Source: Nitrospirota bacterium (GTDB lineage Bacteria; Nitrospirota; Thermodesulfovibrionia; UBA6902). From it: 64,000 bases of DNA. The notes under the pieces are model-generated. The model made no database searches. It had not been told where the DNA came from and worked only from the letters and a program-made list of their open reading frames with translations. Of the stretch, positions 1-64,000 are shown piece by piece. The stretch is taken from NCBI GenBank assembly GCA_016234115.1, contig JACRHD010000049.1, forward strand, positions 1 through 64,000. The letters are read 5' to 3'. Every line of letters starts with the position of its first letter. The first letter of the stretch is position 1. The position numbers and the translations under genes are program-made.

Positions 1-3000
1 CAGGGCCATACCGCTAAGATCGAGCGTCTTGCTGCCATGGCATTCAATACACGATGCGTTGTCCGTTGACGGAACAGCCCCATCATGACGCTCCAGCCCG
101 TTCAGCGCGCCCGCAGAATGACAGCTTGTGCATGTGCCGTCGTGATGGTTCGTGTTGTTGACAGAGGCATGACATTCCGCGCAGTCGGTAGACGCCTGCA
201 TTGTGTTGAAGTCCGTCAACTCCGAGAGAGCGGATGTGTCATAGCCCAGGAGCTGGTTCGCGTTTACCTTTGTCAGAACGTATCCGCCGTCAGTACAAGG
301 GAACGTCGAGCCGTCCATCGGGTTATAACATGTGGCCCCGAGGTCGAACTTGTTGACATGGGCCGGGTTGCCGGGGTTCTTCGTAACACCCACGATACCC
401 CAGACCCTGTTCATTGTGGACGGGACAGTGCCTGCCGCTCCTGTGACCGGGTTGGTCCAGTTGCTTCCTGCCACTACCGGCGAGAACGTGCTCTGCTGCA
501 GGTTCTTCTTGTAGTGCAGCCTGATCTCGTCGCGGCTGTAGTAGTCGAAGTAGCCGTCCATGGGGTTGGCGTCGCAGCCGTTGGTACCCATCTGTCCGTG
601 ATCGGTCCCGTTCGGGAAACCGAAGAATGAGTAAATCGGGTTGCAGCCGGCTGCCGTAGCGCCTTCCCTTATGGCCATCATCTGCATCATGGCCACGCCG
701 TCTATCGGAAACGCGTTTCCGATATCCGCGGGCATCCCGAACATCGGGAAGAGATTGGTAGCTATGTAGGTCCTGCAAGCCATCTGCTCGGTCTGATCGC
801 ATGTGCCGTTTTCATTGCCGCCCATCTGGGCCGCATCGAACATGCCGCACATCCAGTCGGGATGGTCCGCATTGGCCCATCCGCCGGCGTCGAAGCTCAT
901 GTCGTCGCCGCCGCAGTCGTAATCCGCCATCTGCATCATCGGGTTCTTCAGAAGCTCCTTGCTTCCGTCAAAGAAACCGACTGAAGACGGTTCGGCAGAG
1001 GTCGAATGGCACATTTCGCAGCCTCCCCTTGAGGGCGAGCCTAAGGCCCACTCCTTCGTGGGAATGCCGTGTGACGGGTCAAACATCGTGGGATAAAGGG
1101 AAAGTCTCGGATCTCTCACCGTCCCATGCGAGGCCAGCACGCCGGAGCGCGCTGTTGCGAGCTCGGCAGCCATGGCGTCTATCTTGGCCTTGGACTCGAT
1201 CTTCAACGGGTCGGTAAGCTGAAATCCCTGGAACGGAGGATGATCGTTCGTTCCGTTCAGCCTTATTCCGAATCCGGGATTAGCCGCGGAGACAATCGCT
1301 GCCGCCGAAGTTATGTCCCTTGTCTTTGCGGGCATCCACCCTAATACAAAATTATCAGACGCCCTGATCCCCGAACCTGTCCAGATCGGAAGAAGAGAAG
1401 GGAGCATCGGGGTTATCTTAGTCCCTTCAGGATTAGCGAGCCATGCCCTCAACGGAGGCATTGAACCGGCCCCGCCGTCCATGAAGTTATAGTTAAAGTC
1501 AAAGTGGTTGGCATTGCCGTTGCTGCCGTCAGACTGCCTGTAACCACCTGCTGTCCAGTCCCTGAACCCGAGCCTTCCGGGAGCCGAATAGACAGCCGGG
1601 ATATGGCATGTACGGCAGTCGATCTTTTCGAAATGCGCCGGCGGGAATGCCGCGTGGGCCGTCGCCGGGTCCGGCGCGCTGCCTGCATTCGGATGAGTCT
1701 TGTCGATATGGCAGCCTTCGCATGTAACCGTGCCGTCGAGCTGATCGTTGGCATGCTCTAACATGCTGAAGCCCTGGGCTATCTGATGGTCTATCTTCTG
1801 TATCGGATTTGCCGGGTCCGTCGCCGGATACGTGTATGTCTGACCGTTAGCTGTGTAGGTCCTTGCAGGAAGGGTCCCGGACACTGCGTAATGACAGGTC
1901 GCGCACTTCATGCCTGCTGCATCATGCACATCCACATCCGCCATCTTTCCTGCAATCTGTTTGGGGACTCCCGGGGCTTCCCATATGTACTCGGGATTCG
2001 TCTGCAGGTTTACCCCGCCTGCCCCGGCGTTACATGCTTCGCGAATGCTCGGCATTCCGCAGACGCCGTCGTCGGCTGTAAACTCCATGCCGTCCATCCC
2101 GAGCCACCACATATTGGGTCCGCCGTTCATTGCGCTGAACGCCGCGCAGCCAAGGCATACGCCGAAGCCGAACCTGTCGTTACTGCCGTAGCCGGTCTTC
2201 TGGGACCTTTTTCCCATTCCGGTCTTGCAGCCGAACTCGCCCCATGTTGTATCGTTCTTGCAATCTTTTCCCGCGGCGCAGTTGCCTGATGAGTCGATCT
2301 CATCGAGGTCGACTGCTTCCTCAGGTCCGGTAAACTTAAAGAAGTTGCCGTATCCGGTGATCATACCACCGTACTGCTGGGCCTCACCGGGAAGACCGAT
2401 GTTGTCGGCGTCATTCCTGGCGTGGCACTGGGCGCAGTTACCGCTGTTAGGGACCGCCGAGATGCTGGAACCGGGGATAGTCGTCGGGGTGTCCTCAGCG
2501 AGGGTCCCGGTCGCTTTGTCTATCTTTACTCCGATACCTGCTGATGCCGCAAGATCGAACCAGCCTTCCGATATCGCGATATTCCTGTTGAATGAATCAT
2601 ATATCGTACCAGCGGTATACTGGAATCGTGGATCTGATGTCGAGCAGTCACGGTTATCTGCGGGGCCGATCTGCTTTGCCGGGCCGCAGTCCTCGGACCT
2701 GTACCATGCCGCGCCGGTCTTCAGTTGGTTCGCGTGGCACATCATGCAGTCGACTTCGGCATTGTTGGCGCCGAAAAGCTGAGTGCCCTGAACGTCGGTA
2801 TTCGCGGATATGTCTACTATCCTGCCTAACACGAGCGAGCCTTCCGCGTAAGTAGCAGGCGTCCCGTCCAGGCCGATCAGGGTCTCGCCGCCCGCGGGCG
2901 CTATGTGTGCAGGCATCCAGGTGTACCTGTCGCCTTCATTCGTTGCGCCTGCCTGCCCGTAGGGAAGCATGTCCCTGTCGTACTCCATCTGGCCGCCCCC

Positions 3001-3531
3001 GACATGACATACGCCGCACGCCTTGGCCCATGCCGCCGGAGAAGCCTCTATTTCCCTTGTGGCCGCTGAAGTGTCTGTGTCTGAGCCGTCCAATACAATG
3101 TCTTTTGCCGCCAACTGGCGGTTGGAAGGCGGTCAATACCTTCCGAACATGCCGGGCGAGCTTGTGAAGCCAGGGGCGCCCCAGACTGTTCTCAAGGCTG
3201 CGGTCCACTCCTCGCCTCTTCCCTGATTGCTGTGTTTTCCCACAGACACGCCGTGGGAGAAAGTGGTTACATCATAATTCTGAAATGCCACTTTTCCTGA
3301 ACTGTTTGCATATCCCTGTACCTTTGAAGCAGTTACAGGGTCCGAACCGTAGTTATGACAGCCTGCTGTTGCGCAGGTCTGCTTCGGACTATAAGGCGTG
3401 TTCCCTGAAACGGGATTGCCGGATGAGTCCCTGACTGTTACATCCGTATGGGACATCGCGATGGTGTAACTGACGAGCACCAGTATGATGCACAACACCA
3501 CTGTCAATGGCCCTGATTTCGAGCCTCTCAT
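1..3531 (-). CDS. giant multiheme c-type cytochrome, N-terminal part, with in-frame TGA
   Basis: The reading frame starts at an ATG (3531), has a 25-residue hydrophobic export signal, and stays open to the left edge apart from one TGA at 3133-3135. I translated the rest of the frame by eye and found no other stop, so at least 1177 residues belong to one product. Visible heme motifs are an N-terminal CX4CH (CATAGCH) and ten canonical CXXCH: CGVCH, CMMCH, CAQCH, CATCH, CEGCH, CRTCH, CEMCH, CAECH, CTSCH and CIECH. Between them lie long heme-free stretches rich in Gly, Asn and Met, with extra Cys not in CXXCH (for example CLGC without His). This spacing fits large secreted or outer-surface cytochromes of metal reducers and syntrophs; the exact family was not recognised. 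It is transcribed divergently from the STT3 gene, behind a sigma-54-type promoter. If the TGA is a true stop, only a 132-residue fragment would be made. Confidence 0.85.
3133..3135 (-). other. in-frame TGA, candidate selenocysteine codon
   Basis: The codon after ...SPGMFGRY is TGA, and the same frame continues with PPSNRQLAAKDIVLDG and then ten CXXCH motifs. Two bases after the TGA the transcript can fold into a GC-rich hairpin: CCAAC pairs with GTTGG around a 5-base loop, and an outer GCC/GGC closes it. A competing CCGCC-AGTT-GGCGG fold uses the same bases. Bacterial SECIS elements are hairpins just downstream of UGA, so recoding is possible. A TGG-to-TGA error or mutation (Trp) is the main alternative. 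No selA, selB, selC or selD is visible in this window. Confidence 0.45.
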
Positions 3532-3691
3532 AAGAGATACCTCCTCATGGTGAATTTGATATTAGAAAAAAATGTAATTGTGAACGTCATGCTGAAGAGC
3601 ATGCGTATAACGATGTAACTTTAACTTCCTGCACACCACCTCCTTTGAGGTCTGCCATTACAAAAGTAAAAATTGGGGGTGCCTATGCTTA

Positions 3692-3707
3692 GGCAAAGAG
3701 CATGCCA
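3692..3707 (-). promoter_or_regulatory. sigma-54 (-24/-12) promoter of the giant cytochrome
   Basis: Read on the minus strand the site is TGGCATG-CTCT-TTGCC. It has the invariant GG and GC separated by exactly 10 bases, as in the RpoN consensus TGGCAC-N5-TTGC. It predicts a start near 3682 and a leader of about 150 bases. An A/T tract lies immediately upstream (3713-3723). The leader contains a small hairpin (TGCCTA-AGCA-TAGGCA) overlapping the -12 region. Confidence 0.7.
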
Positions 3708-3781
3708 CATTGGTTTTTTTTTATAACTGATGATTTTCCTTATTGTTCCCTGCAAGAGATATCGGGGGGTTCCTGATGGGC

Positions 3782-3820
3782 TGAAACACCACTGTGTTTC
3801 AATGATGTTTCATTGAAACA
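3782..3820. promoter_or_regulatory. two overlapping dyads, candidate enhancer-binding sites
   Basis: TGAAACAC-CACT-GTGTTTCA (3782-3801) is an 8-bp perfect dyad. It overlaps a second, 11-bp perfect dyad, TGTTTCAATGA / TCATTGAAACA (3795-3805 and 3810-3820). The heptamer TGAAACA or its complement occurs four times in 39 bases. The block lies about 100-140 bases upstream of the start predicted from the sigma-54 promoter at 3692-3707, which is where activator sites usually sit. It could instead act in the leader of the STT3 gene. Confidence 0.55.
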
Positions 3821-3938
3821 ACGACTGAACGCTTCTGAACCATATATCGGCCTCCGTAACTTGCCGCGTGTCACCTGCAAGTTATTATTTCTGCGCTGGG
3901 ACAGAGATAAAAAAAATTTTTTTCGGTTAAAATACGGC

Positions 3939-6191
3939 ATGTCTTTTCCCGGATCAAAAGACCGATACCACTGGACAATATTTGTCCTTCTCGCCGCGGC
4001 ATTGGGCACGGCGCTCTTCATCAGGACCGCTTCCTTCAGGAACTTCGTCAATCCCGAGGGCGGCTTCTTCTTCTACAGCATAGACGCCTACGACCATCTC
4101 CGGCGCGTGACGCTCGGAGTTCATTCCTTCCCTTCGATACCCGCCTTTGACTATTACGTCGGGTATCCGGAAGGGACCGGACAAATATGGTCTCCGCTGT
4201 TCGATTATGTGCTTTCGGCGGCAGCTCTCATTGCTGGAGGAGGAAGGGTCGCTACGGAGACCGTGTGTTTTTTTTCCAATCCCTTTTTCGCGGGCCTGAC
4301 GGTCCTGCTGATTTTCATTGCAGCCGCAAAATTGTTTTCCAGCCCGGTTGCGGGGATCGCCGCCGCCTTCCTGCTGGCGTTGAGTCCCGGCCATATCTCT
4401 TATTCCATCCCGATGAACTTCGATCACCATGTCCTCGAGTCCATAGCCGTGCTCTTTCTTTTGTGTCTCCCTTTTCTCGAAAGAGACGACCGGCTTTCTT
4501 TGAAAGGAAAGCTTGCCGCGGCATTCCTCATCGTGCTTGCGCTTTTCATGTGGAGGGGAAGCACCGTCTACTGGGGCGCGGCCTTTTTAGCGGTCTTCAT
4601 ACGCTCCTTCATTTCGGACCGGAAGGGCCTTTCGCTTGATTATGCCGTCAGTTTTTTACTTGCCTCTGTTGTTGTCGCGATAGTCTGCGTGATAAATCCC
4701 TGGGGCAGCGCGTCATCAGTGTCCTTCGGGATCATCTCGTGGTTCCATGTAATAATGCTTGCCTCTCTTGCCGCGGTCCTGATGCTCTTTTCCGTGTGCA
4801 GGACAAAAAAGGCTTTCTTTTACTCGCTTGCCGGCGTCACAGCGGCGGGGACAATGTCCCTTGCCCTGCCGCAGTTGAGAGATTTCCTCTCCGGGATACT
4901 CAGCGGGATATCATTCCTTCGCGGCGGCGGCGACCCGTGGCTTGAATCCAACAGCGAGCTGCACGGCGTCTTCTCGGGATACAATTTTCTCTACAGCGCA
5001 AGCTATCTGACGGCAGCCTGGTTCGCCGCGCCTTTCGGCGCCGCGCTTGCACTGATCAAGTGGAAGAAGGACGGGATGAACAACAAATACCTTATTACAT
5101 TCGTCGCGTGGTCCCCGCTCCTCCTTTTAGGGTTGATCAGGCGATATACCCCTATTGCAGGCGTCATGTCGTCCCTGGCCGGGGCATATCTCATCGCCGG
5201 CGCGTGGCAATATATGAGAAGTCCGTGGAAAAGGGCCGTCATTGCCGTGGGCGCCGCACTTCTGCTCCTGCCTTCCTTCCAGCACTACAAAGTCACGGTA
5301 AACGGCCACCTCCCCGCTTATCTCAAGGAGGGGCTCTACGGCAGGGACGGGGCCCTCGAATGGATAAAAAACAATACCCCCAAAACTTCCTATCACCTTG
5401 AACCGACAGAACAACCCGAATACGGGATCATGGCAGACTGGGACCTCGGCGCCAAGCTCTACCACCTCGCGGAGCGTCCCGCCGTGGCGACTGCTTTCGG
5501 GTGGGAAACGCACGGGTTCTATGAGTTAGCGGGATTCATGGCGACTACCCGGCCGGAAACGGCATTTACGATCGTCAGGGACAACCGTGTACGGTATGTA
5601 CTTCTAAGCGCATTCAGATCTCTTGAGACCGATCACGCGATAGCACGCGACGGCGAGGCAAAGGGCAAGCTTCCCCTTGGCACCGTCGGCAAGTTCAATC
5701 AGGGGCTTTCCATTTACAACAGGCTGCTGTACAATGACGGGTCAGGACGCAACACCGCGGACTCCTTCATTCCCGCCCTCGGAAATTATCGTCTCCTGTT
5801 CGAAAGCGCCTTCTTAGCCGGGATGAGGGAGTCGGGCGCCCCTGTCAGCTATTTCAAGGTCTTCGAGGCTGTGCCCGGCGCCCGTATAAGGGGAAAAGGA
5901 AAACCGGGCGTTAATGTATCGATAATCATCCGTCTGCTGTCGTCACAGAAGCGCCTTTTGTCATACCGGGACGTGGTCGCGACGGACGAACACGGCAATT
6001 TCAGTTTCACGGTCCCCTACTCGACAGAGGGGAAACAGGGTGATACTCAGCCGATGGATGCGTATCTGCTGACGGGCGCCGGCATGGAGGAAACAAAAGT
6101 TGCCGTATCCGAAAACGACATTATCACGGGAGGGACCGTTTCAGTGCGTCCGGTCTTATATTCAGGGACCGGCAGTGGAATTTTCCGGTAA
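3939..6191 (+). CDS. STT3/AglB/PglB-type oligosaccharyltransferase
   Basis: This is a 750-residue membrane protein with an N-terminal signal anchor, roughly a dozen hydrophobic segments in the first 460 residues, and a soluble C-terminal domain. Residues 47-56 (SIDAYDHLRR) match the acidic first-loop motif of STT3 catalytic subunits. Around residues 495-515 GIMADWDLGAKL aligns with the WWDYG region, although the second Trp-Asp-Tyr is altered to DWDLG. The family moves a lipid-linked glycan to Asn of exported proteins at the membrane. The ATG at 3939 places the signal anchor correctly; an in-frame TTG at 3813 would add 42 residues but falls inside the dyad block. It lies between the divergent giant cytochrome and a cytochrome cluster, so exported cytochromes are plausible acceptors, which is inference. 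Confidence 0.8.
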   Translation: MSFPGSKDRYHWTIFVLLAAALGTALFIRTASFRNFVNPEGGFFFYSIDAYDHLRRVTLGVHSFPSIPAFDYYVGYPEGTGQIWSPLFDYVLSAAALIAGGGRVATETVCFFSNPFFAGLTVLLIFIAAAKLFSSPVAGIAAAFLLALSPGHISYSIPMNFDHHVLESIAVLFLLCLPFLERDDRLSLKGKLAAAFLIVLALFMWRGSTVYWGAAFLAVFIRSFISDRKGLSLDYAVSFLLASVVVAIVCVINPWGSASSVSFGIISWFHVIMLASLAAVLMLFSVCRTKKAFFYSLAGVTAAGTMSLALPQLRDFLSGILSGISFLRGGGDPWLESNSELHGVFSGYNFLYSASYLTAAWFAAPFGAALALIKWKKDGMNNKYLITFVAWSPLLLLGLIRRYTPIAGVMSSLAGAYLIAGAWQYMRSPWKRAVIAVGAALLLLPSFQHYKVTVNGHLPAYLKEGLYGRDGALEWIKNNTPKTSYHLEPTEQPEYGIMADWDLGAKLYHLAERPAVATAFGWETHGFYELAGFMATTRPETAFTIVRDNRVRYVLLSAFRSLETDHAIARDGEAKGKLPLGTVGKFNQGLSIYNRLLYNDGSGRNTADSFIPALGNYRLLFESAFLAGMRESGAPVSYFKVFEAVPGARIRGKGKPGVNVSIIIRLLSSQKRLLSYRDVVATDEHGNFSFTVPYSTEGKQGDTQPMDAYLLTGAGMEETKVAVSENDIITGGTVSVRPVLYSGTGSGIFR

Positions 6192-6259
6192 AATTTTCAT
6201 CAGGAGAGCAAGCGCGCTTTCTTTGATTTTTGAATCTTTCATTTGTTAAGCTATGCCAT

Positions 6260-7708
6260 ATGCGAATGGGCTTTTTTTATTTATTCATTCTCATGTTCCC
6301 CGCAGCGGCATGCATTGCCGCCTTTCTTTCCGGACCGGCCTACGGCGAGGGTTGCGTAACAGACGCCTGTCACTCGACTCTCTTGAAAACTGCAAACATT
6401 CATCCCGTCACAGAGTCTTGCGATAATTGCCATCAGGCCGGCGCGACCGCCCATCCGCAAAAAAATAAAAAGACCTTCACGCTCACGCAGGGGGTCCCTG
6501 ATCTCTGCTATATGTGCCACTCGCCGTTTGGAAAAAAACAGGTCGTTCACCCTCCCATCGCGGGCGGGATGTGCACCGGGTGCCATGACCCCCACGGCTC
6601 GGAGGAGCCGAAACTGCTCATGCTGCCGATATATGAGATATGCTTAACGTGCCATCCGGACAAGACATCACAGTCGGTCGTTCACGGCCCAACGGCCACA
6701 GGTGAATGCACCGCGTGCCACGACCCTCATGAATCGGACAACAGGGCGCTGACGAAGAAAGACGGCGCTGAACTATGCACGACCTGCCACTCCGACATAC
6801 AGGAAGAACTGAAAAGAAATGTGGTCCACCCCGCCATTTACGGAGGCTGTACCTCATGTCATAACCCGCACAGCTCTCCCTACAGAAAGATGCTCTCCGC
6901 CGAGGGTGAAAAACTCTGTTTCCTGTGCCATCCCAAGATAAGTGAAAAAACGGAGAAGGCCAAGTCGGTCCATCCCCCCATAAAGACGGAGAAGGCGTGC
7001 GCGTCCTGCCATTTCCCCCATGCCGGCGACTCTGAAAAACTCCTGCCCAAGGCAGGGAAAGAACTGTGCCTCGACTGTCATAAGGGGTTTATCAAAAAGA
7101 ACCAGACGGTGCTGCACGGGCCCATCAGGGACGGTAAGTGCACGCCCTGTCATGACCCGCACGGTTCAGCGAACATCAAGCTGCTCGTCAAGGAGTTTCC
7201 CGCGGACATTTATCCCGCGTACAAGGAGGACGAGTATGAACTGTGCTTCAGTTGCCATAACAGGGAACTGCTGAAATATCCCGATACTTCCTTCTCGACC
7301 GGCTTCAGGGACGGCGAGCGAAACCTGCACTACCTGCACGTAAACCGGACAAAAAGCAGGAACTGCAAATTGTGCCACATCATCCACGCCGGCGACCTTC
7401 CGAAGCTGATCGCGGGCAGGGCCCCGTTCGGCAACTGGAATATTCCCCTGAACTTTGAGAAGTGGGATACAGGAGGGAGCTGCCTGCCGGGCTGTCATAA
7501 AAAAGTCGTCTACGACCGGGTGACCCCGGGCAAGGCGCCTGAAACGGAAAAATCCAAAGAGGACAAGAAAAATATAAGCCCGGGAAAAGGCCCCGGAACG
7601 CCAAGGACCGGAGAGGGCAAGGGTGAGCGAGTCGCCCTTGTCGGGCCGGAGCTCACGGGGCCGGAGAGGCCGGCGCCTAAAAAAGTCAGGGAACAGGTGC
7701 TGCCATGA
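6260..7708 (+). CDS. periplasmic multiheme cytochrome, doubled-CXXCH type (13 canonical sites)
   Basis: The product is 482 residues with a cleavable signal ending near PAYGEG. It carries thirteen CXXCH motifs (CDNCH, CYMCH, CTGCH, CLTCH, CTACH, CTTCH, CTSCH, CFLCH, CASCH, CLDCH, CTPCH, CFSCH, CKLCH). It is opened by a CX4CH (CVTDACH) right after the signal and closed by a CX3CH (CLPGCH). Repeating units of about 45 residues, each with CxxCHDPH or CxxCHxPH, are typical of doubled-CXXCH cytochromes. The last 75 residues are heme-free and rich in Lys, Pro and Gly. An upstream TTG (6230) is possible, but the ATG at 6260 gives a normal signal peptide. The stop overlaps the next start (ATGA), so translation is probably coupled to the HAMP protein. 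Confidence 0.9.
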   Translation: MRMGFFYLFILMFPAAACIAAFLSGPAYGEGCVTDACHSTLLKTANIHPVTESCDNCHQAGATAHPQKNKKTFTLTQGVPDLCYMCHSPFGKKQVVHPPIAGGMCTGCHDPHGSEEPKLLMLPIYEICLTCHPDKTSQSVVHGPTATGECTACHDPHESDNRALTKKDGAELCTTCHSDIQEELKRNVVHPAIYGGCTSCHNPHSSPYRKMLSAEGEKLCFLCHPKISEKTEKAKSVHPPIKTEKACASCHFPHAGDSEKLLPKAGKELCLDCHKGFIKKNQTVLHGPIRDGKCTPCHDPHGSANIKLLVKEFPADIYPAYKEDEYELCFSCHNRELLKYPDTSFSTGFRDGERNLHYLHVNRTKSRNCKLCHIIHAGDLPKLIAGRAPFGNWNIPLNFEKWDTGGSCLPGCHKKVVYDRVTPGKAPETEKSKEDKKNISPGKGPGTPRTGEGKGERVALVGPELTGPERPAPKKVREQVLP

Positions 7709-8283
7709 ACAAAGAGACAGACGCGCTGGAAACCGTCGATAAATCATACTACAACAGGTTCGCTTTAAAGTGCACTTCCATTATAATCGCCGGCGCAGTC
7801 CTGGCTGGAATATTTCTCTATTTCTCGCTGCTCAGAGAGCCCGGTTCATCATACGCCGAGAATTACGGCATTATTGCCGCGCTGAGAGGAGATCTCTTAA
7901 ACAAGTCCGCGTACCTTTACATCGCCGCCCTGTTTTTCATTATCATAGGAATTACAATTATCTCTCTGCTGTACTCTCACAAAGTCGCAGGCCCCCTGTA
8001 CAGGCTCGACGTCTACGCGGGAAAGGTCTCCTCAGGCGACCTCACGGAAACAGTGAAACTGCGGGAGAAGGACGCTATATATCCCCTGGCTGATGATCTC
8101 AACGGCCTTGTTTCGATGTGCAGTGAAGTAATCGACTCTCTGGAGACGGAAGCGAAGGAGGTCAGCGGGATTTCCTCGGCGGCGGCGGCCCGGCCGGACG
8201 AAGCGGGCGAGCGGGAAACAGTCGAAAAGATATCCAGGAGAGTCTACAATATGAACAGGATACTCTCCAGGATCAAATTGTGA
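7705..8283 (+). CDS. HAMP-only two-helix membrane protein 1
   Basis: The product is 192 residues: a short cytoplasmic head, a membrane helix at about 23-43, a short periplasmic loop, a second helix at about 70-89 (AALFFIIIGITIISLLY), then a HAMP linker (KVAGPLYRLDVYAGKVSSGD). About 50 helical residues follow. No kinase, cyclase, GGDEF or methyl-accepting domain follows. Such a protein could relay a periplasmic or quinone-side signal to a partner, or act as a structural membrane subunit of the cytochrome complex; neither is demonstrated. The start overlaps the upstream cytochrome stop by four bases, and a second protein of the same architecture lies two genes downstream. Confidence 0.8.
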   Translation: MNKETDALETVDKSYYNRFALKCTSIIIAGAVLAGIFLYFSLLREPGSSYAENYGIIAALRGDLLNKSAYLYIAALFFIIIGITIISLLYSHKVAGPLYRLDVYAGKVSSGDLTETVKLREKDAIYPLADDLNGLVSMCSEVIDSLETEAKEVSGISSAAAARPDEAGERETVEKISRRVYNMNRILSRIKL

Positions 8284-8334
8284 GCGCCGGGGACCCTTCC
8301 GGTAATACGCCGGAAAGGTTACGTAACATAAAAC

Positions 8335-9162
8335 ATGAAGCGAAAAGCAGCCCTTATCCTTTTAGCAGTTATAAACCTGATTCTGATAGTGGTCTACTGT
8401 ATGGAAAGAGAACCACATAATTTTTCACAGACAGAGTGCCCTATGTGTCACGTAGCGGACGCCTCGGGTAATGTCGTTTCATTTACACTGAAGGGGCCTG
8501 TAACGACCCTTTGCGAAAAATGTCACGAAAAAATCCTTTCCGAAGGATACTTGCACCCCGTGAATGTCGTCCCCAGGAATGTCACGGTCCCGGAAGGGTT
8601 CCCCCTGTCGCGTATCGGGGAGATAACCTGTACGACGTGCCATGACATACATTCACCCTATTTCACTCCCTACGGGGCGCCTACCCACTTCCTGCGGAGA
8701 TATGAGGAAGGGAACAGGTTCTGCGAGGCCTGTCATAAGGGTTCTCCTGTAGGCACGGGACATACGGATACGATGAGAGAGGCCCATTTTCAGTCAAAAT
8801 ACGTCGAGACAAGCGCTTCGCAGGTGATAGACTCCATCTCTCTGCAGTGCGTGTCCTGCCACGACGGCTCGTTCGCCACTTCGTCTTCAATACGGGCCGG
8901 CTCGTGGGGCCACAAGGGAGAACTTATGACGCACGACTCAGGGACCCATCCGATAGGAGTAGATTACGAGGGCGCGCGGCTCAGGAAAGGGCGCAAGGCG
9001 TTTCTGCACCCTATGGACGCCGTGGACCCGAGGATACGGTTCTTCGACGGGAAGGTCGGCTGCGGTTCCTGTCACGACCCTTATTCGAACATCGAAAAAC
9101 GATTAGTCATGAGCGACAGGGGAAGCAAGCTCTGTTTCGCCTGCCACATGTTAGGAAAGTAA
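8335..9162 (+). CDS. heptaheme cytochrome c, membrane-anchored or periplasmic
   Basis: The product is 275 residues with an N-terminal hydrophobic segment (residues 4-22) that may remain as an anchor because no clear cleavage site follows. It has seven CXXCH motifs: CPMCH, CEKCH, CTTCH, CEACH, CVSCH, CGSCH and CFACH. The segment GTHPIGVDY between hemes five and six is characteristic of doubled-CXXCH cytochromes. It is flanked by the two HAMP-only genes, 4 bases before the second, which indicates one operon. Electron transfer in the periplasm is the secure role; the partner is unknown. Confidence 0.88.
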   Translation: MKRKAALILLAVINLILIVVYCMEREPHNFSQTECPMCHVADASGNVVSFTLKGPVTTLCEKCHEKILSEGYLHPVNVVPRNVTVPEGFPLSRIGEITCTTCHDIHSPYFTPYGAPTHFLRRYEEGNRFCEACHKGSPVGTGHTDTMREAHFQSKYVETSASQVIDSISLQCVSCHDGSFATSSSIRAGSWGHKGELMTHDSGTHPIGVDYEGARLRKGRKAFLHPMDAVDPRIRFFDGKVGCGSCHDPYSNIEKRLVMSDRGSKLCFACHMLGK

Positions 9163-9166
9163 ATAT

Positions 9167-9745
9167 ATGACACGTAATTACAGGAGAAGGAATTATTTCA
9201 TCAAAAAGGGCTTCCAGTCCAGGTTCATCCTGAGGTTTATATTGGTCTCCTCACTCTGGAGCGTCCTTTCCATCGTAATGTTCAATTTTCTCGCTTATAG
9301 AGAACTCGATAATATCCTTTTTTCCATGAGGCTCCCCTCGGGGAACATAGGCGATCTCCTTTTTAAGGAGGCCCTCTACGCCAACGTCGCCGCGCTGGCG
9401 CTGATTATACTCACATTCCTGCTGACGGCAAGGGGGATCCATAATAAGATGACGAGGTCGCTCTTCAGGATCAGGGTCGATATACAGAGACTCGTAAGGG
9501 GCGACCTCGGTTCCAGGGTAATGCTGGGCCAGGAAGACGAGTTCAGGGATTTCGCGGAGACCCTCAACGGTATGGCCGGAGAGCTGCAGCGGAGGTTTGC
9601 GGACATTCAGGGCCATCTCGATCAGATAACATGGGCCGCCGCGGAGCTGAAGGTCTCCACCGAAGGGGACAACCGGAGGCTTTATGAAGAGATCCGCAGG
9701 CACGCCGCTGCGATGGAAGAAAAGATCAGGGAATTCAGGAAGTGA
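9167..9745 (+). CDS. HAMP-only two-helix membrane protein 2
   Basis: The product is 192 residues, the same length as the HAMP protein at 7705 and with the same plan. It has a basic N-terminus, a helix at about 22-44, a short periplasmic loop (RELDNILFSMRLPSGN), a second helix at about 70-87 and a HAMP segment at about 88-140. A helical tail ends in EEKIREFRK. The two proteins differ strongly in sequence, so this is an old duplication or convergent architecture. No output domain is present. It sits between a heptaheme and a tetraheme cytochrome with almost no spacing, which argues that cytochrome and HAMP protein act as a pair. Confidence 0.8.
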   Translation: MTRNYRRRNYFIKKGFQSRFILRFILVSSLWSVLSIVMFNFLAYRELDNILFSMRLPSGNIGDLLFKEALYANVAALALIILTFLLTARGIHNKMTRSLFRIRVDIQRLVRGDLGSRVMLGQEDEFRDFAETLNGMAGELQRRFADIQGHLDQITWAAAELKVSTEGDNRRLYEEIRRHAAAMEEKIREFRK

Positions 9746-9760
9746 AGTTTTGATATAACA

Positions 9761-10168
9761 ATGCCGGCAATATTTACAGCTCTCACAATCTTATTTGCCC
9801 TGCTCCCTCTTTACGGCGCGTATGCCGTCCACGACGAGACCGGAACGGTCCGGTGCCTCGACTGTCATACATGGCTCCCTCTTGAAGGCGGCAGTACGGT
9901 CCTGAACGACGGAGGCGACAACATATGCGCCGGCTGTCACAAGGATTCCCACGTAACTTCCGGGGGCTTTTCTCATGTCACACACGCGGTCCCTTCCATG
10001 GACGTCCCCCCTGATATGCCCCTCGACCGGACAGGCGGCATTACCTGTTTTACCTGTCACACCTATCACAGCGGGTACAGGAATTCAAAAGGGGAAAAGA
10101 ACTTTTTTCTCAGGAGGTCCCAGGGAAAGACGTTCTGCTACAGTTGTCATAAAAAACGATTGTTTTGA
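9761..10168 (+). CDS. small tetraheme cytochrome c
   Basis: The product is 135 residues with a signal peptide ending near YGAYA and four CXXCH motifs (CLDCH, CAGCH, CFTCH, CYSCH). The order of motifs and the linker VPPDMPLDRTGGITCFTCH resemble the second to fourth hemes of the protein at 8335, so the two are probably related paralogues. Size and composition suit a soluble periplasmic electron shuttle. It ends just before the TPR lipoprotein gene. Confidence 0.87.
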   Translation: MPAIFTALTILFALLPLYGAYAVHDETGTVRCLDCHTWLPLEGGSTVLNDGGDNICAGCHKDSHVTSGGFSHVTHAVPSMDVPPDMPLDRTGGITCFTCHTYHSGYRNSKGEKNFFLRRSQGKTFCYSCHKKRLF

Positions 10169-10227
10169 GGGTGTATTTCAGCCCGCCGAGATTGTCAAGA
10201 TATTCTCTTTATGCCATAATATGCTTC

Positions 10228-11820
10228 ATGCGTACAAACTTAAAATTGAGGATCTGCATCATGGCCTCCGTTGCGCTGCTGATCGCTTCATGCGCAACCC
10301 TGAAGAAACCCGCGATATCGCCGCATTCAAAAGAAGCGGATTTTCACTATATGCTTTCTGTTGACGCCCGGCTTTCGGACAATCTTGAGGAGTCCCTGAA
10401 ACAATTGGAGCTTGCCCTTGCGCTGGACCCCGATTCTATATTCCTCAAGACCGAGATGAGCCAGATTTACATGAAGATGAAAAGGATCGATGACGCCGTC
10501 AGGACGGCCGAAGAAGTGATACGGCTGTCTCCCGATTACGAGCCGGCGCTGTCGCTTCTCGGCTTTCTGTATTCAGGCCGGAAAGAAATGGGCAAGGCGA
10601 TAGGCGTATATGAGAGGCTGACGGAGATCGCCCCCGACAAGGCGCAGAATTTGATCCATCTTGCATATCTGTATGTCATGGAGAACCAGGCCGTCAAGGC
10701 CGTAGTGATATTAAAAAAAGCGCTCGCCATAGAGCCTTACAACGTAATGGGAAGATATACCCTGGGAAGGATTTATCTGGATTCAAAAGAATACGACAAG
10801 GCGATTGAGGAATTTCAGAAGGTGGTCGATATCAATCCCTCCCTCTGGGACGCCCATAACCTGATGGGCCTTTCGTATGAGTCGGTCGGCGATGCGGACA
10901 AGGCCATTTCAAGCTACGAGGATTCCATAAAGCTCAACGCGCGCAACACGGAGGCAAGAAAAAGGCTCTCCCTGCTGTACCTCGGAAAGAAAAGGACTGA
11001 TGAAGCGATTGAACAACTGAAGGAAATATTAAGACTGGACCCCGGCAATGTTGAAACCAACGGGATATTAGCGACAATATATTTCGAAGAGAAGAACTAT
11101 GAGGAGGCGGAAAGAGAACTGCGCGTCATTGTTTCAGCTCAACCTGAGAACATAAACGCTTCTCTGATGCTCGGCAGGGTCCTCGGCATCCGGAAGAAAT
11201 ACGAAGAGGCCGTCGAACAGCTTGAGAAACTGGAGAGGCTTGTGCCGGACAACACGGAGGTGCTGATAATCTTCGGACAATTATACCTGCAGAAAAAAGA
11301 TTACGCCCTGGCTGAACAAAAGTTCAAAAAGGCTATTGCAATCGAGCCGGACAACAGCGAGGCATTGTTTAACATTGCCGTAGCGTATGAAAAGGCAAAA
11401 AAATTCGATGAGATGTTCTTTTACCTGAAAAAGACCCTTGAAAAGAACCCTGACCACGTCCAGGCCCTTAATTACCTCGGATATATGTACGCCGAGATGG
11501 GCATAAACCTTGACGAAGCGCTCGCGCTTATTCTGAAGGCGCTGGAGCTGGAGCCGGGCAGCGGCTATATCCTGGACAGCCTCGGCTGGATCTATTATAA
11601 AAAAGGGCGACTTCAGGAAGCCCTCACCGAGACAAAAAAAGCTTCGAATTCGGAAAAGGACGACCCCGTGATCTTTGAGCACTTAGGCGACATTTATCTG
11701 AAGCTCGGCAGCAAAGAAGCCGCGGAAGCCTCCTGGAAAAAATCTCTCGAAATGCATGAAAAGGAAGAAGGACTGAAAGAGAGAGTGGAGAAGAAGTTAA
11801 ACGACCTTTTGAAACAGTAG
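10228..11820 (+). CDS. TPR-repeat lipoprotein
   Basis: The product is about 530 residues. An N-terminal signal with lipobox-like LLIASC is followed by roughly thirteen tetratricopeptide repeats covering nearly the whole chain (repeated patterns such as A-x-x-x-x-x-x-A-L-x-x-x-P). The ATG at 10228 gives a complete lipoprotein signal; an ATG at 10261 or a TTG at 10165 is also possible. The family acts as a protein-protein scaffold, here anchored to a membrane. It follows the cytochrome genes on the same strand and precedes ispE. A TPR gene before ispE is common in related phyla, so its link to the cytochromes is only suggestive. Confidence 0.82.
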   Translation: MRTNLKLRICIMASVALLIASCATLKKPAISPHSKEADFHYMLSVDARLSDNLEESLKQLELALALDPDSIFLKTEMSQIYMKMKRIDDAVRTAEEVIRLSPDYEPALSLLGFLYSGRKEMGKAIGVYERLTEIAPDKAQNLIHLAYLYVMENQAVKAVVILKKALAIEPYNVMGRYTLGRIYLDSKEYDKAIEEFQKVVDINPSLWDAHNLMGLSYESVGDADKAISSYEDSIKLNARNTEARKRLSLLYLGKKRTDEAIEQLKEILRLDPGNVETNGILATIYFEEKNYEEAERELRVIVSAQPENINASLMLGRVLGIRKKYEEAVEQLEKLERLVPDNTEVLIIFGQLYLQKKDYALAEQKFKKAIAIEPDNSEALFNIAVAYEKAKKFDEMFFYLKKTLEKNPDHVQALNYLGYMYAEMGINLDEALALILKALELEPGSGYILDSLGWIYYKKGRLQEALTETKKASNSEKDDPVIFEHLGDIYLKLGSKEAAEASWKKSLEMHEKEEGLKERVEKKLNDLLKQ

Positions 11821-11908
11821 CAAGCAGTAAGTAGTCGGCAGTTAAGGGCCGGAGAAAGCCGACCTCCCCTTGGCTACTAACTACTTACTACTGACTACCG
11901 GCTACTAA
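11821..11908. repeat. palindromic intergenic repeat (AGTAAGTAGT arms)
   Basis: The left arm contains CAGTAAGTAGTCGGCAGTTA and the right arm CTACTAACTACTTACTACTG. Together they fold into one imperfect hairpin filling the whole gap between the TPR gene and ispE. A second copy of the same family is at 23161-23247. Confidence 0.75.
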
Positions 11909-11910
11909 AC

Positions 11911-12792
11911 ATGCTCACCATAAAGGCGCCCGCAAAAATCAACTGGTTCTTACACGTCCTGGGCCTGCGTGACGACGGCTACCACGAAATCCGGAGCCTC
12001 ATGCAAAAGATCACCCTTTACGATGTGCTGACGTTCGCGCCATCGGACAAGCTGGTCGTGGAAACCGAAATGCCGGCGCCGGTCGAGCAGAACCTTGTGT
12101 ATAAGGCGGCCCTGCTGTTAAGAGAAGCTTACGGCATTGATAAAGGCGCCAGGATTGGGCTGGACAAAAATATACCCGTCGGCGCCGGATTGGGCGGCGG
12201 AAGCAGCGACGCGGCGGCCGCTCTTGAGGGATTGAGCAGGCTGTGGTCTCTTGACATTGCCGTGGGGGACCTCTGCATGCTGGCTCAACGGCTTGGATCG
12301 GATGTGCCTTTCTTTTTGCGCGGCCCCCTTTCATTTGCGCAGGGCAGGGGAGAAAAACTCACCCCGCGTCCCGCTGCGGCTATCTCGACCCTTCTGCTGG
12401 TAAAACCCCCTTTCCCCGTTTCAACGGCATGGGTATATAAAGAATTCAAGATTCAAAATTCAAAATTCAAAACTCAAGGCCCGGATTCGGAGTTGACAAA
12501 AAGTCGGGGTAAAGTTGATAATATTGAGTTTTTGATCAGCTCCATTGAAAACGCAAAGTTCAAAGAAGCGGCGGGAGCCGTCTCGAATGATCTTGAATCC
12601 GTGACCATAAAGAGCTTTCCTGTGATAGCTGAGATAAAGCAGAAGATGATGGACGGGGGGGCCTTATTTTCCCTGATGAGCGGCAGCGGTTCTGCCGTGT
12701 TCGGGGTATTCAGTTCCCCGAAAGAAGCGGCGGCCGCCTCCGGGGCATTCAAAGATTGCTGGACTGCCGTCGTCAGTACGATAACTGACTAA
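11911..12792 (+). CDS. ispE: 4-diphosphocytidyl-2-C-methyl-D-erythritol kinase
   Basis: This is the fourth step of the MEP isoprenoid pathway, phosphorylating CDP-ME at the 2-hydroxyl with ATP in the cytoplasm. The product is 293 residues. KINWFLHVLGLRDDGYHEI at the N-terminus and the GHMP glycine loop PVGAGLGGGSSDAAAAL (about 90-106) are diagnostic, and the C-terminal MSGSGSAVFG is present. Residues about 178-189 (EFKIQNSKFKTQ) are encoded by a repeat found elsewhere in intergenic DNA, so the gene seems to have taken up a repeat without losing frame. The next gene is tRNA-Gln, then prs. Confidence 0.93.
   Translation: MLTIKAPAKINWFLHVLGLRDDGYHEIRSLMQKITLYDVLTFAPSDKLVVETEMPAPVEQNLVYKAALLLREAYGIDKGARIGLDKNIPVGAGLGGGSSDAAAALEGLSRLWSLDIAVGDLCMLAQRLGSDVPFFLRGPLSFAQGRGEKLTPRPAAAISTLLLVKPPFPVSTAWVYKEFKIQNSKFKTQGPDSELTKSRGKVDNIEFLISSIENAKFKEAAGAVSNDLESVTIKSFPVIAEIKQKMMDGGALFSLMSGSGSAVFGVFSSPKEAAAASGAFKDCWTAVVSTITD
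12442..12477. repeat. ATTCAAAATTC repeat inside ispE
   Basis: Tandem 10-11-base units GATTCAAAATTCAAAATTC lie within the coding sequence. They match the low-complexity family (AAATTTGAAATTTGAAATTT) between genes at 20196-20230 and 60643-60678. In frame they encode Lys-, Asn-, Phe- and Gln-rich residues in a surface loop. Confidence 0.7.
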
Positions 12793-12801
12793 GTCATGCA
12801 T

Positions 12802-12882
12802 GAGTTAAGAGTCATGAGTTAAGAGTTAAGTGAAAGAATCCTGAAGCAGACGCCTAACTCTTGACTCATAACTCTTAACTCT
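12802..12882. repeat. palindromic repeat (GAGTTAAGAGTCATGAG arms), 5' of tRNA-Gln
   Basis: The left arm GAGTTAAGAGTCATGAGTTA and the right arm AACTCTTGACTCATAACTCT form a long imperfect hairpin. It sits between ispE and tRNA-Gln. Related copies lie at 12987-13061, 23407-23435 and 62012-62094, all next to tRNA genes. Confidence 0.8.
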
Positions 12883-12886
12883 GAGA

Positions 12887-12958
12887 TGGGGCGTCGACAA
12901 GCGGCAAGTCAGGAGATTTTGGATCTCCCATCCGGAGGTTCGAATCCTCCCGCCCCAG
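12887..12958 (+). tRNA. tRNA-Gln (anticodon UUG)
   Basis: The acceptor stem TGGGGCG pairs with CGCCCCA at 12951-12957, with discriminator G. The anticodon arm is GGAGA-TTTTGGA-TCTCC, giving anticodon TTG, and the T arm GGAGG-TTCGAAT-CCTCC is perfect. CCA is not encoded. A second glutamine tRNA (CUG) is at 61935. Confidence 0.95.
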
Positions 12959-12986
12959 TTAGTCGACTTTTGCACAGGCAACAGTC

Positions 12987-13061
12987 AGAGTTAAGAGTCA
13001 AGAGTTATGTATGGACTCCGGAAGCCCTTTGCTTAACTCTTGACTCTTAACTCTTAACTCT
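12987..13061. repeat. palindromic repeat (AGAGTTAAGAGTCAAG arms), 3' of tRNA-Gln
   Basis: It has the same family and orientation of arms as 12802-12882, with a shorter centre. It ends 18 bases before prs, so it lies in the prs leader. Confidence 0.8.
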
Positions 13062-13079
13062 ATTTATACGGGAGGGAAA

Positions 13080-14021
13080 ATGCCCGCAGGCATTAAATTA
13101 TTTACCGGAAATTCCAACAAGGTCCTTGCTAAAGAAATAGCCGAAGTTTTGCGCATACCGCTCGGCGAAGCAACTGTCTCGACCTTCAGCGACGGGGAAA
13201 TAACGGTCCAGATAAATGAGAACGTCAGGGGCTCGGATGTCTTCGTCGTTCAGTCCACCTGCACGCCTGTTAATAACAACATCATGGAGCTGCTTTTGAT
13301 GATAGACGCATTCAAACGGGCTTCCGCCGCGAAGATCACCGCGGTTATTCCATATTACGGCTATGCAAGACAGGACAGGAAGGTCCAGCCGAGAGTGCCT
13401 ATTTCGGCAAGACTGGTTGCGGATTTATTGAGCGCGACCGGGGTCAACCGGGTGCTGACCATAGATTTGCACGCGGGACAGATACAGGGTTTTTTCAATA
13501 TCCCCGTTGATCACCTCTATTCTTCTCCTGTTCTTGCCGACTATGTAAGGAAGGAATACTTAAATGATGTAGTCATCGTCTCTCCCGACGCCGGCGGCGT
13601 TGAGAGGGCGAGGGCCTTCGCAAAGCGTCTGAACGCCTCTCTGGCCATCATCGATAAACGCAGGGAAAGGGCGAACGTGTCCCAGGTAATGCATGTAATC
13701 GGCGACGTAAAGGGCAAGGACGCCATCCTCTTCGATGACATGATAGACACCGCGGGGACAATTACCCAGGCGGTGTCGGCCATCAAGGAAAACGGCGCGA
13801 AACGCGTTGTTGCGGCCTGCGCGCATGCGGTCCTGTCGGGCCCCGCGCTGGACAGGATCAATAAATCCGATCTCGTAGAAGTAATCGTAACCAATACGAT
13901 ACCGATGGACAGCAAGATGGAGCAGTGCAAAAAACTTACGGTGCTTTCAGTAGCTCCGCTGATGGGGGAAGCCATTAAAAGGATACACGAAGAATCGTCG
14001 ATCAGCTCGCTTTTTATGTGA
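13080..14021 (+). CDS. prs: ribose-phosphate pyrophosphokinase
   Basis: It makes PRPP from ribose 5-phosphate and ATP for nucleotide, His, Trp and NAD synthesis in the cytoplasm. The length of 313 residues is typical of class I enzymes. Visible motifs are the PRPP-family DDMIDTAGT loop (about residues 219-227), [11 protein letters not shown] (about 128-138) and [10 protein letters not shown] (about 94-103). The start is ATG 13080 behind GGGAGGG. It is followed by rplY and pth, a widespread gene order. Confidence 0.96.
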
Positions 14022-14041
14022 GGGTTTTTTCTGAAAAAGAA

Positions 14042-14106
14042 CAACCATAGAAACACGGAGGAGTGGAAAATCTGAAATGTCGTGTCTCCGTGACTCAGTG
14101 GTTTAA
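14042..14106. repeat. palindromic repeat (AAACACGGAG arms)
   Basis: AACCATAGAAACACGGAG pairs with CTCCGTGACTCAGTGGTTT across about 25 bases. A second full copy is at 52055-52124, and a single arm (CACTGAGACACAGAG) is at 24201-24215. Confidence 0.7.
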
Positions 14107-14137
14107 ACGGCTTATAATTTAACGGAGGTATAAAGAA

Positions 14138-14812
14138 ATGGAAAAGGTATTAGTCAAAGCCGACATAAGGTCCGAGACCGGCAAAGGAAGCGCCAGAAGC
14201 CTGAGAAGAAAAAATTTATTACCGGCGGTGATGTACGGGTTAGGGAAGTCCGTGACGCTGAAACTGGACATGAAGGAGATCCAGAAACTCATATATGCGG
14301 GCGCCGGAGAGCATGCCCTGATTACACTTGAGCTCAACGAAGGTAATTCCCGGACCTCCGAACACCCGGTGCTCATAAAAGAATATCAGAAAGAACCGCT
14401 TACGGACGAGCTGCTGCATGTGGATCTCCTTGAAGTGTCGCTCGAAAAAATAATAAAGGTGACCGTCCCCATCGTGATAATCAAGGAGCCGGCAGGCATT
14501 AAACTGGGGGGGATCATGCAGCACCGCGTCAGGGAAGTCGAAGTGGAATGTCTTCCCACACAGATACCCGACAAGATAGAAATCGACGCAGGGAACGTTG
14601 AAATCGGACACTCCCTGCATGTCAGCGATATCCCGTCTCAGGAAGGCATAAAGATCGTTACCGATCCGTCCGAGGTCATCCTTTCAGTGACCGCGCCGAA
14701 GGAAGAGGTCACGGCAGCTCCCGCAGAAGCGGAAGCGGCAGAGCCTGAGGTGCTGAAGGCAAAAGGCAAGGCCGAGGAAGAGGCCCCGCCGAAAGAACAA
14801 AAAGGAAAGTAA
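14138..14812 (+). CDS. rplY: 50S ribosomal protein L25, general stress protein Ctc type
   Basis: It binds 5S rRNA in the large ribosomal subunit. The product is 224 residues with two domains: the L25 beta-barrel (1-95; KADIRSETGKGSARSLRRK) and the Ctc/TL5 C-terminal domain (about 96-185). A 35-residue acidic tail rich in Ala, Glu and Lys follows. The start ATG lies behind GGAGG at 14122-14126, and a TATAAT-like box is at 14114. It is part of the prs-rplY-pth cluster. Confidence 0.95.
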   Translation: MEKVLVKADIRSETGKGSARSLRRKNLLPAVMYGLGKSVTLKLDMKEIQKLIYAGAGEHALITLELNEGNSRTSEHPVLIKEYQKEPLTDELLHVDLLEVSLEKIIKVTVPIVIIKEPAGIKLGGIMQHRVREVEVECLPTQIPDKIEIDAGNVEIGHSLHVSDIPSQEGIKIVTDPSEVILSVTAPKEEVTAAPAEAEAAEPEVLKAKGKAEEEAPPKEQKGK

Positions 14813-14821
14813 ACTATTTAG

Positions 14822-15385
14822 ATGTGGCTTGTGGTCGGTCTGGGCAACCCGGGAGATATTTATGCCGGAACAAGGCATAACATCGGGTTCATGGTTATCG
14901 ACGTCCTGGCCGAAAGCCATTCCCTTCCTTTAAAAAACAGGGCCAGAAGCTATATATACGGAAGAGGCTTTATAAATGAGCAGGAGACGCTCCTTATAAA
15001 GCCTCTTACTTTTATGAACAGGAGCGGCACGGCAGTCGCCGAGGCATTAAAGCGGCATGAAGATATAGACAATGTCCTTGTCGTGTGCGATGATATCGAC
15101 CTTGAGACGGGGACCATAAGGATCAAAAAGTCCGGCTCCTCGGGTGGTCACAAGGGGGTCGAATCGATCATCGAAACACTCGGCTCCAGGGATTTCGGCA
15201 GAGTAAAAATAGGGATTGGCAGGCCCGACCGGATATCCGTGGAGCATTATGTTCTGAAGAATTTTTCCGGCCGGGAAAAAAAAGCCATTCAGGAAGCAGT
15301 CCTGGATGCGGCGGAAGCAATAACCGTCATAGTGAATAAGGGGATATCCCACGCTCAGAATATTTATCACAGGGCCAAAACGTAG
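14822..15385 (+). CDS. pth: peptidyl-tRNA hydrolase
   Basis: It releases tRNA from prematurely dropped peptidyl-tRNA in the cytoplasm. The product is 187 residues. GLGNPGDIYAGTRHNIGF (about 6-23) contains the catalytic His and the substrate Asn, TFMNRSG (about 63-69) is the second signature, and KSGSSGGHKGVESI (about 104-117) the third. It starts 9 bases after rplY. Its TAG stop (15383-15385) is supplied by the first bases of a GTAGGGGC repeat. Confidence 0.96.
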   Translation: MWLVVGLGNPGDIYAGTRHNIGFMVIDVLAESHSLPLKNRARSYIYGRGFINEQETLLIKPLTFMNRSGTAVAEALKRHEDIDNVLVVCDDIDLETGTIRIKKSGSSGGHKGVESIIETLGSRDFGRVKIGIGRPDRISVEHYVLKNFSGREKKAIQEAVLDAAEAITVIVNKGISHAQNIYHRAKT

Positions 15386-15440
15386 GGGCGGCCCCTCAGT
15401 CTGCCCACTCCGCAGGGGCGACCCGCCGGGTCGCCCGTAC
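15382..15440. repeat. GTAGGGGC...GCCCGTAC palindromic repeat
   Basis: It contains the perfect inner dyad GGGCGACCC-GCC-GGGTCGCCC and begins inside the pth stop codon. Family members: 23436, 25166, 29911, 40917, 50697 and 61847. Confidence 0.75.
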
Positions 15441-15469
15441 AAAGCGGGGAAATAGATTATAATAAAACC

Positions 15470-15976
15470 ATGCGATGCCTCATCTCAAAAATGTTGGCCC
15501 TTTTCTTTATTGTTGCAATCGCGGCGCAATGCGCCCATAAACCCCAGGATGTCCCTTATTACGGATATGAAGGCGTCCGGCCGGAAGAATTCAGGACAGA
15601 GACGGACAGACTGCAGGGGCTTTTACAAAATGCCCGGGACGCCGCCGAAGCGGCCGGGGCGCATATTCAGCTTGCTTTCCTTTACTCACATTACAGAAAC
15701 CCCTCCCCTGATTATCATAGGTCGCTTGCGCATCTTGAAGCATACGCCTCACTCAATCCCGAAGGCGCGCAAAGGACTTCTTTTCAGAACTGGCTCAGGA
15801 TGCTGCAGGAGATAGTAAAGTCCGGCCGCGCCAATGAGGAACTCAAGGCGAAAATGGAGCAGATGAAAAAAGACCTCTCGCGGCTCGACAAGGAAAATAC
15901 GGAAATAAAAGAAAAGCTTGAACAGTTAAAAAACCTCGATATAGAACTTGAAGAAAAGAGGAGATCGGTCAAATGA
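15470..15976 (+). CDS. exported coiled-coil protein of unknown function
   Basis: The product is 168 residues. The N-terminal hydrophobic segment ends in FIVAIAAQC, a weak lipobox, so it may be a lipoprotein. A TPR-like helical middle (about 50-110) is followed by a strong coiled coil rich in Lys, Glu and Leu (about 118-166). No family was recognised; the plan recalls small envelope lipoproteins encoded beside two-component genes. A TATAAT box lies only about 10 bases before the ATG, so the transcript may have almost no leader. Confidence 0.7.
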   Translation: MRCLISKMLALFFIVAIAAQCAHKPQDVPYYGYEGVRPEEFRTETDRLQGLLQNARDAAEAAGAHIQLAFLYSHYRNPSPDYHRSLAHLEAYASLNPEGAQRTSFQNWLRMLQEIVKSGRANEELKAKMEQMKKDLSRLDKENTEIKEKLEQLKNLDIELEEKRRSVK

Positions 15977-16012
15977 CCCCGGTCCAATCCGGTCTCTTCA
16001 AACCCGCCCCTG

Positions 16013-16510
16013 CTATGAGGCCTTCAGACGCCTCCTGGTCCATTCAATCAGCCCTCCCGCGGAGATAAGCTCCTGCATAAACGGAGGAATGGGCTTCGCG
16101 GCATATTCCTCACTCCTTGAAACATTCCTGATTACCCCCCTGTCGGCATCGATTTCGATCTGATCGCCTTCCTGGATCTTGCCGGACGCCTCATCAGATT
16201 CAAATATGGGCAACCCGATGTTGAACGCATTTCTGTAGAATATTCTCGCAAAGCTCTTCGCAACGACCGCCTGAACGCCCGCCGCCTTTATCGCAATAGG
16301 GGCATGCTCGCGCGAGGAACCGCAGCCGAAATTGGCGTCTGCCACGATCAGATCGCCGGCCTTTACCTTTGACGGGAAATCCCTGTCCGCGTCTTCCATC
16401 ACGTGTTTCGCAAGCTCCGCGGGATCGGACGTGTTCAGGTAACGCGCGGGAATGATCGCGTCAGTATCTATGTTATCTCCGAATTTCCAGACTCTGCCTT
16501 TTAAAATCAT
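16013..16510 (-). CDS. leuD: 3-isopropylmalate dehydratase small subunit
   Basis: This is the swivel subunit of isopropylmalate isomerase in leucine synthesis. The 165-residue short form is the one paired with archaeal/HacB-type Leu[18 protein letters not shown] at the N-terminus and [20 protein letters not shown] (about 61-80) are diagnostic. The ATG at 16510 overlaps the leuC stop (ATATGATT) and has GGAGG in front. Frame extends upstream to 16684 but that part lies within leuC. It is convergent with the gene ending at 15976. Confidence 0.95.
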
Positions 16511-17763
16511 ATGACCTCCTCCGGGACCGCTATCCTGCCCATAATCGCCGTTGCCGCCGCGACAGCAGGGTTGGAGAGATAAACCTCGCTCTCGGGGTGT
16601 CCCATCCTTCCGACGAAGTTCCTGTTTGTAGTAGCAAGCGCCCTCTCGCCTTTTGCGAGTATGCCCATGTGTCCGCCGAGACACGGCCCGCAGGTCGGTG
16701 TTGAAAATACCGCCCCGGCGTTCACAAAGATCTCAGCCAGACCTTCCTTCACTGCATCGAGATAAATCTGCTGCGTCGCGGGAATCACGATCATTCTCAC
16801 ATTGGGATTTACCTTTTTCCCCTTTATTATCTCAGCCGCTTCCCTGAGGTCTTCGATCCTGCCGTTGGTGCATGAGCCGACGACGACCTGGTCTATGGTG
16901 ATTGAAGAAAGCCCGGCAGCAGGCTTCGTATTTGACGGCAGGTGAGGACAGGAAACCGTCAGGGGTATTTTTGAGCAGTCATATTCTATTGTCCGCACAT
17001 ATGCCGCGTCCTTGTCCGATGAATAAAATTTATATTCCCTCTTCGCCCTGCCTTTTACATACTGCTCCGTAATTTTATCAGGCGCTATTATCCCGTTCTT
17101 CCCGCCGGCCTCTATGGCCATGTTGCACATGGTAAGGCGCGCGTACATGGGAAGAGAACTGATAGTCTCGCCCGTAAATTCCATGGCCCTGTATAATGCG
17201 CCGTCAACGCCGATATCGCCGATTGTGTGAAGGATCAGGTCTTTTCCGCCGACCCATTTATTCAATTTCCCGTAATAAATGAATTTCATCGACTCCGGCA
17301 CCTTGAACCAGCATTCACCGGTTGCCATGGCGGAAGCCACGTCGGTTGAGCCTACGCCGGTCGCGAACGCGCCGAGCCCGCCGTACGTGCAGGTGTGGCT
17401 GTCAGCCCCTATGACCAGGTCTCCGGGCACGACAATCCCCTGTTCCGGCAGGAGCGCATGCTCCACGCCCATTCTTCCTACTTCAAAATAAAGCCCGAGC
17501 TCGTATTCTCTTGAAAAGTCCCTGAGCATCCTGCACTGCTCCGCCGCCTTTATGTCTTTCTGCGGGGCAAAATGGTCCGGTATCAGCGCTATCCTGTCTT
17601 TGTCGAATACGCCCTTTGCGCCGATCTTTTTGAACTCGGTAATCGCTATAGGCGCGGTTATGTCATTGGCAAGTACGATATCGACTTTTGCATTTATAAG
17701 CTCGCCCGGCGATACCTCTTTTTTGCCGCATCGCGAGGCGAGTATTTTTTCTGTGATTGTCAC
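16507..17763 (-). CDS. leuC: 3-isopropylmalate dehydratase large subunit
   Basis: It is the [4Fe-4S] catalytic subunit with leuD, 418 residues, of the HacA/short LeuC subfamily. The cluster ligands are visible in VVGSCTNGR (about 293-301) and TCGPCLGGH (about 354-362), and [11 protein letters not shown] (about 118-128) is the aconitase signature. The start is GTG 17763 with GGAGG 5 bases upstream. It forms an operon with leuD; leuA and ilvC are about 14-16 kb away on the other strand. Confidence 0.95.
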
Positions 17764-17932
17764 TTTTCCTCCAAAGATCTTCGCTTTAATCAGGATACAA
17801 GGGTAAAGAAAAAATATTACAGGATAACGCGGGCATTAGTCAATTTTTTTGCCGCTCCTCCTGAATCGGACTAAAAGCGGAGGCGGCGGCAAATTGCGCC
17901 ATACTCTCACACGGGATCATTGAGATTGCAGG

Positions 17933-18005
17933 GGCAGACCTGCGTGTCTGCCTGATTTAGCAGGAAGACACGCTACCATCCATACCGATAGCGATCTTCC
18001 TGCTA
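17933..18005. repeat. two adjacent inverted repeats
   Basis: GGCAGAC-CTGCGT-GTCTGCC (17933-17952) is followed by TAGCAGGAAGA / TCTTCCTGCTA (17958-17968 and 17995-18005), a perfect 11-bp dyad with a 26-base loop. The pair fills the gap between the leuC leader and the gene fragment at 18024. Nothing else recognisable is in 17764-18023. Confidence 0.6.
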
Positions 18006-18023
18006 TTTAATATGAACTATTAT

Positions 18024-18257
18024 TTATTTTGGGGCAGGCACGAATCCATGATTCTTTACAACGCCGTTTTCATCTAAAACAATAGAAAGCTCATCGCATT
18101 TTTCTTTTGACCCGGTATGGCCGATAGATGTAACGGTTATCATAGAACTGTCGGTCGTGCACTGTTTGTAGACAAAAAGCTCTTCCTTCCCCAATCTGGT
18201 AGATTTGTTAGGAGCGCCGAACCATACTAAAATTTGCGAACCTGTACCCCCCCTCTT
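18024..18257 (-). pseudogene. C-terminal fragment of a small exported protein (BamE/SmpA-like?)
   Basis: A minus-strand frame ending in TAA (18024-18026) encodes about 77 residues including VWFGAPNKSTRLGKEELFVY and ending VKNHGFVPAPK. It reads like genuine protein but has no start codon. A TGA lies in frame just upstream (about 18258-18260), and the junction contains a run of seven Gs. The fold pattern (GAPNK...LFVYKQ...LSIVLDENGVV) resembles the small outer-membrane BamE/SmpA family. A frameshift or truncation is the simplest reading. Confidence 0.5.
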
Positions 18258-18337
18258 GGTTCAAAACAACAAATGAATTTAATGAGATGCGCAGATATTA
18301 ACATGACCGACTGAATATTTGCAAATATCGCGGGATA

Positions 18338-18398
18338 ACCTGAGCTTATCGAAGGGCCTGCCATGACATGCTTGTCACCCTGAGCTTGTCGAAGTGTC
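18338..18398. repeat. CCTGAGCTTGTCGAAG inverted repeat
   Basis: Two copies of CCTGAGCTT(A/G)TCGAAG flank a short centre containing GACATGCTTGTCA. The same family is at 33820-33878 and inside 48587-48739. Beyond it, 18399-18595 holds no gene I can support. Confidence 0.7.
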
Positions 18399-18595
18399 CC
18401 CGGGGTCCACATAACTGGTCACTATGAGTTGAGACAGATATGGCTTTGCCTGAGATGTTCAGGACGATATTGAGTGAGCAAATTTACACGTGGCATTTTC
18501 TCCTGAAGAAGCAGGATCAATCCGATGTCCGGGTAAATATTACGGCATTGGAGCCGAGAGGCGCAATTGAGGTGTCGGACGGTGGTCCGGTGCTC

Positions 18596-19435
18596 TCAGC
18601 CCGCCAGTATCTCAAGCAGCCTGTCAAGCTCGTCGAGGGAATAATACTCGATCTCGATCTTCCCGCCCTTTTTGTTGGACTTGTGGAGGAGGCGGACCTT
18701 CGTCCCGAGGTTGTGCATCATCTTTTCTTCAAGGGAGGCGATCTGCGGGTCTTTGGGTTTCAGGAGCTTTGGGGATATCTTTGACGTCGAGCCCTTTTTG
18801 CATAAGGCCTCGGTCTCTCTGACGCTCAATCCATGTTTGATTACCTTGCCGGCGATTTCAATTTGCGCCCTCTCCTGTTCAACCTGCAGCAGCGCTTTTC
18901 CGTGACCGATGCTCAACGAGCCGTCCGCGAGCCATTTCCTGATCTCAAAGGGAAGTCTGAGAATTCGGAGATAATTGGTGACGGTCGCCCTGTCTTTTCC
19001 TACCTTTTTTGATATGTCGTCGTGAGTGAGTTTGAAATCATTTATCAGTCTCTGAAACGCCTCCGCTGTTTCAAGGGGGTTGAGGTCTTCTCTCTGGATA
19101 TTCTCGATAAGGGCCAGTTCGAGAGCGTCCTCAGGAGCGGCGTCTTTGACAATGGCCGGTATGCTTGCAAGGCCCGCTAACTTTGCGGCCCGCCATCTCC
19201 TCTCACCGGCGATAAGGTGGAAGGAACCGTCGTAGGCCTTTCTTACAATGACCGGCTGGATGATCCCCTTTTCTTTTATGGAGGCGACGAGTTCATTGAG
19301 GGCGGCATCGTTAAAGGTCCTTCTCGGCTGGTATTCATTCGGCGCTATCGCGTTTATGTTCAGTTCAAGTATCTCTTTCGCCTTTCCCTTTTCGGGGATC
19401 AGGGCGGAGAGACCTTTACCCAATGCCGGTTTCAT
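18596..19435 (-). CDS. parB: chromosome partitioning protein ParB
   Basis: It is a CTP-dependent DNA clamp that binds parS near the origin and loads SMC. The product is 279 residues. LIAGERRWRAAKLAGL (about 74-89) is the CTP-binding GERRxRA motif, ENIQREDLNPLETAEAF (about 113-129) is the second ParB box, and a helix-turn-helix (KVGKDRATVTNYLRI) follows. The C-terminal dimer helix ends at SLDELDRLLEILAG. It overlaps parA by 20 bases, so the two are co-translated. Confidence 0.95.
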   Translation of the reverse strand: MKPALGKGLSALIPEKGKAKEILELNINAIAPNEYQPRRTFNDAALNELVASIKEKGIIQPVIVRKAYDGSFHLIAGERRWRAAKLAGLASIPAIVKDAAPEDALELALIENIQREDLNPLETAEAFQRLINDFKLTHDDISKKVGKDRATVTNYLRILRLPFEIRKWLADGSLSIGHGKALLQVEQERAQIEIAGKVIKHGLSVRETEALCKKGSTSKISPKLLKPKDPQIASLEEKMMHNLGTKVRLLHKSNKKGGKIEIEYYSLDELDRLLEILAG

Positions 19436-20189
19436 TCGCCATTATCTCCTTTGCAAGTTCGACGTAGCTCTGCGCCCCTTTCGAGCGGACGTCATATAAT
19501 ATCACAGGCATGCCGTGGCTTGGGGCCTCGGCAAGGGTGACATTCCTCGGAATAATTGTTTTATAGACCTTGTCCCCGAAGTGTTTTTTTAATTCGTCGG
19601 AGACCTGATTGGCCAAGGAGTTCCTTCCGTCAAACATAGTCAACAGGATTCCCTCGATTTCGAGTGCGGGGTTGAAGGACTCCCTGATGAGATTGAAGGT
19701 CCTCAGCAGCATGCTGATGCCTTCAAGGGCGTAATATTCGCACTGCATGGGGACGAGCAGGCTGTCGGCGGCGACAAGGGCATTAAGCGTCAGCAGGCTG
19801 AGCGACGGGGGACAGTCTATGTAAATGTAATCGTATTGATGACGGACGGATTCAAGTGCCCGTTTGAGGATTGTTTCCCGGCCCTCTTTCACAGTAAGTT
19901 CAAGCTCTGCGCCGATCAGCTCTATATTCGAAGGAATAATCTTGAGAAATGGCAATGTGGTATCTCTGATAATGTCCTCAACAGTCTTGGTCCCGGTATA
20001 TAAATCATAAAGACTTACGTCGAGGCCGTCTTTGTCCAGGCCGAGTCCGCTGGTGGAGTTCCCCTGGGGGTCGGCGTCCACAAGCAGGATGCGCCTCTCA
20101 GCGGCGGCAAGGGACGCCGTAATGTTGACGGATGAAGTCGTCTTTCCGACCCCGCCCTTCTGGTTGGCTACCGCTGTTATTTTACCCAT
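19416..20189 (-). CDS. parA: chromosome partitioning ATPase ParA/Soj
   Basis: It is a dimeric ATPase that moves ParB-parS on the nucleoid. The product is 257 residues. The deviant Walker A QKGGVGKTTSSVN (about 9-21), the A' segment DADPQGNSTSGLG (about 39-51) and DCPPSLSLLTLNAL (about 124-137) are all intact. ATG 20189 is the start. No dnaA, gidA or other origin gene is in the window. Confidence 0.95.
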   Translation of the reverse strand: MGKITAVANQKGGVGKTTSSVNITASLAAAERRILLVDADPQGNSTSGLGLDKDGLDVSLYDLYTGTKTVEDIIRDTTLPFLKIIPSNIELIGAELELTVKEGRETILKRALESVRHQYDYIYIDCPPSLSLLTLNALVAADSLLVPMQCEYYALEGISMLLRTFNLIRESFNPALEIEGILLTMFDGRNSLANQVSDELKKHFGDKVYKTIIPRNVTLAEAPSHGMPVILYDVRSKGAQSYVELAKEIMANETGIG

Positions 20190-20195
20190 AGAAAG

Positions 20196-20230
20196 AAAAT
20201 TTGAAATTTGAAATTTGAGATTTGAAATTA
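20196..20230. repeat. AAATTTGAAATTTG tandem repeat
   Basis: Four near-identical 10-base units GAAATTTGAA lie between parA and the downstream gene. The same motif occurs at 60643-60678 and, diverged, inside ispE. Confidence 0.7.
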
Positions 20231-20234
20231 CTAA

Positions 20235-21383
20235 CTACGCCCCATCCTGTACGTACTTGAACCCCTTTTTGATCGAGAGTTCCGCCCTGGCAAGCTCTTT
20301 TCCCATATACGATGCGTGGCTGAGTTCCGAAATCCAGTTATTGTTGATGATTGTAAAGTATATCTCGCGGCTGTTTTTGCCTTCTATTTTCCTGAGCAGT
20401 TTATTGTCGTACGAATAGTGTTCAACAAGGATATTTCCGTCTTTCTTTGACGGCATGATCACGAAATATCCCGCTTTGTCCAGCTTGACCGCCTTGTCGT
20501 ATTTCCCGGCGGTCACTGTCGGAACAGCCGCGGCAGGCTTCCTGAGGGTCAGGGAAATGGCCGGCTTGGCTGCCGGCTGTGTGTTGCACTCACAACTGCA
20601 ACCGCAGCCCGTCGTCGCTGACTTTGCCTCCTGTGAAAGCTCCTTTACGGCCTTCGCTATCTTCCTCGTATCTTCGCATCCGATCATGTCCTTGAGCCGG
20701 ACCTGCTTTCTGAAGGCGGCAACGTCCGAAGGCGTTACGTTTTTGAGTATGGGTCTTCTGCCGCGCGAACCGACGACCCGCATGTCTTTGTCCACTCCGT
20801 TTTCCCATAGGGCCAGAAGGGTCTTGCCGCTCTGATGTCCTTCCGTGTCTTTTCCGGACAGAACAAGATACTTCAGCGCGGGGTTCGATATGACGTTCTT
20901 GACGATTTTATCTATCCCGATATTCTCCGTCTCAGTCTTGCCGACAATGCAGAGTCCGTCCGGCTTGAGCTTTGCAAGCTTTTCCTCAAGGTTGACGCTT
21001 GATAGTGTGGAAACAGCCACGGGGGCCGCTTTATCCAGCACCGTATATTCGCCTTCGACAGGGGGCCACGAGTTAACGCTGATCTTTATCTCGCAGCTCG
21101 ACAGCGTCGATGACGCCAGGGCGGGATATTTCACGGTCAGGATGGTCATGGCCTCCGGAGGAATGCAATACTTGCACCCGAAACAGGGATATTCCTGCGG
21201 CTCAAGCTGCGAAGACCATTCATCGACGCTCTTCAGCAACTCCCCGGCATCCTTCATTTTCAATAGCGGCAGGGAGGCCTTAAGGTTCTCCAGCGTTCCC
21301 CTCATACAGCCGCATTTTCTGCACCTGGAGAGCTTCATCCCCCGCAGAATTTCGGAATGGACTTTCGTGAATGTGGAATTCAT
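20235..21383 (-). CDS. Cys-rich DUF4346 / MtrA-like protein
   Basis: The product is 382 residues. The N-terminus holds CRKCGCMRGTLENL and CFGCKYC, which suit a metal or Fe-S site. Residues about 165-245 (LVLSGKDTEGHQSGKTLLAL, then VVGSRGRRPILKNV and FRKQVRLKDMIGCEDTRKI) match the corrinoid-protein-like domain shared with methanogen methyltransferase subunit MtrA and DUF4346. A Cys-rich linker (TGCGCSCEC) joins it to a C-terminal domain of about 100 residues. No methanopterin genes are nearby, so a methyltransferase role is unproven. The ATG at 21383 is chosen; a TTG at 21422 and an ATG at 21338 are alternatives. Confidence 0.75.
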   Translation of the reverse strand: MNSTFTKVHSEILRGMKLSRCRKCGCMRGTLENLKASLPLLKMKDAGELLKSVDEWSSQLEPQEYPCFGCKYCIPPEAMTILTVKYPALASSTLSSCEIKISVNSWPPVEGEYTVLDKAAPVAVSTLSSVNLEEKLAKLKPDGLCIVGKTETENIGIDKIVKNVISNPALKYLVLSGKDTEGHQSGKTLLALWENGVDKDMRVVGSRGRRPILKNVTPSDVAAFRKQVRLKDMIGCEDTRKIAKAVKELSQEAKSATTGCGCSCECNTQPAAKPAISLTLRKPAAAVPTVTAGKYDKAVKLDKAGYFVIMPSKKDGNILVEHYSYDNKLLRKIEGKNSREIYFTIINNNWISELSHASYMGKELARAELSIKKGFKYVQDGA

Positions 21384-21480
21384 GAAGGTATTATGAATGA
21401 TGAAGGTGAAAAACTTCAACACAAGAGGAAAACCGCAGCGACAACCCGATGGCTGACCCGCATTGCAGGAAGGCGTGTAT

Positions 21481-21583
21481 TAGTGATGAAGGCATGAAGT
21501 GATGGAGTGAACGGATAACATAACAACGGAATTCAAGGTATTTTCACTTCATCACTTCCGCGCTTCATGGCTTCATCACTCTT
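21481..21583. repeat. palindromic repeat (GTGATGAAGGCATGAAGTGA arms)
   Basis: The left arm is TAGTGATGAAGGCATGAAGT and the right arm CGCTTCATGGCTTCATCACT, with a secondary TTCACTTCATCACTTC block. It is a single copy in this window but has the same plan as the other long-arm repeats. It lies in the shared upstream region of the DUF4346 gene and the histidine kinase. Confidence 0.65.
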
Positions 21584-21631
21584 CTTTGGGGTATAATAAA
21601 TAGTGCCGCAACGCTGCCGGGGAAATATTTG

Positions 21632-23158
21632 ATGGCCCCTTATAAAGAAGAAGCAAAGCTTTTACGGGAAAAAGTCAGGAAGTGTCTGGAAGCTACGGAC
21701 ATTGCCTTTATTATTCTCAGGGTCATAATCTTTTGCGGCGGCATCGGCTGGCTTCTGTTCGCCGGCATTTCTTATGAAACCTTCACTTATGTCAGCAGTA
21801 TCTTCAGTTATTTCTTAATCTACAGCATCTTTATATATATCTGGCTCTTCATCTCTCCTCAAAGGAAAAAAATCATTTACGGGACCGCTCTCTTGTTCGA
21901 CCTGTTGTATACGTCGCTGCTCGTCAGGGTGACCGGGGGGGTAGAAAGTTCTTTTTTCAACGGGTTCTATTTAATAACGGCCCTTTATTCTTTTTATTTC
22001 GGACTTGTTCCCGGCGCCGTCATTGCCTCGGTCTCAGCAATATTGTATTTTGTAAGCTGCAGCGGCGACTGCTCGGTACTTCACTGGACTGATTTTTCCG
22101 TCAGGATTTCATTTTTATTTTTGTTGGCAGTTCCCCTCGGGCTGCTTTCCCAGAAACTGAAAAAAGACAAGCAGAAGATAGAGAACCTGAATAAGGACCT
22201 CGAAGTCTACATCGAAGAGCTGGGAAGCGTTCAGGAGAAACTTGTTCAGGGTGAAAAACTGTCCGCCCTCGGCAGGCTTACCGCAGACGTGGCCCATGAA
22301 ATAAGGAACCCTTTAACGTCGATCGGGGGTTTTGCGAGACGTCTCGACAAGATATTGTCAAAGGGTTCGCGGGAGAAGGGATACGCGGAGATCGTGGTCT
22401 CTGAAGTCAACAGGCTCGAAAGGATACTGAGAGACGTGCTTTCATTCTCAAGAGAAGAAAAATATAACATGGACTGTCAGGACATAACCGGGGCCATAGA
22501 AGAATCCGTCAGGACCTTTGCCGGAATATGCAATGATCAGAAGATACGCATCGAACAGGACCTGGCCGACCCGCTGCCGCAGATTCTGATCGACAGGGAC
22601 CAGGTGAGACAGGCGGTAAACAATCTTGTTTCCAACGCCATTGATGTCATGCCGAAAGGGGGGAGGCTCGGCATTAAGACCTATATGGAGGATATATACG
22701 GGGTAAGCTATGTCGTTGTGGAAGTTGCCGACACGGGTCCGGGTATGCCGGAAGAAGCGCTGCACAGGGTTTTTGAGCCCTTCTTTACAACAAAAGAGAT
22801 CGGCGTGGGCACAGGTCTCGGTCTGGCGATCTGTAAGAAAATTATCGATGAGCACAACGGACTGATATTCGTAAAAAGTGAATTAGGGAAGGGAACGGCG
22901 TTCAGGATGTTTTTCCCTTATCAGAGCGCGGAAAACGGCGCCAGGATAAAGTGCTGGGAATTCCATAAGTGCGGCGTGGAAAATGCGGAAGGGGCCGCAA
23001 ATATGAGGTGTCCGGCCTATCCTAATTACGGGCGCATATGCTGGGCGGTGGCCGGGACTTTTTGCGGCAAGAAGGTCAGCGGGGCAATTGCCCAGAAACT
23101 CGGCAATTGCAGGAAGTGCAGCTTCTACCAGAGGGTCGCAATTCAAAAGGATGTTTAA
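21632..23158 (+). CDS. membrane sensor histidine kinase with C-terminal two-CW domain
   Basis: The product is 508 residues. About six hydrophobic helices (residues 25-180) form a membrane sensor, followed by a short coiled coil. A HisKA domain with HEIRNPLTSIGGFARRL (phospho-acceptor His near 225) and an HATPase with NLVSNAIDVM, ADTGPGMPEEA and GVGTGLGLAIC follow. The last 70 residues have CWEFHKCG, CPAYPNYGRICWAVAGTFCG and CRKCSFY, the two-CW Cys-rich domain known from kinases of anaerobes and proposed to bind metal or sense redox state. ATG 21632 follows GGGGAAA. No response regulator is adjacent. Confidence 0.9.
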   Translation: MAPYKEEAKLLREKVRKCLEATDIAFIILRVIIFCGGIGWLLFAGISYETFTYVSSIFSYFLIYSIFIYIWLFISPQRKKIIYGTALLFDLLYTSLLVRVTGGVESSFFNGFYLITALYSFYFGLVPGAVIASVSAILYFVSCSGDCSVLHWTDFSVRISFLFLLAVPLGLLSQKLKKDKQKIENLNKDLEVYIEELGSVQEKLVQGEKLSALGRLTADVAHEIRNPLTSIGGFARRLDKILSKGSREKGYAEIVVSEVNRLERILRDVLSFSREEKYNMDCQDITGAIEESVRTFAGICNDQKIRIEQDLADPLPQILIDRDQVRQAVNNLVSNAIDVMPKGGRLGIKTYMEDIYGVSYVVVEVADTGPGMPEEALHRVFEPFFTTKEIGVGTGLGLAICKKIIDEHNGLIFVKSELGKGTAFRMFFPYQSAENGARIKCWEFHKCGVENAEGAANMRCPAYPNYGRICWAVAGTFCGKKVSGAIAQKLGNCRKCSFYQRVAIQKDV

Positions 23159-23160
23159 AT

Positions 23161-23247
23161 ACGTAGTCAGCAGCAAGCAGTTGGTAGTTAGGGGAAGAAT
23201 TTTGGTCCTCATCCCTTAACTACTAACTACTTACTACTAACTACCTT
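23161..23247. repeat. palindromic repeat (GTAGTTAGTAGTAAG family)
   Basis: The right arm TTAACTACTAACTACTTACT closely matches that at 11872-11900. The left arm is GTAGTCAGCAGCAAGCAG. It fills the gap between the kinase and tRNA-Met. Confidence 0.7.
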
Positions 23248-23326
23248 TTATTCCTCCGATGAACCTGACGGAGTTTACTTTTGCAGGCGTTTTATCATAG
23301 AATGTCATGTTTGAAATTTAACTGAA

Positions 23327-23402
23327 GGGCCCATAGCTCAGTTGGTAGAGCTACCGGCTCATAACCGGTTGGTCCCAGGTTCGAGTCCTGGTGGGCCCAC
23401 CA
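23327..23402 (+). tRNA. tRNA with CAU anticodon (tRNA-Met, elongator)
   Basis: Acceptor GGGCCCA pairs with TGGGCCC, discriminator A, and CCA is encoded (23400-23402). D arm GCTC-AGTTGGTA-GAGC, anticodon arm ACCGG-CTCATAA-CCGGT and T arm CCAGG-TTCGAGT-CCTGG are all good. The first acceptor pair is normal, so it is not the initiator. A lysidine-modified isoleucine tRNA (Ile2) also carries CAU and cannot be excluded; no tilS is visible here. Confidence 0.9.
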
Positions 23403-23406
23403 ATAT

Positions 23407-23461
23407 AGAGTCAAGAGTTATGAGTCAAGAGTTATGTAGGGCGGGTTTCAAACCCGCCCGT
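23407..23461. repeat. GAGTCAAGAGTTATG direct repeat plus GTAGGGCGGG hairpin
   Basis: Two direct copies of GAGTCAAGAGTTATG (single-armed form of the tRNA-linked repeat) run into the dyad GGGCGGGTTT-C-AAACCCGCCC of the GTAGGGGC family. The composite sits just before the zinc-ribbon gene. Confidence 0.7.
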
Positions 23462-23475
23462 GAACGGAGGGGAAA

Positions 23476-24207
23476 TTGAATGAACAGTTAAAACTTCTGA
23501 TTGAGCTGCAGGAGATAGACACTGTCATCCTGTCGATAGCCGATAAGATCGAATCGCTTCCGGGTAGGCTGGAGCAGTACAGGGCTCCGTTCAAAGAGGC
23601 CGATAATGCCCTTCAAAAGATAAAGACGCAATTTGAGGCGTTAAGCAAGAGCAGAAAGAACAAGGAATCGGAAGCTGAGGAGCTTCAGGAGAAGATCAAT
23701 AAACTCAAAACTAAAAGCAAAGAGATCAAGACAAACAAGGAATATGAGGCCTTTCTGAAAGAAATAGAAGGGTTTGAAAAAGTGAAGTTCAAGCTTGAGG
23801 ATGAGATCCTCTCTATGATGGAATCACTGGAAGCGCTCACGAAAGAGTTAAAGAAGGAAGAGTTGAAAGTCGGTAAGGCGCAAGAGGAGCTCAAACAGCA
23901 GGAAAAGGCCGTTGAAGACGAGAAAATTAAGTTTCATGCGGAGATGGAGACGAACAAGGTCAGGCGCAAGGAATTCGTCGCAAAGATAGAGGGCGATCTT
24001 TATGAGCAATATATGAACCTCCTGAAGCGGTCCGGGGGGGCGGCGGTTGTTCAGACCAGCAACGAAATCTGTCTCGGCTGTAATAGAAATATCCCCCCCC
24101 AGCAATATAACGATATCAAAAAGAACGAGAATATTTTCACCTGCTATTATTGCAAGAGGTTCCTCTATTTTAAAGAGCGGGAAGGCGATAAGCCGCAGAG
24201 TCACTGA
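23476..24207 (+). CDS. coiled-coil protein with C-terminal C4 zinc ribbon (CT398/DUF164 type)
   Basis: The product is 243 residues. Most of it is a long Lys/Glu-rich coiled coil (about 10-170), ending in a four-Cys zinc ribbon, CLGCNRNIPPQ...CYYCKRFLY (about 197-230). The family is widespread, often beside RNase H or rpoN genes, with nucleic-acid or flagellar links proposed but no firm function. The start is TTG 23476 with GGAGGGG 5 bases ahead. The next gene is an RNase HI-like protein, the common partner. Confidence 0.87.
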   Translation: MNEQLKLLIELQEIDTVILSIADKIESLPGRLEQYRAPFKEADNALQKIKTQFEALSKSRKNKESEAEELQEKINKLKTKSKEIKTNKEYEAFLKEIEGFEKVKFKLEDEILSMMESLEALTKELKKEELKVGKAQEELKQQEKAVEDEKIKFHAEMETNKVRRKEFVAKIEGDLYEQYMNLLKRSGGAAVVQTSNEICLGCNRNIPPQQYNDIKKNENIFTCYYCKRFLYFKEREGDKPQSH

Positions 24208-24225
24208 GACACAGAGAAAAATAAT

Positions 24226-24319
24226 AAGTTAGAAGTGAGAAATAGGAAGTAGAAAGTTTGTCAGTATTTTTTATTTCTCTGATCCGACTTCTCACTTCCA
24301 TCTTCCCACTTCTAACTTG
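24226..24319. repeat. palindromic repeat (GTTAGAAGTGAGAAATAG arms)
   Basis: AAGTTAGAAGTGAGAAATAG and CACTTCCATCTTCCCACTTC form the two arms. Just ahead (24201-24215) is a lone arm of the CACAGAG family, so two repeat families abut here. Confidence 0.65.
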
Positions 24320-24358
24320 ACTCTCGGTCTATGCGGTTATTTATTTCAGCGAGTTCCG

Positions 24359-24838
24359 ATGAAAGGGAAAATTCAACAAAACGAAATTCAGCCGGATTTG
24401 TTTGATGCCGTATATGCGGAGATGTACTGCGACGGCGCGTCAAGCGGCAACCCCGGTCCTTCCGGAATAGGGGTGGTAATCAACATTGCCAGCAGAGATA
24501 AGCGACTCACCGGCAAAGACGGGAGTCACAGGATATCGGAATATATAGGAATAGCCACGAACAATGTTGCGGAGTATTCCGCACTGCTGAAAGGGCTTGA
24601 AACGGCAATGTCTTTAGGAATAAAGAACATAAAGATCTTTATGGATTCCGAGTTGATGGCGAGGCAGATAAACGGGATTTACAGAGTCAAAAACGAGAAG
24701 TTGATACCTCTGTGGACGAGGGCCATGAAGATTTTGAGGGAGTTCTCTCATTACGATGTTTCTCATATTCCAAGAGAGATGAACATGGAAGCCGATTCGC
24801 TTGCAAGACGCGCCGTCAGCGCCGGAAGAGAGAAATAA
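24359..24838 (+). CDS. RNase HI-family protein
   Basis: It is predicted to cleave RNA in RNA-DNA hybrids. The product is 159 residues. MYCDGASSGNPGPSGIGVVI (about 23-42) holds the first catalytic Asp, NNVAEYSALLKGLETA the Glu, FMDSELMARQING the second Asp, and REMNMEADSLARRA the last. This is the short bacterial/archaeal RNase HI branch without the basic protrusion, as in YpdQ-like proteins. An upstream TTG at 24317 is in frame but lies in the repeat; the ATG at 24359 is preferred. Confidence 0.88.
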   Translation: MKGKIQQNEIQPDLFDAVYAEMYCDGASSGNPGPSGIGVVINIASRDKRLTGKDGSHRISEYIGIATNNVAEYSALLKGLETAMSLGIKNIKIFMDSELMARQINGIYRVKNEKLIPLWTRAMKILREFSHYDVSHIPREMNMEADSLARRAVSAGREK

Positions 24839-24868
24839 GCCCCCCCTGGGTATCAGGATTTTTTTAGC

Positions 24869-24898
24869 TGGACAGACCCCTGTTCGACCTGTTATAAT
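24869..24898 (+). promoter_or_regulatory. strong sigma-70 promoter
   Basis: TGGACA (24869-24874) and TATAAT (24893-24898) have an 18-base spacer. The predicted start is near 24905. No coding frame begins within the next 300 bases, and a terminator follows at 25108. Confidence 0.65.
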
Positions 24899-24904
24899 GA
24901 ACAC

Positions 24905-25136
24905 ATATTTCACCTTGAACTTCTCAGGAAGTTAACTTCGGGGTCATAAAACAGAGGAAAGCCGGATTTACAGTAATACTTTATCCTTGGGATTAAACTT
25001 ATTAAAAACAAAGGAAATTTAAAACTCGTTATTTTAAAAAGACAGGATTTGATTGCAGCGGCGGCGGTTTACCCCCCCAATATACGTTGGGCATTCGGCT
25101 TAACAAAAGGGCGGTGTTTTACCCCGCCCTTTTTTT
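24905..25136 (+). ncRNA. candidate small RNA, about 230 nt, family unknown
   Basis: It is bounded by a consensus promoter and an intrinsic terminator, with no convincing coding frame. AAGCCG (about 24959) can pair with CGGCTT (about 25096) to close a large domain, and it contains the small dyads GAAGTTAACTTC and CCCAA-TATACG-TTGGG. It does not match tmRNA, SRP RNA or RNase P RNA as far as I can tell. 6S RNA is a length-compatible possibility that I cannot confirm. Confidence 0.5.
25108..25136 (+). terminator. intrinsic terminator
   Basis: AGGGCGG (25108-25114) and CCGCCCT (25124-25130) form a 7-bp stem with a 9-base loop and a run of seven Ts. It ends the candidate small RNA unit. Confidence 0.85.
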
Positions 25137-25165
25137 GTAATTATTTTTTACAGTGGCTTCTGGCG

Positions 25166-25194
25166 TAAGGGCAACCCGGCGGGTCGCCCCCACA
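25166..25194. repeat. GTAGGGGC-family palindrome
   Basis: GTAAGGGCAACCCGGCGGGT followed by CGCCCCCAC is one copy of the 28-29-base family. It ends 15 bases before the DedA start. Confidence 0.75.
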
Positions 25195-25209
25195 GAGCGA
25201 GGATAAGAC

Positions 25210-25830
25210 ATGCATGAATTGATTATGTGGCTGGTCAATACAATCGGCGTTTTCGGCTATCCCGGCATTTTCTTACTAATGGCTATGGAAAGCTCGGTGA
25301 TTCCTGTACCCAGCGAACTGGTAATGCCGCCGGCAGGGTATCTTGCCCAGCAAGGTAAGATGAGCATATGGATTGCCATTTTCTGGGGGACGGCGGGGAG
25401 CCTTGTGGGCGCCTACGCCAACTATTTTGCCTCGCACTATCTCGGCAGGCCTCTCCTTCTCAAGTACGGCAAGTACGTCGGGATCACAGAATCAAAGTTT
25501 GCCAGGGTAGAAAAGTATTTCCAGGACCACGGTGAGATATCTACCTTTATCGGAAGATTACTGCCTGTGGTGAGGCACCTGATTTCACTCCCGGCCGGGC
25601 TTGCCGGGATGAACCACTTCAAGTTCACTTTCTATACTCTGGCAGGCGCAGGCATCTGGGTGACGATCCTGACGTATATCGGTTACTTCCTCGGCGCGAA
25701 CCAGGAGCTGATCATGAAATATTCCCACCAGGCCCTGATCGGCGTCGTCATCTTCAGTATTGTCATTATCTATTTCTATGTCCGGGCGCATAAAAAGAAA
25801 AGCCTGAGAGCAGTGTCCCTCGATAAATAA
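25210..25830 (+). CDS. DedA/SNARE-associated family membrane protein
   Basis: The product is 206 residues, an inner-membrane protein. ESSVIPVPSELVMPPAG (about 27-43) and FIGRLLPVVRHLISLPAGL (about 115-133) are the acidic and Arg-containing signatures of DedA proteins. Some members flip polyprenyl phosphate or phosphatidylethanolamine lipids and support proton-motive force. The start ATG follows GAGGAT. It is monocistronic. Confidence 0.92.
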   Translation: MHELIMWLVNTIGVFGYPGIFLLMAMESSVIPVPSELVMPPAGYLAQQGKMSIWIAIFWGTAGSLVGAYANYFASHYLGRPLLLKYGKYVGITESKFARVEKYFQDHGEISTFIGRLLPVVRHLISLPAGLAGMNHFKFTFYTLAGAGIWVTILTYIGYFLGANQELIMKYSHQALIGVVIFSIVIIYFYVRAHKKKSLRAVSLDK

Positions 25831-25864
25831 TGGCGCAGGGTTAGTCCGAGCTTTATTGAACCCC

Positions 25865-25962
25865 GTAGCGCCCTCATTTACTGGGGGCGGGAGATTGGTG
25901 TGAACCCGTCAATTAAATAAACCCGTTAGTTAAATATCGAAGGGGGTAAACCCCGACGCTAC
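25865..25962. repeat. GTAGCGCCCTC...CCCCGACGCTAC palindromic repeat
   Basis: GTAGCGCCCTCATTTA at one end and GGTAAACCCCGACGCTAC at the other. Two more copies lie at 33030-33093 and 44063-44122. This copy has a longer AT-rich centre. Confidence 0.75.
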
Positions 25963-25973
25963 GTTTAGGACAT

Positions 25974-26017
25974 CCAAAAAAGCAAGAGCGCCGGGAAGGC
26001 AAATCCCCGGCGCTCTT
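25974..26017 (-). terminator. intrinsic terminator of ppdK
   Basis: On the minus strand AAGAGCGCCGGG pairs perfectly with CCCGGCGCTCTT (12 bp, 10-base loop), followed by GCTTTTTT. It lies 16 bases beyond the ppdK stop. Confidence 0.88.
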
Positions 26018-26032
26018 GATGTATAACAGAAT

Positions 26033-28840
26033 TTATCTCTTCTTTTTAGCCATCTTCTTTGCCACTTTTTTTACAACTTTCTTAACTGCTTTCTTGACCG
26101 CCTTCTTCGCAGGCTTTACCGAAGCCTTCTCTTTTAACAAAGCCTGCGCTGCAGCAAATCTTGCAATCGGCACCCTGAAGGGCGAACAACTGACGTAATC
26201 GAGTCCGATGTTGTGGCAGAACTCGACGGATTTGGGTTCGCCGCCGTGCTCGCCGCAGATGCCCATCTTAAGGTCTTTCTTGACCGCCCTTCCTTTTTCA
26301 ACAGCCATCTTCATTAAAACGCCGACTCCCTCGACGTCAATGGTGACGAAGGGGTCGTCAGTGAGGATCTTGTGTTCAACATAGAATGGCAGGAACCGTC
26401 CGGCATCGTCACGGGAAAGACCGTAGGTAGTCTGCGTGAGGTCGTTTGTGCCGAAGGAATAGAAATCGGCGACGGCCGCGATTTCAGAAGATGTAACGCA
26501 CGCGCGCGGCAGTTCAATCATGGTCCCGACTGTGTAAGGGACCCTGACTTTGTATTCCTTCTGCACACTTGTCGCAACCGAGACGACTACATTTTTCATT
26601 GCCTCAAGCTCTTTCACATGTCCCACAAGAGGGATCATTATTTCGGGAATAACTTTGACCTTATCTTTCGCAAGCTCGCATGCGGCCTCCATTATCGCCT
26701 GGGCCTGCATCCCGTATATCTCCGGATATGTTACTCCGAGGCGGCATCCCCTGTGGCCTAGCATGGGGTTGAATTCATGGAGAGACTGGTTTTTCGCGTT
26801 GAGCTTGTCAAACGGGACCCCCATCTCATTTGCGAGTTCCTGAAGATCACTGTCAGTGTGAGGCAGGAACTCATGGAGAGGCGGATCCAGCAGCCTGATT
26901 GTAACAGGCAATCCTTTCATGGCCTTAAAAATGCCCAGGAAGTCGGCTTTCTGAAAGGGAAGGAGTTTTGCAAGCGCCTTCTGCCTTCCTTCAAGCGTGT
27001 CTGAAAGGATCATCTCCCTTACGGCCTTGATTCTGTCGGGACCGAAGAACATATGCTCCGTCCTGCAAAGCCCGATGCCCTGAGCGCCGTACATCCTTGC
27101 AACTGACGAATCCTCGGGCGTGTCCGCGTTGGTCCTGACTTTCAGGGTCCTGATCTTGTCGGCCCAGGTCATTAATTCTTTGTACCATAAATTGTTCTCC
27201 GGGTCAGCTGGAAGGAGCCCGAGTTTGCCTTCATATACCCGCCCTTTTGTACCATTCAGCGTAATCCATTCGCCTTCTTTCACAACCTTATCGCTGACGT
27301 GAATCTCTTTCTTTGCAGCATCTATGTGGAGCTCGGAGCAGCCGACGATGCAGCATTTGCCCCAGCCTCTTGCAACCAGCGCCGCGTGGCTCGTCATGCC
27401 GCCTTTTGCCGTGAGGATCGCCTCTGCGGCGTGCATTCCGTGAACGTCCTCCGGAGATGTCTCGTTTCTGGCGAGAATTACTTTCTCGCCTCTTTTGGCC
27501 CAGGCCTCTGCATCATCTGCCGTAAAAACGACCCTGCCGACCGCCCCGCCGGGACCCGCCGGGAGTCCCTTCGCAAGGAAGACGGCGCCTTTCTCAGCGA
27601 CGGGATCAACGCTCGGGTGGAGCAACTCATCAATCTGATCGGGTTTTACGCGGAGTATGGCGGTCTCTCTGGGGATGAGTTTCTGCTTTGCCATCTCGAC
27701 TGCCATACGGATTGCGGCCTGCCCGTTTCGTTTTCCGACCCTTGTCTGGAGCATCCAGAGTTTCCCGTCTTCGATTGTAAACTCTATGTCCTGCATATCG
27801 GTGTAGTGTTTTTCGAGTCTCTTCTGGTATGAGAACAGTTCTTTGTATAAGTTGGGCATTGCCTCTTCGAGTGAGGGAAGGTGCCTGGTGTCGTCTGTCT
27901 TGCCGGCCTTGTTTACGGGATTAGGCGTCCTGATGCCCGCGACCACGTCTTCTCCCTGGGCATTGGGGAGCCATTCGCCGAAGAACATGTCTTCGCCGGT
28001 TGCAGGATTGCGCGTGAATGCGACCCCTGTGGCGGAGTTGTCGCCTGTGTTGCCGAAGACCATCGACTGTACATTGACGGCTGTTCCCCAATCGCCCGGG
28101 ATGCCTTCAATCTTGCGGTATGATATGGCGCGTTTTCCCATCCAGGACTGGAAGACGGCGCCTATGCCGCCCCACAACTGCTCTTTCGGATCGTCAGGGA
28201 ATTCCTTGCGCAGTGTGTTCCTGATTATTCCTTTAAATTCATCGCACAACCGCTTCAGGTCGTCAACAGAAAGATCGGTGTCGTTCTTATAGCCTTTTGC
28301 CTTTTTCACGGCTTCCAGCGCGTGTTCAAGCTTATGACGGATGCCTTGACCCTCTTCAGGTTCCACGCCGGCGGCTTTTTCCATAACAACGTCCGAATAC
28401 ATCATCATCAGGCGGCGGTATGCGTCGAAAACAAAGCGTTCATTACCGGTCTTTCCGACGAGTCCGGGGATTGTCTTTGTCGTAAGGCCGACGTTCAACA
28501 CTGTTTCCATCATGCCGGGCATCGAGCTCCTGGCCCCGGAGCGGACGGAAACGAGCAGCGGGTCTTTGGGATCGCCGAACTTCTTGCCGATGATCTTTTC
28601 GACCTTAGCGAGGGCCGCCTCAACCTGCGGTTTCAATTCTTTCGGATACCTGCGATTGTTTGCATAATAAAGTGTGCAGACCTCTGTTGTAATTGTGAAA
28701 CCGGGGGGCACGGGGAGTCTTAATTGAGGGTGACCGGCCATTTCAGCAAGGTTTGCGCCTTTGCCGCCGAGCAGATTTTTCATGCCCGCGTTGCCGTCTG
28801 CCCTGCCGTCACCGAAAAAGTATACATATTTTTTTGCCAT
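26033..28840 (-). CDS. ppdK: pyruvate, phosphate dikinase
   Basis: It interconverts pyruvate, ATP and phosphate with PEP, AMP and pyrophosphate; in anaerobes it runs in gluconeogenesis or glycolysis. The 935 residues include the N-terminal nucleotide domain (VYFFGDGRADGNAGMKNLLG...KGANLAEM) and the phospho-His domain GGMTSHAALVARGWGKCC (near 455). The C-terminal PEP/pyruvate TIM barrel ends with the GICGEHGGEP motif. The ATG at 28840 is fixed by GGAGG 6 bases ahead; a GTG at 28852 is upstream. The last 33 residues are an extra Lys/Ala/Val tail (KKAVKKAVKKVVKKVAKK) not expected in the family. Confidence 0.96.
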   Translation of the reverse strand: MAKKYVYFFGDGRADGNAGMKNLLGGKGANLAEMAGHPQLRLPVPPGFTITTEVCTLYYANNRRYPKELKPQVEAALAKVEKIIGKKFGDPKDPLLVSVRSGARSSMPGMMETVLNVGLTTKTIPGLVGKTGNERFVFDAYRRLMMMYSDVVMEKAAGVEPEEGQGIRHKLEHALEAVKKAKGYKNDTDLSVDDLKRLCDEFKGIIRNTLRKEFPDDPKEQLWGGIGAVFQSWMGKRAISYRKIEGIPGDWGTAVNVQSMVFGNTGDNSATGVAFTRNPATGEDMFFGEWLPNAQGEDVVAGIRTPNPVNKAGKTDDTRHLPSLEEAMPNLYKELFSYQKRLEKHYTDMQDIEFTIEDGKLWMLQTRVGKRNGQAAIRMAVEMAKQKLIPRETAILRVKPDQIDELLHPSVDPVAEKGAVFLAKGLPAGPGGAVGRVVFTADDAEAWAKRGEKVILARNETSPEDVHGMHAAEAILTAKGGMTSHAALVARGWGKCCIVGCSELHIDAAKKEIHVSDKVVKEGEWITLNGTKGRVYEGKLGLLPADPENNLWYKELMTWADKIRTLKVRTNADTPEDSSVARMYGAQGIGLCRTEHMFFGPDRIKAVREMILSDTLEGRQKALAKLLPFQKADFLGIFKAMKGLPVTIRLLDPPLHEFLPHTDSDLQELANEMGVPFDKLNAKNQSLHEFNPMLGHRGCRLGVTYPEIYGMQAQAIMEAACELAKDKVKVIPEIMIPLVGHVKELEAMKNVVVSVATSVQKEYKVRVPYTVGTMIELPRACVTSSEIAAVADFYSFGTNDLTQTTYGLSRDDAGRFLPFYVEHKILTDDPFVTIDVEGVGVLMKMAVEKGRAVKKDLKMGICGEHGGEPKSVEFCHNIGLDYVSCSPFRVPIARFAAAQALLKEKASVKPAKKAVKKAVKKVVKKVAKKMAKKKR

Positions 28841-29005
28841 CTTGTCCTCCACAGTCGTTATATTGTTAATGCGGTTAACAATTAAATATAATGGGGTATT
28901 CTACATCAAAATTTAGTGAAATTCAAACAAGCAATCAAGTTTTTTTGCAGGAGGCTGTACGTGGTTTTTTCCGGCTTCCTTTGTCCCTCTTTTTTGTCCC
29001 TCTTC

Positions 29006-29033
29006 TTGACTTCATTTGACGCTCTGATATACT
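29006..29033 (+). promoter_or_regulatory. sigma-70-like promoter of the small cytochrome
   Basis: TTGACT (29006-29011) and TATACT (29028-29033) have a 16-base spacer. The coding ATG is only 11 bases after the -10 box, so the mRNA would be nearly leaderless, which matches the absence of a ribosome-binding site. Confidence 0.5.
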
Positions 29034-29043
29034 TGGAAATAAT

Positions 29044-29376
29044 ATGAAGAAAATTCTTGCGGCGGCGATTTTAACGGTTATCACGTTTATGTTCTTCACT
29101 TATACCTGTTCGGGCGGGCAGTCGGCGAAATTGGATGAGGGGAAGAAATTGTTTAAGCGGCATTGCGAGATTTGTCATCCAGGCGGAGGGAATATTGTTA
29201 ATAAGGCAAAGACACTCCACAAAAAAGACCTCGATGCAAACGGGATAAAGGCGCCGGAAGATGTTGTACGTATCATGAGAAATCCGGGGCCGGGTATGAT
29301 GAAGTTTGATGAGAAGACTATCCCGGACAGGGATGCAAGAGAGATTGCCTCATATGTGATAACTGCCTTTAATTAA
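29044..29376 (+). CDS. monoheme class I cytochrome c
   Basis: The product is 110 residues, exported by an N-terminal signal that ends in FFTYTC and could be a lipobox. A single heme site CEICHPGGGN (about 41-50) and a distal Met in GPGMMKFDEKTIPDRDAREI (about 82-101) define a c6/c553-like fold. It is a periplasmic electron carrier. It is followed by a nitroreductase gene 24 bases later on the same strand, possibly an operon. Confidence 0.9.
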   Translation: MKKILAAAILTVITFMFFTYTCSGGQSAKLDEGKKLFKRHCEICHPGGGNIVNKAKTLHKKDLDANGIKAPEDVVRIMRNPGPGMMKFDEKTIPDRDAREIASYVITAFN

Positions 29377-29399
29377 ACAGAATTCCAGGGAGGTGCGTC

Positions 29400-29909
29400 A
29401 TGGAAACTCTCAAGGCTATACGGACCAGAAGTAGCATAATAAAATACAGGAGCCGGACGGTATCCGAAAAGGCGGTCAGAGAGATACTGTCTGCGGGCAT
29501 GAGCGCCCCGTCCGCCGGAAATGAAGAGCCCCGGCATTTTTTCGTGATTACCGACAGAACGCTCATGGACAGGGTGGCGGACATCCATCCGCGGACATCC
29601 ATTGTCAGAGAAGCCCCTGTCGCCGTTATTGTGTGCGCTGATCTCATAAGGGACAAATTCAACGGGTTCTGGATACAGGACTGTGCCGCGGCTACCCAGA
29701 ACATCCTCCTTGCATCACACGCGAAAGGGCTCGCCGCGCTCTGGATAGGGATTTATCCTGATGAAGGATTTGTTGAAAAGACGCAAAAACTTCTGGGCCT
29801 GCCTGTCGATACCCTGCCGGTGTCTCTTGTCCCGATAGGCTACCCCGCTCAAAAACTCCGCTCCCTGAAGAGATACAGGGAAGACCGCGTGCATTTCAAC
29901 AAGTGGTAA
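29400..29909 (+). CDS. nitroreductase-family FMN protein
   Basis: The product is 169 residues and predicted to be a dimeric FMN-dependent NAD(P)H oxidoreductase. RTRSSIIKYRSRTVSEKAV (about 8-26) and ILSAGMSAPSAGNEEPRHFF (about 29-48) form the FMN phosphate site, and LGLPVDTLPVSLVPIGYP (about 135-152) is the C-terminal signature. Short members of this family act on nitroaromatics, flavins or quinones; the substrate here is unknown. ATG 29400 has GGGAGG upstream. Confidence 0.9.
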   Translation: METLKAIRTRSSIIKYRSRTVSEKAVREILSAGMSAPSAGNEEPRHFFVITDRTLMDRVADIHPRTSIVREAPVAVIVCADLIRDKFNGFWIQDCAAATQNILLASHAKGLAALWIGIYPDEGFVEKTQKLLGLPVDTLPVSLVPIGYPAQKLRSLKRYREDRVHFNKW

Positions 29910-29910
29910 T

Positions 29911-29939
29911 GTAGGGGCGACCCGGCGGGTCGCCCCTAC
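29911..29939. repeat. GTAGGGGCGACCC palindrome, perfect copy
   Basis: GTAGGGGCGACCC-GGC-GGGTCGCCCCTAC is a perfect 13-bp dyad beginning one base after the nitroreductase stop. It could also act as a bidirectional terminator stem, although no T-run follows. Confidence 0.8.
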
Positions 29940-29979
29940 TGCTGTTGCACTTTTACTCTTTCCTGTGCGACCATAGAGC

Positions 29980-30741
29980 GTGCTTGCGATCTCTCTTCAG
30001 TCAGGAAGCAGCGGCAACTGCATATATGTTGAGACGGAGGGCGTCAAACTTCTGTTCGACGCCGGGATTTCCGGCCTCCAGGCGTCACGAAGGCTCGCTG
30101 CCTGCGGCCGCGATATAAGGGGTGTGGATGCGCTTATAATATCACATGATCATGCAGACCACATCCGTCACGCTGGAGTATATCAGAGAAAGTTCGGCCT
30201 GCCTGTCTTTACTACGCCACGTACACTTGAAAGCGGCTGTGCAGCGCATTCGTTGGGCCGGCTGGATAATGTCGAATTTTTTCATTCCGGTGAAAAACTG
30301 CGCTTCAATCGAGTGTCCGTTCAGACCATTCCTTCTCCTCACGACGGCGTTGACGGCGTTGCATTCGTCGTCTCTTCCGGTGAAAAATGCCTTGGCATAC
30401 TGACCGATCTGGGGCACGTCTTCAAAGACCTTGTTTCCGTAATGACATCGCTCGACGCGGTCTTTATTGAGAGCAATTATGATCCTGAAATGTTAGCGAG
30501 GGGACCTTATCCCGCTTTTCTGAAAAGGCGTATAGCCGGACCGCGGGGACATCTTTCCAATATTGAATCCGCCGAGCTGCTTCAGTCGGGGAGCAGGCTG
30601 AAATGGGCATGCCTTGCCCATCTTTCAGGCAGCAACAATCATCCTGTTACGGCGCTGCGGACGCACCGGGCGGTCCTCGGAGCAGGCCTCCCTTTGTATA
30701 CCGCTGACCGGTATGCGGCGACGGAGATATTCAGGATATAA
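29980..30741 (+). CDS. MBL-fold metallo-hydrolase (YycJ/WalJ-like)
   Basis: The product is 253 residues, cytoplasmic. SLQSGSSGNCIYVE at the start, SHDHADHIRHAG (about 54-65; HxHxDH metal motif), LGILTDLGH and HLSGSNNHP are typical of the YycJ branch, which resembles double-strand-specific 5'-exonucleases linked to WalRK cell-wall control in Firmicutes. Here no walRK genes are present. The start is a GTG at 29980; no strong ribosome-binding site is seen. Confidence 0.88.
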   Translation: MLAISLQSGSSGNCIYVETEGVKLLFDAGISGLQASRRLAACGRDIRGVDALIISHDHADHIRHAGVYQRKFGLPVFTTPRTLESGCAAHSLGRLDNVEFFHSGEKLRFNRVSVQTIPSPHDGVDGVAFVVSSGEKCLGILTDLGHVFKDLVSVMTSLDAVFIESNYDPEMLARGPYPAFLKRRIAGPRGHLSNIESAELLQSGSRLKWACLAHLSGSNNHPVTALRTHRAVLGAGLPLYTADRYAATEIFRI

Positions 30742-30765
30742 TTCCTTTTGTTGAATTTATAAAAG

Positions 30766-30793
30766 TTGCAGTCCACGACAGGCGTGGTATAAT
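30766..30793 (+). promoter_or_regulatory. sigma-70 promoter with dyad in spacer
   Basis: TTGCAG (30766-30771) and TATAAT (30788-30793) are 16 bases apart. The spacer contains CCACG-ACAGG-CGTGG, a 5-bp perfect inverted repeat between -35 and -10, where a repressor or MerR-type activator commonly binds. It drives the small gene at 30876 and perhaps ilvC. Confidence 0.5.
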
Positions 30794-30875
30794 CTAAGGC
30801 AATAGTGAGTTCTTAAGCTACTTCCATGGAAATTGATAAAATTGATTCCGCTTGAGAATCACGTACATCAAAGGC

Positions 30876-31094
30876 ATGCTAAAATTTGCTCACAAATTCG
30901 GCCAGGTCGCAGTTGAAATGGGGTTCGTGACCCCTGAACAGGTCAGAGAGGTCTTGTCTGAACAGGTCTCTCTCGATTCCTCCAGCAGGCTCAGACCGCC
31001 GAGACTTGTCGGCGAGATTTTTTTCGAAAAAGGCTGGATGACTCAAAAACAGATCCGGATGGTCATGGAAAAAATCTCCCTGGACAATCAATAA
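30876..31094 (+). CDS. small protein resembling a type II/IV secretion ATPase N-domain
   Basis: The product is 72 residues. FGQVAVEMGFVTPEQVREVL and LVGEIFFEKGWMTQKQIRMV are two copies of the LGxxLxxxGxITxxQ pattern found in the N-terminal domains of GspE/PilB-type ATPases (some bind c-di-GMP). It stands alone here. The ATG at 30876 is chosen; a TTG at 30852 adds eight residues. Function is unknown. Confidence 0.65.
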   Translation: MLKFAHKFGQVAVEMGFVTPEQVREVLSEQVSLDSSSRLRPPRLVGEIFFEKGWMTQKQIRMVMEKISLDNQ

Positions 31095-31230
31095 AGTTCT
31101 GCAGCGGCTTTGGCCGCCCGGACTATCGAAATGCGAAATCAAAAATACGGCATACTTCCAAAAATATTTTTAAATCTGATATCATTTGTTGGTCTGTCGG
31201 GAAGGAATTATATTTATTTACTTAACGTAA

Positions 31231-32253
<1,023 letters not shown>

Positions 32254-32259
32254 TAAAAA

Positions 32260-32396
32260 CAGTGACGAGTAACGAGTGACAAGTGAAAAATTATCAGGAA
32301 GAACATAGGTCATCAGACGGCATTTACAACCCGTCACCCGGCTTCTATCACACGTTATCCGCTACCCGTTACTTGTCACTTGTTACTCGTTACTGT
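32260..32396. repeat. palindromic repeat (GTGACGAGTAACGAGTGACA arms)
   Basis: The left arm is CAGTGACGAGTAACGAGTGA and the right arm TCACTTGTTACTCGTTACTG, with extra TCACCC and GTTATCCGCTACCC units. It fills the whole ilvC-psd gap, so the psd ribosome-binding region lies in repeat DNA. Confidence 0.7.
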
Positions 32397-32400
32397 TAAT

Positions 32401-33033
32401 ATGTTCCAATTTGCTAAAGAAGGCCGGCCGTTTATTCTCTTCTTTTCTTTTTTCGCTGTCCTGTCGGCGGCGTTCAGGTTCCACTGGCTGACAGCGGTCT
32501 TCCTGATATTTACGCTGTTCATGTTCTATTTTTTCAGAGACCCGGACAGGGTCACTATTCGGGACGGGAAGGCGTTCTACGCCCCTGCCGACGGAAAAAT
32601 TATCCTCATCAAAGAGTCGGTAGAGAAAGAGGTGTTAAACTCAAAGGCGCTTATGATAAGCACCTTCATGTCGCCGCTGAACGTTCACGTAAACAGGGCC
32701 CCCTGCGACGGAGTTGTAAGGGCCGTAAAATATTTCCCTGGGAAATTCTTCAATGCCTATACGGACGAAGCCTCGGTAAATAATGAGCATATCACTATGC
32801 TGCTTGAAAGCGAAGACGGCGATGTCGTGGTGAAACAGATAGCGGGCTCAGTGGCGCGCCGGGCCGTATGCAGGGTGCAGCAGGGGGAGACACTGACGCA
32901 GGGACAGCGGTACGGGATAATAAAATTCAGTTCGCGCGTTGATATCTTCTTGCCATTAGACACCACTGTTAAGGTAAGATTAGGCGACAAGGTAACGGCG
33001 GGAGAGACGGTATTGGGCGTAATTGGTCGGTAG
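32401..33033 (+). CDS. psd: phosphatidylserine decarboxylase, short (archaeal-like) type
   Basis: It makes phosphatidylethanolamine from phosphatidylserine at the membrane. The product is 210 residues with two N-terminal helices (about 9-45), then FYAPADGKI and FMSPLNVHVNRAPCDGVV (about 90-107). The pyruvoyl-forming site is normally FGS/LGS; here it reads IIKFSSRVDIFLP, with Ser replacing the Gly before the reactive Ser. ATG 32401 is preferred to a TTG at 32380 inside the repeat. The TAG stop belongs to the next repeat. Confidence 0.9.
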   Translation: MFQFAKEGRPFILFFSFFAVLSAAFRFHWLTAVFLIFTLFMFYFFRDPDRVTIRDGKAFYAPADGKIILIKESVEKEVLNSKALMISTFMSPLNVHVNRAPCDGVVRAVKYFPGKFFNAYTDEASVNNEHITMLLESEDGDVVVKQIAGSVARRAVCRVQQGETLTQGQRYGIIKFSSRVDIFLPLDTTVKVRLGDKVTAGETVLGVIGR

Positions 33034-33093
33034 CGTCGGGGTTTATCCCCGACGTATTTAGAGTGCCGCCCCCAATAAATGAGGGCGCTACGC
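33030..33093. repeat. GTAGCGTCGGGG...GGGCGCTAC palindromic repeat
   Basis: It starts within the psd stop codon and ends 5 bases before the pssA start. Inner dyad GTCGGGG-TTTA-TCCCCGAC. Same family as 25865 and 44063. Confidence 0.78.
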
Positions 33094-33097
33094 AAAA

Positions 33098-33820
33098 ATG
33101 AAAAAAGGTATCTACTTACTTCCAAACTCATTGACGCTTTGCGGGATGTTTTGCGGCTTTTATGCCATTCTTGCGTCGTTCAAGGGCCATTTTGCGTACG
33201 CGGCATGGGCCGTACTGATTGCAAATATCTTCGACGGGCTTGACGGATGGGTGGCGCGGCTGACAAACAGCACCACCAAGTTCGGCGTGGAGCTCGATTC
33301 CCTCTCCGACCTTGTGGCCTTCGGTGTTGCGCCCGCAGTCCTTATATACAGTTGGGGCGATCTCCATGCCTTCGGCAGGGTCGGGTGGGGCGCGGCGTTC
33401 ATCTATGTCATTTGCGGGGCATTGAGGCTGGCGAGATATAATGTCCAGATGGGGACTGCCGAGAGCAAGGCCTTTACCGGTTTGCCGATACCCGGCGCCG
33501 GCACGGTCATGGCGTCGCTCGTTTTATTTTACAGCGAAGTATGGGGAGCGTCGCCGGGGAAAAACTACGCGGTGCTCTTTTTGCCTTTTTTGCTTGCGGC
33601 GCTTATGGTGAGCACGCTGAGGTTTCACGGGCTGAAAGAAATTAATTTCAGGGAGAGAAAACCCTTCTGGCTGCTCGTGGTCATCGTCATAGCTTTTGTG
33701 CTTATTTTCATGTATCCGGAGATCGTGCTATTTGTATTCGCAATTATTTATGTAGCATGGGGTATTATTGAAGGGACGTATTTATTTCAAAAGAAGAGAA
33801 AAATGAAAGGAAAGTTATAA
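33098..33820 (+). CDS. pssA: CDP-diacylglycerol-serine O-phosphatidyltransferase
   Basis: It makes phosphatidylserine from CDP-diacylglycerol and serine, feeding psd. The product is 240 residues with about seven membrane helices. The CDP-alcohol transferase motif is present: DGLDGWVARLTNST (about 47-60), then FGVELDSLSD (about 63-72). Start ATG 33098 directly follows a repeat, without a clear ribosome-binding site. Order psd-pssA-leuA is common in Desulfobacterota and Nitrospirota. Confidence 0.94.
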   Translation: MKKGIYLLPNSLTLCGMFCGFYAILASFKGHFAYAAWAVLIANIFDGLDGWVARLTNSTTKFGVELDSLSDLVAFGVAPAVLIYSWGDLHAFGRVGWGAAFIYVICGALRLARYNVQMGTAESKAFTGLPIPGAGTVMASLVLFYSEVWGASPGKNYAVLFLPFLLAALMVSTLRFHGLKEINFRERKPFWLLVVIVIAFVLIFMYPEIVLFVFAIIYVAWGIIEGTYLFQKKRKMKGKL

Positions 33821-33878
33821 GCGCCCTTCGACAGGCTCAGGGTGACATAGCTTGTCATGGTGAGCCTGTCGAACCATG
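33820..33878. repeat. CCTTCGACAGGCTCAGG inverted repeat
   Basis: CCCTTCGACAGGCTCAGGGT and GGTGAGCCTGTCGAACC are the arms, with GACATAGCTTGTC in the centre. It lies between pssA and leuA. Same family as 18338 and 48587. Confidence 0.75.
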
Positions 33879-33893
33879 GGTAGAGGACTTAGC

Positions 33894-35402
33894 ATGAGGA
33901 CCATAAAAATTTTCGACACCACACTGCGCGACGGCGAACAGTCGCCGGGCGCGTCCATGAACGTCGGGGAGAAGCTCCAGGTCGCAAAACAGCTTGCGCG
34001 TCTCGGTGCAGACATCATTGAGGCCGGATTTGCCATCGCCTCCCCGGGAGATTTTGAGGCGATAAAGACCATAGGCGGGGAAGTTGAGGGCCCTGTCATA
34101 TGCAGTCTTGCAAGGGCCAAAGAAGACGATATAAGGCGCGCCTGGGAGGCGCTGAAGGATGCGCCGAAGAGGAGGATACATACATTCCATTCCACTTCGG
34201 ATATACATCTCAAGTATCAGTTCCGCGTCAGCCGCGAGGAGGCGCTGAAGAGGTCGGTAGAGATGGTCCGGCTGGCGAAAAGTTTTGTCGAGGACGTTGA
34301 ATTTTCGCCCATGGACGCTACGCGAACGGAAGTGTCGTATCTCTGCGAGGTCGTCGAGGCCGTTATCGCGGCCGGGGCCCTGACGGTCAATGTCCCCGAC
34401 ACGGTCGGCTACGGCATCCCCAGCGAGTTCGGCGCGCTGATAAGGACCATCCGCGAAAAGGTGAAAAATATCGACAGGGCCGTTATCGCGGTCCACTGTC
34501 ACAATGACCTCGGTCTTGCGACTGCCAATTCCCTGTCCGCGGTCCTCAATGGGGCGGGACAGATTGAATGCACGATCAACGGAATCGGGGAGCGCGCCGG
34601 CAACTGCTCCATGGAAGAGGTCGTGATGGCGCTGAGGACGAGGCGGGACATTTTCGACGCCGACACCGGTATCCGCACTGAAGAAATCATGCGCGCAAGC
34701 CGGCTGGTCACCAAAATTACAGGCATGTATGTGCAGCCCAACAAGGCCATTGTCGGCGCAAACGCCTTTGCTCATGAGTCCGGCATTCACCAGGACGGAC
34801 TGCTGAAAGAAAAATCGACTTATGAAATAATCAGACCCGAAACGATAGGTCTTCACAAGACCAAATTCGTCTTAGGCAAGCATTCCGGCAGGCACGCGTT
34901 CAGGACCAGGCTTAATGAACTGGGATATTCATTGTCCGATGAGGAAATCAATCACGCCTTTGAACGTTTCAAAAGGCTTGCCGACCAGAAGAAAGAGATT
35001 TACGATGAAGACCTCGAAGCGCTGGTCGCGGAGGAATATACAACCGTGCCGGAGACGTATCATCTCGTTGATTTATTCGTTTCAGCAGGCATGAACCAAA
35101 GGCCGACGGCCGTGCTCAAACTCAAAGTCAACGGAGAGATGATCGAAAAGACGGAACACGGAGACGGTCCGGTCGACGCGGTCTTCGGGGCCATCGTTTC
35201 GATAACTGGCACAAAGAGCAGGCTGCTCAAATATGAAGTCAAGGCCATTACAGGCGGCACCGACGCCCTCGGCGAGGTTGCGGTCTCGCTTGAAGAAGAC
35301 GCCAAATCAGTCAGCGGCCACGGCAGTGATACAGACATAATCATCGCTTCGGCAAAGGCTTATATTAACGCCCTGAACAAGCTGGCTGCGCGAAAGAAGT
35401 AA
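33894..35402 (+). CDS. leuA: 2-isopropylmalate synthase
   Basis: This is the first committed step of leucine synthesis, acetyl-CoA plus 2-oxoisovalerate. The product is 502 residues. FDTTLRDGEQSPGASMN (about 7-23) and HCHNDLGLATANSLSA (about 201-216) are the catalytic and metal motifs, and HESGIHQDG is present. A C-terminal leucine-sensing domain (about 390-500) is complete. ATG 33894 follows GAGG; an upstream frame from 33876 starts in the repeat. Confidence 0.97.
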   Translation: MRTIKIFDTTLRDGEQSPGASMNVGEKLQVAKQLARLGADIIEAGFAIASPGDFEAIKTIGGEVEGPVICSLARAKEDDIRRAWEALKDAPKRRIHTFHSTSDIHLKYQFRVSREEALKRSVEMVRLAKSFVEDVEFSPMDATRTEVSYLCEVVEAVIAAGALTVNVPDTVGYGIPSEFGALIRTIREKVKNIDRAVIAVHCHNDLGLATANSLSAVLNGAGQIECTINGIGERAGNCSMEEVVMALRTRRDIFDADTGIRTEEIMRASRLVTKITGMYVQPNKAIVGANAFAHESGIHQDGLLKEKSTYEIIRPETIGLHKTKFVLGKHSGRHAFRTRLNELGYSLSDEEINHAFERFKRLADQKKEIYDEDLEALVAEEYTTVPETYHLVDLFVSAGMNQRPTAVLKLKVNGEMIEKTEHGDGPVDAVFGAIVSITGTKSRLLKYEVKAITGGTDALGEVAVSLEEDAKSVSGHGSDTDIIIASAKAYINALNKLAARKK

Positions 35403-35455
35403 GCCCGGAAACTGTCATGCCCGAAGTTTTTCATTGGGCATCCAGTTCCTTTAAT

Positions 35456-35507
35456 CCAGATTCCCGCTTAAAACCTGCCAACAGTAGGTGCTTTAGGCAC
35501 GGGAATA
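35456..35507. repeat. ATTCCCG...CGGGAAT repeat with 28-base core
   Basis: It contains the core starting CTGCCAACAGTAGGTGCTTT (35475-35502). This core is identical at 36882-36909 and 48704-48731, flanked by ATTCCCG and CGGGAAT arms. Confidence 0.8.
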
Positions 35508-35528
35508 ACAGCAAAGACAGAGTTCCTC

Positions 35529-36416
35529 ATGTATAACTGTAAAAATCCTTATAAACATCTTGCGGTTATTCTTCTTCTGTTATTCGTTTTTTCCTGCGCT
35601 ACAAGGGAGGAAATCAAACGGGACCAGAAGCCTGCAAAAATCGCAGTTGTTCTCGGCGCCGGGGCTTCAAGGGGCTTCGCCCATATCGGTGTCCTGAAGG
35701 TCCTTGAGGCGAACAAGGTCCCGGTCCACATGATAGTCGGGACGAGCGCCGGAAGCTTCGTCGGCAGCCTCTACGCGTACGGCTACACTGCTTTTCAGCT
35801 CCAGGATATCGCTTTGGCCATAGAAAGGTCCGATATCATAGACTTCGGCATTCCCGACAAGGGGTTTATCAAGGGCGACAGCCTTCAGGATTTTATAAAC
35901 AGCAAGGTCGGCAACACCCCTATCGAGGACCTGAAAATCCCTTTTTACGCGGTAACTACGGACATCATGGATGGAAGCGAGGCGATTTTCAGCAGCGGCG
36001 ACACGGGAATCGCGGTCAGGGCAAGCTGCTCGATACCGGGGATATTCAGACCGGTAATGATAGGCGACAGGCTGTACGCCGACGGCGGCATAGTCAGTCC
36101 TGTCGCGGTTGACGCTGCCAGACAGCTCGGCGCCGACGTTGTCATAGCGGTAGACATTTCATCCGATGTAGACCTTTCAGTGCCTGAAGGGACCATCGAC
36201 ATGATCCTGAAGTCCGTAACCATCATGCATGCGCAGATAGCCGCCACCCGGCTTTCACACGCGGACATAGTTATCAGGCCCAAGGTCGGCCATATCGGCT
36301 CAAGTGACTTTACAAGAAGGCATGAGGCCGTCCTCGAAGGAGAAAAGGCGGCCACAGAGGCCCTTCCTGAAATACATGACCTGATCAGCGTGCTCAGACA
36401 TGACGGGAGATTGTAA
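35529..36416 (+). CDS. patatin-like phospholipase lipoprotein (RssA-like)
   Basis: The product is 295 residues. The N-terminal signal ends with the lipobox FVFSC (Cys near 23), so it is membrane-anchored on the periplasmic side or outer membrane. VLGAGASRGFAHIGVLKVL (about 41-59) is the oxyanion-hole Gly-rich/Arg motif, VGTSAGSFVGSLYA (about 73-86) the nucleophile elbow, and YADGGIVSP (near 180) the DGG of the Ser-Asp dyad. It predicts lipid acyl hydrolase activity. The 3' end overlaps by 23 bases with the convergent gene at 36394. Confidence 0.92.
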   Translation: MYNCKNPYKHLAVILLLLFVFSCATREEIKRDQKPAKIAVVLGAGASRGFAHIGVLKVLEANKVPVHMIVGTSAGSFVGSLYAYGYTAFQLQDIALAIERSDIIDFGIPDKGFIKGDSLQDFINSKVGNTPIEDLKIPFYAVTTDIMDGSEAIFSSGDTGIAVRASCSIPGIFRPVMIGDRLYADGGIVSPVAVDAARQLGADVVIAVDISSDVDLSVPEGTIDMILKSVTIMHAQIAATRLSHADIVIRPKVGHIGSSDFTRRHEAVLEGEKAATEALPEIHDLISVLRHDGRL

Positions 36417-36753
36417 TTCCGTCTCCGTGAAATTCATAAGTATGAGGCGCATCCACCGCCAGATAAAGCCCGAGGTGTCCCTCTTCAGTAAGATCGAAAA
36501 TTAATGTCTCTGATGTGAGGACAGAGACCGTATATGCCAGTTCCTCAAGTTTACTCCAGAGAGCCTCGAAGGTCCTCTCTTCAATATCATAAAGTTCGAG
36601 GATATCGATTATGTCTTCCATGTCCCTGGTGTTATACGATTCCAGCAATTCCAGTAATACGTGTTCTTTGCCTTCTGTCCTTTGCTTTGCAATGTTAATC
36701 TGAAATTTAAGCCTCTCCAGGCAAAGCCCGTAAATCTTTACATCCTTGCTCAT
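36394..36753 (-). CDS. conserved-looking protein of unknown function
   Basis: The product is 119 residues, acidic, with mixed alpha/beta character. A Leu/Glu-rich helical N-terminal part (VLLELLESYNTRDMEDIIDI, about 32-51) precedes a C-terminal beta part. No signal or membrane segment is seen. GGGGAGG 8 bases before the ATG and a good codon pattern support it as real. Family not recognised. Convergent with the patatin gene. Confidence 0.7.
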   Translation of the reverse strand: MSKDVKIYGLCLERLKFQINIAKQRTEGKEHVLLELLESYNTRDMEDIIDILELYDIEERTFEALWSKLEELAYTVSVLTSETLIFDLTEEGHLGLYLAVDAPHTYEFHGDGITISRHV

Positions 36754-36818
36754 CTCTTAAAACCTCCCCTTGCAACTCTATTGTTGATATACAGAGCTGT
36801 CTAAAAACTCTGTTTATT

Positions 36819-36918
36819 CGTCATTCCCGTGAAAACAGGAATCCGGTAGCTTTTGAAAACACTGGATTCCCGCTTAAAAAACTGCCAACAGTAGGTGCTT
36901 TAGGCACGGAAATGACGT
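36819..36918. repeat. CGTCATTCCCG...AATGACG repeat with 28-base core
   Basis: The outer arms are CGTCATTCC and GGAAATGACG; the core copy lies at 36882-36909. An internal GGAATCCGG...CTGGATTCC half repeats the arm. Nothing else is seen in the 36754-37069 gap. Confidence 0.8.
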
Positions 36919-37069
36919 CTTAAAGTTGTTTTTTAAACAAGCTCTACATCCTACCGCAACCTTCATGCCAGATGAAAACCCATTGATAATTAAAGAGACC
37001 GTAATTATTGCCGGATGATATCTTGTTTGTATATTAATCACCATGTATAATTTTTCTACAGGTATACTG

Positions 37070-38407
37070 ATGGAAAGAATTGTCCTGCTCAGCAAGGACC
37101 CCGGTCTCAGGAAGGAAATCGCGGGAGTACTGCCAAAGGGTCTTAAAGTCGAAGACGATGCTCACGGCAGCGCGATAATCTTCATTGATGTTGATACGCT
37201 GAAGCCCTCACTCATTAGAGAATTGAGCGAAAAAAATCCCGTGATCGCCGTGACAAGACAGAAGAGGACCGAGCCGGTCATGGAGGCCGCGGCCTCCGGC
37301 GCTTATGAAACCCTCCAGAGGCCCTTAAACTCCGCTGATGTGTCCCGTCTGCTGCAGGAGCTTCACGAGCTCAACAGCGAGATAAAACATTCGATCGCTG
37401 TCTCAGGTCCTTCTCCCGTTCCTACATGCGCCATAGTCGGTCATTCTCCGGTCATTATGGAAACGTGCAAGAAACTCGCGAGACTCGCCCAGGTCGATGT
37501 CCCCGTGCTGATTACCGGAGAGACAGGCACCGGCAAGGAGCTCTTTGCCGAATCCATCGCTCAGCTTTCCTCCCGCTTCGGCAAGCCTTTTGTCGTGGTG
37601 AATTGCGCGGCCATCCCCGAGACCCTGCTTGAGTCCGAGCTCTTCGGTTTTGAAAAGGGCTCTTTTACAGGGGCACTTGCAGCCAAAGACGGGATGCTGA
37701 AGATAGCGGACGGGGGGTGCGTATTTTTCGATGAGGTAGGGGAGCTCCCGCTTTCGTTGCAGGGTAAGCTTCTGAGATTTCTTCAGACACGCGCCTTTTA
37801 TCCCATAGGAAGCACAAAAGAGGTCGAGGTGGACGTGCGCGTAATTTCCGCCACGAACAGGGACATGGCGTCGATGGTCAGGGAAAGGAAATTCAGGGAG
37901 GATTTATTTCACAGGCTGCGGGTCGCGGCCATACACGTTCCGCCTTTAAGGGAGCGGAAGGAAGACCTCCTCCCTCTGGTACAGTTCTTCATCAACCGGT
38001 ATAAGCATACCGCGTCGCGGCAGATAAAAGGCATTACCAGGGCCTTTTTCAAAAAACTGGTCTCCTACGACTGGCCGGGAAATATCCGGGAACTCGAAAA
38101 CTCGATACGCTCCGCCATCGCCCTGAGCAAGACGCATTATCTCACCACCTTCGAGCTGAAGGAACTCGGAGAATACCCCCTGTCAGGCGGCAAGCCCGAA
38201 CATCCCGAGACCCTTTCATCCGCGATAATCCCATTTCTGAAAAACGCCATGCGTAACAAGGAGAGGAACATATATGAAAAGATACACGCTGAGGTGGACA
38301 GGACTGTTTTTGAATATGTCCTTTCCGTCACCAAAGAAAACCAGTCTGAGGCGGCGCGTGTTCTTGGGATTAACAGGTTGACGTTGAGGAAGAAGCTGAA
38401 GTATTGA
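37070..38407 (+). CDS. sigma-54-dependent transcriptional activator with degenerate receiver
   Basis: The product is 445 residues. Residues 1-115 have a receiver-like fold (IVLLSKDPGLRKEI...IIFIDVD...VIAVTRQKR), but the usual Asp/Lys set is weak. The AAA+ domain is complete: Walker A GETGTGKELFAESI (near 157), ESELFGFEKGSFTGA (the sigma-54 contact loop, Ser in place of Ala in GAFTGA), GGCVFFDEVGELP (Walker B) and WPGNIRELEN. The C-terminal Fis helix-turn-helix (NQSEAARVLGINRLTLRKKL) is present. It opens sigma-54 promoters by ATP hydrolysis. No kinase is adjacent. Confidence 0.93.
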   Translation: MERIVLLSKDPGLRKEIAGVLPKGLKVEDDAHGSAIIFIDVDTLKPSLIRELSEKNPVIAVTRQKRTEPVMEAAASGAYETLQRPLNSADVSRLLQELHELNSEIKHSIAVSGPSPVPTCAIVGHSPVIMETCKKLARLAQVDVPVLITGETGTGKELFAESIAQLSSRFGKPFVVVNCAAIPETLLESELFGFEKGSFTGALAAKDGMLKIADGGCVFFDEVGELPLSLQGKLLRFLQTRAFYPIGSTKEVEVDVRVISATNRDMASMVRERKFREDLFHRLRVAAIHVPPLRERKEDLLPLVQFFINRYKHTASRQIKGITRAFFKKLVSYDWPGNIRELENSIRSAIALSKTHYLTTFELKELGEYPLSGGKPEHPETLSSAIIPFLKNAMRNKERNIYEKIHAEVDRTVFEYVLSVTKENQSEAARVLGINRLTLRKKLKY

Positions 38408-38437
38408 GGGGTGGCGTTTTCGCGCATCATATTGGCG

Positions 38438-38504
38438 GGGTCAGGCCTACACATTTTACTAAAACCGTAAATTGCGCATCATGTAAATTGTGTGAGCCTG
38501 ACCC
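38438..38504. repeat. GGGTCAGGC...GCCTGACCC palindromic repeat
   Basis: It is an imperfect stem of about 22 bp (GGGTCAGGCCTACACATTTT against AAATTGTGTGAGCCTGACCC). It sits in the gap after the activator gene and may also be a transcription stop, although no T-run follows. Confidence 0.7.
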
Positions 38505-38629
38505 GGAGATGCTTCCCGAAGCAAGCCCGTGCTGAACGGAAGCTAATATTTACCCAATGCATATATTATGGAAAACTTTATAATATCGCTATAATGTAGA
38601 GTAGATTAAGACTGGTTTCAGGAGGTTAA

Positions 38630-39748
38630 ATGGCCAAAGTATATTTTGCATCTGCAAGGGCAAAAAAATGGAAATATTCAGAGAGCATGCCGGGGAAGCT
38701 TGAGAGGCTTTTGAAGGAAACGGGATTGATGGACTGTTTCAGTCCGAAGGAGTGGGTTGCCGTCAAGACCCATTTTGGCTCTGAAGGTGCCCACAGGGTG
38801 GTCAGGCCTGTCTTTTTGAGAAAGATTGTGGATGCGCTCAAGAGGGTCGGCTCTGTTCCTTTTGTGACCGATACTGTCAGAATAAAGGGACTTGATTATC
38901 TTGAGGTCGCAAATCAAAACGGCATCAACCATCTTTCTGTCGACGCCCCTGTCATTCTTGCGGACGGGATTTACGGAAATGACAGTATAATGGTAAAGGC
39001 AGGAGAAATACTCGGGGAGATCGCAGTGGCTTCGGTCATTCATGATGTGCCTGCCATGGTTGTCTGCTCACATGTGAAGGGGCACATAAACGCCGGATAT
39101 GCCGGTGCGATCAAGAACCTTGCAATGGGAGGGGTAAGCAGCGCCCACCGCACCCGTGGATGGAAATGCGGTAGAGGCTCAATGCACACAATTGGTACAG
39201 GAGAACTCGCATGGGATGCCGAGAAATGCGAGCTTTGCCATCAATGCAGGGACATATGCCCGCTTGATGCTATTAACTTTAAAGACGATAAGCTTGTATG
39301 GGACGGGGACATCTGCTGGAGATGCGGCAGGTGTGAGCGTGTATGCCAGTCGGAGTCGCTTTCTTTGCCAGGGGATGATGATCGGTTTATGCGCTCTCTC
39401 GCCGAGTCTGCCGGCGCTGTAATGAGCACCTTTGATCCGAAGAAGATGGTCTTTGTAAATTTCCTGATGGAAATCCAGCCTGAATGCGATTGCATGCCTG
39501 CTGCCGATGTCCCTGTAATGCAGGACATAGGCATCCTGATGTCTGATGACATGGTTTCCGTTGAACAGGCAAGCATAGATATGCTGCTTAAGGCTTCTCC
39601 CTCATCTGACTCTCTTGCATCTGACAAGAAGATAGCGGATGGAGACGACATTCTTATGAAACTGCATAACAGACCGTATCTGCTCCAGTTGGAAGAGGCT
39701 GAAAGACTGGGGCTTGGTTCAAGAACATACGAGGTTGCTGAAATTTGA
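38630..39748 (+). CDS. DUF362 protein with two [4Fe-4S] ferredoxin motifs
   Basis: The product is 372 residues. The DUF362 domain (about 1-185; WVAVKTHFGSEGAHRVVRP, HVKGHINAGYAGAIKNLAMG) is followed by CELCHQCRDICP and CWRCGRCERVCQ (about 204-240), two clusters of which the second lacks the final Pro. A C-terminal 130 residues continues DUF362. Function is unknown; the family is common in anaerobes and is thought to be redox-active. AGGAGG lies 7 bases before the ATG; two TATAAT boxes precede. Confidence 0.9.
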   Translation: MAKVYFASARAKKWKYSESMPGKLERLLKETGLMDCFSPKEWVAVKTHFGSEGAHRVVRPVFLRKIVDALKRVGSVPFVTDTVRIKGLDYLEVANQNGINHLSVDAPVILADGIYGNDSIMVKAGEILGEIAVASVIHDVPAMVVCSHVKGHINAGYAGAIKNLAMGGVSSAHRTRGWKCGRGSMHTIGTGELAWDAEKCELCHQCRDICPLDAINFKDDKLVWDGDICWRCGRCERVCQSESLSLPGDDDRFMRSLAESAGAVMSTFDPKKMVFVNFLMEIQPECDCMPAADVPVMQDIGILMSDDMVSVEQASIDMLLKASPSSDSLASDKKIADGDDILMKLHNRPYLLQLEEAERLGLGSRTYEVAEI

Positions 39749-39845
39749 AGGACCTCATTCATTCTGAGGGAATGAGGCCGGGCCTGCAAACATGCATTTA
39801 ATGAATTGTGCAGACGCGATACCGCGACCCTGCTGCCGGGGCCTT

Positions 39846-40823
39846 TTACGGCCTTATCTCAACAATCGTACCATCCGGCGCCAACTTTTCAATTTCCTCT
39901 ATTTCTTCGTCCGTAACGGCAATACACCCTTTCGTCCAGTCAACCTTTGCGTGAGAATCACCGACCCACGAGAAACCATTCTTGATGCCGTGGATCATGA
40001 TGTCTCCGCCCGGAGAAACACCGAGTTCTTTCGCCCGCTTTTTGTCTTTCTCGTTTGGATAGGAAATATGAAGAGACAGGTGATAACGGCTGTCCCTGTT
40101 TCTTGAATCGATAAAGTAAGTCCCCTCAGGGGTCTTGTTATCGCCTTGCGTTTCTTTTGGACCATTCGGGTTTTCCCCGAGGGCTATTTTGTAGGTCCTG
40201 AGCGCCTTGCCCTTTGAGATCAACGTCAATCGTCGTTCTTTCTTTTCTATCAGAATCGTATCTGCCGGTCCGTTCCGGATTGCAAAAACCTCTTTTTGCA
40301 GTGTGATAATCTCATTCTCTTTGCCCTTAAGCTCCCGGTCAAACGCTTCAATCTTTTTTTGCAGCGTAATAATCTCATCCCTCTTGCTTTCACCCTCCTG
40401 ACGGAGAGTCTCAATCTGTATTTGCTGTGCGGCAATCGTCTTATCCTTGAGAGTGACATTAGTGATTTGAAATATCATCATCTCACTGTCCTTCCTGTAT
40501 ACACTCTCCGGGTAATCCTTTATGAGTTTCTGAAAATATTCCACAGATTTCCGGTAATCTTTCTGCTCGTTGCCGGGATACGCATAAATAATCCCCATCT
40601 CGAAAAGGACCCTGTCTCCCGCCACGGGATATTTTTCAGTAATCTGCCCATATTTGCCCAGAGAGGCCTGGTAGCTCCCCTGGCTGAAGAGGTCATTCGC
40701 TTCTTTGAAGGTGGCCTGAAGCTCCCCGTTAAAATGACTGCATCCGTATATTAAAATCGGCGTTATTATGAATACAAAAAAGAAGTAAAGATGCTCACCG
40801 GTCCTGCTTTGCTTTTTACCCAT
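39846..40823 (-). CDS. L,D-transpeptidase (YkuD) lipoprotein with coiled coil
   Basis: The product is 325 residues. The signal ends in the lipobox LIYGC (Cys near 28). A helical repeat region with TPR-like motifs (about 35-110) and a coiled coil (about 120-180) precede a C-terminal YkuD/YafK domain. Catalytic elements are IMIHGIKNG (His) and DWTKGCIAVTDEEIEE (Cys). The family forms 3-3 cross-links in peptidoglycan or attaches lipoproteins to it. It is on the same strand as the Lpp-like lipoprotein and the second L,D-transpeptidase. Confidence 0.9.
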   Translation of the reverse strand: MGKKQSRTGEHLYFFFVFIITPILIYGCSHFNGELQATFKEANDLFSQGSYQASLGKYGQITEKYPVAGDRVLFEMGIIYAYPGNEQKDYRKSVEYFQKLIKDYPESVYRKDSEMMIFQITNVTLKDKTIAAQQIQIETLRQEGESKRDEIITLQKKIEAFDRELKGKENEIITLQKEVFAIRNGPADTILIEKKERRLTLISKGKALRTYKIALGENPNGPKETQGDNKTPEGTYFIDSRNRDSRYHLSLHISYPNEKDKKRAKELGVSPGGDIMIHGIKNGFSWVGDSHAKVDWTKGCIAVTDEEIEEIEKLAPDGTIVEIRP

Positions 40824-40916
40824 ATACCGCCTTCGTGTTCGTTAATAATATGTTTGATGTTCGCAGAACCATTCCTCTTCCTGATATGTCCGACACTTGT
40901 ACCGCTCCGGACAGAC

Positions 40917-40944
40917 GTAGGGGCAATTCATGAATTGCCCCTAC
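40917..40944. repeat. GTAGGGGCAATTC palindrome, perfect copy
   Basis: GTAGGGGCAATTC-AT-GAATTGCCCCTAC is a perfect 13-bp dyad between two envelope genes. It is the closest relative of the copy inside valS. Confidence 0.8.
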
Positions 40945-40959
40945 TCCCATAAAATCGAC

Positions 40960-41301
40960 TTACTTCCTCATTGATCTCTGGAAAACGTCGTCAGCTTTCT
41001 TCGCTTTTTGCTCTGCGAGCTGAATCTGTTCCTCTGCCGCCTTCTCCTTTTCCGCCGCGAGCTTCTCTCTTTCCTCTGCCATCTTCAGGGCATTTTCCGC
41101 CAGGGTTGCGGCAGCCTCCGCCTTTAACGTGGCTGCATCGGCTGCCGCCCTGGCAGCCTGAGCATCCTGCGCCGCCTGATCAGCTTTCTGACGCGTCATC
41201 ATTTCGTCCGACTGAACTTTAGCGAGGTCGCCTTTTGTTGCGCACCCCACTACGGCAACGGCAAAGACAAGCGCCATTGAAATAATCAAAAGACCCTTCA
41301 T
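40960..41301 (-). CDS. Lpp-like alanine-zipper lipoprotein
   Basis: The product is 113 residues. The signal ends with the lipobox AVVGC (Cys near 20). Then follows a continuous Ala/Glu/Lys heptad helix (about 30-110) like Braun lipoprotein and other murein lipoproteins. The chain ends ...FQRSMRK, with a C-terminal Arg-Lys as in Lpp, whose last Lys is the residue attached to peptidoglycan. It is directly downstream of one L,D-transpeptidase and upstream of another. AGGAGG precedes the ATG. Confidence 0.85.
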   Translation of the reverse strand: MKGLLIISMALVFAVAVVGCATKGDLAKVQSDEMMTRQKADQAAQDAQAARAAADAATLKAEAAATLAENALKMAEEREKLAAEKEKAAEEQIQLAEQKAKKADDVFQRSMRK

Positions 41302-41327
41302 CGTCCAATCACCTCCTTCTATGAAAA

Positions 41328-42725
41328 TTATTGCAGGGTGTTTCGCCCTGCGCTTAATCCAGGAATCCTGGTATTCTTTGCTGGTCCCTTTGCAGCCTCT
41401 CTCTCAAGCAATATGCCCTCTATGTCCAAATCAATCTTCAGGCGTTTGATTGCATCATTGGCCTCTCCGGTATCATTGAAAGGACCGGCGATAACACTAT
41501 AGCCGGCGTTATTTGATAAGACCCTTGCCGGGATTTGCGGCCCCTGGTGGTTGATAATGGCGGCAAGCCTCAAGGCATCGACCTCATCACGCTCGTCAGC
41601 AGCCAGGACGTACCGCGCACCTGTTTTCAGTTCCGGTATTTCCGGGCTGCCGTATAATTCGCCCGGGTGCCTGACTTCTACGGTTTCCTCAACCCTTTCT
41701 CCACTTCCCTGTCTTATCTCGAATATGGGGACAGGGACCCCCCGGGCCTCGGCCAATACTTTCCTGACCTTGCTCCAGTCAAGCTTTCGCCCCGATTCCT
41801 TTTCAATATTCCTCAATTTTGCGTATACCTTGTAAAACTCATCAGCGTTCAGGTCTTCCGGGGGCGCATGAACTTCCATGTAAACTACTCCATTTCGCTG
41901 ACCTACGAGATGCGGCTGGCTGACGATGAATACAGGTGTTTTTACCGGGGTGTTCTCATAGAGTTTCTTCACGTCTTCCGGATAGAGTCTTATGCAGCCA
42001 TTGGTTGCGCCAAGACCGATGCTGGCCGGTTTATTAGTGCCATGGATCAAATAACCCGGCTTACTTAAGTACAGCGCGTATTCTCCCAGGGGATTTTGAG
42101 GTCCCGGCAGGACCTTGGCAGGCAGAGGATCTCCTTTCTTTCGATGGTCCTCGGCAATTGAGGCAGGCACACGCCAGGTCGGCCGGGTCACCTTGCGCTC
42201 CACATACATTCGGCCTGTGGGAGAGGGGCGCTCTTCGGTTCCGACACCGACCGGGTAAGTCAGCACCGTTAGTGAATCGCTGTCTCCTTTAAACTGAAAA
42301 AGCCTCATTGCGGCCAGGTTGATCACGATGCCTTTTCTGGGAGCGTCAGGCAGGACAAAACTCAGAGGCAGCATGATACGTTCTCCGGCCTCAGGCGCCC
42401 ATGTATCCACCCCTGGATTGGCCGCGCCGACTCCATTGATTCCCAGGCTGAAATGCCTTGCAATATCCGGCAGCGTGTCACCCTTTTCAAGACTGATGAA
42501 TGCCGGCCTGCCGATAACATCATCTCCTTTTGCAACTGAAAATTCATTTCGTTCGATATTGTCTTTCAGATGTCCTGGAATGGTCTGGTATTCCTCGTGA
42601 ACGATTTTCGTTGCAGCACAGCCGTGGAGAAATAAGACGGCGATGATAAAAACTGCAAGACTAAGCCTGCCGGATAAGAACGACAGGCCGGCGACTCTGC
42701 ACATGGTCCGATAAGGCCCTTTCAT
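41328..42725 (-). CDS. L,D-transpeptidase with LysM and SPOR-like domain
   Basis: The product is about 465 residues. The signal ends in LFLHGC (lipobox). A LysM-type segment (GDTLPDIARHFSLGINGVGA) is followed by the YkuD domain with LIHGTNKPASIGLGATNGCI (catalytic His and Cys). A C-terminal SPOR-like peptidoglycan-binding domain (YSVIAGPFNDTGEANDAIKR) completes it. The frame opens at a TTG (42758), but a sigma-54 promoter at 42771-42786 predicts transcription from about 42760, so the ATG at 42725 is a better start. Confidence 0.9.
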   Translation of the reverse strand: MKGPYRTMCRVAGLSFLSGRLSLAVFIIAVLFLHGCAATKIVHEEYQTIPGHLKDNIERNEFSVAKGDDVIGRPAFISLEKGDTLPDIARHFSLGINGVGAANPGVDTWAPEAGERIMLPLSFVLPDAPRKGIVINLAAMRLFQFKGDSDSLTVLTYPVGVGTEERPSPTGRMYVERKVTRPTWRVPASIAEDHRKKGDPLPAKVLPGPQNPLGEYALYLSKPGYLIHGTNKPASIGLGATNGCIRLYPEDVKKLYENTPVKTPVFIVSQPHLVGQRNGVVYMEVHAPPEDLNADEFYKVYAKLRNIEKESGRKLDWSKVRKVLAEARGVPVPIFEIRQGSGERVEETVEVRHPGELYGSPEIPELKTGARYVLAADERDEVDALRLAAIINHQGPQIPARVLSNNAGYSVIAGPFNDTGEANDAIKRLKIDLDIEGILLEREAAKGPAKNTRIPGLSAGRNTLQ

Positions 42726-42770
42726 TAATGAAGAAAATTTAAAGCGCTGAATCATCAAATCATATTAAGA

Positions 42771-42786
42771 TGCAAAAGCAATGCCA
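42771..42786 (-). promoter_or_regulatory. sigma-54 promoter of the envelope cluster
   Basis: On the minus strand TGGCATT-GCTT-TTGCA has the GG and GC 10 bases apart, a near-perfect RpoN site. It faces the L,D-transpeptidase and Lpp-like genes. A single TGAAACA half-site (42923-42929), the heptamer seen in the dyads at 3782, lies about 160 bases upstream. No gene is seen in 42787-42979. Confidence 0.72.
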
Positions 42787-42979
42787 CCAAGTATAAAGCC
42801 GTGATAACCTCCTTAATATTAAGAAGATCATATTCAAACAGCAGGATTTAGTTTTTTGGAAGAGATCAGGGTTTGTATGGTATTCAGTACACCTCGAACA
42901 GTTTTTGAGCAAGAACGGAAGCTGAAACAAACGTCCCCGGCCCTTCAGTCCTTGAATAACATGCAGAAAGAAAAACCCA

Positions 42980-43528
42980 TTAAAGCGCAGAGCACCCCAT
43001 CACATCAAACGCGCACACTATCCTCTTTTCCCTCTCTACCCTGTTTGCAGCCAATGCCTTAAATTCCGCCTGGGCCGCGCGTATCTCCGCCTCGGCCCTT
43101 GAAGGGATGGCGTCCAGCCCTTCGCCAATGTTTTTTCCCGTGACCGAATCGAGCACCGCGGCGTCGGCGCCGTCGGTTATCACGGCAAACGGGACCTGAT
43201 AGCAGTCAATCAGCCGCGCGCACGCCAGGGCGTGTCTTTCGTGAGAAACGATCGCGTCCGGGGTACATTTTACGGAGATGAGGCTCTTGCCGTTGATGCT
43301 GACGACAAAGTCCACCTTTGACCTTGCCGGTCCGCTGCCGGTGGAGACGTCGAACTCCCGGTCTATCTCTATCTCGTCGCGCGAGTATCCCCTGTCCTCA
43401 AGCAGGAAATTTTCGACGATCTGTCTTATGGCTTTCAGGTCCGCAGCGGCGATATCGTTCTGTTCCTTCAGCATCGCCTCAATTGATTCTTCCCTGCCGC
43501 CGCAACCTTCCGGCAATTTAAATTTCAT
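42980..43528 (-). CDS. HsdR_N-like (type I restriction R subunit N-terminal domain) protein
   Basis: The product is 182 residues. GYSRDEIEIDREFDVSTGSG and KVDFVVSINGKSLISVKC match the N-terminal nuclease domain of HsdR, which occurs as a stand-alone protein in many anaerobes. The PD-(D/E)xK core normally ends in E-x-K; here the last part reads S-V-K, so the catalytic acid appears lost. There are no hsdM or hsdS genes nearby. Its role is unknown. Confidence 0.8.
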   Translation of the reverse strand: MKFKLPEGCGGREESIEAMLKEQNDIAAADLKAIRQIVENFLLEDRGYSRDEIEIDREFDVSTGSGPARSKVDFVVSINGKSLISVKCTPDAIVSHERHALACARLIDCYQVPFAVITDGADAAVLDSVTGKNIGEGLDAIPSRAEAEIRAAQAEFKALAANRVEREKRIVCAFDVMGCSAL

Positions 43529-43710
43529 TTATTCACCCCCACTGTTCACGCCGCCCCTCCCCAGTCAAGGGTGAGGGAACACCGGAAGTCGCCTTCGCGA
43601 TGATCTTGTTTTCATATTTCAGACTTTAATTATAAATAATTCCGGCGGGAAATCATATCTTAAGTGTCAGTGAAAGACCCTTACTGACGCTAAGACACCG
43701 ACATTGCTTG

Positions 43711-43950
43711 CTACAGGCGTCGACATTCATTTCGCGTTCTTTTAACGACGACTTCCTGTGCCTGCGCCCCGTGCTCTCCTTCAATAACGGTGAACTCCAC
43801 GGGATCGCCTTCTTCGAGAATACTATTGCCGTTGCAGCAGTTGAGGGCGCTGTAATGGACGTAAATGTCTTCTCCGTTCCTGCGGGCAATAAAACCGTAA
43901 CCTTCAGTCCCGTCAAACCACCTGACAATCCCGACTTCACGTTTCGGCAT
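43711..43950 (-). CDS. cold-shock domain protein
   Basis: The product is 79 residues. GIVRWFDGTEGYGFIARRNG (RNP1) and DIYVHYSALN (RNP2) define a CspA-type RNA/ssDNA-binding beta-barrel; the Phe usual in RNP2 (VFVHFSA) is replaced by Tyr. The last nine residues are basic. RBS GAGGA precedes the ATG. An intrinsic terminator lies about 200 bases upstream on the same strand, so it has its own promoter or a regulated leader. Confidence 0.92.
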   Translation of the reverse strand: MPKREVGIVRWFDGTEGYGFIARRNGEDIYVHYSALNCCNGNSILEEGDPVEFTVIEGEHGAQAQEVVVKRTRNECRRL

Positions 43951-44062
43951 TAATCCTCACTCACTTTCCAATATAATGAGAGCCACTGCTTCACTATCTT
44001 AAGATATTCGGCAATTCAGGCGATTTTCTTAATCTTTTTTTTAAAAGCACTCCCTCGTCCAG

Positions 44063-44122
44063 GTAGCGCCCTCATTAATCGGGGTCGGCCTTTTCGTCGG
44101 GGATTAAAGCCCTGACGCTACA
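44063..44122. repeat. GTAGCGCCCTC...CTGACGCTAC palindromic repeat
   Basis: Third copy of the family at 25865 and 33030. The gap 43951-44670 holds this repeat, a terminator and two imperfect ATTCCCG / CGGGAAT hairpins (44391-44415 and 44533-44569), but no gene I can support. Confidence 0.72.
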
Positions 44123-44155
44123 TTTTAAAGGGGTCGATTTCAGGAAGGATTCCCG

Positions 44156-44198
44156 AAAAACAAAAAACGGTCCGGACCGTTCAAGCGGTTTGGACCGT
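44156..44198 (-). terminator. intrinsic terminator between kinase and csp genes
   Basis: On the minus strand ACGGTCC pairs with GGACCGT, continued by ACCG/CGGT after a 2x2 internal loop, with loop CTTGAA. TTTTTTGTTTTT follows. It lies 470 bases past the kinase stop and about 200 before the csp gene. Confidence 0.82.
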
Positions 44199-44670
44199 CT
44201 TTCAATTAACCCGGGTCATTCATAAACTCCGGGAGGCATGATTCAAAAACATGTTGCTGCAATCCCTTGGCCGGAATTTTCGCGTGGTGTAAAAGTACAC
44301 TCTGTAACAGCAATATCTTAAAGAGCGAAAAGTCCTTACAAATAATGGCTCATCGTGGAAGAGTGTGGGTGATTTCAATAAAGAAACGCGTCATTCCCGC
44401 AGTCTGTTGAGCGGGAATCCATGGAATATAAGTACATTTCTTTTAATAAAATAAATTCTAACCGTTATCGCCATAAAGCTTTCAGGAAGACGGTAGTCAA
44501 AGGACGGAAATGCGGAAACAATTGCTTCTTAATCTGCTGGATTCCCGATTAAGAACTTCGGGAATGACGTTGTCTGGAAGCCATTTTAAACCTACACTCT
44601 TACGCGAAGACCCCAAATAATTTCATTGCTTTGAAGACGTTTTTCAATCATGCCTGCGGCAGTACGATAT

Positions 44671-46590
44671 TTATGAATAATCCGGGTCAAAATGCTTTTC
44701 AGAAGCAGGAAGATAAATGGTAAAGGTCGAGCCTTTTTCCGGTTCCGATTCCACCGATATATGTCCCTCATGACTTTTAATGATCGAATACGCCACCGAG
44801 AGACCCAGGCCATGTCCCGTGCCGCGCGTCGTAAAATAGGGGTCGAATATCTTCTGCAGATTTTCTCTCGGTATGCCAGTTCCCTCGTCCCGCACGGATA
44901 CTTTTACATACCTCGTATCACGCGAAGACTCACCCGTGCCTGAGCTCATGATTGTGTTCTCCGCGCTGACCTGTATGATGCCGCCTTCAGGCATGGCTTG
45001 CCGGGCGTTGATGACAATATTGCGGATTACCTGGCATATCTGTCCCTCATCCGCTTCGACGGGCCAGAGAGGTTCTTCAATGTTATATATGCATTTGACA
45101 TGAGAGTCCCGCAGCGTATCGTCGGCGGCCCCACGGACAAGTCCCGCAATATTTGTCGGCTTCCTGACCGGGGCCCCGCCTTCGGCAAAAGTCAGGAGTT
45201 GCCGGGTAAGGCCTGCCGCGCTCCGTATCGCTTTTCGGGTCGCTTCCAGGAATTCATGCGCCGCGCCGTCGATCTCGATGTGCTTCATCGCGAGATAAAT
45301 ATTGTTCGTCATGGCCGTCAGCAGGTTGTTAAAATCATGCGCTATCCCTCCGGCAAGTATACCTACCGACTCGAGTTTATGTCTTCTCCGGAGCTCGTCC
45401 TCCAGATCTCTCTTCATCGTGATGTCCCGAATGGCAGTAATCCTGAGAACGCGATCTCTGGAAGAAAAGGTCTTTCCGTAAACTTCAACAGGAAACTGTT
45501 TACCGTCTTTTTTCACGCATACGGACTCATACGGCCTGTCGTACCCCGAGGCGATTTTCTTCATCGCGTCCTCGCGGTATTCGGGCGCTATCAATACCGA
45601 CACGTCCAGCCCCGTCATTTCGGAGGGCGAATACCCGAAGATTTTCGCGAAGGCTTCATTCGTTTCCAGGAACACGCCCTTCTCAGAGACTGCGATTCCG
45701 TCAAAAGCGACCTCCGCCAGGAGCCGGTACCTTTTCTCCGCCTCTTTACTGTCCTCCTCCACCTTCTCCCGCTCCATGATTTCCTGCCGGAGACCGGCAT
45801 TCGCGGCCGTCAGCTCCGCGGTGCGGTCTTTCACCAGTTCCTCAAGGCCCTCTCTCTGAAGCATCAGCTCCCCTTCCGCTTTTTTGCGCTCCGCAATCTC
45901 GCAGGAGAGCTCTTTATTGAGTTTCTCCAGATCGTCTTTTGCCGAAGACAGATATGTAACAAGACTGCTGTTTTCAAAGCGGAGACGCAGGGACGCGACC
46001 GTCACCCGGCTGATGCGATAGGCAATCCCCGTAATGAGAACAAGAAAGAGCAGAGACATTCCCCCCATTGCCAGGTGAATATCGTCGCCGAAGGACAGGA
46101 AACGGACAATCAAAGGCGTTAGGGAAAGCGCTGCATACGCAATAAATGCCTCCATAACAACCGAGTAAGCGCCGGCTGCTCCGATCGCCATACCACCCAG
46201 CACAAAGGCAAGAAATGCCTGATGAGGAAACGATGTTTCAGGGAAAAGAAAGACGACGGCGCAACCCCATGCTGCGCCGGATGCAGCCGCTCCAGCCACG
46301 AACCTCAGCCCCCACTTCCTGTAATCGGACGGTTCAGCAGATGCACGCCTGAACTTGCCGAGCTGCGCGAACCGCGCAGTCGTTATCAGCACGATGCAGG
46401 TAAACCAGGCAAGCAGCGCATTATGCGGCGCGACATTTCGCAGGATAAGCGCCAGGACCGCCGAATTGATCAAACTCGCTATGAGCCCCACGGGCGCGAT
46501 CTTGTACAAAAGCCTGACCTGCTCCGCGTAGAGCTGCGGATTCTCACGGGAAACGGAACTTCTCTCCGACCGGTCTGGAAGAATTGTCAT
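44671..46590 (-). CDS. membrane PAS sensor histidine kinase
   Basis: The product is 639 residues. About six N-terminal helices (residues 25-195) are followed by a long coiled coil. A PAS domain (RYRLLAEVAFDGIAVSEKGV...RDIT, about 295-410), a HisKA with GGIAHDFNNLLTAMTNN (His near 433) and a HATPase (NIVINARQAMPEG, DEGTGIPRENL, GTGHGLGLSVAYSI) complete it. The DFNNLL form is typical of NtrB-like kinases. ATG 46590 is used; an upstream in-frame start at 46638 exists. No response regulator is adjacent. Confidence 0.92.
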   Translation of the reverse strand: MTILPDRSERSSVSRENPQLYAEQVRLLYKIAPVGLIASLINSAVLALILRNVAPHNALLAWFTCIVLITTARFAQLGKFRRASAEPSDYRKWGLRFVAGAAASGAAWGCAVVFLFPETSFPHQAFLAFVLGGMAIGAAGAYSVVMEAFIAYAALSLTPLIVRFLSFGDDIHLAMGGMSLLFLVLITGIAYRISRVTVASLRLRFENSSLVTYLSSAKDDLEKLNKELSCEIAERKKAEGELMLQREGLEELVKDRTAELTAANAGLRQEIMEREKVEEDSKEAEKRYRLLAEVAFDGIAVSEKGVFLETNEAFAKIFGYSPSEMTGLDVSVLIAPEYREDAMKKIASGYDRPYESVCVKKDGKQFPVEVYGKTFSSRDRVLRITAIRDITMKRDLEDELRRRHKLESVGILAGGIAHDFNNLLTAMTNNIYLAMKHIEIDGAAHEFLEATRKAIRSAAGLTRQLLTFAEGGAPVRKPTNIAGLVRGAADDTLRDSHVKCIYNIEEPLWPVEADEGQICQVIRNIVINARQAMPEGGIIQVSAENTIMSSGTGESSRDTRYVKVSVRDEGTGIPRENLQKIFDPYFTTRGTGHGLGLSVAYSIIKSHEGHISVESEPEKGSTFTIYLPASEKHFDPDYS

Positions 46591-46738
46591 ATGACTCACC
46601 CTTCTCTTTGCCTGCAGCGCATAATTCATGGACTGCAAACGAAAGCTGTTCTTACGGATAAATAATTTTCGAGAGACCAGGTTACTGAGATGGAACGGCA
46701 GCGGTCAACGCTACAAAAAAGCCCTCATTACCGACAAC

Positions 46739-46770
46739 ACTTTGGCAGTAATTTTTCCCACTGCCAAAGT
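46739..46770. repeat. 11-bp perfect inverted repeat
   Basis: ACTTTGGCAGT (46739-46749) and ACTGCCAAAGT (46760-46770) have a 10-base centre. It lies between the stop of the small membrane protein gene (46828) and the kinase start, both on the minus strand. It could be an operator for the kinase gene or a weak terminator. Confidence 0.7.
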
Positions 46771-46827
46771 ATAACATAATCCCGGCTTGAGCGCTTTAAA
46801 AAAATTCCCGGCTTGCGAACAAACGGG

Positions 46828-47046
46828 TCACCTTTTTTTGTCCGTCAACAGAAGGATGACCCCGACAGCAATCGCCCCAGCTCCAGCCCAGGCAGGGACG
46901 TCTACTGTCTCTTTCTCTTTGACCTTGATCTCCAGCGGCCCGAGTTGTGTTTTGTGGGTCTCTTTGGTATATGTGAACTGACCATAGACCAGCCCGGCAG
47001 TGCCGGCAACGACCAGCAATATTGCCATGATCCTGCGTTTGCTCAA
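46828..47046 (-). CDS. small two-helix membrane protein (DUF3185-like)
   Basis: The product is 72 residues. An N-terminal helix (IMAILLVVAGTAGLVYG) and a C-terminal helix (AWAGAGAIAVGVILLL) flank a beta-type loop (LGPLEIKVKEKETVDVP). This arrangement is seen in DUF3185 proteins of unknown function. GGAGG precedes the ATG. Confidence 0.72.
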   Translation of the reverse strand: MSKRRIMAILLVVAGTAGLVYGQFTYTKETHKTQLGPLEIKVKEKETVDVPAWAGAGAIAVGVILLLTDKKR

Positions 47047-47262
47047 TTGTCTTCACCTCCGGAGGATCTACGGGCTTATCACATCATAAAATGACCTGGA
47101 GTTGACCGCACGCCACATCAACCCGGCGCCTTCATTTATTAATTTATCAGAATCTCAGCAGATGTCAAGCGTCACTTTCATTCTCCGCCTACCGGGACGA
47201 ATTCAGTACATGAGCGCAGACCGCCCCTTGCAGGGGGCCTGCCCCTGCGGAAACAGCCATTT

Positions 47263-48558
47263 TCAGGCACGGACGTCCGGCATCTTGCGCGCTTTGTTCC
47301 TGTAGCTGAAATTGGCCCCGATGCGGATGGCGATATTGCGCGGGCTTCGCAGGCTCCTCTTGAGCATGTTCTTTAACTTGTACGTCTCTTTGAATATCCG
47401 GAAGTAGCCCTGCTGTAGTTCATCGGCGGTCATGTTTTTGGGTTTGAAGATGACTTCACCGGTATGATATTTTGACCAGTCCCTGTCGGTTATCCTTCCT
47501 TCTCTTTCCATGTCGGCGTAGAGTTTCGTTCCGGGAAAGGGCGTGAGAATGTGGAATTGCGCGGCGTCGACGTTGTTCTCCATGATGAAGTTGAACGTTC
47601 TGTCGAATACTGATGAATCGTCTTCGTCGAGTCCGAAGATGAAGCTGCCGATGATATTGATCCCCGCCCTGTGTATCATCCTGATCGCCTCTTTGTAGCC
47701 GTCCGGGGAGTTCCATGACTTGCTCATCTTTTTGAGATTATTTTCAGAGAGGGTCTCGAAGCCGATGAACGCGTATTTACCGCCGCTCTTTGAATAAAGC
47801 GAAAGCAGTTCCTCATCCTTTGCAAAATTAATGGTGGTCTGTCCTCCCCATATCCGCTTCATTGGTATAAGCGCGCGAAAAAGCTCCCTGGCGAATTTCG
47901 GATGGCCGGTGATATTGTCATCGACGAAGAAGAAGTCTTTTCCCTGAAACCCTTTTATCTCGTCGATAACTTCAGCCAAGGGTCTGGTCCTGAACTTGTT
48001 GCCGAAGAAGGCAGTGACCGCGCAGTACTCGCAGTTAAAGGGACAGCCGCGCGTGGCCTGTATTGTGTTGTATGACGTATAAATGCTCCTGTCGAGAAGC
48101 TCCCTGCGCGGCACGGGAATGCCTTTCATATCGATCAGGTTGTCTGCACGGTAAACGGGTTTGAGTGCCCCGTTTTCAAAGTCCTTAAGGAGGTCCTTCC
48201 ACACGTCTTCCGCTTCACCGACGACAACACTGTCTGCATGCTGAAGAGCTTCTTCAGGCAGGGCCGAGGCATGTATCCCGCCCATGACGACCTTTATCCC
48301 CTTCTGTCTGAAACCGTCGGCGATAGAGTACGCGCTTGGTATCTCGGCGGTAAAGGCAGTGATCCCGACCAGGTCAACCTTCCTGTCAAAATCAACGGCA
48401 GTCGTTCTCGCATCCAGTATCTCTACGTCCCAGTCCGAAGGCGTCAGCGCGGCAATCGCCGGCAGGCTCAGGCGCACAAATCCTGCCTTGCCCGTCCCCG
48501 ATACCTTCCCCCAGTAACCCCGTTCACTCTTCGGCAAGATCAAAAGCAGTCTTTTCAT
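47263..48558 (-). CDS. B12-binding radical SAM protein
   Basis: The product is 431 residues. A B12-binding-like N-terminal domain (VGITAFTAEIPSAYSIADGF, GIKVVMGGIHASALPEEAL, about 50-105) precedes the radical SAM core with GCPFNCEYCAV (CxxxCxxC, near 175). GSFIFGLDEDDSSVF and HILTPFPGTKLYADM continue the barrel. Members methylate or rearrange lipids, cofactors and natural products; the substrate is not predictable here. It stands alone. Confidence 0.92.
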   Translation of the reverse strand: MKRLLLILPKSERGYWGKVSGTGKAGFVRLSLPAIAALTPSDWDVEILDARTTAVDFDRKVDLVGITAFTAEIPSAYSIADGFRQKGIKVVMGGIHASALPEEALQHADSVVVGEAEDVWKDLLKDFENGALKPVYRADNLIDMKGIPVPRRELLDRSIYTSYNTIQATRGCPFNCEYCAVTAFFGNKFRTRPLAEVIDEIKGFQGKDFFFVDDNITGHPKFARELFRALIPMKRIWGGQTTINFAKDEELLSLYSKSGGKYAFIGFETLSENNLKKMSKSWNSPDGYKEAIRMIHRAGINIIGSFIFGLDEDDSSVFDRTFNFIMENNVDAAQFHILTPFPGTKLYADMEREGRITDRDWSKYHTGEVIFKPKNMTADELQQGYFRIFKETYKLKNMLKRSLRSPRNIAIRIGANFSYRNKARKMPDVRA

Positions 48559-48586
48559 TCAGGTTCCTTTATTACCTGCTATTATT

Positions 48587-48739
48587 GTCATTCCCGAGGT
48601 CGTTATCGGGAATCCATGGTTCGACAAGCTCATAGTTCGACAGGTTCACTACAACAAGTCGTGTTACCCTGAGCCTGTCGAAGGGTGGATTCCCGCTTAC
48701 TGACTGCCAACAGTAGGTGCTTTAGGCACGGGAATGACG
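48587..48739. repeat. composite repeat: ATTCCCG family enclosing CCTGAGCCTGTCGAAG
   Basis: The outer arms GTCATTCCCG and CGGGAATGAC enclose a TCGACAGG/CCTGTCGA block (family of 18338 and 33820) and the third copy of the 28-base core (48704-48731). The nesting suggests one element inserted into another. Only promoter-length sequence remains between it and valS. Confidence 0.8.
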
Positions 48740-48901
48740 TCTGTGCCTTATCCATATCATCCGGCAGAACTATTTTCGCGCGGCTCTATTGTATCATTGA
48801 AATTAACTTTAATAAAATGTCAAAATTACCTCTCTATTAGACATTCATCAATTTGTTTGAGATAATTCACATAGCGTTCACTACAGGAGACAAAATCAGA
48901 C

Positions 48902-51574
48902 ATGCTTGAAAAACGATATGAGCCGAAGGACATTGAAAAGAAGTGGTATGACTTCTGGATTGAAAAAAATTATTTCAGGGCCGAAGCGAAAAGCGACAAG
49001 CCTTCCTACTGCATAGTCATCCCACCTCCGAATGTCACCGGCTCCCTGCACATAGGACACGCGCTCGACGTCACCCTTCAGGACATAATGATTCGCTGGA
49101 AGAGGATGTCGGGTTTCAATACCCTGTGGCTTCCGGGGACGGACCATGCCGGAATCGCAACCCAGAACGTAGTGGAGAAGGACCTCCAGAAACAGGGGAC
49201 CGACAGGCACAAACTCGGCAGGGAGAAGTTTATCGAGAAAGTATGGGAATGGAAGAAGCTCTACGGGGGCACGATCATAAACCAGTTGAAGAGCATGGGC
49301 TCCTCGTGCGACTGGAGCAGGGAGAGGTTTACCCTCGACGAAGGGTTGTCGCGGGCGGTGAGGGAAGTGTTCGTCAGGCTTTATGAAGAAGGGCTGATCT
49401 ACAGGGGGGAATATCTCATCAACTGGTGCCCGAGGTGCCATACCGCGTTGGCCGATCTCGAGGTGGAGCATGAAGACAAACAGGGAAAGCTTTACTACAT
49501 TAAATATAATTTCACGGACGGCGGCGGGTTTATCACTGTCGCCACAACGAGACCGGAAACATATCTTGGCGATACCGCTGTTGCTGTAAATCCGGAAGAC
49601 GAAAGATACAGTCATCTGATCGGTAAAAAGGTGAGGCTGCCGGTTATCAACAGGGACGTCCCGGTCATTGCGGACGATTTCGTGGATTCCGCCTTCGGCA
49701 CCGGCGCGGTGAAGGTGACTCCCGCTCATGACCCCAATGACTTTGAAATAGGCAAAAGGCACTGCCTGCCTTTTATCAATATTCTCACCGGCGACGGCAG
49801 GATGTCGGAGGCAGCCGGCCCTTATAAGGGACAGGACAGGTTTGAATGCAGGAAGAACGTCCTGAAGGACCTCGAAGATACCGGTCATATCGAAAAGGTC
49901 GCGGACCACGCGATGTCAATCGGCCACTGTTACAGATGCAAAACTATTGTCGAGCCCTATCTCTCAAAACAGTGGTTCGTGAAAATAAAACCCCTTGCGG
50001 AAGAGGCGATCAGGGTCGTGAAGGAAGGACAGGTAAAAGTCATTCCGTCCGGGTGGGAGAACAGCTACTTCGACTGGATGGAAAACATCAAAGACTGGTG
50101 CATATCACGGCAGATATGGTGGGGACACAGGATCCCGGTGTGGTACTGCGAGGCATGTTCGGAAATTATCGTGGCAAGAGAGACGCCCGCAAAGTGCAAA
50201 TGCGGCAGTAAGGAACTTGTGCAGGACAATGACGTTCTCGATACCTGGTTCTCGTCGGCTCTCTGGCCTTTTTCAACATTAGGCTGGCCTGACGACACTG
50301 ACGAGCTGAAGACTTTTTATCCTACCAGCGTCCTGATAACGGGTTTCGATATCCTTTTCTTCTGGGTCGCCAGGATGGTAATGATGGGACAGAAGTTCAT
50401 GAACAGGGAGCCGTTCAGACACGTCTACATTCACGCCCTGATCCGGGACGCTGAAGGCCAGAAGATGAGCAAGTCGAAGGGCAACGTGGTGGACCCGCTG
50501 AAGATGACCGAAAAATACGGCACCGACGCCTTCAGGTTTACATTGGCCGCTTATGCCGCCCAGGGGAGGGACATCAAATTCTCCGAGCAGAGGGTCGAAG
50601 GATACAGGCATTTCCTTAACAAGATATGGAACGTGGCGAGATTTATATCGATGAATGTAAAAGAAGACACGGAAATTATAACAATGGAAGAAATCCGCAG
50701 GGGCAGTTCACGAACTCCCCCTACATTGGCCGACCGGTGGATACTCAGCCGTCTTTCATCCGTAATCTCGGAAGTAAACACGGCTCTTAACGAGTACAGG
50801 TTCAATGACGCCGCAGGCGCGCTGTACCAGTTCATATGGCATGAACTCTGCGACTGGTACGTCGAGATGATAAAACCTGAATTGTACGGCGAGAATGCCG
50901 GGGCGAAGAATATCGCGGTCAGCACGTTAGTGCACGTCTTTGAAGAATCCCTTGCGCTTCTGCACCCAGTTATGCCTTTCATCACTGAAGAAATCTGGCA
51001 GCAGTTGCCGTGCGGCAAGGGCGCTGAGAGCCTCTGCATCCGTAAATATCCCGCCGCAGCGGACGGCCTTACGGACCGTGACGCCGAAGAAAAGATGAAT
51101 ACCGTTATGGACGCGGTTATCGGGATCAGAAACATCAGGGGTGAACTGAACCTGTCGCCGTCTCTCGAACTTCAGGCCCTGATAAAGGTGTCGGACCATT
51201 CGGAAGGTATATTGAAGGAGAACATTTCATATATCGAAAAACTGGCCCGGACAAAAGATGTAAAAATAGGCAGGGAGCTCCATCATCCCAAAAACTCGGC
51301 CTCCACGGTCAAACCGGACATGGAGATATTTGTCCCGCTTGAAGGGCTGTTCGACATTGACGCCGAGATCATCAGGCTGACCAAAGAGACGGCAAAGGTT
51401 GAAGAGGACATTCAGTTTGTGCAGAAGAAACTTTCGAATGAGAATTTTATCAGCAAGGCGCCCCCCCAGGTCGTCGAGGAAAATAAAGCGAAGTACGAAG
51501 AATACCTCGCGAAGAAGCAGTCCATCCGGAACAATATCGATAAACTTGATCAATGGAGGAAAGCCGATGAGTAA
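48902..51574 (+). CDS. valS: valyl-tRNA synthetase
   Basis: The product is 890 residues. PPPNVTGSLHIGHALDVTLQ (about 41-60) has the HIGH motif and KMSKSKGNVVDP (near 520) the KMSKS loop. Editing domain TTRPETYLGDTAVAVNPED, anticodon domain and C-terminal coiled arm (DIDAEIIRLTKETAKVEED) are all present. Residues about 599-608 (RRGSSRTPPT), just before LADRWILSRL, are encoded by a 28-base palindrome of an intergenic repeat family. Start ATG after AGGAGAC. It overlaps the next gene by 8 bases. Confidence 0.97.
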   Translation: MLEKRYEPKDIEKKWYDFWIEKNYFRAEAKSDKPSYCIVIPPPNVTGSLHIGHALDVTLQDIMIRWKRMSGFNTLWLPGTDHAGIATQNVVEKDLQKQGTDRHKLGREKFIEKVWEWKKLYGGTIINQLKSMGSSCDWSRERFTLDEGLSRAVREVFVRLYEEGLIYRGEYLINWCPRCHTALADLEVEHEDKQGKLYYIKYNFTDGGGFITVATTRPETYLGDTAVAVNPEDERYSHLIGKKVRLPVINRDVPVIADDFVDSAFGTGAVKVTPAHDPNDFEIGKRHCLPFINILTGDGRMSEAAGPYKGQDRFECRKNVLKDLEDTGHIEKVADHAMSIGHCYRCKTIVEPYLSKQWFVKIKPLAEEAIRVVKEGQVKVIPSGWENSYFDWMENIKDWCISRQIWWGHRIPVWYCEACSEIIVARETPAKCKCGSKELVQDNDVLDTWFSSALWPFSTLGWPDDTDELKTFYPTSVLITGFDILFFWVARMVMMGQKFMNREPFRHVYIHALIRDAEGQKMSKSKGNVVDPLKMTEKYGTDAFRFTLAAYAAQGRDIKFSEQRVEGYRHFLNKIWNVARFISMNVKEDTEIITMEEIRRGSSRTPPTLADRWILSRLSSVISEVNTALNEYRFNDAAGALYQFIWHELCDWYVEMIKPELYGENAGAKNIAVSTLVHVFEESLALLHPVMPFITEEIWQQLPCGKGAESLCIRKYPAAADGLTDRDAEEKMNTVMDAVIGIRNIRGELNLSPSLELQALIKVSDHSEGILKENISYIEKLARTKDVKIGRELHHPKNSASTVKPDMEIFVPLEGLFDIDAEIIRLTKETAKVEEDIQFVQKKLSNENFISKAPPQVVEENKAKYEEYLAKKQSIRNNIDKLDQWRKADE
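50697..50724. repeat. GTAGGGGC-family palindrome inside valS
   Basis: GCAGGGGCAGTTC-AC-GAACTCCCCCTAC differs from an ideal copy at two positions. It is in frame and encodes a Gly/Ser/Arg/Pro-rich insertion between two valS domains. Confidence 0.75.
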
Positions 51575-52052
51575 GGAGCCCGTTGTTTTGGAAAGAGGGG
51601 AGGCCCAGGTCGTGGAGGGGGAATTCATCAATATAAAAAAGAGTTCAGTCCGCTCGGTCGAAGGCGGGCACGTTGAAATGCAGCAGTCGTGCGCCCTCAC
51701 GGTTGACGGAGAGAATGTGGACATTACACAGAGCGCCGCGTGCGTCGTAAAGGCCCGGGACGCGTACCTGAACAACGCGATCAGCATGATATCCGTTTCA
51801 GGAGACGCTTCTTTACAGACCGCCTGTTCTCTTGTCACCGTAGCGGGAGAACGTATAAGCAGGGTCGACAGGAGCGCCGTCGGGGTAATGGCAGCTAATA
51901 AGATAGAGGCGGAAAACACGACCTCTCTTCTCATGCTGGCGCGCCATGTCGAAGGCAATGTAAAGACGGTCATGGACTGGCGCTCTGCGCTGGCCTTAGG
52001 CGCGGCCTTCGGAGGGGTGTATGGACTGTTTAAACTATTATCGAAAAAATAA
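51567..52052 (+). CDS. beta-repeat protein with C-terminal membrane helix, unknown function
   Basis: The product is 161 residues. Repeating units such as GHVEMQQSCALTV, ENVDITQSAACVV and GDASLQTACSLVTV resemble a short beta-helix. The C-terminus is a single hydrophobic segment (ALALGAAFGGVYGLFKLL) followed by SKK, so the protein would be tail-anchored. The ATG at 51567 follows GGAGGA and overlaps the valS stop, suggesting coupled expression. No family recognised; the beta-helix character recalls bactofilins without matching them. Confidence 0.75.
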   Translation: MSKEPVVLERGEAQVVEGEFINIKKSSVRSVEGGHVEMQQSCALTVDGENVDITQSAACVVKARDAYLNNAISMISVSGDASLQTACSLVTVAGERISRVDRSAVGVMAANKIEAENTTSLLMLARHVEGNVKTVMDWRSALALGAAFGGVYGLFKLLSKK

Positions 52053-52054
52053 TT

Positions 52055-52124
52055 AACCACAGAGACACAGAGGCACGGAGAAAGAAGAAGAAAATTGATT
52101 TTCTCTGTGTCTCCGTGGTTTAAA
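52055..52124. repeat. ACCACAGAGACACAGAGG palindromic repeat
   Basis: The left arm TTAACCACAGAGACACAGAG and the right arm TCTCTGTGTCTCCGTGGTTT flank a GA-rich centre. Same family as 14042. Confidence 0.72.
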
Positions 52125-52133
52125 TGAAATACG

Positions 52134-52979
52134 ATGAATAACGCACATTTCATAGACGTCATCCTTCTCAATGCCCTGCACGAGGACATCGGCATCCTCG
52201 ATGTAACGACGTCCGCGCTCATTCCCGCAAATCATGTCTCCGATGCCGCCATTATCGCAAAGGGTGATTTTATTCTCGCCGGACTTCCATTTGCAGAGAG
52301 GGTCTTTCACCTTACGGACAGTAAAATTAAATTCAGGGCCCTCAAAAAAGAAGGCGGCAGGATAAAGGCAGGAGACATTATCGCAAAGCTGACCGGGAAG
52401 ACGGCGAACCTGCTGATGGCCGAAAGGACCGCCCTTAATCTCCTTCAGAGGCTTTCCGGGATAGCGACTCTTACCGGCAATTATGTTAAGAGCGTAAAAG
52501 GTCTCAAGGCAAAAATTGCCGACACGAGAAAGACGGCCCCGGGACTCAGGTACTTTGACAAATACGCGGTGAAGACCGGGGGCGGACACAATCACCGCTA
52601 TGGTCTCTTCGACGGCGTTCTTATCAAGGACAACCACATTGCGGCGGCGGGAGGAGTGGCAAAGGCGGTAAAAATTGCCCGCGCCCGCGCGCACCATCTG
52701 ATGAAGATCGAAGTGGAAGTGAAAAATATCACGGAAGTGAACGAAGCACTGTCCGCCGCTGCGGATATTATCATGCTCGATAATATGAGCGGCGGCGACA
52801 TGAAGAAGGCCGTGAGCGTTATCAGGCGGAGAAATCCCGGCGTCATAATTGAAGCGTCGGGGAATGTGACCCTTGATGATGTCCGTTCAATCGCTGAAAC
52901 AGGAGTAGACCTGATATCCGTCGGCGCCCTCACGCATTCAGCGCCCGCAGCCGATATCAGTTTGAAGATAGCGTCGTAA
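52134..52979 (+). CDS. nadC: nicotinate-nucleotide pyrophosphorylase (quinolinate phosphoribosyltransferase)
   Basis: It makes nicotinate mononucleotide from quinolinate and PRPP in de novo NAD synthesis. The product is 281 residues. HEDIGILDVTTSALIP (N-terminal), ERTALNLLQRLSGIAT, DTRKTAPGLRYFDKYAVKTG (about 138-157), HNHRYGLFDGVLIKDNHI and EASGNVTL are family signatures. The enzyme uses PRPP made by Prs. No nadA or nadB in the window. Confidence 0.96.
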   Translation: MNNAHFIDVILLNALHEDIGILDVTTSALIPANHVSDAAIIAKGDFILAGLPFAERVFHLTDSKIKFRALKKEGGRIKAGDIIAKLTGKTANLLMAERTALNLLQRLSGIATLTGNYVKSVKGLKAKIADTRKTAPGLRYFDKYAVKTGGGHNHRYGLFDGVLIKDNHIAAAGGVAKAVKIARARAHHLMKIEVEVKNITEVNEALSAAADIIMLDNMSGGDMKKAVSVIRRRNPGVIIEASGNVTLDDVRSIAETGVDLISVGALTHSAPAADISLKIAS

Positions 52980-53013
52980 AGGTCAGCGCCACCCCCCGGG
53001 AAACCTGTATTAT

Positions 53014-53199
53014 GTAACCCTTCACAGTGAAGGGTGGGGACCGGGTTATCCCCCTCTTTGAAAAAGAGGGGTAAGGGGAGATTTTTTGATGGATATTTTT
53101 ATCACAAAATCCCCCTTCATCCCCCTTTTTCAAAGGGGGAAATAACATTACCCCATCTAATAAAGAGAGGGTAACTACCACCCTTCACTGAATGGTTAC
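53014..53199. repeat. long nested palindrome between nadC and the cytochrome gene
   Basis: The outer arms GTAACCCTTCAC and CCCTTCACTGAATGGTTAC enclose an inner hairpin. There TCCCCCTCTTTGAAAAAGAG pairs with itself, and AATCCCCCTTCATCCCCC pairs imperfectly with GGGGTAAGGGGAGATT. The rest of 52980-53326 contains only A/T-rich sequence; no promoter or gene is clear. Confidence 0.7.
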
Positions 53200-53326
53200 T
53201 ATGCCATGAAGATTTTACTTGTCAAATGACGGCTGAATTGAGTATATTTGTGAATCGGTGATTTGGGGCTCAAAAAACGTTTATTAATTACACCGGCGGA
53301 CAGATCATAACTGAAAGAGACTAAAT

Positions 53327-55768
53327 ATGAAAGATTATCAGAGAAAAACATTGCTCATCCTCCAGGTCGCGGGGTTCATTCTGTTATTAGTGTTTCCATG
53401 CCGCGTATCTGCGTTGAATGCCTCCGGAGACGGAAACCTGCTTCATCGCTCACAAGGGGAAATCTGCGAAGGCTGCCACAGGACAAATGCGAATACTCCC
53501 TCTCCGGGAGAGGCGGGGTATGAGCAGAACAACTGGGGCAACGCGATCAAGATGCACAGCTCTGAAATCGCAGGCTCATGCTCCGACGCCGCATATGAAA
53601 CAAAGACGGCCTGCGTGTCCAATGGAGGCGCGTGGACCCCTCGAAAATGGGCGGGCAGCAACGGATGGGGCGTTGCGGGAGGCCGATACGGGGAGTTTGT
53701 CTGTGAAACGTGTCATACGTTTCATGCCACAAAGAATATATACCTTATAAAAGAAAACATTACAGCGCCGGGCGGGACACTTCCGGGCGGCACAGTTGAT
53801 TTCAGATATCTCACGGGTGCCCAGGGGAACGCCCCATACGCAATGGGCGATGACTCCGAGGACCATACATCGTCAACAAGGGTCTGCGAGGTTTGCCACA
53901 CCGCCACGAACTATCACAGGTATGACACAAGCTCCCAGTCGGACAACGGCCATAACAACGCTTCCAATTGCAAGGCCTGCCATTCTCACATGACCGGTTT
54001 CGTTGTCGCGTGCAATACGTGTCATGGGGCATCGGGACCAAGCGGCGCGCCTCTGATATCCGGCGATCTCGTTACCGGCGTGAATGCCACGGGATCACTT
54101 TATGCCGGGAAGCATCAAAGACATGTCGCAGACCTTGGTTTTACATGCGAAACATGTCATACCGGCTATATTATGCCTGATAGCGCCGGGCATGCGATAG
54201 ATATCGGTTTCACTGTTTTTTCAGCCGGCGGCGGCAGTTATGACGGACAGACAACAGTGAATTATGCCGGCAGCGAGGCAAACACTACGGTCACCAACAG
54301 CGGCTCGATGCGGTGCGGCAATATGTACTGCCACAGTAATGGGACCTCAGTTTCAAGCGGGACCATACAGGCCTACACTTCAGACAGTTGGGGATCAGGC
54401 GTTTTGACCTGTGCATCATGCCACGGGACCCCCCCCGGTTATACGAATGCCTCTCCCAAGGCCAACAGCCATCCAAGACACAACTACATGACATGCGAAA
54501 AATGCCATTGGAACACGACCAATACCGGAAACGCCATATCCGATTACTCCAAACACGTCAACAACTCATACGAAATAGGCAACAGCGCGGGGACATTGAC
54601 TTACATTTTCAGCCCGTCCGGGGGCTCGTGCAGCGGCGCTTTCGGCTGTCACGGCAACGCCACATGGGGCACTACCATGCCGGCGCAGGATTATTCAAAT
54701 TGCGTATCATGCCATAAGACGGCCAGGGGGAACAGAAGGCAGATAGTCGACTCAAACGGGGACGGTTCGGGTACGGGCGGAGATTTCAAAAAGACTTCTC
54801 ATCACCACAACCCCGCAAGCGGAACGATCGCCGGCTCCGATTGCGCCGTCTGCCATGATACATCTCAGCACCCGGGCGGAAGCGTAAAGCTGAAAAACGT
54901 TGATACAGGTGAAGTATATATTTATAATCCTTCCGATCCTTCGAGTGTTGAAAACCATTGCCTGAGCTGTCATGACACAGATGGCGCTAACGGCAATTTA
55001 AGCCCCTTCTCAGACGGAAAGACACTCGGCGTCGCGCCATACAAGATGAGCAGGGATATACAAACTAACTGGACAAAGACCTATGGCCACAAGCAGCAGG
55101 GGCTCACCTGCCTTGGAAACGGGAATCCCGGCACGGGCTGCCATTCCAATGGTCATGGTTCCGACTATAAAGGATTGCTTGCAAAAAATTTAACACTGCC
55201 TTTAACGCAGGCAGGGCAAGGGGCGCCTTATAGAACGGATGATGAGGGCGCATACGAACTCTGCTTCAACTGTCATTCCAACTACCCGCGAGTGACAAAG
55301 GAGGCCGTCCTCGGCGTCAAAGCCGGCAGCAATTACGACTGGGACCACTGGTGGGGTGTAATGCCGCCCTATTATACCGCTTCTACCCGGACAAACTTTA
55401 AGGACAGGTATGACGCCTCCGGCAAGCCCTACGATGATCAGGAAGGCTGGAGGGGTCCGGGCGAGTATTACAACCTGCATTTCTGGCACATTCAGGATGG
55501 AGCGGGAAACGGATGGAAATACAGGGACAGTATAAACTCCAATGTGCATTGCCTGACGTGTCATAATGTTCACGGCTCAAATACACAGTGGGGATGGGTC
55601 TATGATGAGATGCAGTATAATCATTATGACGGGCAAAGCGGAGACAAATACGGCAAAATGGGGTTGCAGAACCTGAACCTTCTGAATAGCTATCCCGTAA
55701 GCTGCGCGTATAATTGCCATCCTGCGACCGGCGTTTTGAATAACTGGTTTGAACCTGCCGGTGAATGA
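53327..55768 (+). CDS. giant multiheme c-type cytochrome (CX4CH...CXXCH type)
   Basis: The product is 813 residues with a signal peptide ending near RVSALNA. It has thirteen CXXCH: CEGCH, CETCH, CEVCH, CKACH, CNTCH, CETCH, CASCH, CEKCH, CVSCH, CAVCH, CLSCH, CFNCH and CLTCH. There is one CX4CH (CGNMYCH) followed by CASCHGTPP, the Geobacter-type CxxxxCH...CXXCH domain. Wider Cys-Cys-His sites (CX5CH, CX9CH) and a terminal CX3CH (CAYNCH) may or may not bind heme. Long loops lack hemes, as expected for a secreted or surface-exposed electron carrier. It is monocistronic; a long repeat lies in front and a kinase gene is convergent. Confidence 0.92.
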   Translation: MKDYQRKTLLILQVAGFILLLVFPCRVSALNASGDGNLLHRSQGEICEGCHRTNANTPSPGEAGYEQNNWGNAIKMHSSEIAGSCSDAAYETKTACVSNGGAWTPRKWAGSNGWGVAGGRYGEFVCETCHTFHATKNIYLIKENITAPGGTLPGGTVDFRYLTGAQGNAPYAMGDDSEDHTSSTRVCEVCHTATNYHRYDTSSQSDNGHNNASNCKACHSHMTGFVVACNTCHGASGPSGAPLISGDLVTGVNATGSLYAGKHQRHVADLGFTCETCHTGYIMPDSAGHAIDIGFTVFSAGGGSYDGQTTVNYAGSEANTTVTNSGSMRCGNMYCHSNGTSVSSGTIQAYTSDSWGSGVLTCASCHGTPPGYTNASPKANSHPRHNYMTCEKCHWNTTNTGNAISDYSKHVNNSYEIGNSAGTLTYIFSPSGGSCSGAFGCHGNATWGTTMPAQDYSNCVSCHKTARGNRRQIVDSNGDGSGTGGDFKKTSHHHNPASGTIAGSDCAVCHDTSQHPGGSVKLKNVDTGEVYIYNPSDPSSVENHCLSCHDTDGANGNLSPFSDGKTLGVAPYKMSRDIQTNWTKTYGHKQQGLTCLGNGNPGTGCHSNGHGSDYKGLLAKNLTLPLTQAGQGAPYRTDDEGAYELCFNCHSNYPRVTKEAVLGVKAGSNYDWDHWWGVMPPYYTASTRTNFKDRYDASGKPYDDQEGWRGPGEYYNLHFWHIQDGAGNGWKYRDSINSNVHCLTCHNVHGSNTQWGWVYDEMQYNHYDGQSGDKYGKMGLQNLNLLNSYPVSCAYNCHPATGVLNNWFEPAGE

Positions 55769-55795
55769 CCCTGATACTGTCGGCTTGCGACGACT

Positions 55796-57688
55796 TCAGA
55801 ATTCCCCTTCCCTCTTGCCGACAACCGGGACAGTGAAATAAAAAGTCGACCCTTTGCCCGGCTCCGACTCCACCCATATGCGCCCGCCGTGGCGCTCCGC
55901 GATTTTCTTGCAGATCGCCAGACCCATCCCCGTGCCCTCGAATTTTTCTCCATGGGCGCGATGGAATATTTCAAAGATTTTCTCTGTCTGTTCCGGAGGA
56001 ATGCCGACGCCGTTGTCTCTGACCGAGAAGACCCATTCGCTCCCCCTGAGCTCGGCGGAAACGTGTATGAGCGGGGGCGCATCGCCTCGGAACCTGACGG
56101 CGTTTCCGATCAGATTCTGGAATAACTGGACAATCTGAATGGAGTCGGCCTTCACTTCAGGAAGGGCGTCGCGGGTTATTACGGCGCCGCTGTCTTCAAT
56201 GGCGACTTTAAGGTTTGCGACCGCTACGTTCAGCGCCTCGGAACAATCGGTCGGCTCAAAGGGGGTTCCCCTGGTCCCCACCCTCGAATAAGTCAGCAGG
56301 TCGCTGATAAGCCTTTCCATACGGAGCGTGCTCTTTATCGCGTCCGATATAAAGAGGTCCGCCTCTGCGTCCAGCTTTCCCCTGTACCGCCGCTGAAAGA
56401 GCCTGAGATTGCTTCCTATCGCCAGAAGCGGGGACTTGAGGTCATGAGAGGCCAGATAGGCGAAGTGTTCAAGCTCCGTGTTGGAGCGCTTTAATTCTCC
56501 CATCACCTGAGAAAGTTTCTTTGACATATCGTTGAAGCTCTCCGCCAGTTCCTGCATCTCATCTCTTGCCTTAAGGGAAACTTTCACTTTCATGTCTCCG
56601 CCGCCTATGCGCTTCGACGCCTGAGTCAGACCCGAGAGGGAATCAGTTACTGAAAGATAGTTTCCGGCAAAAAGATAGAAGGCGATCAGGAAAGAAAAGG
56701 CCGCGGACAATTCAATCAGATTTCTCTTTCGCGTCAGGCCGGCTATGCGTTTCTCCAGGGCAATATTCAGGGCGGATGTAACGGCCTCGTGCAATTTCAG
56801 GATTGCGTCTCCTCCCCTGGAAAAGGCCGCGAAGTATTCGGAGGGGCTGATATTTATTCCACTCTCATTGATGACTCTGCTGTCGAGCATATTCAGCGCG
56901 TCATAGACCATGAGATCCGACTCTCTGAGGCGGTCTCCCGTCAGGGCAATCATGTCAGGGGCTTCCTGAAAGACCTTCTGCATGTTGCTGTTGACCTTCT
57001 CCACCGCCGCCCGGCACAGGCCGGACAATATGATCAGACGCGCCCTTGTCTCAGGCGAAATCTCCCGCGACACAATGACGGCCGCTCCGATTCCCCTGAT
57101 CTGACCGGTATATTCGGCGGCCTGTGGAAGTTTGGTGACGGCAGTGTCCATAAGATAATAGCTCTCGATGGTCGGGGCCAGGGTCAGGTTGGAGATGTCC
57201 GCCAGGCGGACCATCAGCGAGAGGACGGAATCAATAAACGACGTATGTCCGGCAAAGCTGTCTTTCGCCGACAGATCGAATGCCCTATTGCCGAGGGCCC
57301 TCCAGTTTTCCGATATTGTCTTCCATTCATCCGTTATCGGGATCTCGGATGAATATTTTCTGTCGAGTTCAAATACGGCTTTAATATCATTATCTATGTG
57401 TGACTGTTTTTCCAGCATCTTTGCCCTGAATAAGGCGTCTCCGTTGAGGAAAGCGCTGGACATTCCCCGGTGCTGCTGGACATCCCGCACAAATTTCATT
57501 ACAGCCTCGATGTACGCCGCGCCGAGCTTTTCCCGCCCGGCGAATTGAATATCCGTGTTTATTTCCGTCAGAAGAAGGTACATGAACGACATGACGGGAA
57601 GCGAGATCACCAGCGCGATAACAGTCATCTTCCTCCTGAACCGGAGACGGTCCATTAATATAACGGCTGGTTTGAAAAATATTCTCAT
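55796..57688 (-). CDS. NIT/HAMP sensor histidine kinase
   Basis: The product is 630 residues. A helix at about 20-42, a large periplasmic all-helical region with VRDVQQHRGMSSAFLNGD (typical of nitrate/nitrite-sensing NIT domains), and a second helix at about 330-350 are followed by HAMP (LTQASKRIGGGDMKVKVSLK). HisKA (YLASHDLKSPLLAIGSNLRL) and HATPase (NLIGNAVRF, DNGVGIPPEQT, GTGMGLAICKKI) complete it. The NIT assignment is by pattern only. Convergent with the giant cytochrome gene, 27 bases apart. Confidence 0.9.
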   Translation of the reverse strand: MRIFFKPAVILMDRLRFRRKMTVIALVISLPVMSFMYLLLTEINTDIQFAGREKLGAAYIEAVMKFVRDVQQHRGMSSAFLNGDALFRAKMLEKQSHIDNDIKAVFELDRKYSSEIPITDEWKTISENWRALGNRAFDLSAKDSFAGHTSFIDSVLSLMVRLADISNLTLAPTIESYYLMDTAVTKLPQAAEYTGQIRGIGAAVIVSREISPETRARLIILSGLCRAAVEKVNSNMQKVFQEAPDMIALTGDRLRESDLMVYDALNMLDSRVINESGINISPSEYFAAFSRGGDAILKLHEAVTSALNIALEKRIAGLTRKRNLIELSAAFSFLIAFYLFAGNYLSVTDSLSGLTQASKRIGGGDMKVKVSLKARDEMQELAESFNDMSKKLSQVMGELKRSNTELEHFAYLASHDLKSPLLAIGSNLRLFQRRYRGKLDAEADLFISDAIKSTLRMERLISDLLTYSRVGTRGTPFEPTDCSEALNVAVANLKVAIEDSGAVITRDALPEVKADSIQIVQLFQNLIGNAVRFRGDAPPLIHVSAELRGSEWVFSVRDNGVGIPPEQTEKIFEIFHRAHGEKFEGTGMGLAICKKIAERHGGRIWVESEPGKGSTFYFTVPVVGKREGEF

Positions 57689-57768
57689 ATTGAATGAATT
57701 ACCTTTAAATTCATTATATCAGAATATCTTGTGCCCCTCAGTTATAAGGTGTATTGTGCGCCGGAAAG

Positions 57769-57836
57769 ACACCCACCCCTGCCCCTCCCAGGAGGGGACT
57801 CAGTCGATCCCCTCTTGAGAGGGGCGCAGGGGTGTG
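57769..57836. repeat. ACACCCACCCCTGCCCCTC palindromic repeat
   Basis: The left arm ACACCCACCCCTGCCCCTCC and the right arm GAGAGGGGCGCAGGGGTGTG flank an inner CCCAGGAGGGGAC...GATCCCCTC dyad. It lies in the yceD upstream region. Confidence 0.75.
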
Positions 57837-57936
57837 TAAAACCAGTGACTGAACGGCCGCAAAATCCCTTCGTTTCATTTGACAAGTAGCCGGAACACTC
57901 CTTATAATGTAAAGTTACATTTTTCCGGAAGGCTTT

Positions 57937-58458
57937 ATGAAAATACATGTTCCCGATATCCCCGAGGAGGGTCTGCTGCATGAAGCGGACCTGCCGGTAA
58001 TAATAAACGATCATGCGGTACCGGATATCGCCCATGTTATTCTGAATATTACGAGGTTCGGCAGGAGGGTCCTGATTGAGGGCGCGGTAAAAATCATGGT
58101 GACCGCCAAATGCAGCCGCTGCCTGAAGGACGCTTCATTGCCGATGGACCTTACATTCAGGGAGGAATATCTTCCCGCCGGAGAAACCGGAAAGGTAAAG
58201 GAACAGGAATTAACAAACGGGGAGTTAGACATCGGTTTTTATAAAAATGATGAACTTAATGTTACGGAGCTTGTGAGGGAACAGGTCCTTCTTGCGGCCC
58301 CCATGAAACCGCTCTGCAAAGACGAGTGCCGGGGATTGTGCGCGTTTTGCGGAAAAGATTTGAATGAGGGCCCATGCGGATGCCGGAAGGAAGAGACCGA
58401 CCCGAGACTTGCCCCGCTTGCAAAATTCAGGGAACTGCTGAAAGACCGAAAGGAGTAA
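57937..58458 (+). CDS. yceD: YceD/DUF177 protein
   Basis: The product is 173 residues. CSRCLKD (about 64-70) and CKDECRGLCAFCGKDL with CGC (about 127-150) are the conserved Cys sites. In bacteria and plastids this family is tied to 23S rRNA/ribosome assembly and is encoded next to rpmF, as here. It starts the yceD-rpmF-plsX-fabH operon, with rpmF 4 bases after its stop. Confidence 0.92.
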   Translation: MKIHVPDIPEEGLLHEADLPVIINDHAVPDIAHVILNITRFGRRVLIEGAVKIMVTAKCSRCLKDASLPMDLTFREEYLPAGETGKVKEQELTNGELDIGFYKNDELNVTELVREQVLLAAPMKPLCKDECRGLCAFCGKDLNEGPCGCRKEETDPRLAPLAKFRELLKDRKE

Positions 58459-58462
58459 GAAA

Positions 58463-58654
58463 ATGCCGAATCCAACGTCACGACATTCGAGATCCAGAAG
58501 GGACAAGAGGCGCGCGAACTGGAAAATCCAGTTGCCCGGCGTGTCCGTATGTCCGGAGTGTCAGGAACCGAAGCTTCCGCACAGAGTATGCATGAGCTGC
58601 GGAAGTTATAACGGAAAGAAGATACTTGAAGTAATTGAAAAAGAACCGGTATGA
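58463..58654 (+). CDS. rpmF: 50S ribosomal protein L32
   Basis: The product is 63 residues. MPNPTSRHSRSRRDKRRAN at the N-terminus and a zinc ribbon CPECQEPKLPHRVCMSCGSY (about 32-51) are characteristic. AGGAG is immediately upstream. The stop overlaps the plsX start (ATGA). Confidence 0.97.
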   Translation: MPNPTSRHSRSRRDKRRANWKIQLPGVSVCPECQEPKLPHRVCMSCGSYNGKKILEVIEKEPV

Positions 58655-59676
58655 GGATAGCTCTCGATGCTATGGGCGGTGATTACGCCCCTGCAACGAC
58701 TGTAGAAGGCGCGATAGAGGCGCTTCTGGAAAGTAGTGAACTCTCGGTAATTCTCGTAGGTGATGAAGCGGAAATTCATTCCGAGCTGAAAAAAAGGAAT
58801 TACGGAGGGGTGCAGATAAGCATCAAACACGCCTCGCAGACCGTTGAGATGGATGAATCTCCCCTTACCGCTTTGCGGCGAAAGAAAGATTCATCACTGA
58901 GAGTGGCCGTCGACCTCGTAAAATCCGATCATGCCGACGCCATGGTGAGCGCGGGCAATTCAGGCGTAGTCATGGCTACGGCGCTCCATGTGCTCGGGAA
59001 AATCAGGGGGATTGAAAGGCCTGCGATAGCCGCGGTAATGCCCACTCTCAAAGGCCGCTTTGTCCTCATTGACGCCGGGGCCAATGTAGACTGCAAGCCA
59101 GTCCATCTCTATCAGTTCGCGATTATGGGAGAGGCCTACGCGCGGTATATATTCAACATCGAAAGCCCTAAAATAGGCCTCCTCGGCATAGGCGAGGAAG
59201 ATGCAAAAGGAAATGAGCTTACAAGAGAGACTTTTAAGCTGCTGAGAAATTCAAAGGTCAATTTCAGCGGCAATGTCGAGGGCAAGGACATATTCGCGGG
59301 GGAGGCCGATGTCGTAGTATGCGACGGCTTTGTAGGCAATATCGCCCTTAAAATAAGCGAAGGGCTTGCCGAGGCGATCGCCAAGATGCTGAAGCGGGAG
59401 ATATCCGAAAGCACGGCGGGACGGATCGGGTATCTTTTTTTCAAGGACGCCCTCAAAAACTTCAAAAGGAAGACCGACTATTCGGAGTACGGCGGGGCGC
59501 CCCTGTTAGGCATAAGCAAACCGTGCATCATCAGCCACGGGAGATCGACCTCCAAGGCCATAAAAAATGCGATCAAGCTCGCGGCCAATTTCCATATAAA
59601 AGGTATTTCGGACATCATATCAAAGGAATTTAAAGAGGGCGTTTCAGGGAGGGAAACCGTTGCGATTCAGGAGTAG
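58651..59676 (+). CDS. plsX: phosphate acyltransferase PlsX
   Basis: It converts acyl-ACP to acyl-phosphate, the acyl donor for PlsY in phospholipid synthesis. The product is 341 residues. IALDAMGGDYAPATTVEGA (N-terminus), SAGNSGVVMATALHVLG (about 91-107) and GFVGNIALKISEGLAEAI (about 228-245) are family motifs. It is translationally coupled to rpmF and overlaps fabH by 17 bases. Confidence 0.96.
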   Translation: MRIALDAMGGDYAPATTVEGAIEALLESSELSVILVGDEAEIHSELKKRNYGGVQISIKHASQTVEMDESPLTALRRKKDSSLRVAVDLVKSDHADAMVSAGNSGVVMATALHVLGKIRGIERPAIAAVMPTLKGRFVLIDAGANVDCKPVHLYQFAIMGEAYARYIFNIESPKIGLLGIGEEDAKGNELTRETFKLLRNSKVNFSGNVEGKDIFAGEADVVVCDGFVGNIALKISEGLAEAIAKMLKREISESTAGRIGYLFFKDALKNFKRKTDYSEYGGAPLLGISKPCIISHGRSTSKAIKNAIKLAANFHIKGISDIISKEFKEGVSGRETVAIQE

Positions 59677-60640
59677 GATAACAGGCACGGGTTCATACGT
59701 TCCCGAACAGGTCCTCACTAATTTCGACCTTGAAAAAAGGGTCGATACCACGGATGAATGGATCACCGAGAGGACGGGGATAAAAGAGCGGAGGATCGCC
59801 GGGGAAGAAACCACGTCCGACCTCTGCCTTGAGGCCTCGAAGAGGGCGCTGCAGGCAGCGGGTGTAAAACCGGGGGAGGTGGATTTAATCATTGTGGCTA
59901 CGATGAGCGGCGACATGCCGATGCCCTCGACCGCGTCGATATTGCATAAGAAACTCTGCGCCAAAAATTCAGGGGCCTTTGATGTCAACGCGGCCTGCAG
60001 CGGATTTCTCTATGGTCTTTCGGTCGCCGACAATTTTATCAGGAGCGGCGCCATGAAAAGAATACTGCTTGTCGGGGCCGAAGTCATGTCAAGGTTCGTT
60101 GACTGGCAGGACCGCTCGACCTGTGTGCTGTTCGGAGACGGCGCGGGGGCGGTGGTGCTTGAGCGTACAAGGGGACAGAGGGGGATACTTTCGACCCATC
60201 TTTATTCCGACGGCAATATGTGGGACTATATCTGTCTTCCCGGCGGAGGGGCCTCGCATCCGCCGACGGCCAAGACCGTAAAAGACAAAATGCATGTCGT
60301 CAAAATGAAAGGCAATGAGACCTTCAAGGTAGCCGTCAGGACCCTTGAAAAACTTGTTACAGACACGCTGAAAGAGAATAATATAAGGCCTTCAGAGCTG
60401 GCAATGATTATCCCGCACCAGGCCAATTTGAGAATAATAAAAGCGACCGCCGAGAGGCTGCACATGCCCATGAGCAAGGTCGCCGTCAATGTAGACAGAT
60501 ATGGAAATACCTCGAGCGCCTCGATCCCGATAGCCCTTGATGAAGTCGTCCGGGAAGAAAGGATAAAGAAGGATGACTATGTCCTTCTGGAGGCCTTCGG
60601 CGCGGGACTGACATGGGCCTCGGCGCTGATAAAATGGTGA
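59660..60640 (+). CDS. fabH: 3-oxoacyl-ACP synthase III
   Basis: It condenses acetyl-CoA with malonyl-ACP to start fatty acid synthesis. The product is 326 residues. The catalytic Cys is in AACSGFLYG (near 113), His in IIPHQANLRI (near 253) and Asn in DRYGNTSSASIP (near 283). The start is TTG 59660 with GGAGGG 7 bases ahead. It overlaps plsX. Confidence 0.96.
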   Translation: MRFRSRITGTGSYVPEQVLTNFDLEKRVDTTDEWITERTGIKERRIAGEETTSDLCLEASKRALQAAGVKPGEVDLIIVATMSGDMPMPSTASILHKKLCAKNSGAFDVNAACSGFLYGLSVADNFIRSGAMKRILLVGAEVMSRFVDWQDRSTCVLFGDGAGAVVLERTRGQRGILSTHLYSDGNMWDYICLPGGGASHPPTAKTVKDKMHVVKMKGNETFKVAVRTLEKLVTDTLKENNIRPSELAMIIPHQANLRIIKATAERLHMPMSKVAVNVDRYGNTSSASIPIALDEVVREERIKKDDYVLLEAFGAGLTWASALIKW

Positions 60641-60642
60641 TT

Positions 60643-60678
60643 GAGAATTTCAAATTTGAAATTTGAAATTTCAAATTG
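60643..60678. repeat. AAATTTGAAATTTG repeat
   Basis: AATTTCAAATTTGAAATTTG forms a palindrome between fabH and the acyl-CoA dehydrogenase. Same unit as 20196-20230. Confidence 0.7.
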
Positions 60679-60692
60679 TTACGGAGGTTGTT

Positions 60693-61850
60693 ATGGACTA
60701 TTTTCTTACTGAAGACCAGCAGATGATCAAAGACCTTGCCCGGGAGATAACCGAGGAAAAGGTGCTGCCGGTCAGAGCGGAGCTGGATGAAAAAGAGGAG
60801 TTCCCGTGGGAAATTATGAAGACGCTTGCCCAGTCGGATTTCTTCGGGCTTTACATACCCGAGGAATACGGCGGGATGGGCAAGGGTGGATTTGAGCTGT
60901 CGCTCGTAATAGAAGAGCTGAGCAGGGGATGTCTCGGCGTTTCGACTACATATGCCGCCAACGCGCTTGGAACATATCCGGTCCTCCTCTACGGTTCGGA
61001 GGAGCAAAAGAAAAAATATCTTCCCGACATCGCCTCGGGTAAGAGACTTGTCGCCTTCGGCCTGACAGAGGCAAACGCGGGAAGCGACGCGGCCGGGGTC
61101 CGGACGACCGCGAAACCGGATGGAAGCGAGTATGTCCTTAACGGGACGAAGCAGTGGATAACCAACGGAGGAGAAGCGGAGATTTACACCGTGATTGCAA
61201 TGACGGACAAGAGCAAAGGGGCGAGGGGCGCCTCGGCCTTCATCGTGGAAAAAGGGACGCCGGGTTTCAGTTTCGGCAAGAAGGAGAACAAGTTAGGCAT
61301 AAGGGCTTCGGCAACGAGGGAGCTGGTGTTTGAAAACTGCCGCATTCCGAAAGAGAACCTTATTTCAAAAGAGGGCATGGGTTTCATAGTTGCAATGAAG
61401 ACCCTCGATAAATCAAGGACTGGCGTGGGGGCACAGGGGGTGGGAGTTGCTCAGGGGGCGTTTGAGGCCGCTGCCGGATACGCGAAGGAGAGACAGCAGT
61501 TCGGACAGCCTGTAATCAGTTTTCAGGCGATCCAGCATATGCTTGCGGACATGGCCACACAGATCGAGGCCGCGAGGGCGCTGGTCTATTCAGTGGCAAA
61601 ATATATCGACAGCGCGGCAAAGGAAGTGTCAAAGGAGTCCGCAATGGCAAAACTGTTCGCCACCGATGTCGCGATGAAGGTAACTGTGGACGCCATTCAG
61701 GTCATGGGAGGCTCCGGCTATATGAGGGAGTATCCTGTTGAAAAGATGATGCGCGACGCAAAGATACTGCAGATATACGAAGGCACGAACCAGATACAGA
61801 GAAACATCATCGGTCAGGTGCTGATTAAAGAGACGGCCAAGAAGAGGTAG
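60693..61850 (+). CDS. acyl-CoA dehydrogenase (short-chain type)
   Basis: It is an FAD-dependent alpha,beta-dehydrogenase, probably working with an electron-transfer flavoprotein. The product is 385 residues. FGLTEANAGSDAAGVRTTA (about 128-146), WITNGGEAEIYTVIAMTD, and QIYEGTNQIQRNIIG (catalytic Glu near 366) are intact. The ATG at 60693 has GGAGG 7 bases upstream; the frame upstream is repeat DNA. Its place after fabH suggests control with fatty acid metabolism. Its TAG stop lies in a GTAGGGGC repeat. Confidence 0.94.
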   Translation: MDYFLTEDQQMIKDLAREITEEKVLPVRAELDEKEEFPWEIMKTLAQSDFFGLYIPEEYGGMGKGGFELSLVIEELSRGCLGVSTTYAANALGTYPVLLYGSEEQKKKYLPDIASGKRLVAFGLTEANAGSDAAGVRTTAKPDGSEYVLNGTKQWITNGGEAEIYTVIAMTDKSKGARGASAFIVEKGTPGFSFGKKENKLGIRASATRELVFENCRIPKENLISKEGMGFIVAMKTLDKSRTGVGAQGVGVAQGAFEAAAGYAKERQQFGQPVISFQAIQHMLADMATQIEAARALVYSVAKYIDSAAKEVSKESAMAKLFATDVAMKVTVDAIQVMGGSGYMREYPVEKMMRDAKILQIYEGTNQIQRNIIGQVLIKETAKKR

Positions 61851-61872
61851 GGGCGAGGCGGCGCCTCGCCCT
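61847..61872. repeat. GTAGGGGCGAGGC-family palindrome
   Basis: GTAGGGGCGAGGCG followed by GCGCCTCGCCCTG. The stop codon of the acyl-CoA dehydrogenase gene is its first TAG. Confidence 0.72.
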
Positions 61873-61934
61873 GTTTTGTGGGGTTGCGTTATTGACAATT
61901 GTATTAAGATTTAAGTACGCTATTCTGTTTGATT

Positions 61935-62008
61935 TGGGGAGTCGTCCAACGGCAGGACGGCAGACTCTGGATCTGCTTATAGGGGTTCGAATCCTCTCTC
62001 CCCAGCCA
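61935..62008 (+). tRNA. tRNA-Gln (anticodon CUG)
   Basis: Acceptor TGGGGAG pairs with CTCCCCA, discriminator G, and CCA is encoded at 62006-62008. Anticodon arm GCAGA-CTCTGGA-TCTGC gives CTG. T arm AGGGG-TTCGAAT-CCTCT is good. Paired with tRNA-Glu 92 bases downstream. Confidence 0.95.
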
Positions 62009-62011
62009 TTT

Positions 62012-62094
62012 AAGAGTCAGGAGTCAAGAGTTAGGCGCGAAAATCTGAAGAGCAGTTTTTTTTCTTAACTCATAACTCTTGACTCTTAACTCTC
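62012..62094. repeat. palindromic repeat between two tRNA genes
   Basis: TTAAGAGTCAGGAGTCAAGA and TAACTCTTGACTCTTAACTC are related to the arms of the repeats at 12802 and 12987. A run of eight Ts precedes the right arm. Confidence 0.8.
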
Positions 62095-62099
62095 AAAAA

Positions 62100-62172
62100 G
62101 GTCCCATCGTCTAGTGGCCTAGGACGTGGCCCTCTCAAGGCTGAAACACGGGTTCGAACCCCGTTGGGACCG
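62100..62172 (+). tRNA. tRNA-Glu (anticodon CUC)
   Basis: Acceptor GGTCCCA pairs with TGGGACC, discriminator G, CCA not encoded. Anticodon arm TGGCC-CTCTCAA-GGCTG (with one G-T pair) gives CTC. T arm ACGGG-TTCGAAC-CCCGT is perfect. T-rich sequence follows. Confidence 0.95.
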
Positions 62173-62202
62173 TTTTATTTCAGGAGATACCGCAGGCCCG
62201 GC

Positions 62203-63219
62203 TTATGACTGCCTTTGAAGGCATGATTTGAAAGGCCCCTGGTCCGATGAATCGACTTCCCTGTAAATCAACCGGGAAATGTCCCTCAGGAACTCAGCCT
62301 GCTTTTCCAGATTGTTGCCGAGCGTCATGATCCCAAGGATGTAGGGGCGTGTGGGATGATACACTATGCCGAACTCGTGAAGTTGCCGCTCCCCGCCTCT
62401 CTGCACGGACTCCCCGAATTTCGAGGCCACTGCTACCCCCGCAGGCAGGCCCGCTGCGATCCCCTGGGAAAAATCCTGCTGACTCATCAGCGCGAGCGCC
62501 TTTTCAGACATTTCACGGTTAAGATAGGAGGCATTATAGAGAATGCGGAAAAAGCCCGAGTATCCGTGAACGCTGATGAAATTACTGCCGCCGATCACTG
62601 TATTGTTTACATCCATTCCATCAAGGACAGCCCCTATCTCTTCGTTGTTCAGCGCATTATACAGCAACGCCGTTGCATTGTTGTCGGAATAACTGATCAT
62701 ATACTGCAGGAGCTCTTCAACGGTATAGCTTCGACCTGGTGTAATTGTATAAGCCGGCCGGATTTGCTGCAGTGCGCTGATGTCTATTGTGCCGTCGTAA
62801 CGCATTGTACGATTGAGCGCAAGCCGGTCTGTTTCGGCGCGCTTGAGCCAGGCGATCATCAGCGGCACCTTCATCATGCTGGCAGGGTTGAATTCCCGGT
62901 CTTCATTGATTCCAAACCACGGCCCGTCATGCAGGTCACGGTAATAGACCGAAACCTCCTGCACTTCTTTGCTCCGGTTATGAATAAGCGATTCGACCTT
63001 GTGCTTGAACGGGATCGGCTCCTGATTGATAACGACCCCCTCGGGCAGCTCCACGTCCAGCAGCGGACTGGTGAAATAAAATCCTTTCGCTGAAACACGC
63101 CGGGGTTTATAACAGAGCTTCAAACTCTGAGACCATATGTGCGAATACCAGCCGGCCACAAAAAGGAGACTTGCCACGGCAAGATATATCAGGAAGCGGA
63201 GGTATTTATGTTTAAACAT
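62203..63219 (-). CDS. serine beta-lactamase/PBP-fold protein
   Basis: The product is 338 residues with an N-terminal membrane anchor (about 8-28). NPASMMKVPLMIAWLKR holds the SxxK (near 118), YMISYSDNNATALLYNAL the SDN, and VAVASKFGES the third box, where KTG is changed to KFG. The class A Glu166 loop is not evident. It is therefore more likely an anchored peptidoglycan-related hydrolase or transpeptidase-like protein than a resistance enzyme. ATG 63219 is used; an upstream TTG at 63225 adds two residues. Confidence 0.85.
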   Translation of the reverse strand: MFKHKYLRFLIYLAVASLLFVAGWYSHIWSQSLKLCYKPRRVSAKGFYFTSPLLDVELPEGVVINQEPIPFKHKVESLIHNRSKEVQEVSVYYRDLHDGPWFGINEDREFNPASMMKVPLMIAWLKRAETDRLALNRTMRYDGTIDISALQQIRPAYTITPGRSYTVEELLQYMISYSDNNATALLYNALNNEEIGAVLDGMDVNNTVIGGSNFISVHGYSGFFRILYNASYLNREMSEKALALMSQQDFSQGIAAGLPAGVAVASKFGESVQRGGERQLHEFGIVYHPTRPYILGIMTLGNNLEKQAEFLRDISRLIYREVDSSDQGPFKSCLQRQS

Positions 63220-63395
63220 ATACAACGATTAATTTTAACATTGTCATCGGAACAAAAGAAACGCGACTTAAGGGCCGGCGGCGGTATTTCCGGACCGGCG
63301 TCACAAAAGACAAAGCCGGCACATTATGGATGGTCTATCATCAGAAGACGGCATTGGGTTTTTGTCCCTGTCAGCCGGAGGTCCTCTCTTTGCCG

Positions 63396-64000
63396 TCAGG
63401 AGAGACCGCAGGCCCGTCCCTTGAAATTGAAGAAGAACTTGAGGGCCTTTTTTACCTTTTCGGAAAAGATCTTTTCCGAAAAGTAATTTCCCACGACCCT
63501 CTTGTTGATCTCGGCGAGTGTCGGGTACGGATGCACCGCGCCGGCAAGCGTTGACAGCTTTACGCCTGCGTTCAGGACGGCCACCCACTCACTCAACAAC
63601 TCTCCGGCCCGGGGCCCGAGTATCTGGATACCGATGGGGGTCCCCTTTTTATCAAGGAGCAGCTTGATCTTTCCGGCCTCTTCCCCTTCAGCAAGACCCC
63701 TGTCGTTGGCCCTGAACTCCTCTGTCCAGACCGAATATTCAATGCCCGCTTCTCTTGCGCGTTTTTCGTTCATGCCTATGCTCGCAAGCTCGGGGGCGGT
63801 ATAGGTGCACCACGGCATAAATTTATAATCCGTTTTTCGGGGTAAATGAAGGACCGCGTTGCTGAGGACAACGCTCCCCTCGTATCCCGCCGCATGGGTG
63901 AACTGATATTCCCCTGTGACATCTCCAGCGGCATATATATGCGCATGATTGGTCCTCATCCGGTTATCGACCTTAATGCCTTTTTCATCAAAACGCAGAG
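63396..64000 (-). CDS. dihydrolipoamide dehydrogenase/mercuric reductase-like flavoprotein, C-terminal part
   Basis: The frame enters from the right edge (LRFDEKGIKVDNRMRTNHAH...) and ends at 63396, giving about 200 C-terminal residues. HIYAAGDVTG is the FAD-binding GD motif. YTAPELASIGMNEKRAREAG and AVLNAGVKLSTLAGAVHPYPTLAEI form the dimerisation domain with the HPxPTxxE site. The final 30 residues are Lys/Phe-rich (FSEKVKKALKFFFNFKG). The redox-active Cys pair would be outside the window, so the substrate cannot be named. The gap 63226-63395 between it and the previous gene shows nothing recognisable. Confidence 0.9.
   Translation of the reverse strand, partial: LRFDEKGIKVDNRMRTNHAHIYAAGDVTGEYQFTHAAGYEGSVVLSNAVLHLPRKTDYKFMPWCTYTAPELASIGMNEKRAREAGIEYSVWTEEFRANDRGLAEGEEAGKIKLLLDKKGTPIGIQILGPRAGELLSEWVAVLNAGVKLSTLAGAVHPYPTLAEINKRVVGNYFSEKIFSEKVKKALKFFFNFKGRACGLS

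Follow-up and report, generated by a model that had tools for sequence, protein, structure and literature searches.

The window, the whole 64,000-nucleotide stretch of Nitrospirota DNA that was analysed, carries an operon on its forward strand in which genes for multiheme c-type cytochromes alternate with genes for small HAMP proteins:

cytA, 6260..7708, + strand: long multiheme c-type cytochrome with an N-terminal hydrophobic stretch, 13 CXXCH motifs plus one CX4CH and one CX3CH (Pfam Paired_CXXCH_1, 4.6e-71)
hampA (HA), 7705..8283, + strand: 192 aa, two transmembrane (TM) helices, HAMP and C-terminal coiled coil, no output domain
cytB, 8335..9162, + strand: heptaheme cytochrome (7 CXXCH) with a single N-terminal TM anchor, the middle gene of the triad described below
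hampB (HB), 9167..9745, + strand: 192 aa, two-TM HAMP protein, paralogue of HA, N-terminal RRxYFIxKxFQxRF, no output domain
cytC, 9761..10168, + strand: 4 CXXCH, corresponding to the first, four-heme half of CytB as a separate protein

By the ORF coordinates, cytA and hampA overlap by 4 bp, and the gaps that follow are 51 bp (hampA-cytB), 4 bp (cytB-hampB) and 15 bp (hampB-cytC). An earlier note on this DNA had described overlapping or nearly contiguous genes for cytochromes with 13, 7 and 4 canonical hemes and for two 192-residue, two-helix HAMP proteins lacking an output domain, and the motif counts, ORFs and spacings all bear this out. Just 5' of the operon lies a gene for an STT3/AglB-like oligosaccharyltransferase (3813-6191, +), which is not upstream in a locus from the same genus (L039) and is therefore probably unrelated to the operon. 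Two other multiheme ORFs are found in the window, at 1-3132 (-), with 10 CXXCH and running past the window edge, and at 53315-55768 (+), with 13 CXXCH.

The window HA and HB each contain two hydrophobic helices. Pfam HAMP matched only HB in the window, at 19.5 bits, under the cut-off of 25, and the HAMP assignment thus leans on family evidence. Across the two families, the Pfam model matched 7 of 20 HA (best 5.6e-9) and 11 of 20 HB sequences (best 1.7e-10), and an HB profile matched the TM2 and HAMP segments of Tsr (4.8e-10) and HtrII (7.6e-7). In the AlphaFold model of HA (mean pLDDT 84), a helix spanning residues 50-109 is followed by a connector (110-125) and a second helix (126-162); a Foldseek search with this model returned nothing significant, the best hit being a chemoreceptor model with an E of 0.45. 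Both families therefore present TM2 followed by AS1, connector and AS2, together with a profile match, the features by which we define a HAMP domain. No output domain was found C-terminal to the HAMP in either family (the proteins are mostly 185-200 aa), nor any extracytoplasmic sensor domain between TM1 and TM2, where the HA model and both alignments place only a short loop. HA and HB are paralogues, and each family has its own conserved positions: the HB N-terminus is basic, with the near-universal motif (K/R)R(R/K)xYFI..xFQ, and the C-terminus of many HA members reads I-K/R-L/I.

Besides its heme-binding motifs, CytB has seven conserved histidines, six present in at least 97% of the sequences and one in 62 of 87, which predicts bis-His hemes in an electron-carrying rather than a catalytic protein. 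In Pfam and NCBIfam, CytB matched only doubled-CXXCH, c7 and c3 type families; it was also considered as a NapC/NrfH-type enzyme, a candidate that was rejected since the NapC/NirT family profile gave no match in either database. A CytB profile matched filament cytochromes, mainly over the C-terminal hemes (9yuq, 1.8e-7; 7tfs, 6.4e-5), and the structure model of CytB itself was poor (pLDDT 62). CytC shares 40% identity with residues 32-136 of CytB. In CytA, the CX4CH (CVTDACH, residue 32) and the CX3CH (CLPGCH, residue 408) are both retained in all eight of the other 13-motif homologues examined, and the protein may accordingly bind up to 15 hemes.

Searches of 61 related genomes, some 85,000 species genomes, 296 genomes from the phylum of the window and 244 from the class of Pelovirga yielded 90 distinct CytB homologues; as the scan of the ~85,000 genomes used a single peptide pattern, the resulting distribution is a lower bound. 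A HAMP-only neighbour was present at 74 of the 90 loci, on both sides of CytB in 69 and on one flank in five, where the other flank was cut at a contig end. Loci that lacked a HAMP gene at first pass were rechecked in six frames, and eight of them proved to have both flanks. Class A lies 5' of CytB and class B 3' without exception at the 74 loci (HA was called at 66, always upstream, and HB at 67, always downstream), and a 4-bp overlap joins HA to CytB at 35 of 61 loci. The narrow length range of HA and HB holds across Nitrospirota and Thermodesulfobacteriota, with one further case in Fibrobacterota. The Thermodesulfobacteriota carriers include Pelovirga, Geopsychrobacter, Desulfobulbaceae and Desulfobacula records, and loci that carry a Myxococcota label derive from records with no title beyond "Deltaproteobacteria". 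In the survey of the phylum, CytB was found in 42 of 296 genomes and 29 of 135 genera. A 465-aa ORF in L120 was inspected as a possible HA-CytB fusion and rejected, since its N-terminal half has no HA match and resembles another reading frame.

The recurrence at 74 of 90 loci places the arrangement beyond chance. The pairing of HAMP proteins with cytochromes, which the earlier note had singled out as unusual and had proposed to pursue by a neighbourhood search, is thus real and conserved; far from being confined to one genome, it extends across phyla, and the genome of the window holds a second HA-CytB-HB triad on contig C59. The alternation seen in the window is a different matter: it is true there, but the conserved core is the triad HA-CytB-HB, and the 13-heme and 4-heme genes are additions specific to a subtype and to certain lineages. 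The remaining 16 CytB loci are free of HAMP genes and include copies in a Nitrospinota and in Planctomycetota records. In a CytB tree, the root of which is not known, these 16 copies are scattered and require nine changes, consistent with repeated loss of the HAMP genes from an ancestral triad. At one of them (L089), the 13-heme, CytB and 4-heme genes are present without the HAMP genes, and the CytB looks truncated.

HA and HB resemble the first half of sensor kinases or chemoreceptors, and with the sub-threshold Pfam scores of the window copies they might be taken for truncated or decaying receptors; the earlier note had raised truncated kinases as a possibility. We regard this as extremely improbable, because length, order and sequence motifs are kept across phyla, and because A and B form two separate families, each tied to its own position.

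We then compared the surroundings of the triads. The window-type context, with the 13-heme gene, the triad and the 4-heme gene, recurs in the same-genus genome (L039) and elsewhere, for example at L083 and L107. In many Nitrospirota and Thermodesulfobacteriota loci, the triad is instead preceded on its 5' side by a Uet-like cluster encoding a 5-heme cytochrome, a barrel-like protein, an NHL protein, an 11-heme cytochrome and an OB-like protein; the barrel-like protein (640-700 aa) has no Pfam match, and the barrel and OB assignments are read from sequence only. Other triads lie amid unrelated genes (e.g. L046 and L047). Another cytochrome with at least three hemes occurred within 6 kb at 21 of 37 triad loci and at 3 of 20 control regions (p=0.004), the control being small and entirely from Nitrospirota and related loci not being independent; the other 16 of the 37 triads had no such neighbour.

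Under the same limits of the control, signalling genes were found within 6 kb at 18 of 37 triad loci and 6 of 20 controls (p=0.26), and a general link with two-component or c-di-GMP genes was dropped, the enrichment not being significant. Individual associations were nevertheless recorded. Genes for an NtrC-type regulator and a kinase, convergently oriented, adjoin many Uet-type loci, and a diguanylate cyclase gene lies 3' of HB in L122 and L125. Divergent histidine kinases next to three triads (L041:9516-10967, L042:4897-6330 and L077:747-2582) carry a CXXCH in the predicted periplasmic part (CFNCHH, CFGCHH), which suggests that they are c-heme sensor kinases. These neighbours would fit a split redox receptor, in which CytB senses, shifts the HAMP domains of HA and HB and signals in trans to a kinase, a diguanylate cyclase or another output. 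HAMP domains relay signals, and among solved structures HB comes closest to chemoreceptors and HtrII; sensory rhodopsin, which acts via the two-TM HAMP transducer HtrII, provides a precedent. The adjacent kinases, however, have their own sensors and HAMPs, and no output partner is consistent between lineages, which, with the non-significant enrichment, makes this reading rather unlikely. A signal running the other way, with a cytoplasmic input moving the HAMP pair and thereby gating electron transfer through CytB, would resemble LapD, in which c-di-GMP is reported to act through HAMP, showing that HAMP domains can signal outward (PMC3032553, PMC4359373). The conserved basic cytoplasmic N-terminus of HB and the C-terminal motif of many HA proteins could bind a partner in such a scheme, but HA and HB have no cytoplasmic receiver domain and no partner gene is consistent, and we consider it very improbable.

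Secretion and folding genes form another set of neighbours. At seven loci (L040-L045 and L061), gspE lies -14 to 74 bp 3' of hampB in operons that also hold gspF and pseudopilin genes, an arrangement that would suit transcription of the triad together with a type II secretion or pilus-like machine, and in Desulfuromonadia-type loci PPIase genes adjoin CytB. HAMP-only proteins are also found outside triads. Six loci (L230-L234 and L240; e.g. L234:5455-7161) carry a cytochrome-free cassette encoding a SurA_N protein, a HAMP-only protein and an exported protein of 180 aa that has an HExxH-like motif; the 180-aa neighbour is present throughout, and the motif and the SurA_N protein where these were read. 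Together, these contexts would fit a scaffold in which the HAMP pair organises the maturation, export or localisation of cytochromes or other envelope proteins. Since most triad loci lack secretion genes, and since the constant partner is CytB, which favours a CytB complex over a general chaperone, we find this explanation doubtful.

Our preferred reading begins with the triad itself, which is very probably a real and apparently undescribed membrane machine that moves electrons or senses electron flow. A membrane complex of the HAMP proteins with the cytochrome is strongly suggested. The reading as a whole is supported by the fixed gene order, with no class swap at 74 loci, the frequent 4-bp overlap of HA and CytB, the paralogy of HA and HB with their distinct conserved positions, the axial histidines of CytB, the enrichment of cytochrome neighbours, the adjacent Uet-like genes and the similarity of the C-terminal hemes of CytB to 9yuq and 7tfs. 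The gene order, predicted topology, heme and histidine counts, HAMP relationship and conservation come directly from the sequences, and from them we infer the formation of the complex, the HA/HB heterodimer, the electron-transfer role, the direction of electron flow and any coupling. The operon would then encode an envelope electron-transfer chain whose invariant core is an inner-membrane complex of HA, CytB and HB. HA most likely pairs with HB, and the pair would surround the one TM helix of CytB with four of its own, which continue as a HAMP coiled coil in the cytoplasm. The seven c-hemes of CytB would face the periplasm, at least six of them with two axial ligands from conserved histidines, and would relay electrons between the inner membrane and partner cytochromes, presumably CytA and CytC in the window and a Uet-like outer-membrane conduit in other lineages. 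We put at about even chances this explanation, in which the HA/HB pair holds at the inner membrane a periplasmic bis-His heptaheme wire that feeds other cytochromes.

Several observations weaken the complex reading, namely the 16 HAMP-free CytBs, the L089 cytochromes without HAMPs, the TM anchor of CytB itself, the 16 of 37 triads without a nearby cytochrome, the poor CytB model and the HAMP-only relatives whose neighbours are a SurA-like chaperone and a protein of HExxH type. These neighbours, being envelope genes other than cytochromes, weaken an explanation purely by electron flow. The earlier note had offered membrane complexes that couple electron flow to conformational signalling or anchor the cytochromes. 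The N-terminal TM helix that CytB itself carries makes pure tethering an incomplete explanation, and coupling is for this reason still a candidate. The HAMP pair would position CytB and probably link the state of CytB with a partner in the cytoplasm or with some larger assembly, the lack of a consistent output partner lowering the signalling version of this link.

We compared the triad with known systems. The Uet (undecaheme electron transfer) porin-cytochrome complex has been described in Tenderiales and Gallionella, and its undecaheme cytochrome, NHL protein, barrel and smaller cytochromes have likenesses clustered with the triad in many loci, whereas the component list in the available part of that paper includes neither HAMP proteins nor a HAMP-flanked heptaheme (PMC10734462). 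The Uet markers (barrel, NHL and 11-heme genes) are absent from the window operon and present beside triads elsewhere. In the sensory rhodopsin II/HtrII system, as in the split-receptor reading of the triad, the input enters through one membrane protein and is relayed by another, a two-TM HAMP protein whose extracellular loop is short; HtrII, however, has a chemotaxis output domain, whereas HA and HB have none, are two paralogues and partner with a cytochrome. The Geobacter chemoreceptors GSU0582 and GSU0935 are methyl-accepting chemotaxis proteins with a periplasmic c-heme input (PMC3460858), but they differ from the triad in having one heme, a PAS-fold domain and an output domain fused in one polypeptide. 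The C-terminal hemes and the HPIG-Y motif of CytB resemble those of OmcE-type filament cytochromes (PDB 7tfs, 9yuq), from which CytB differs in its HAMP partners and its predicted N-terminal TM anchor, the retention of which argues against a secreted filament. With NapC, NrfH and CymA, CytB shares a single N-terminal TM helix, periplasmic c-hemes and possibly a role between the inner membrane and the periplasm, but it lies outside their Pfam family and has seven hemes and two HAMP partners.

Electron transfer from the inner membrane to the periplasm and outer membrane, and its sensing, is poorly understood beyond Shewanella and Geobacter, and the ordered three-gene core in Nitrospirota, Thermodesulfobacteriota and one Fibrobacterota is a clear candidate for an unrecognised inner-membrane component. 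The parts are of known kinds, and the fixed HA-CytB-HB combination is, provisionally, new: in agreement with the earlier note, which knew of no such system, open-access full text, a partial literature, yielded no account in which HAMP-only proteins accompany multiheme cytochromes. With HAMP domains that act without an output domain, the triad makes the function of HAMP alone testable, and as L122 is the named strain Pelovirga terrestris, it may be approachable in culture.

A third class of HAMP-only protein (179-185 aa) lies directly after a 5-heme cytochrome (367-406 aa) at L235-L239 and L241-L248 (e.g. L246:5107-6798), with a spacing of 13-79 bp and one overlap among 12 measured loci of the same family. 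These non-random settings outside triads make output-less HAMPs seem reusable envelope parts in these bacteria, mostly, though not exclusively, with cytochromes. More speculatively, and in our view improbably, such HAMP pairs could be a general envelope device that ties the redox state of a separate multiheme cytochrome, or the electron flux through it, to conformational change across the inner membrane, either to gate the export of electrons or to inform the cytoplasm; the HAMP-only part would be reused with the 5-heme cytochrome and with chaperone- or peptidase-like partners. The cytochrome-free HAMP cassette adjoins PEP-CTERM or polysaccharide-export genes in some genomes. A further two-TM HAMP-only family of 173-175 aa stands alone in the genome of the window (G000:C51, L071:6220-6741) and lies 3' of Rnf-type genes in a relative (L249:6539-7066).
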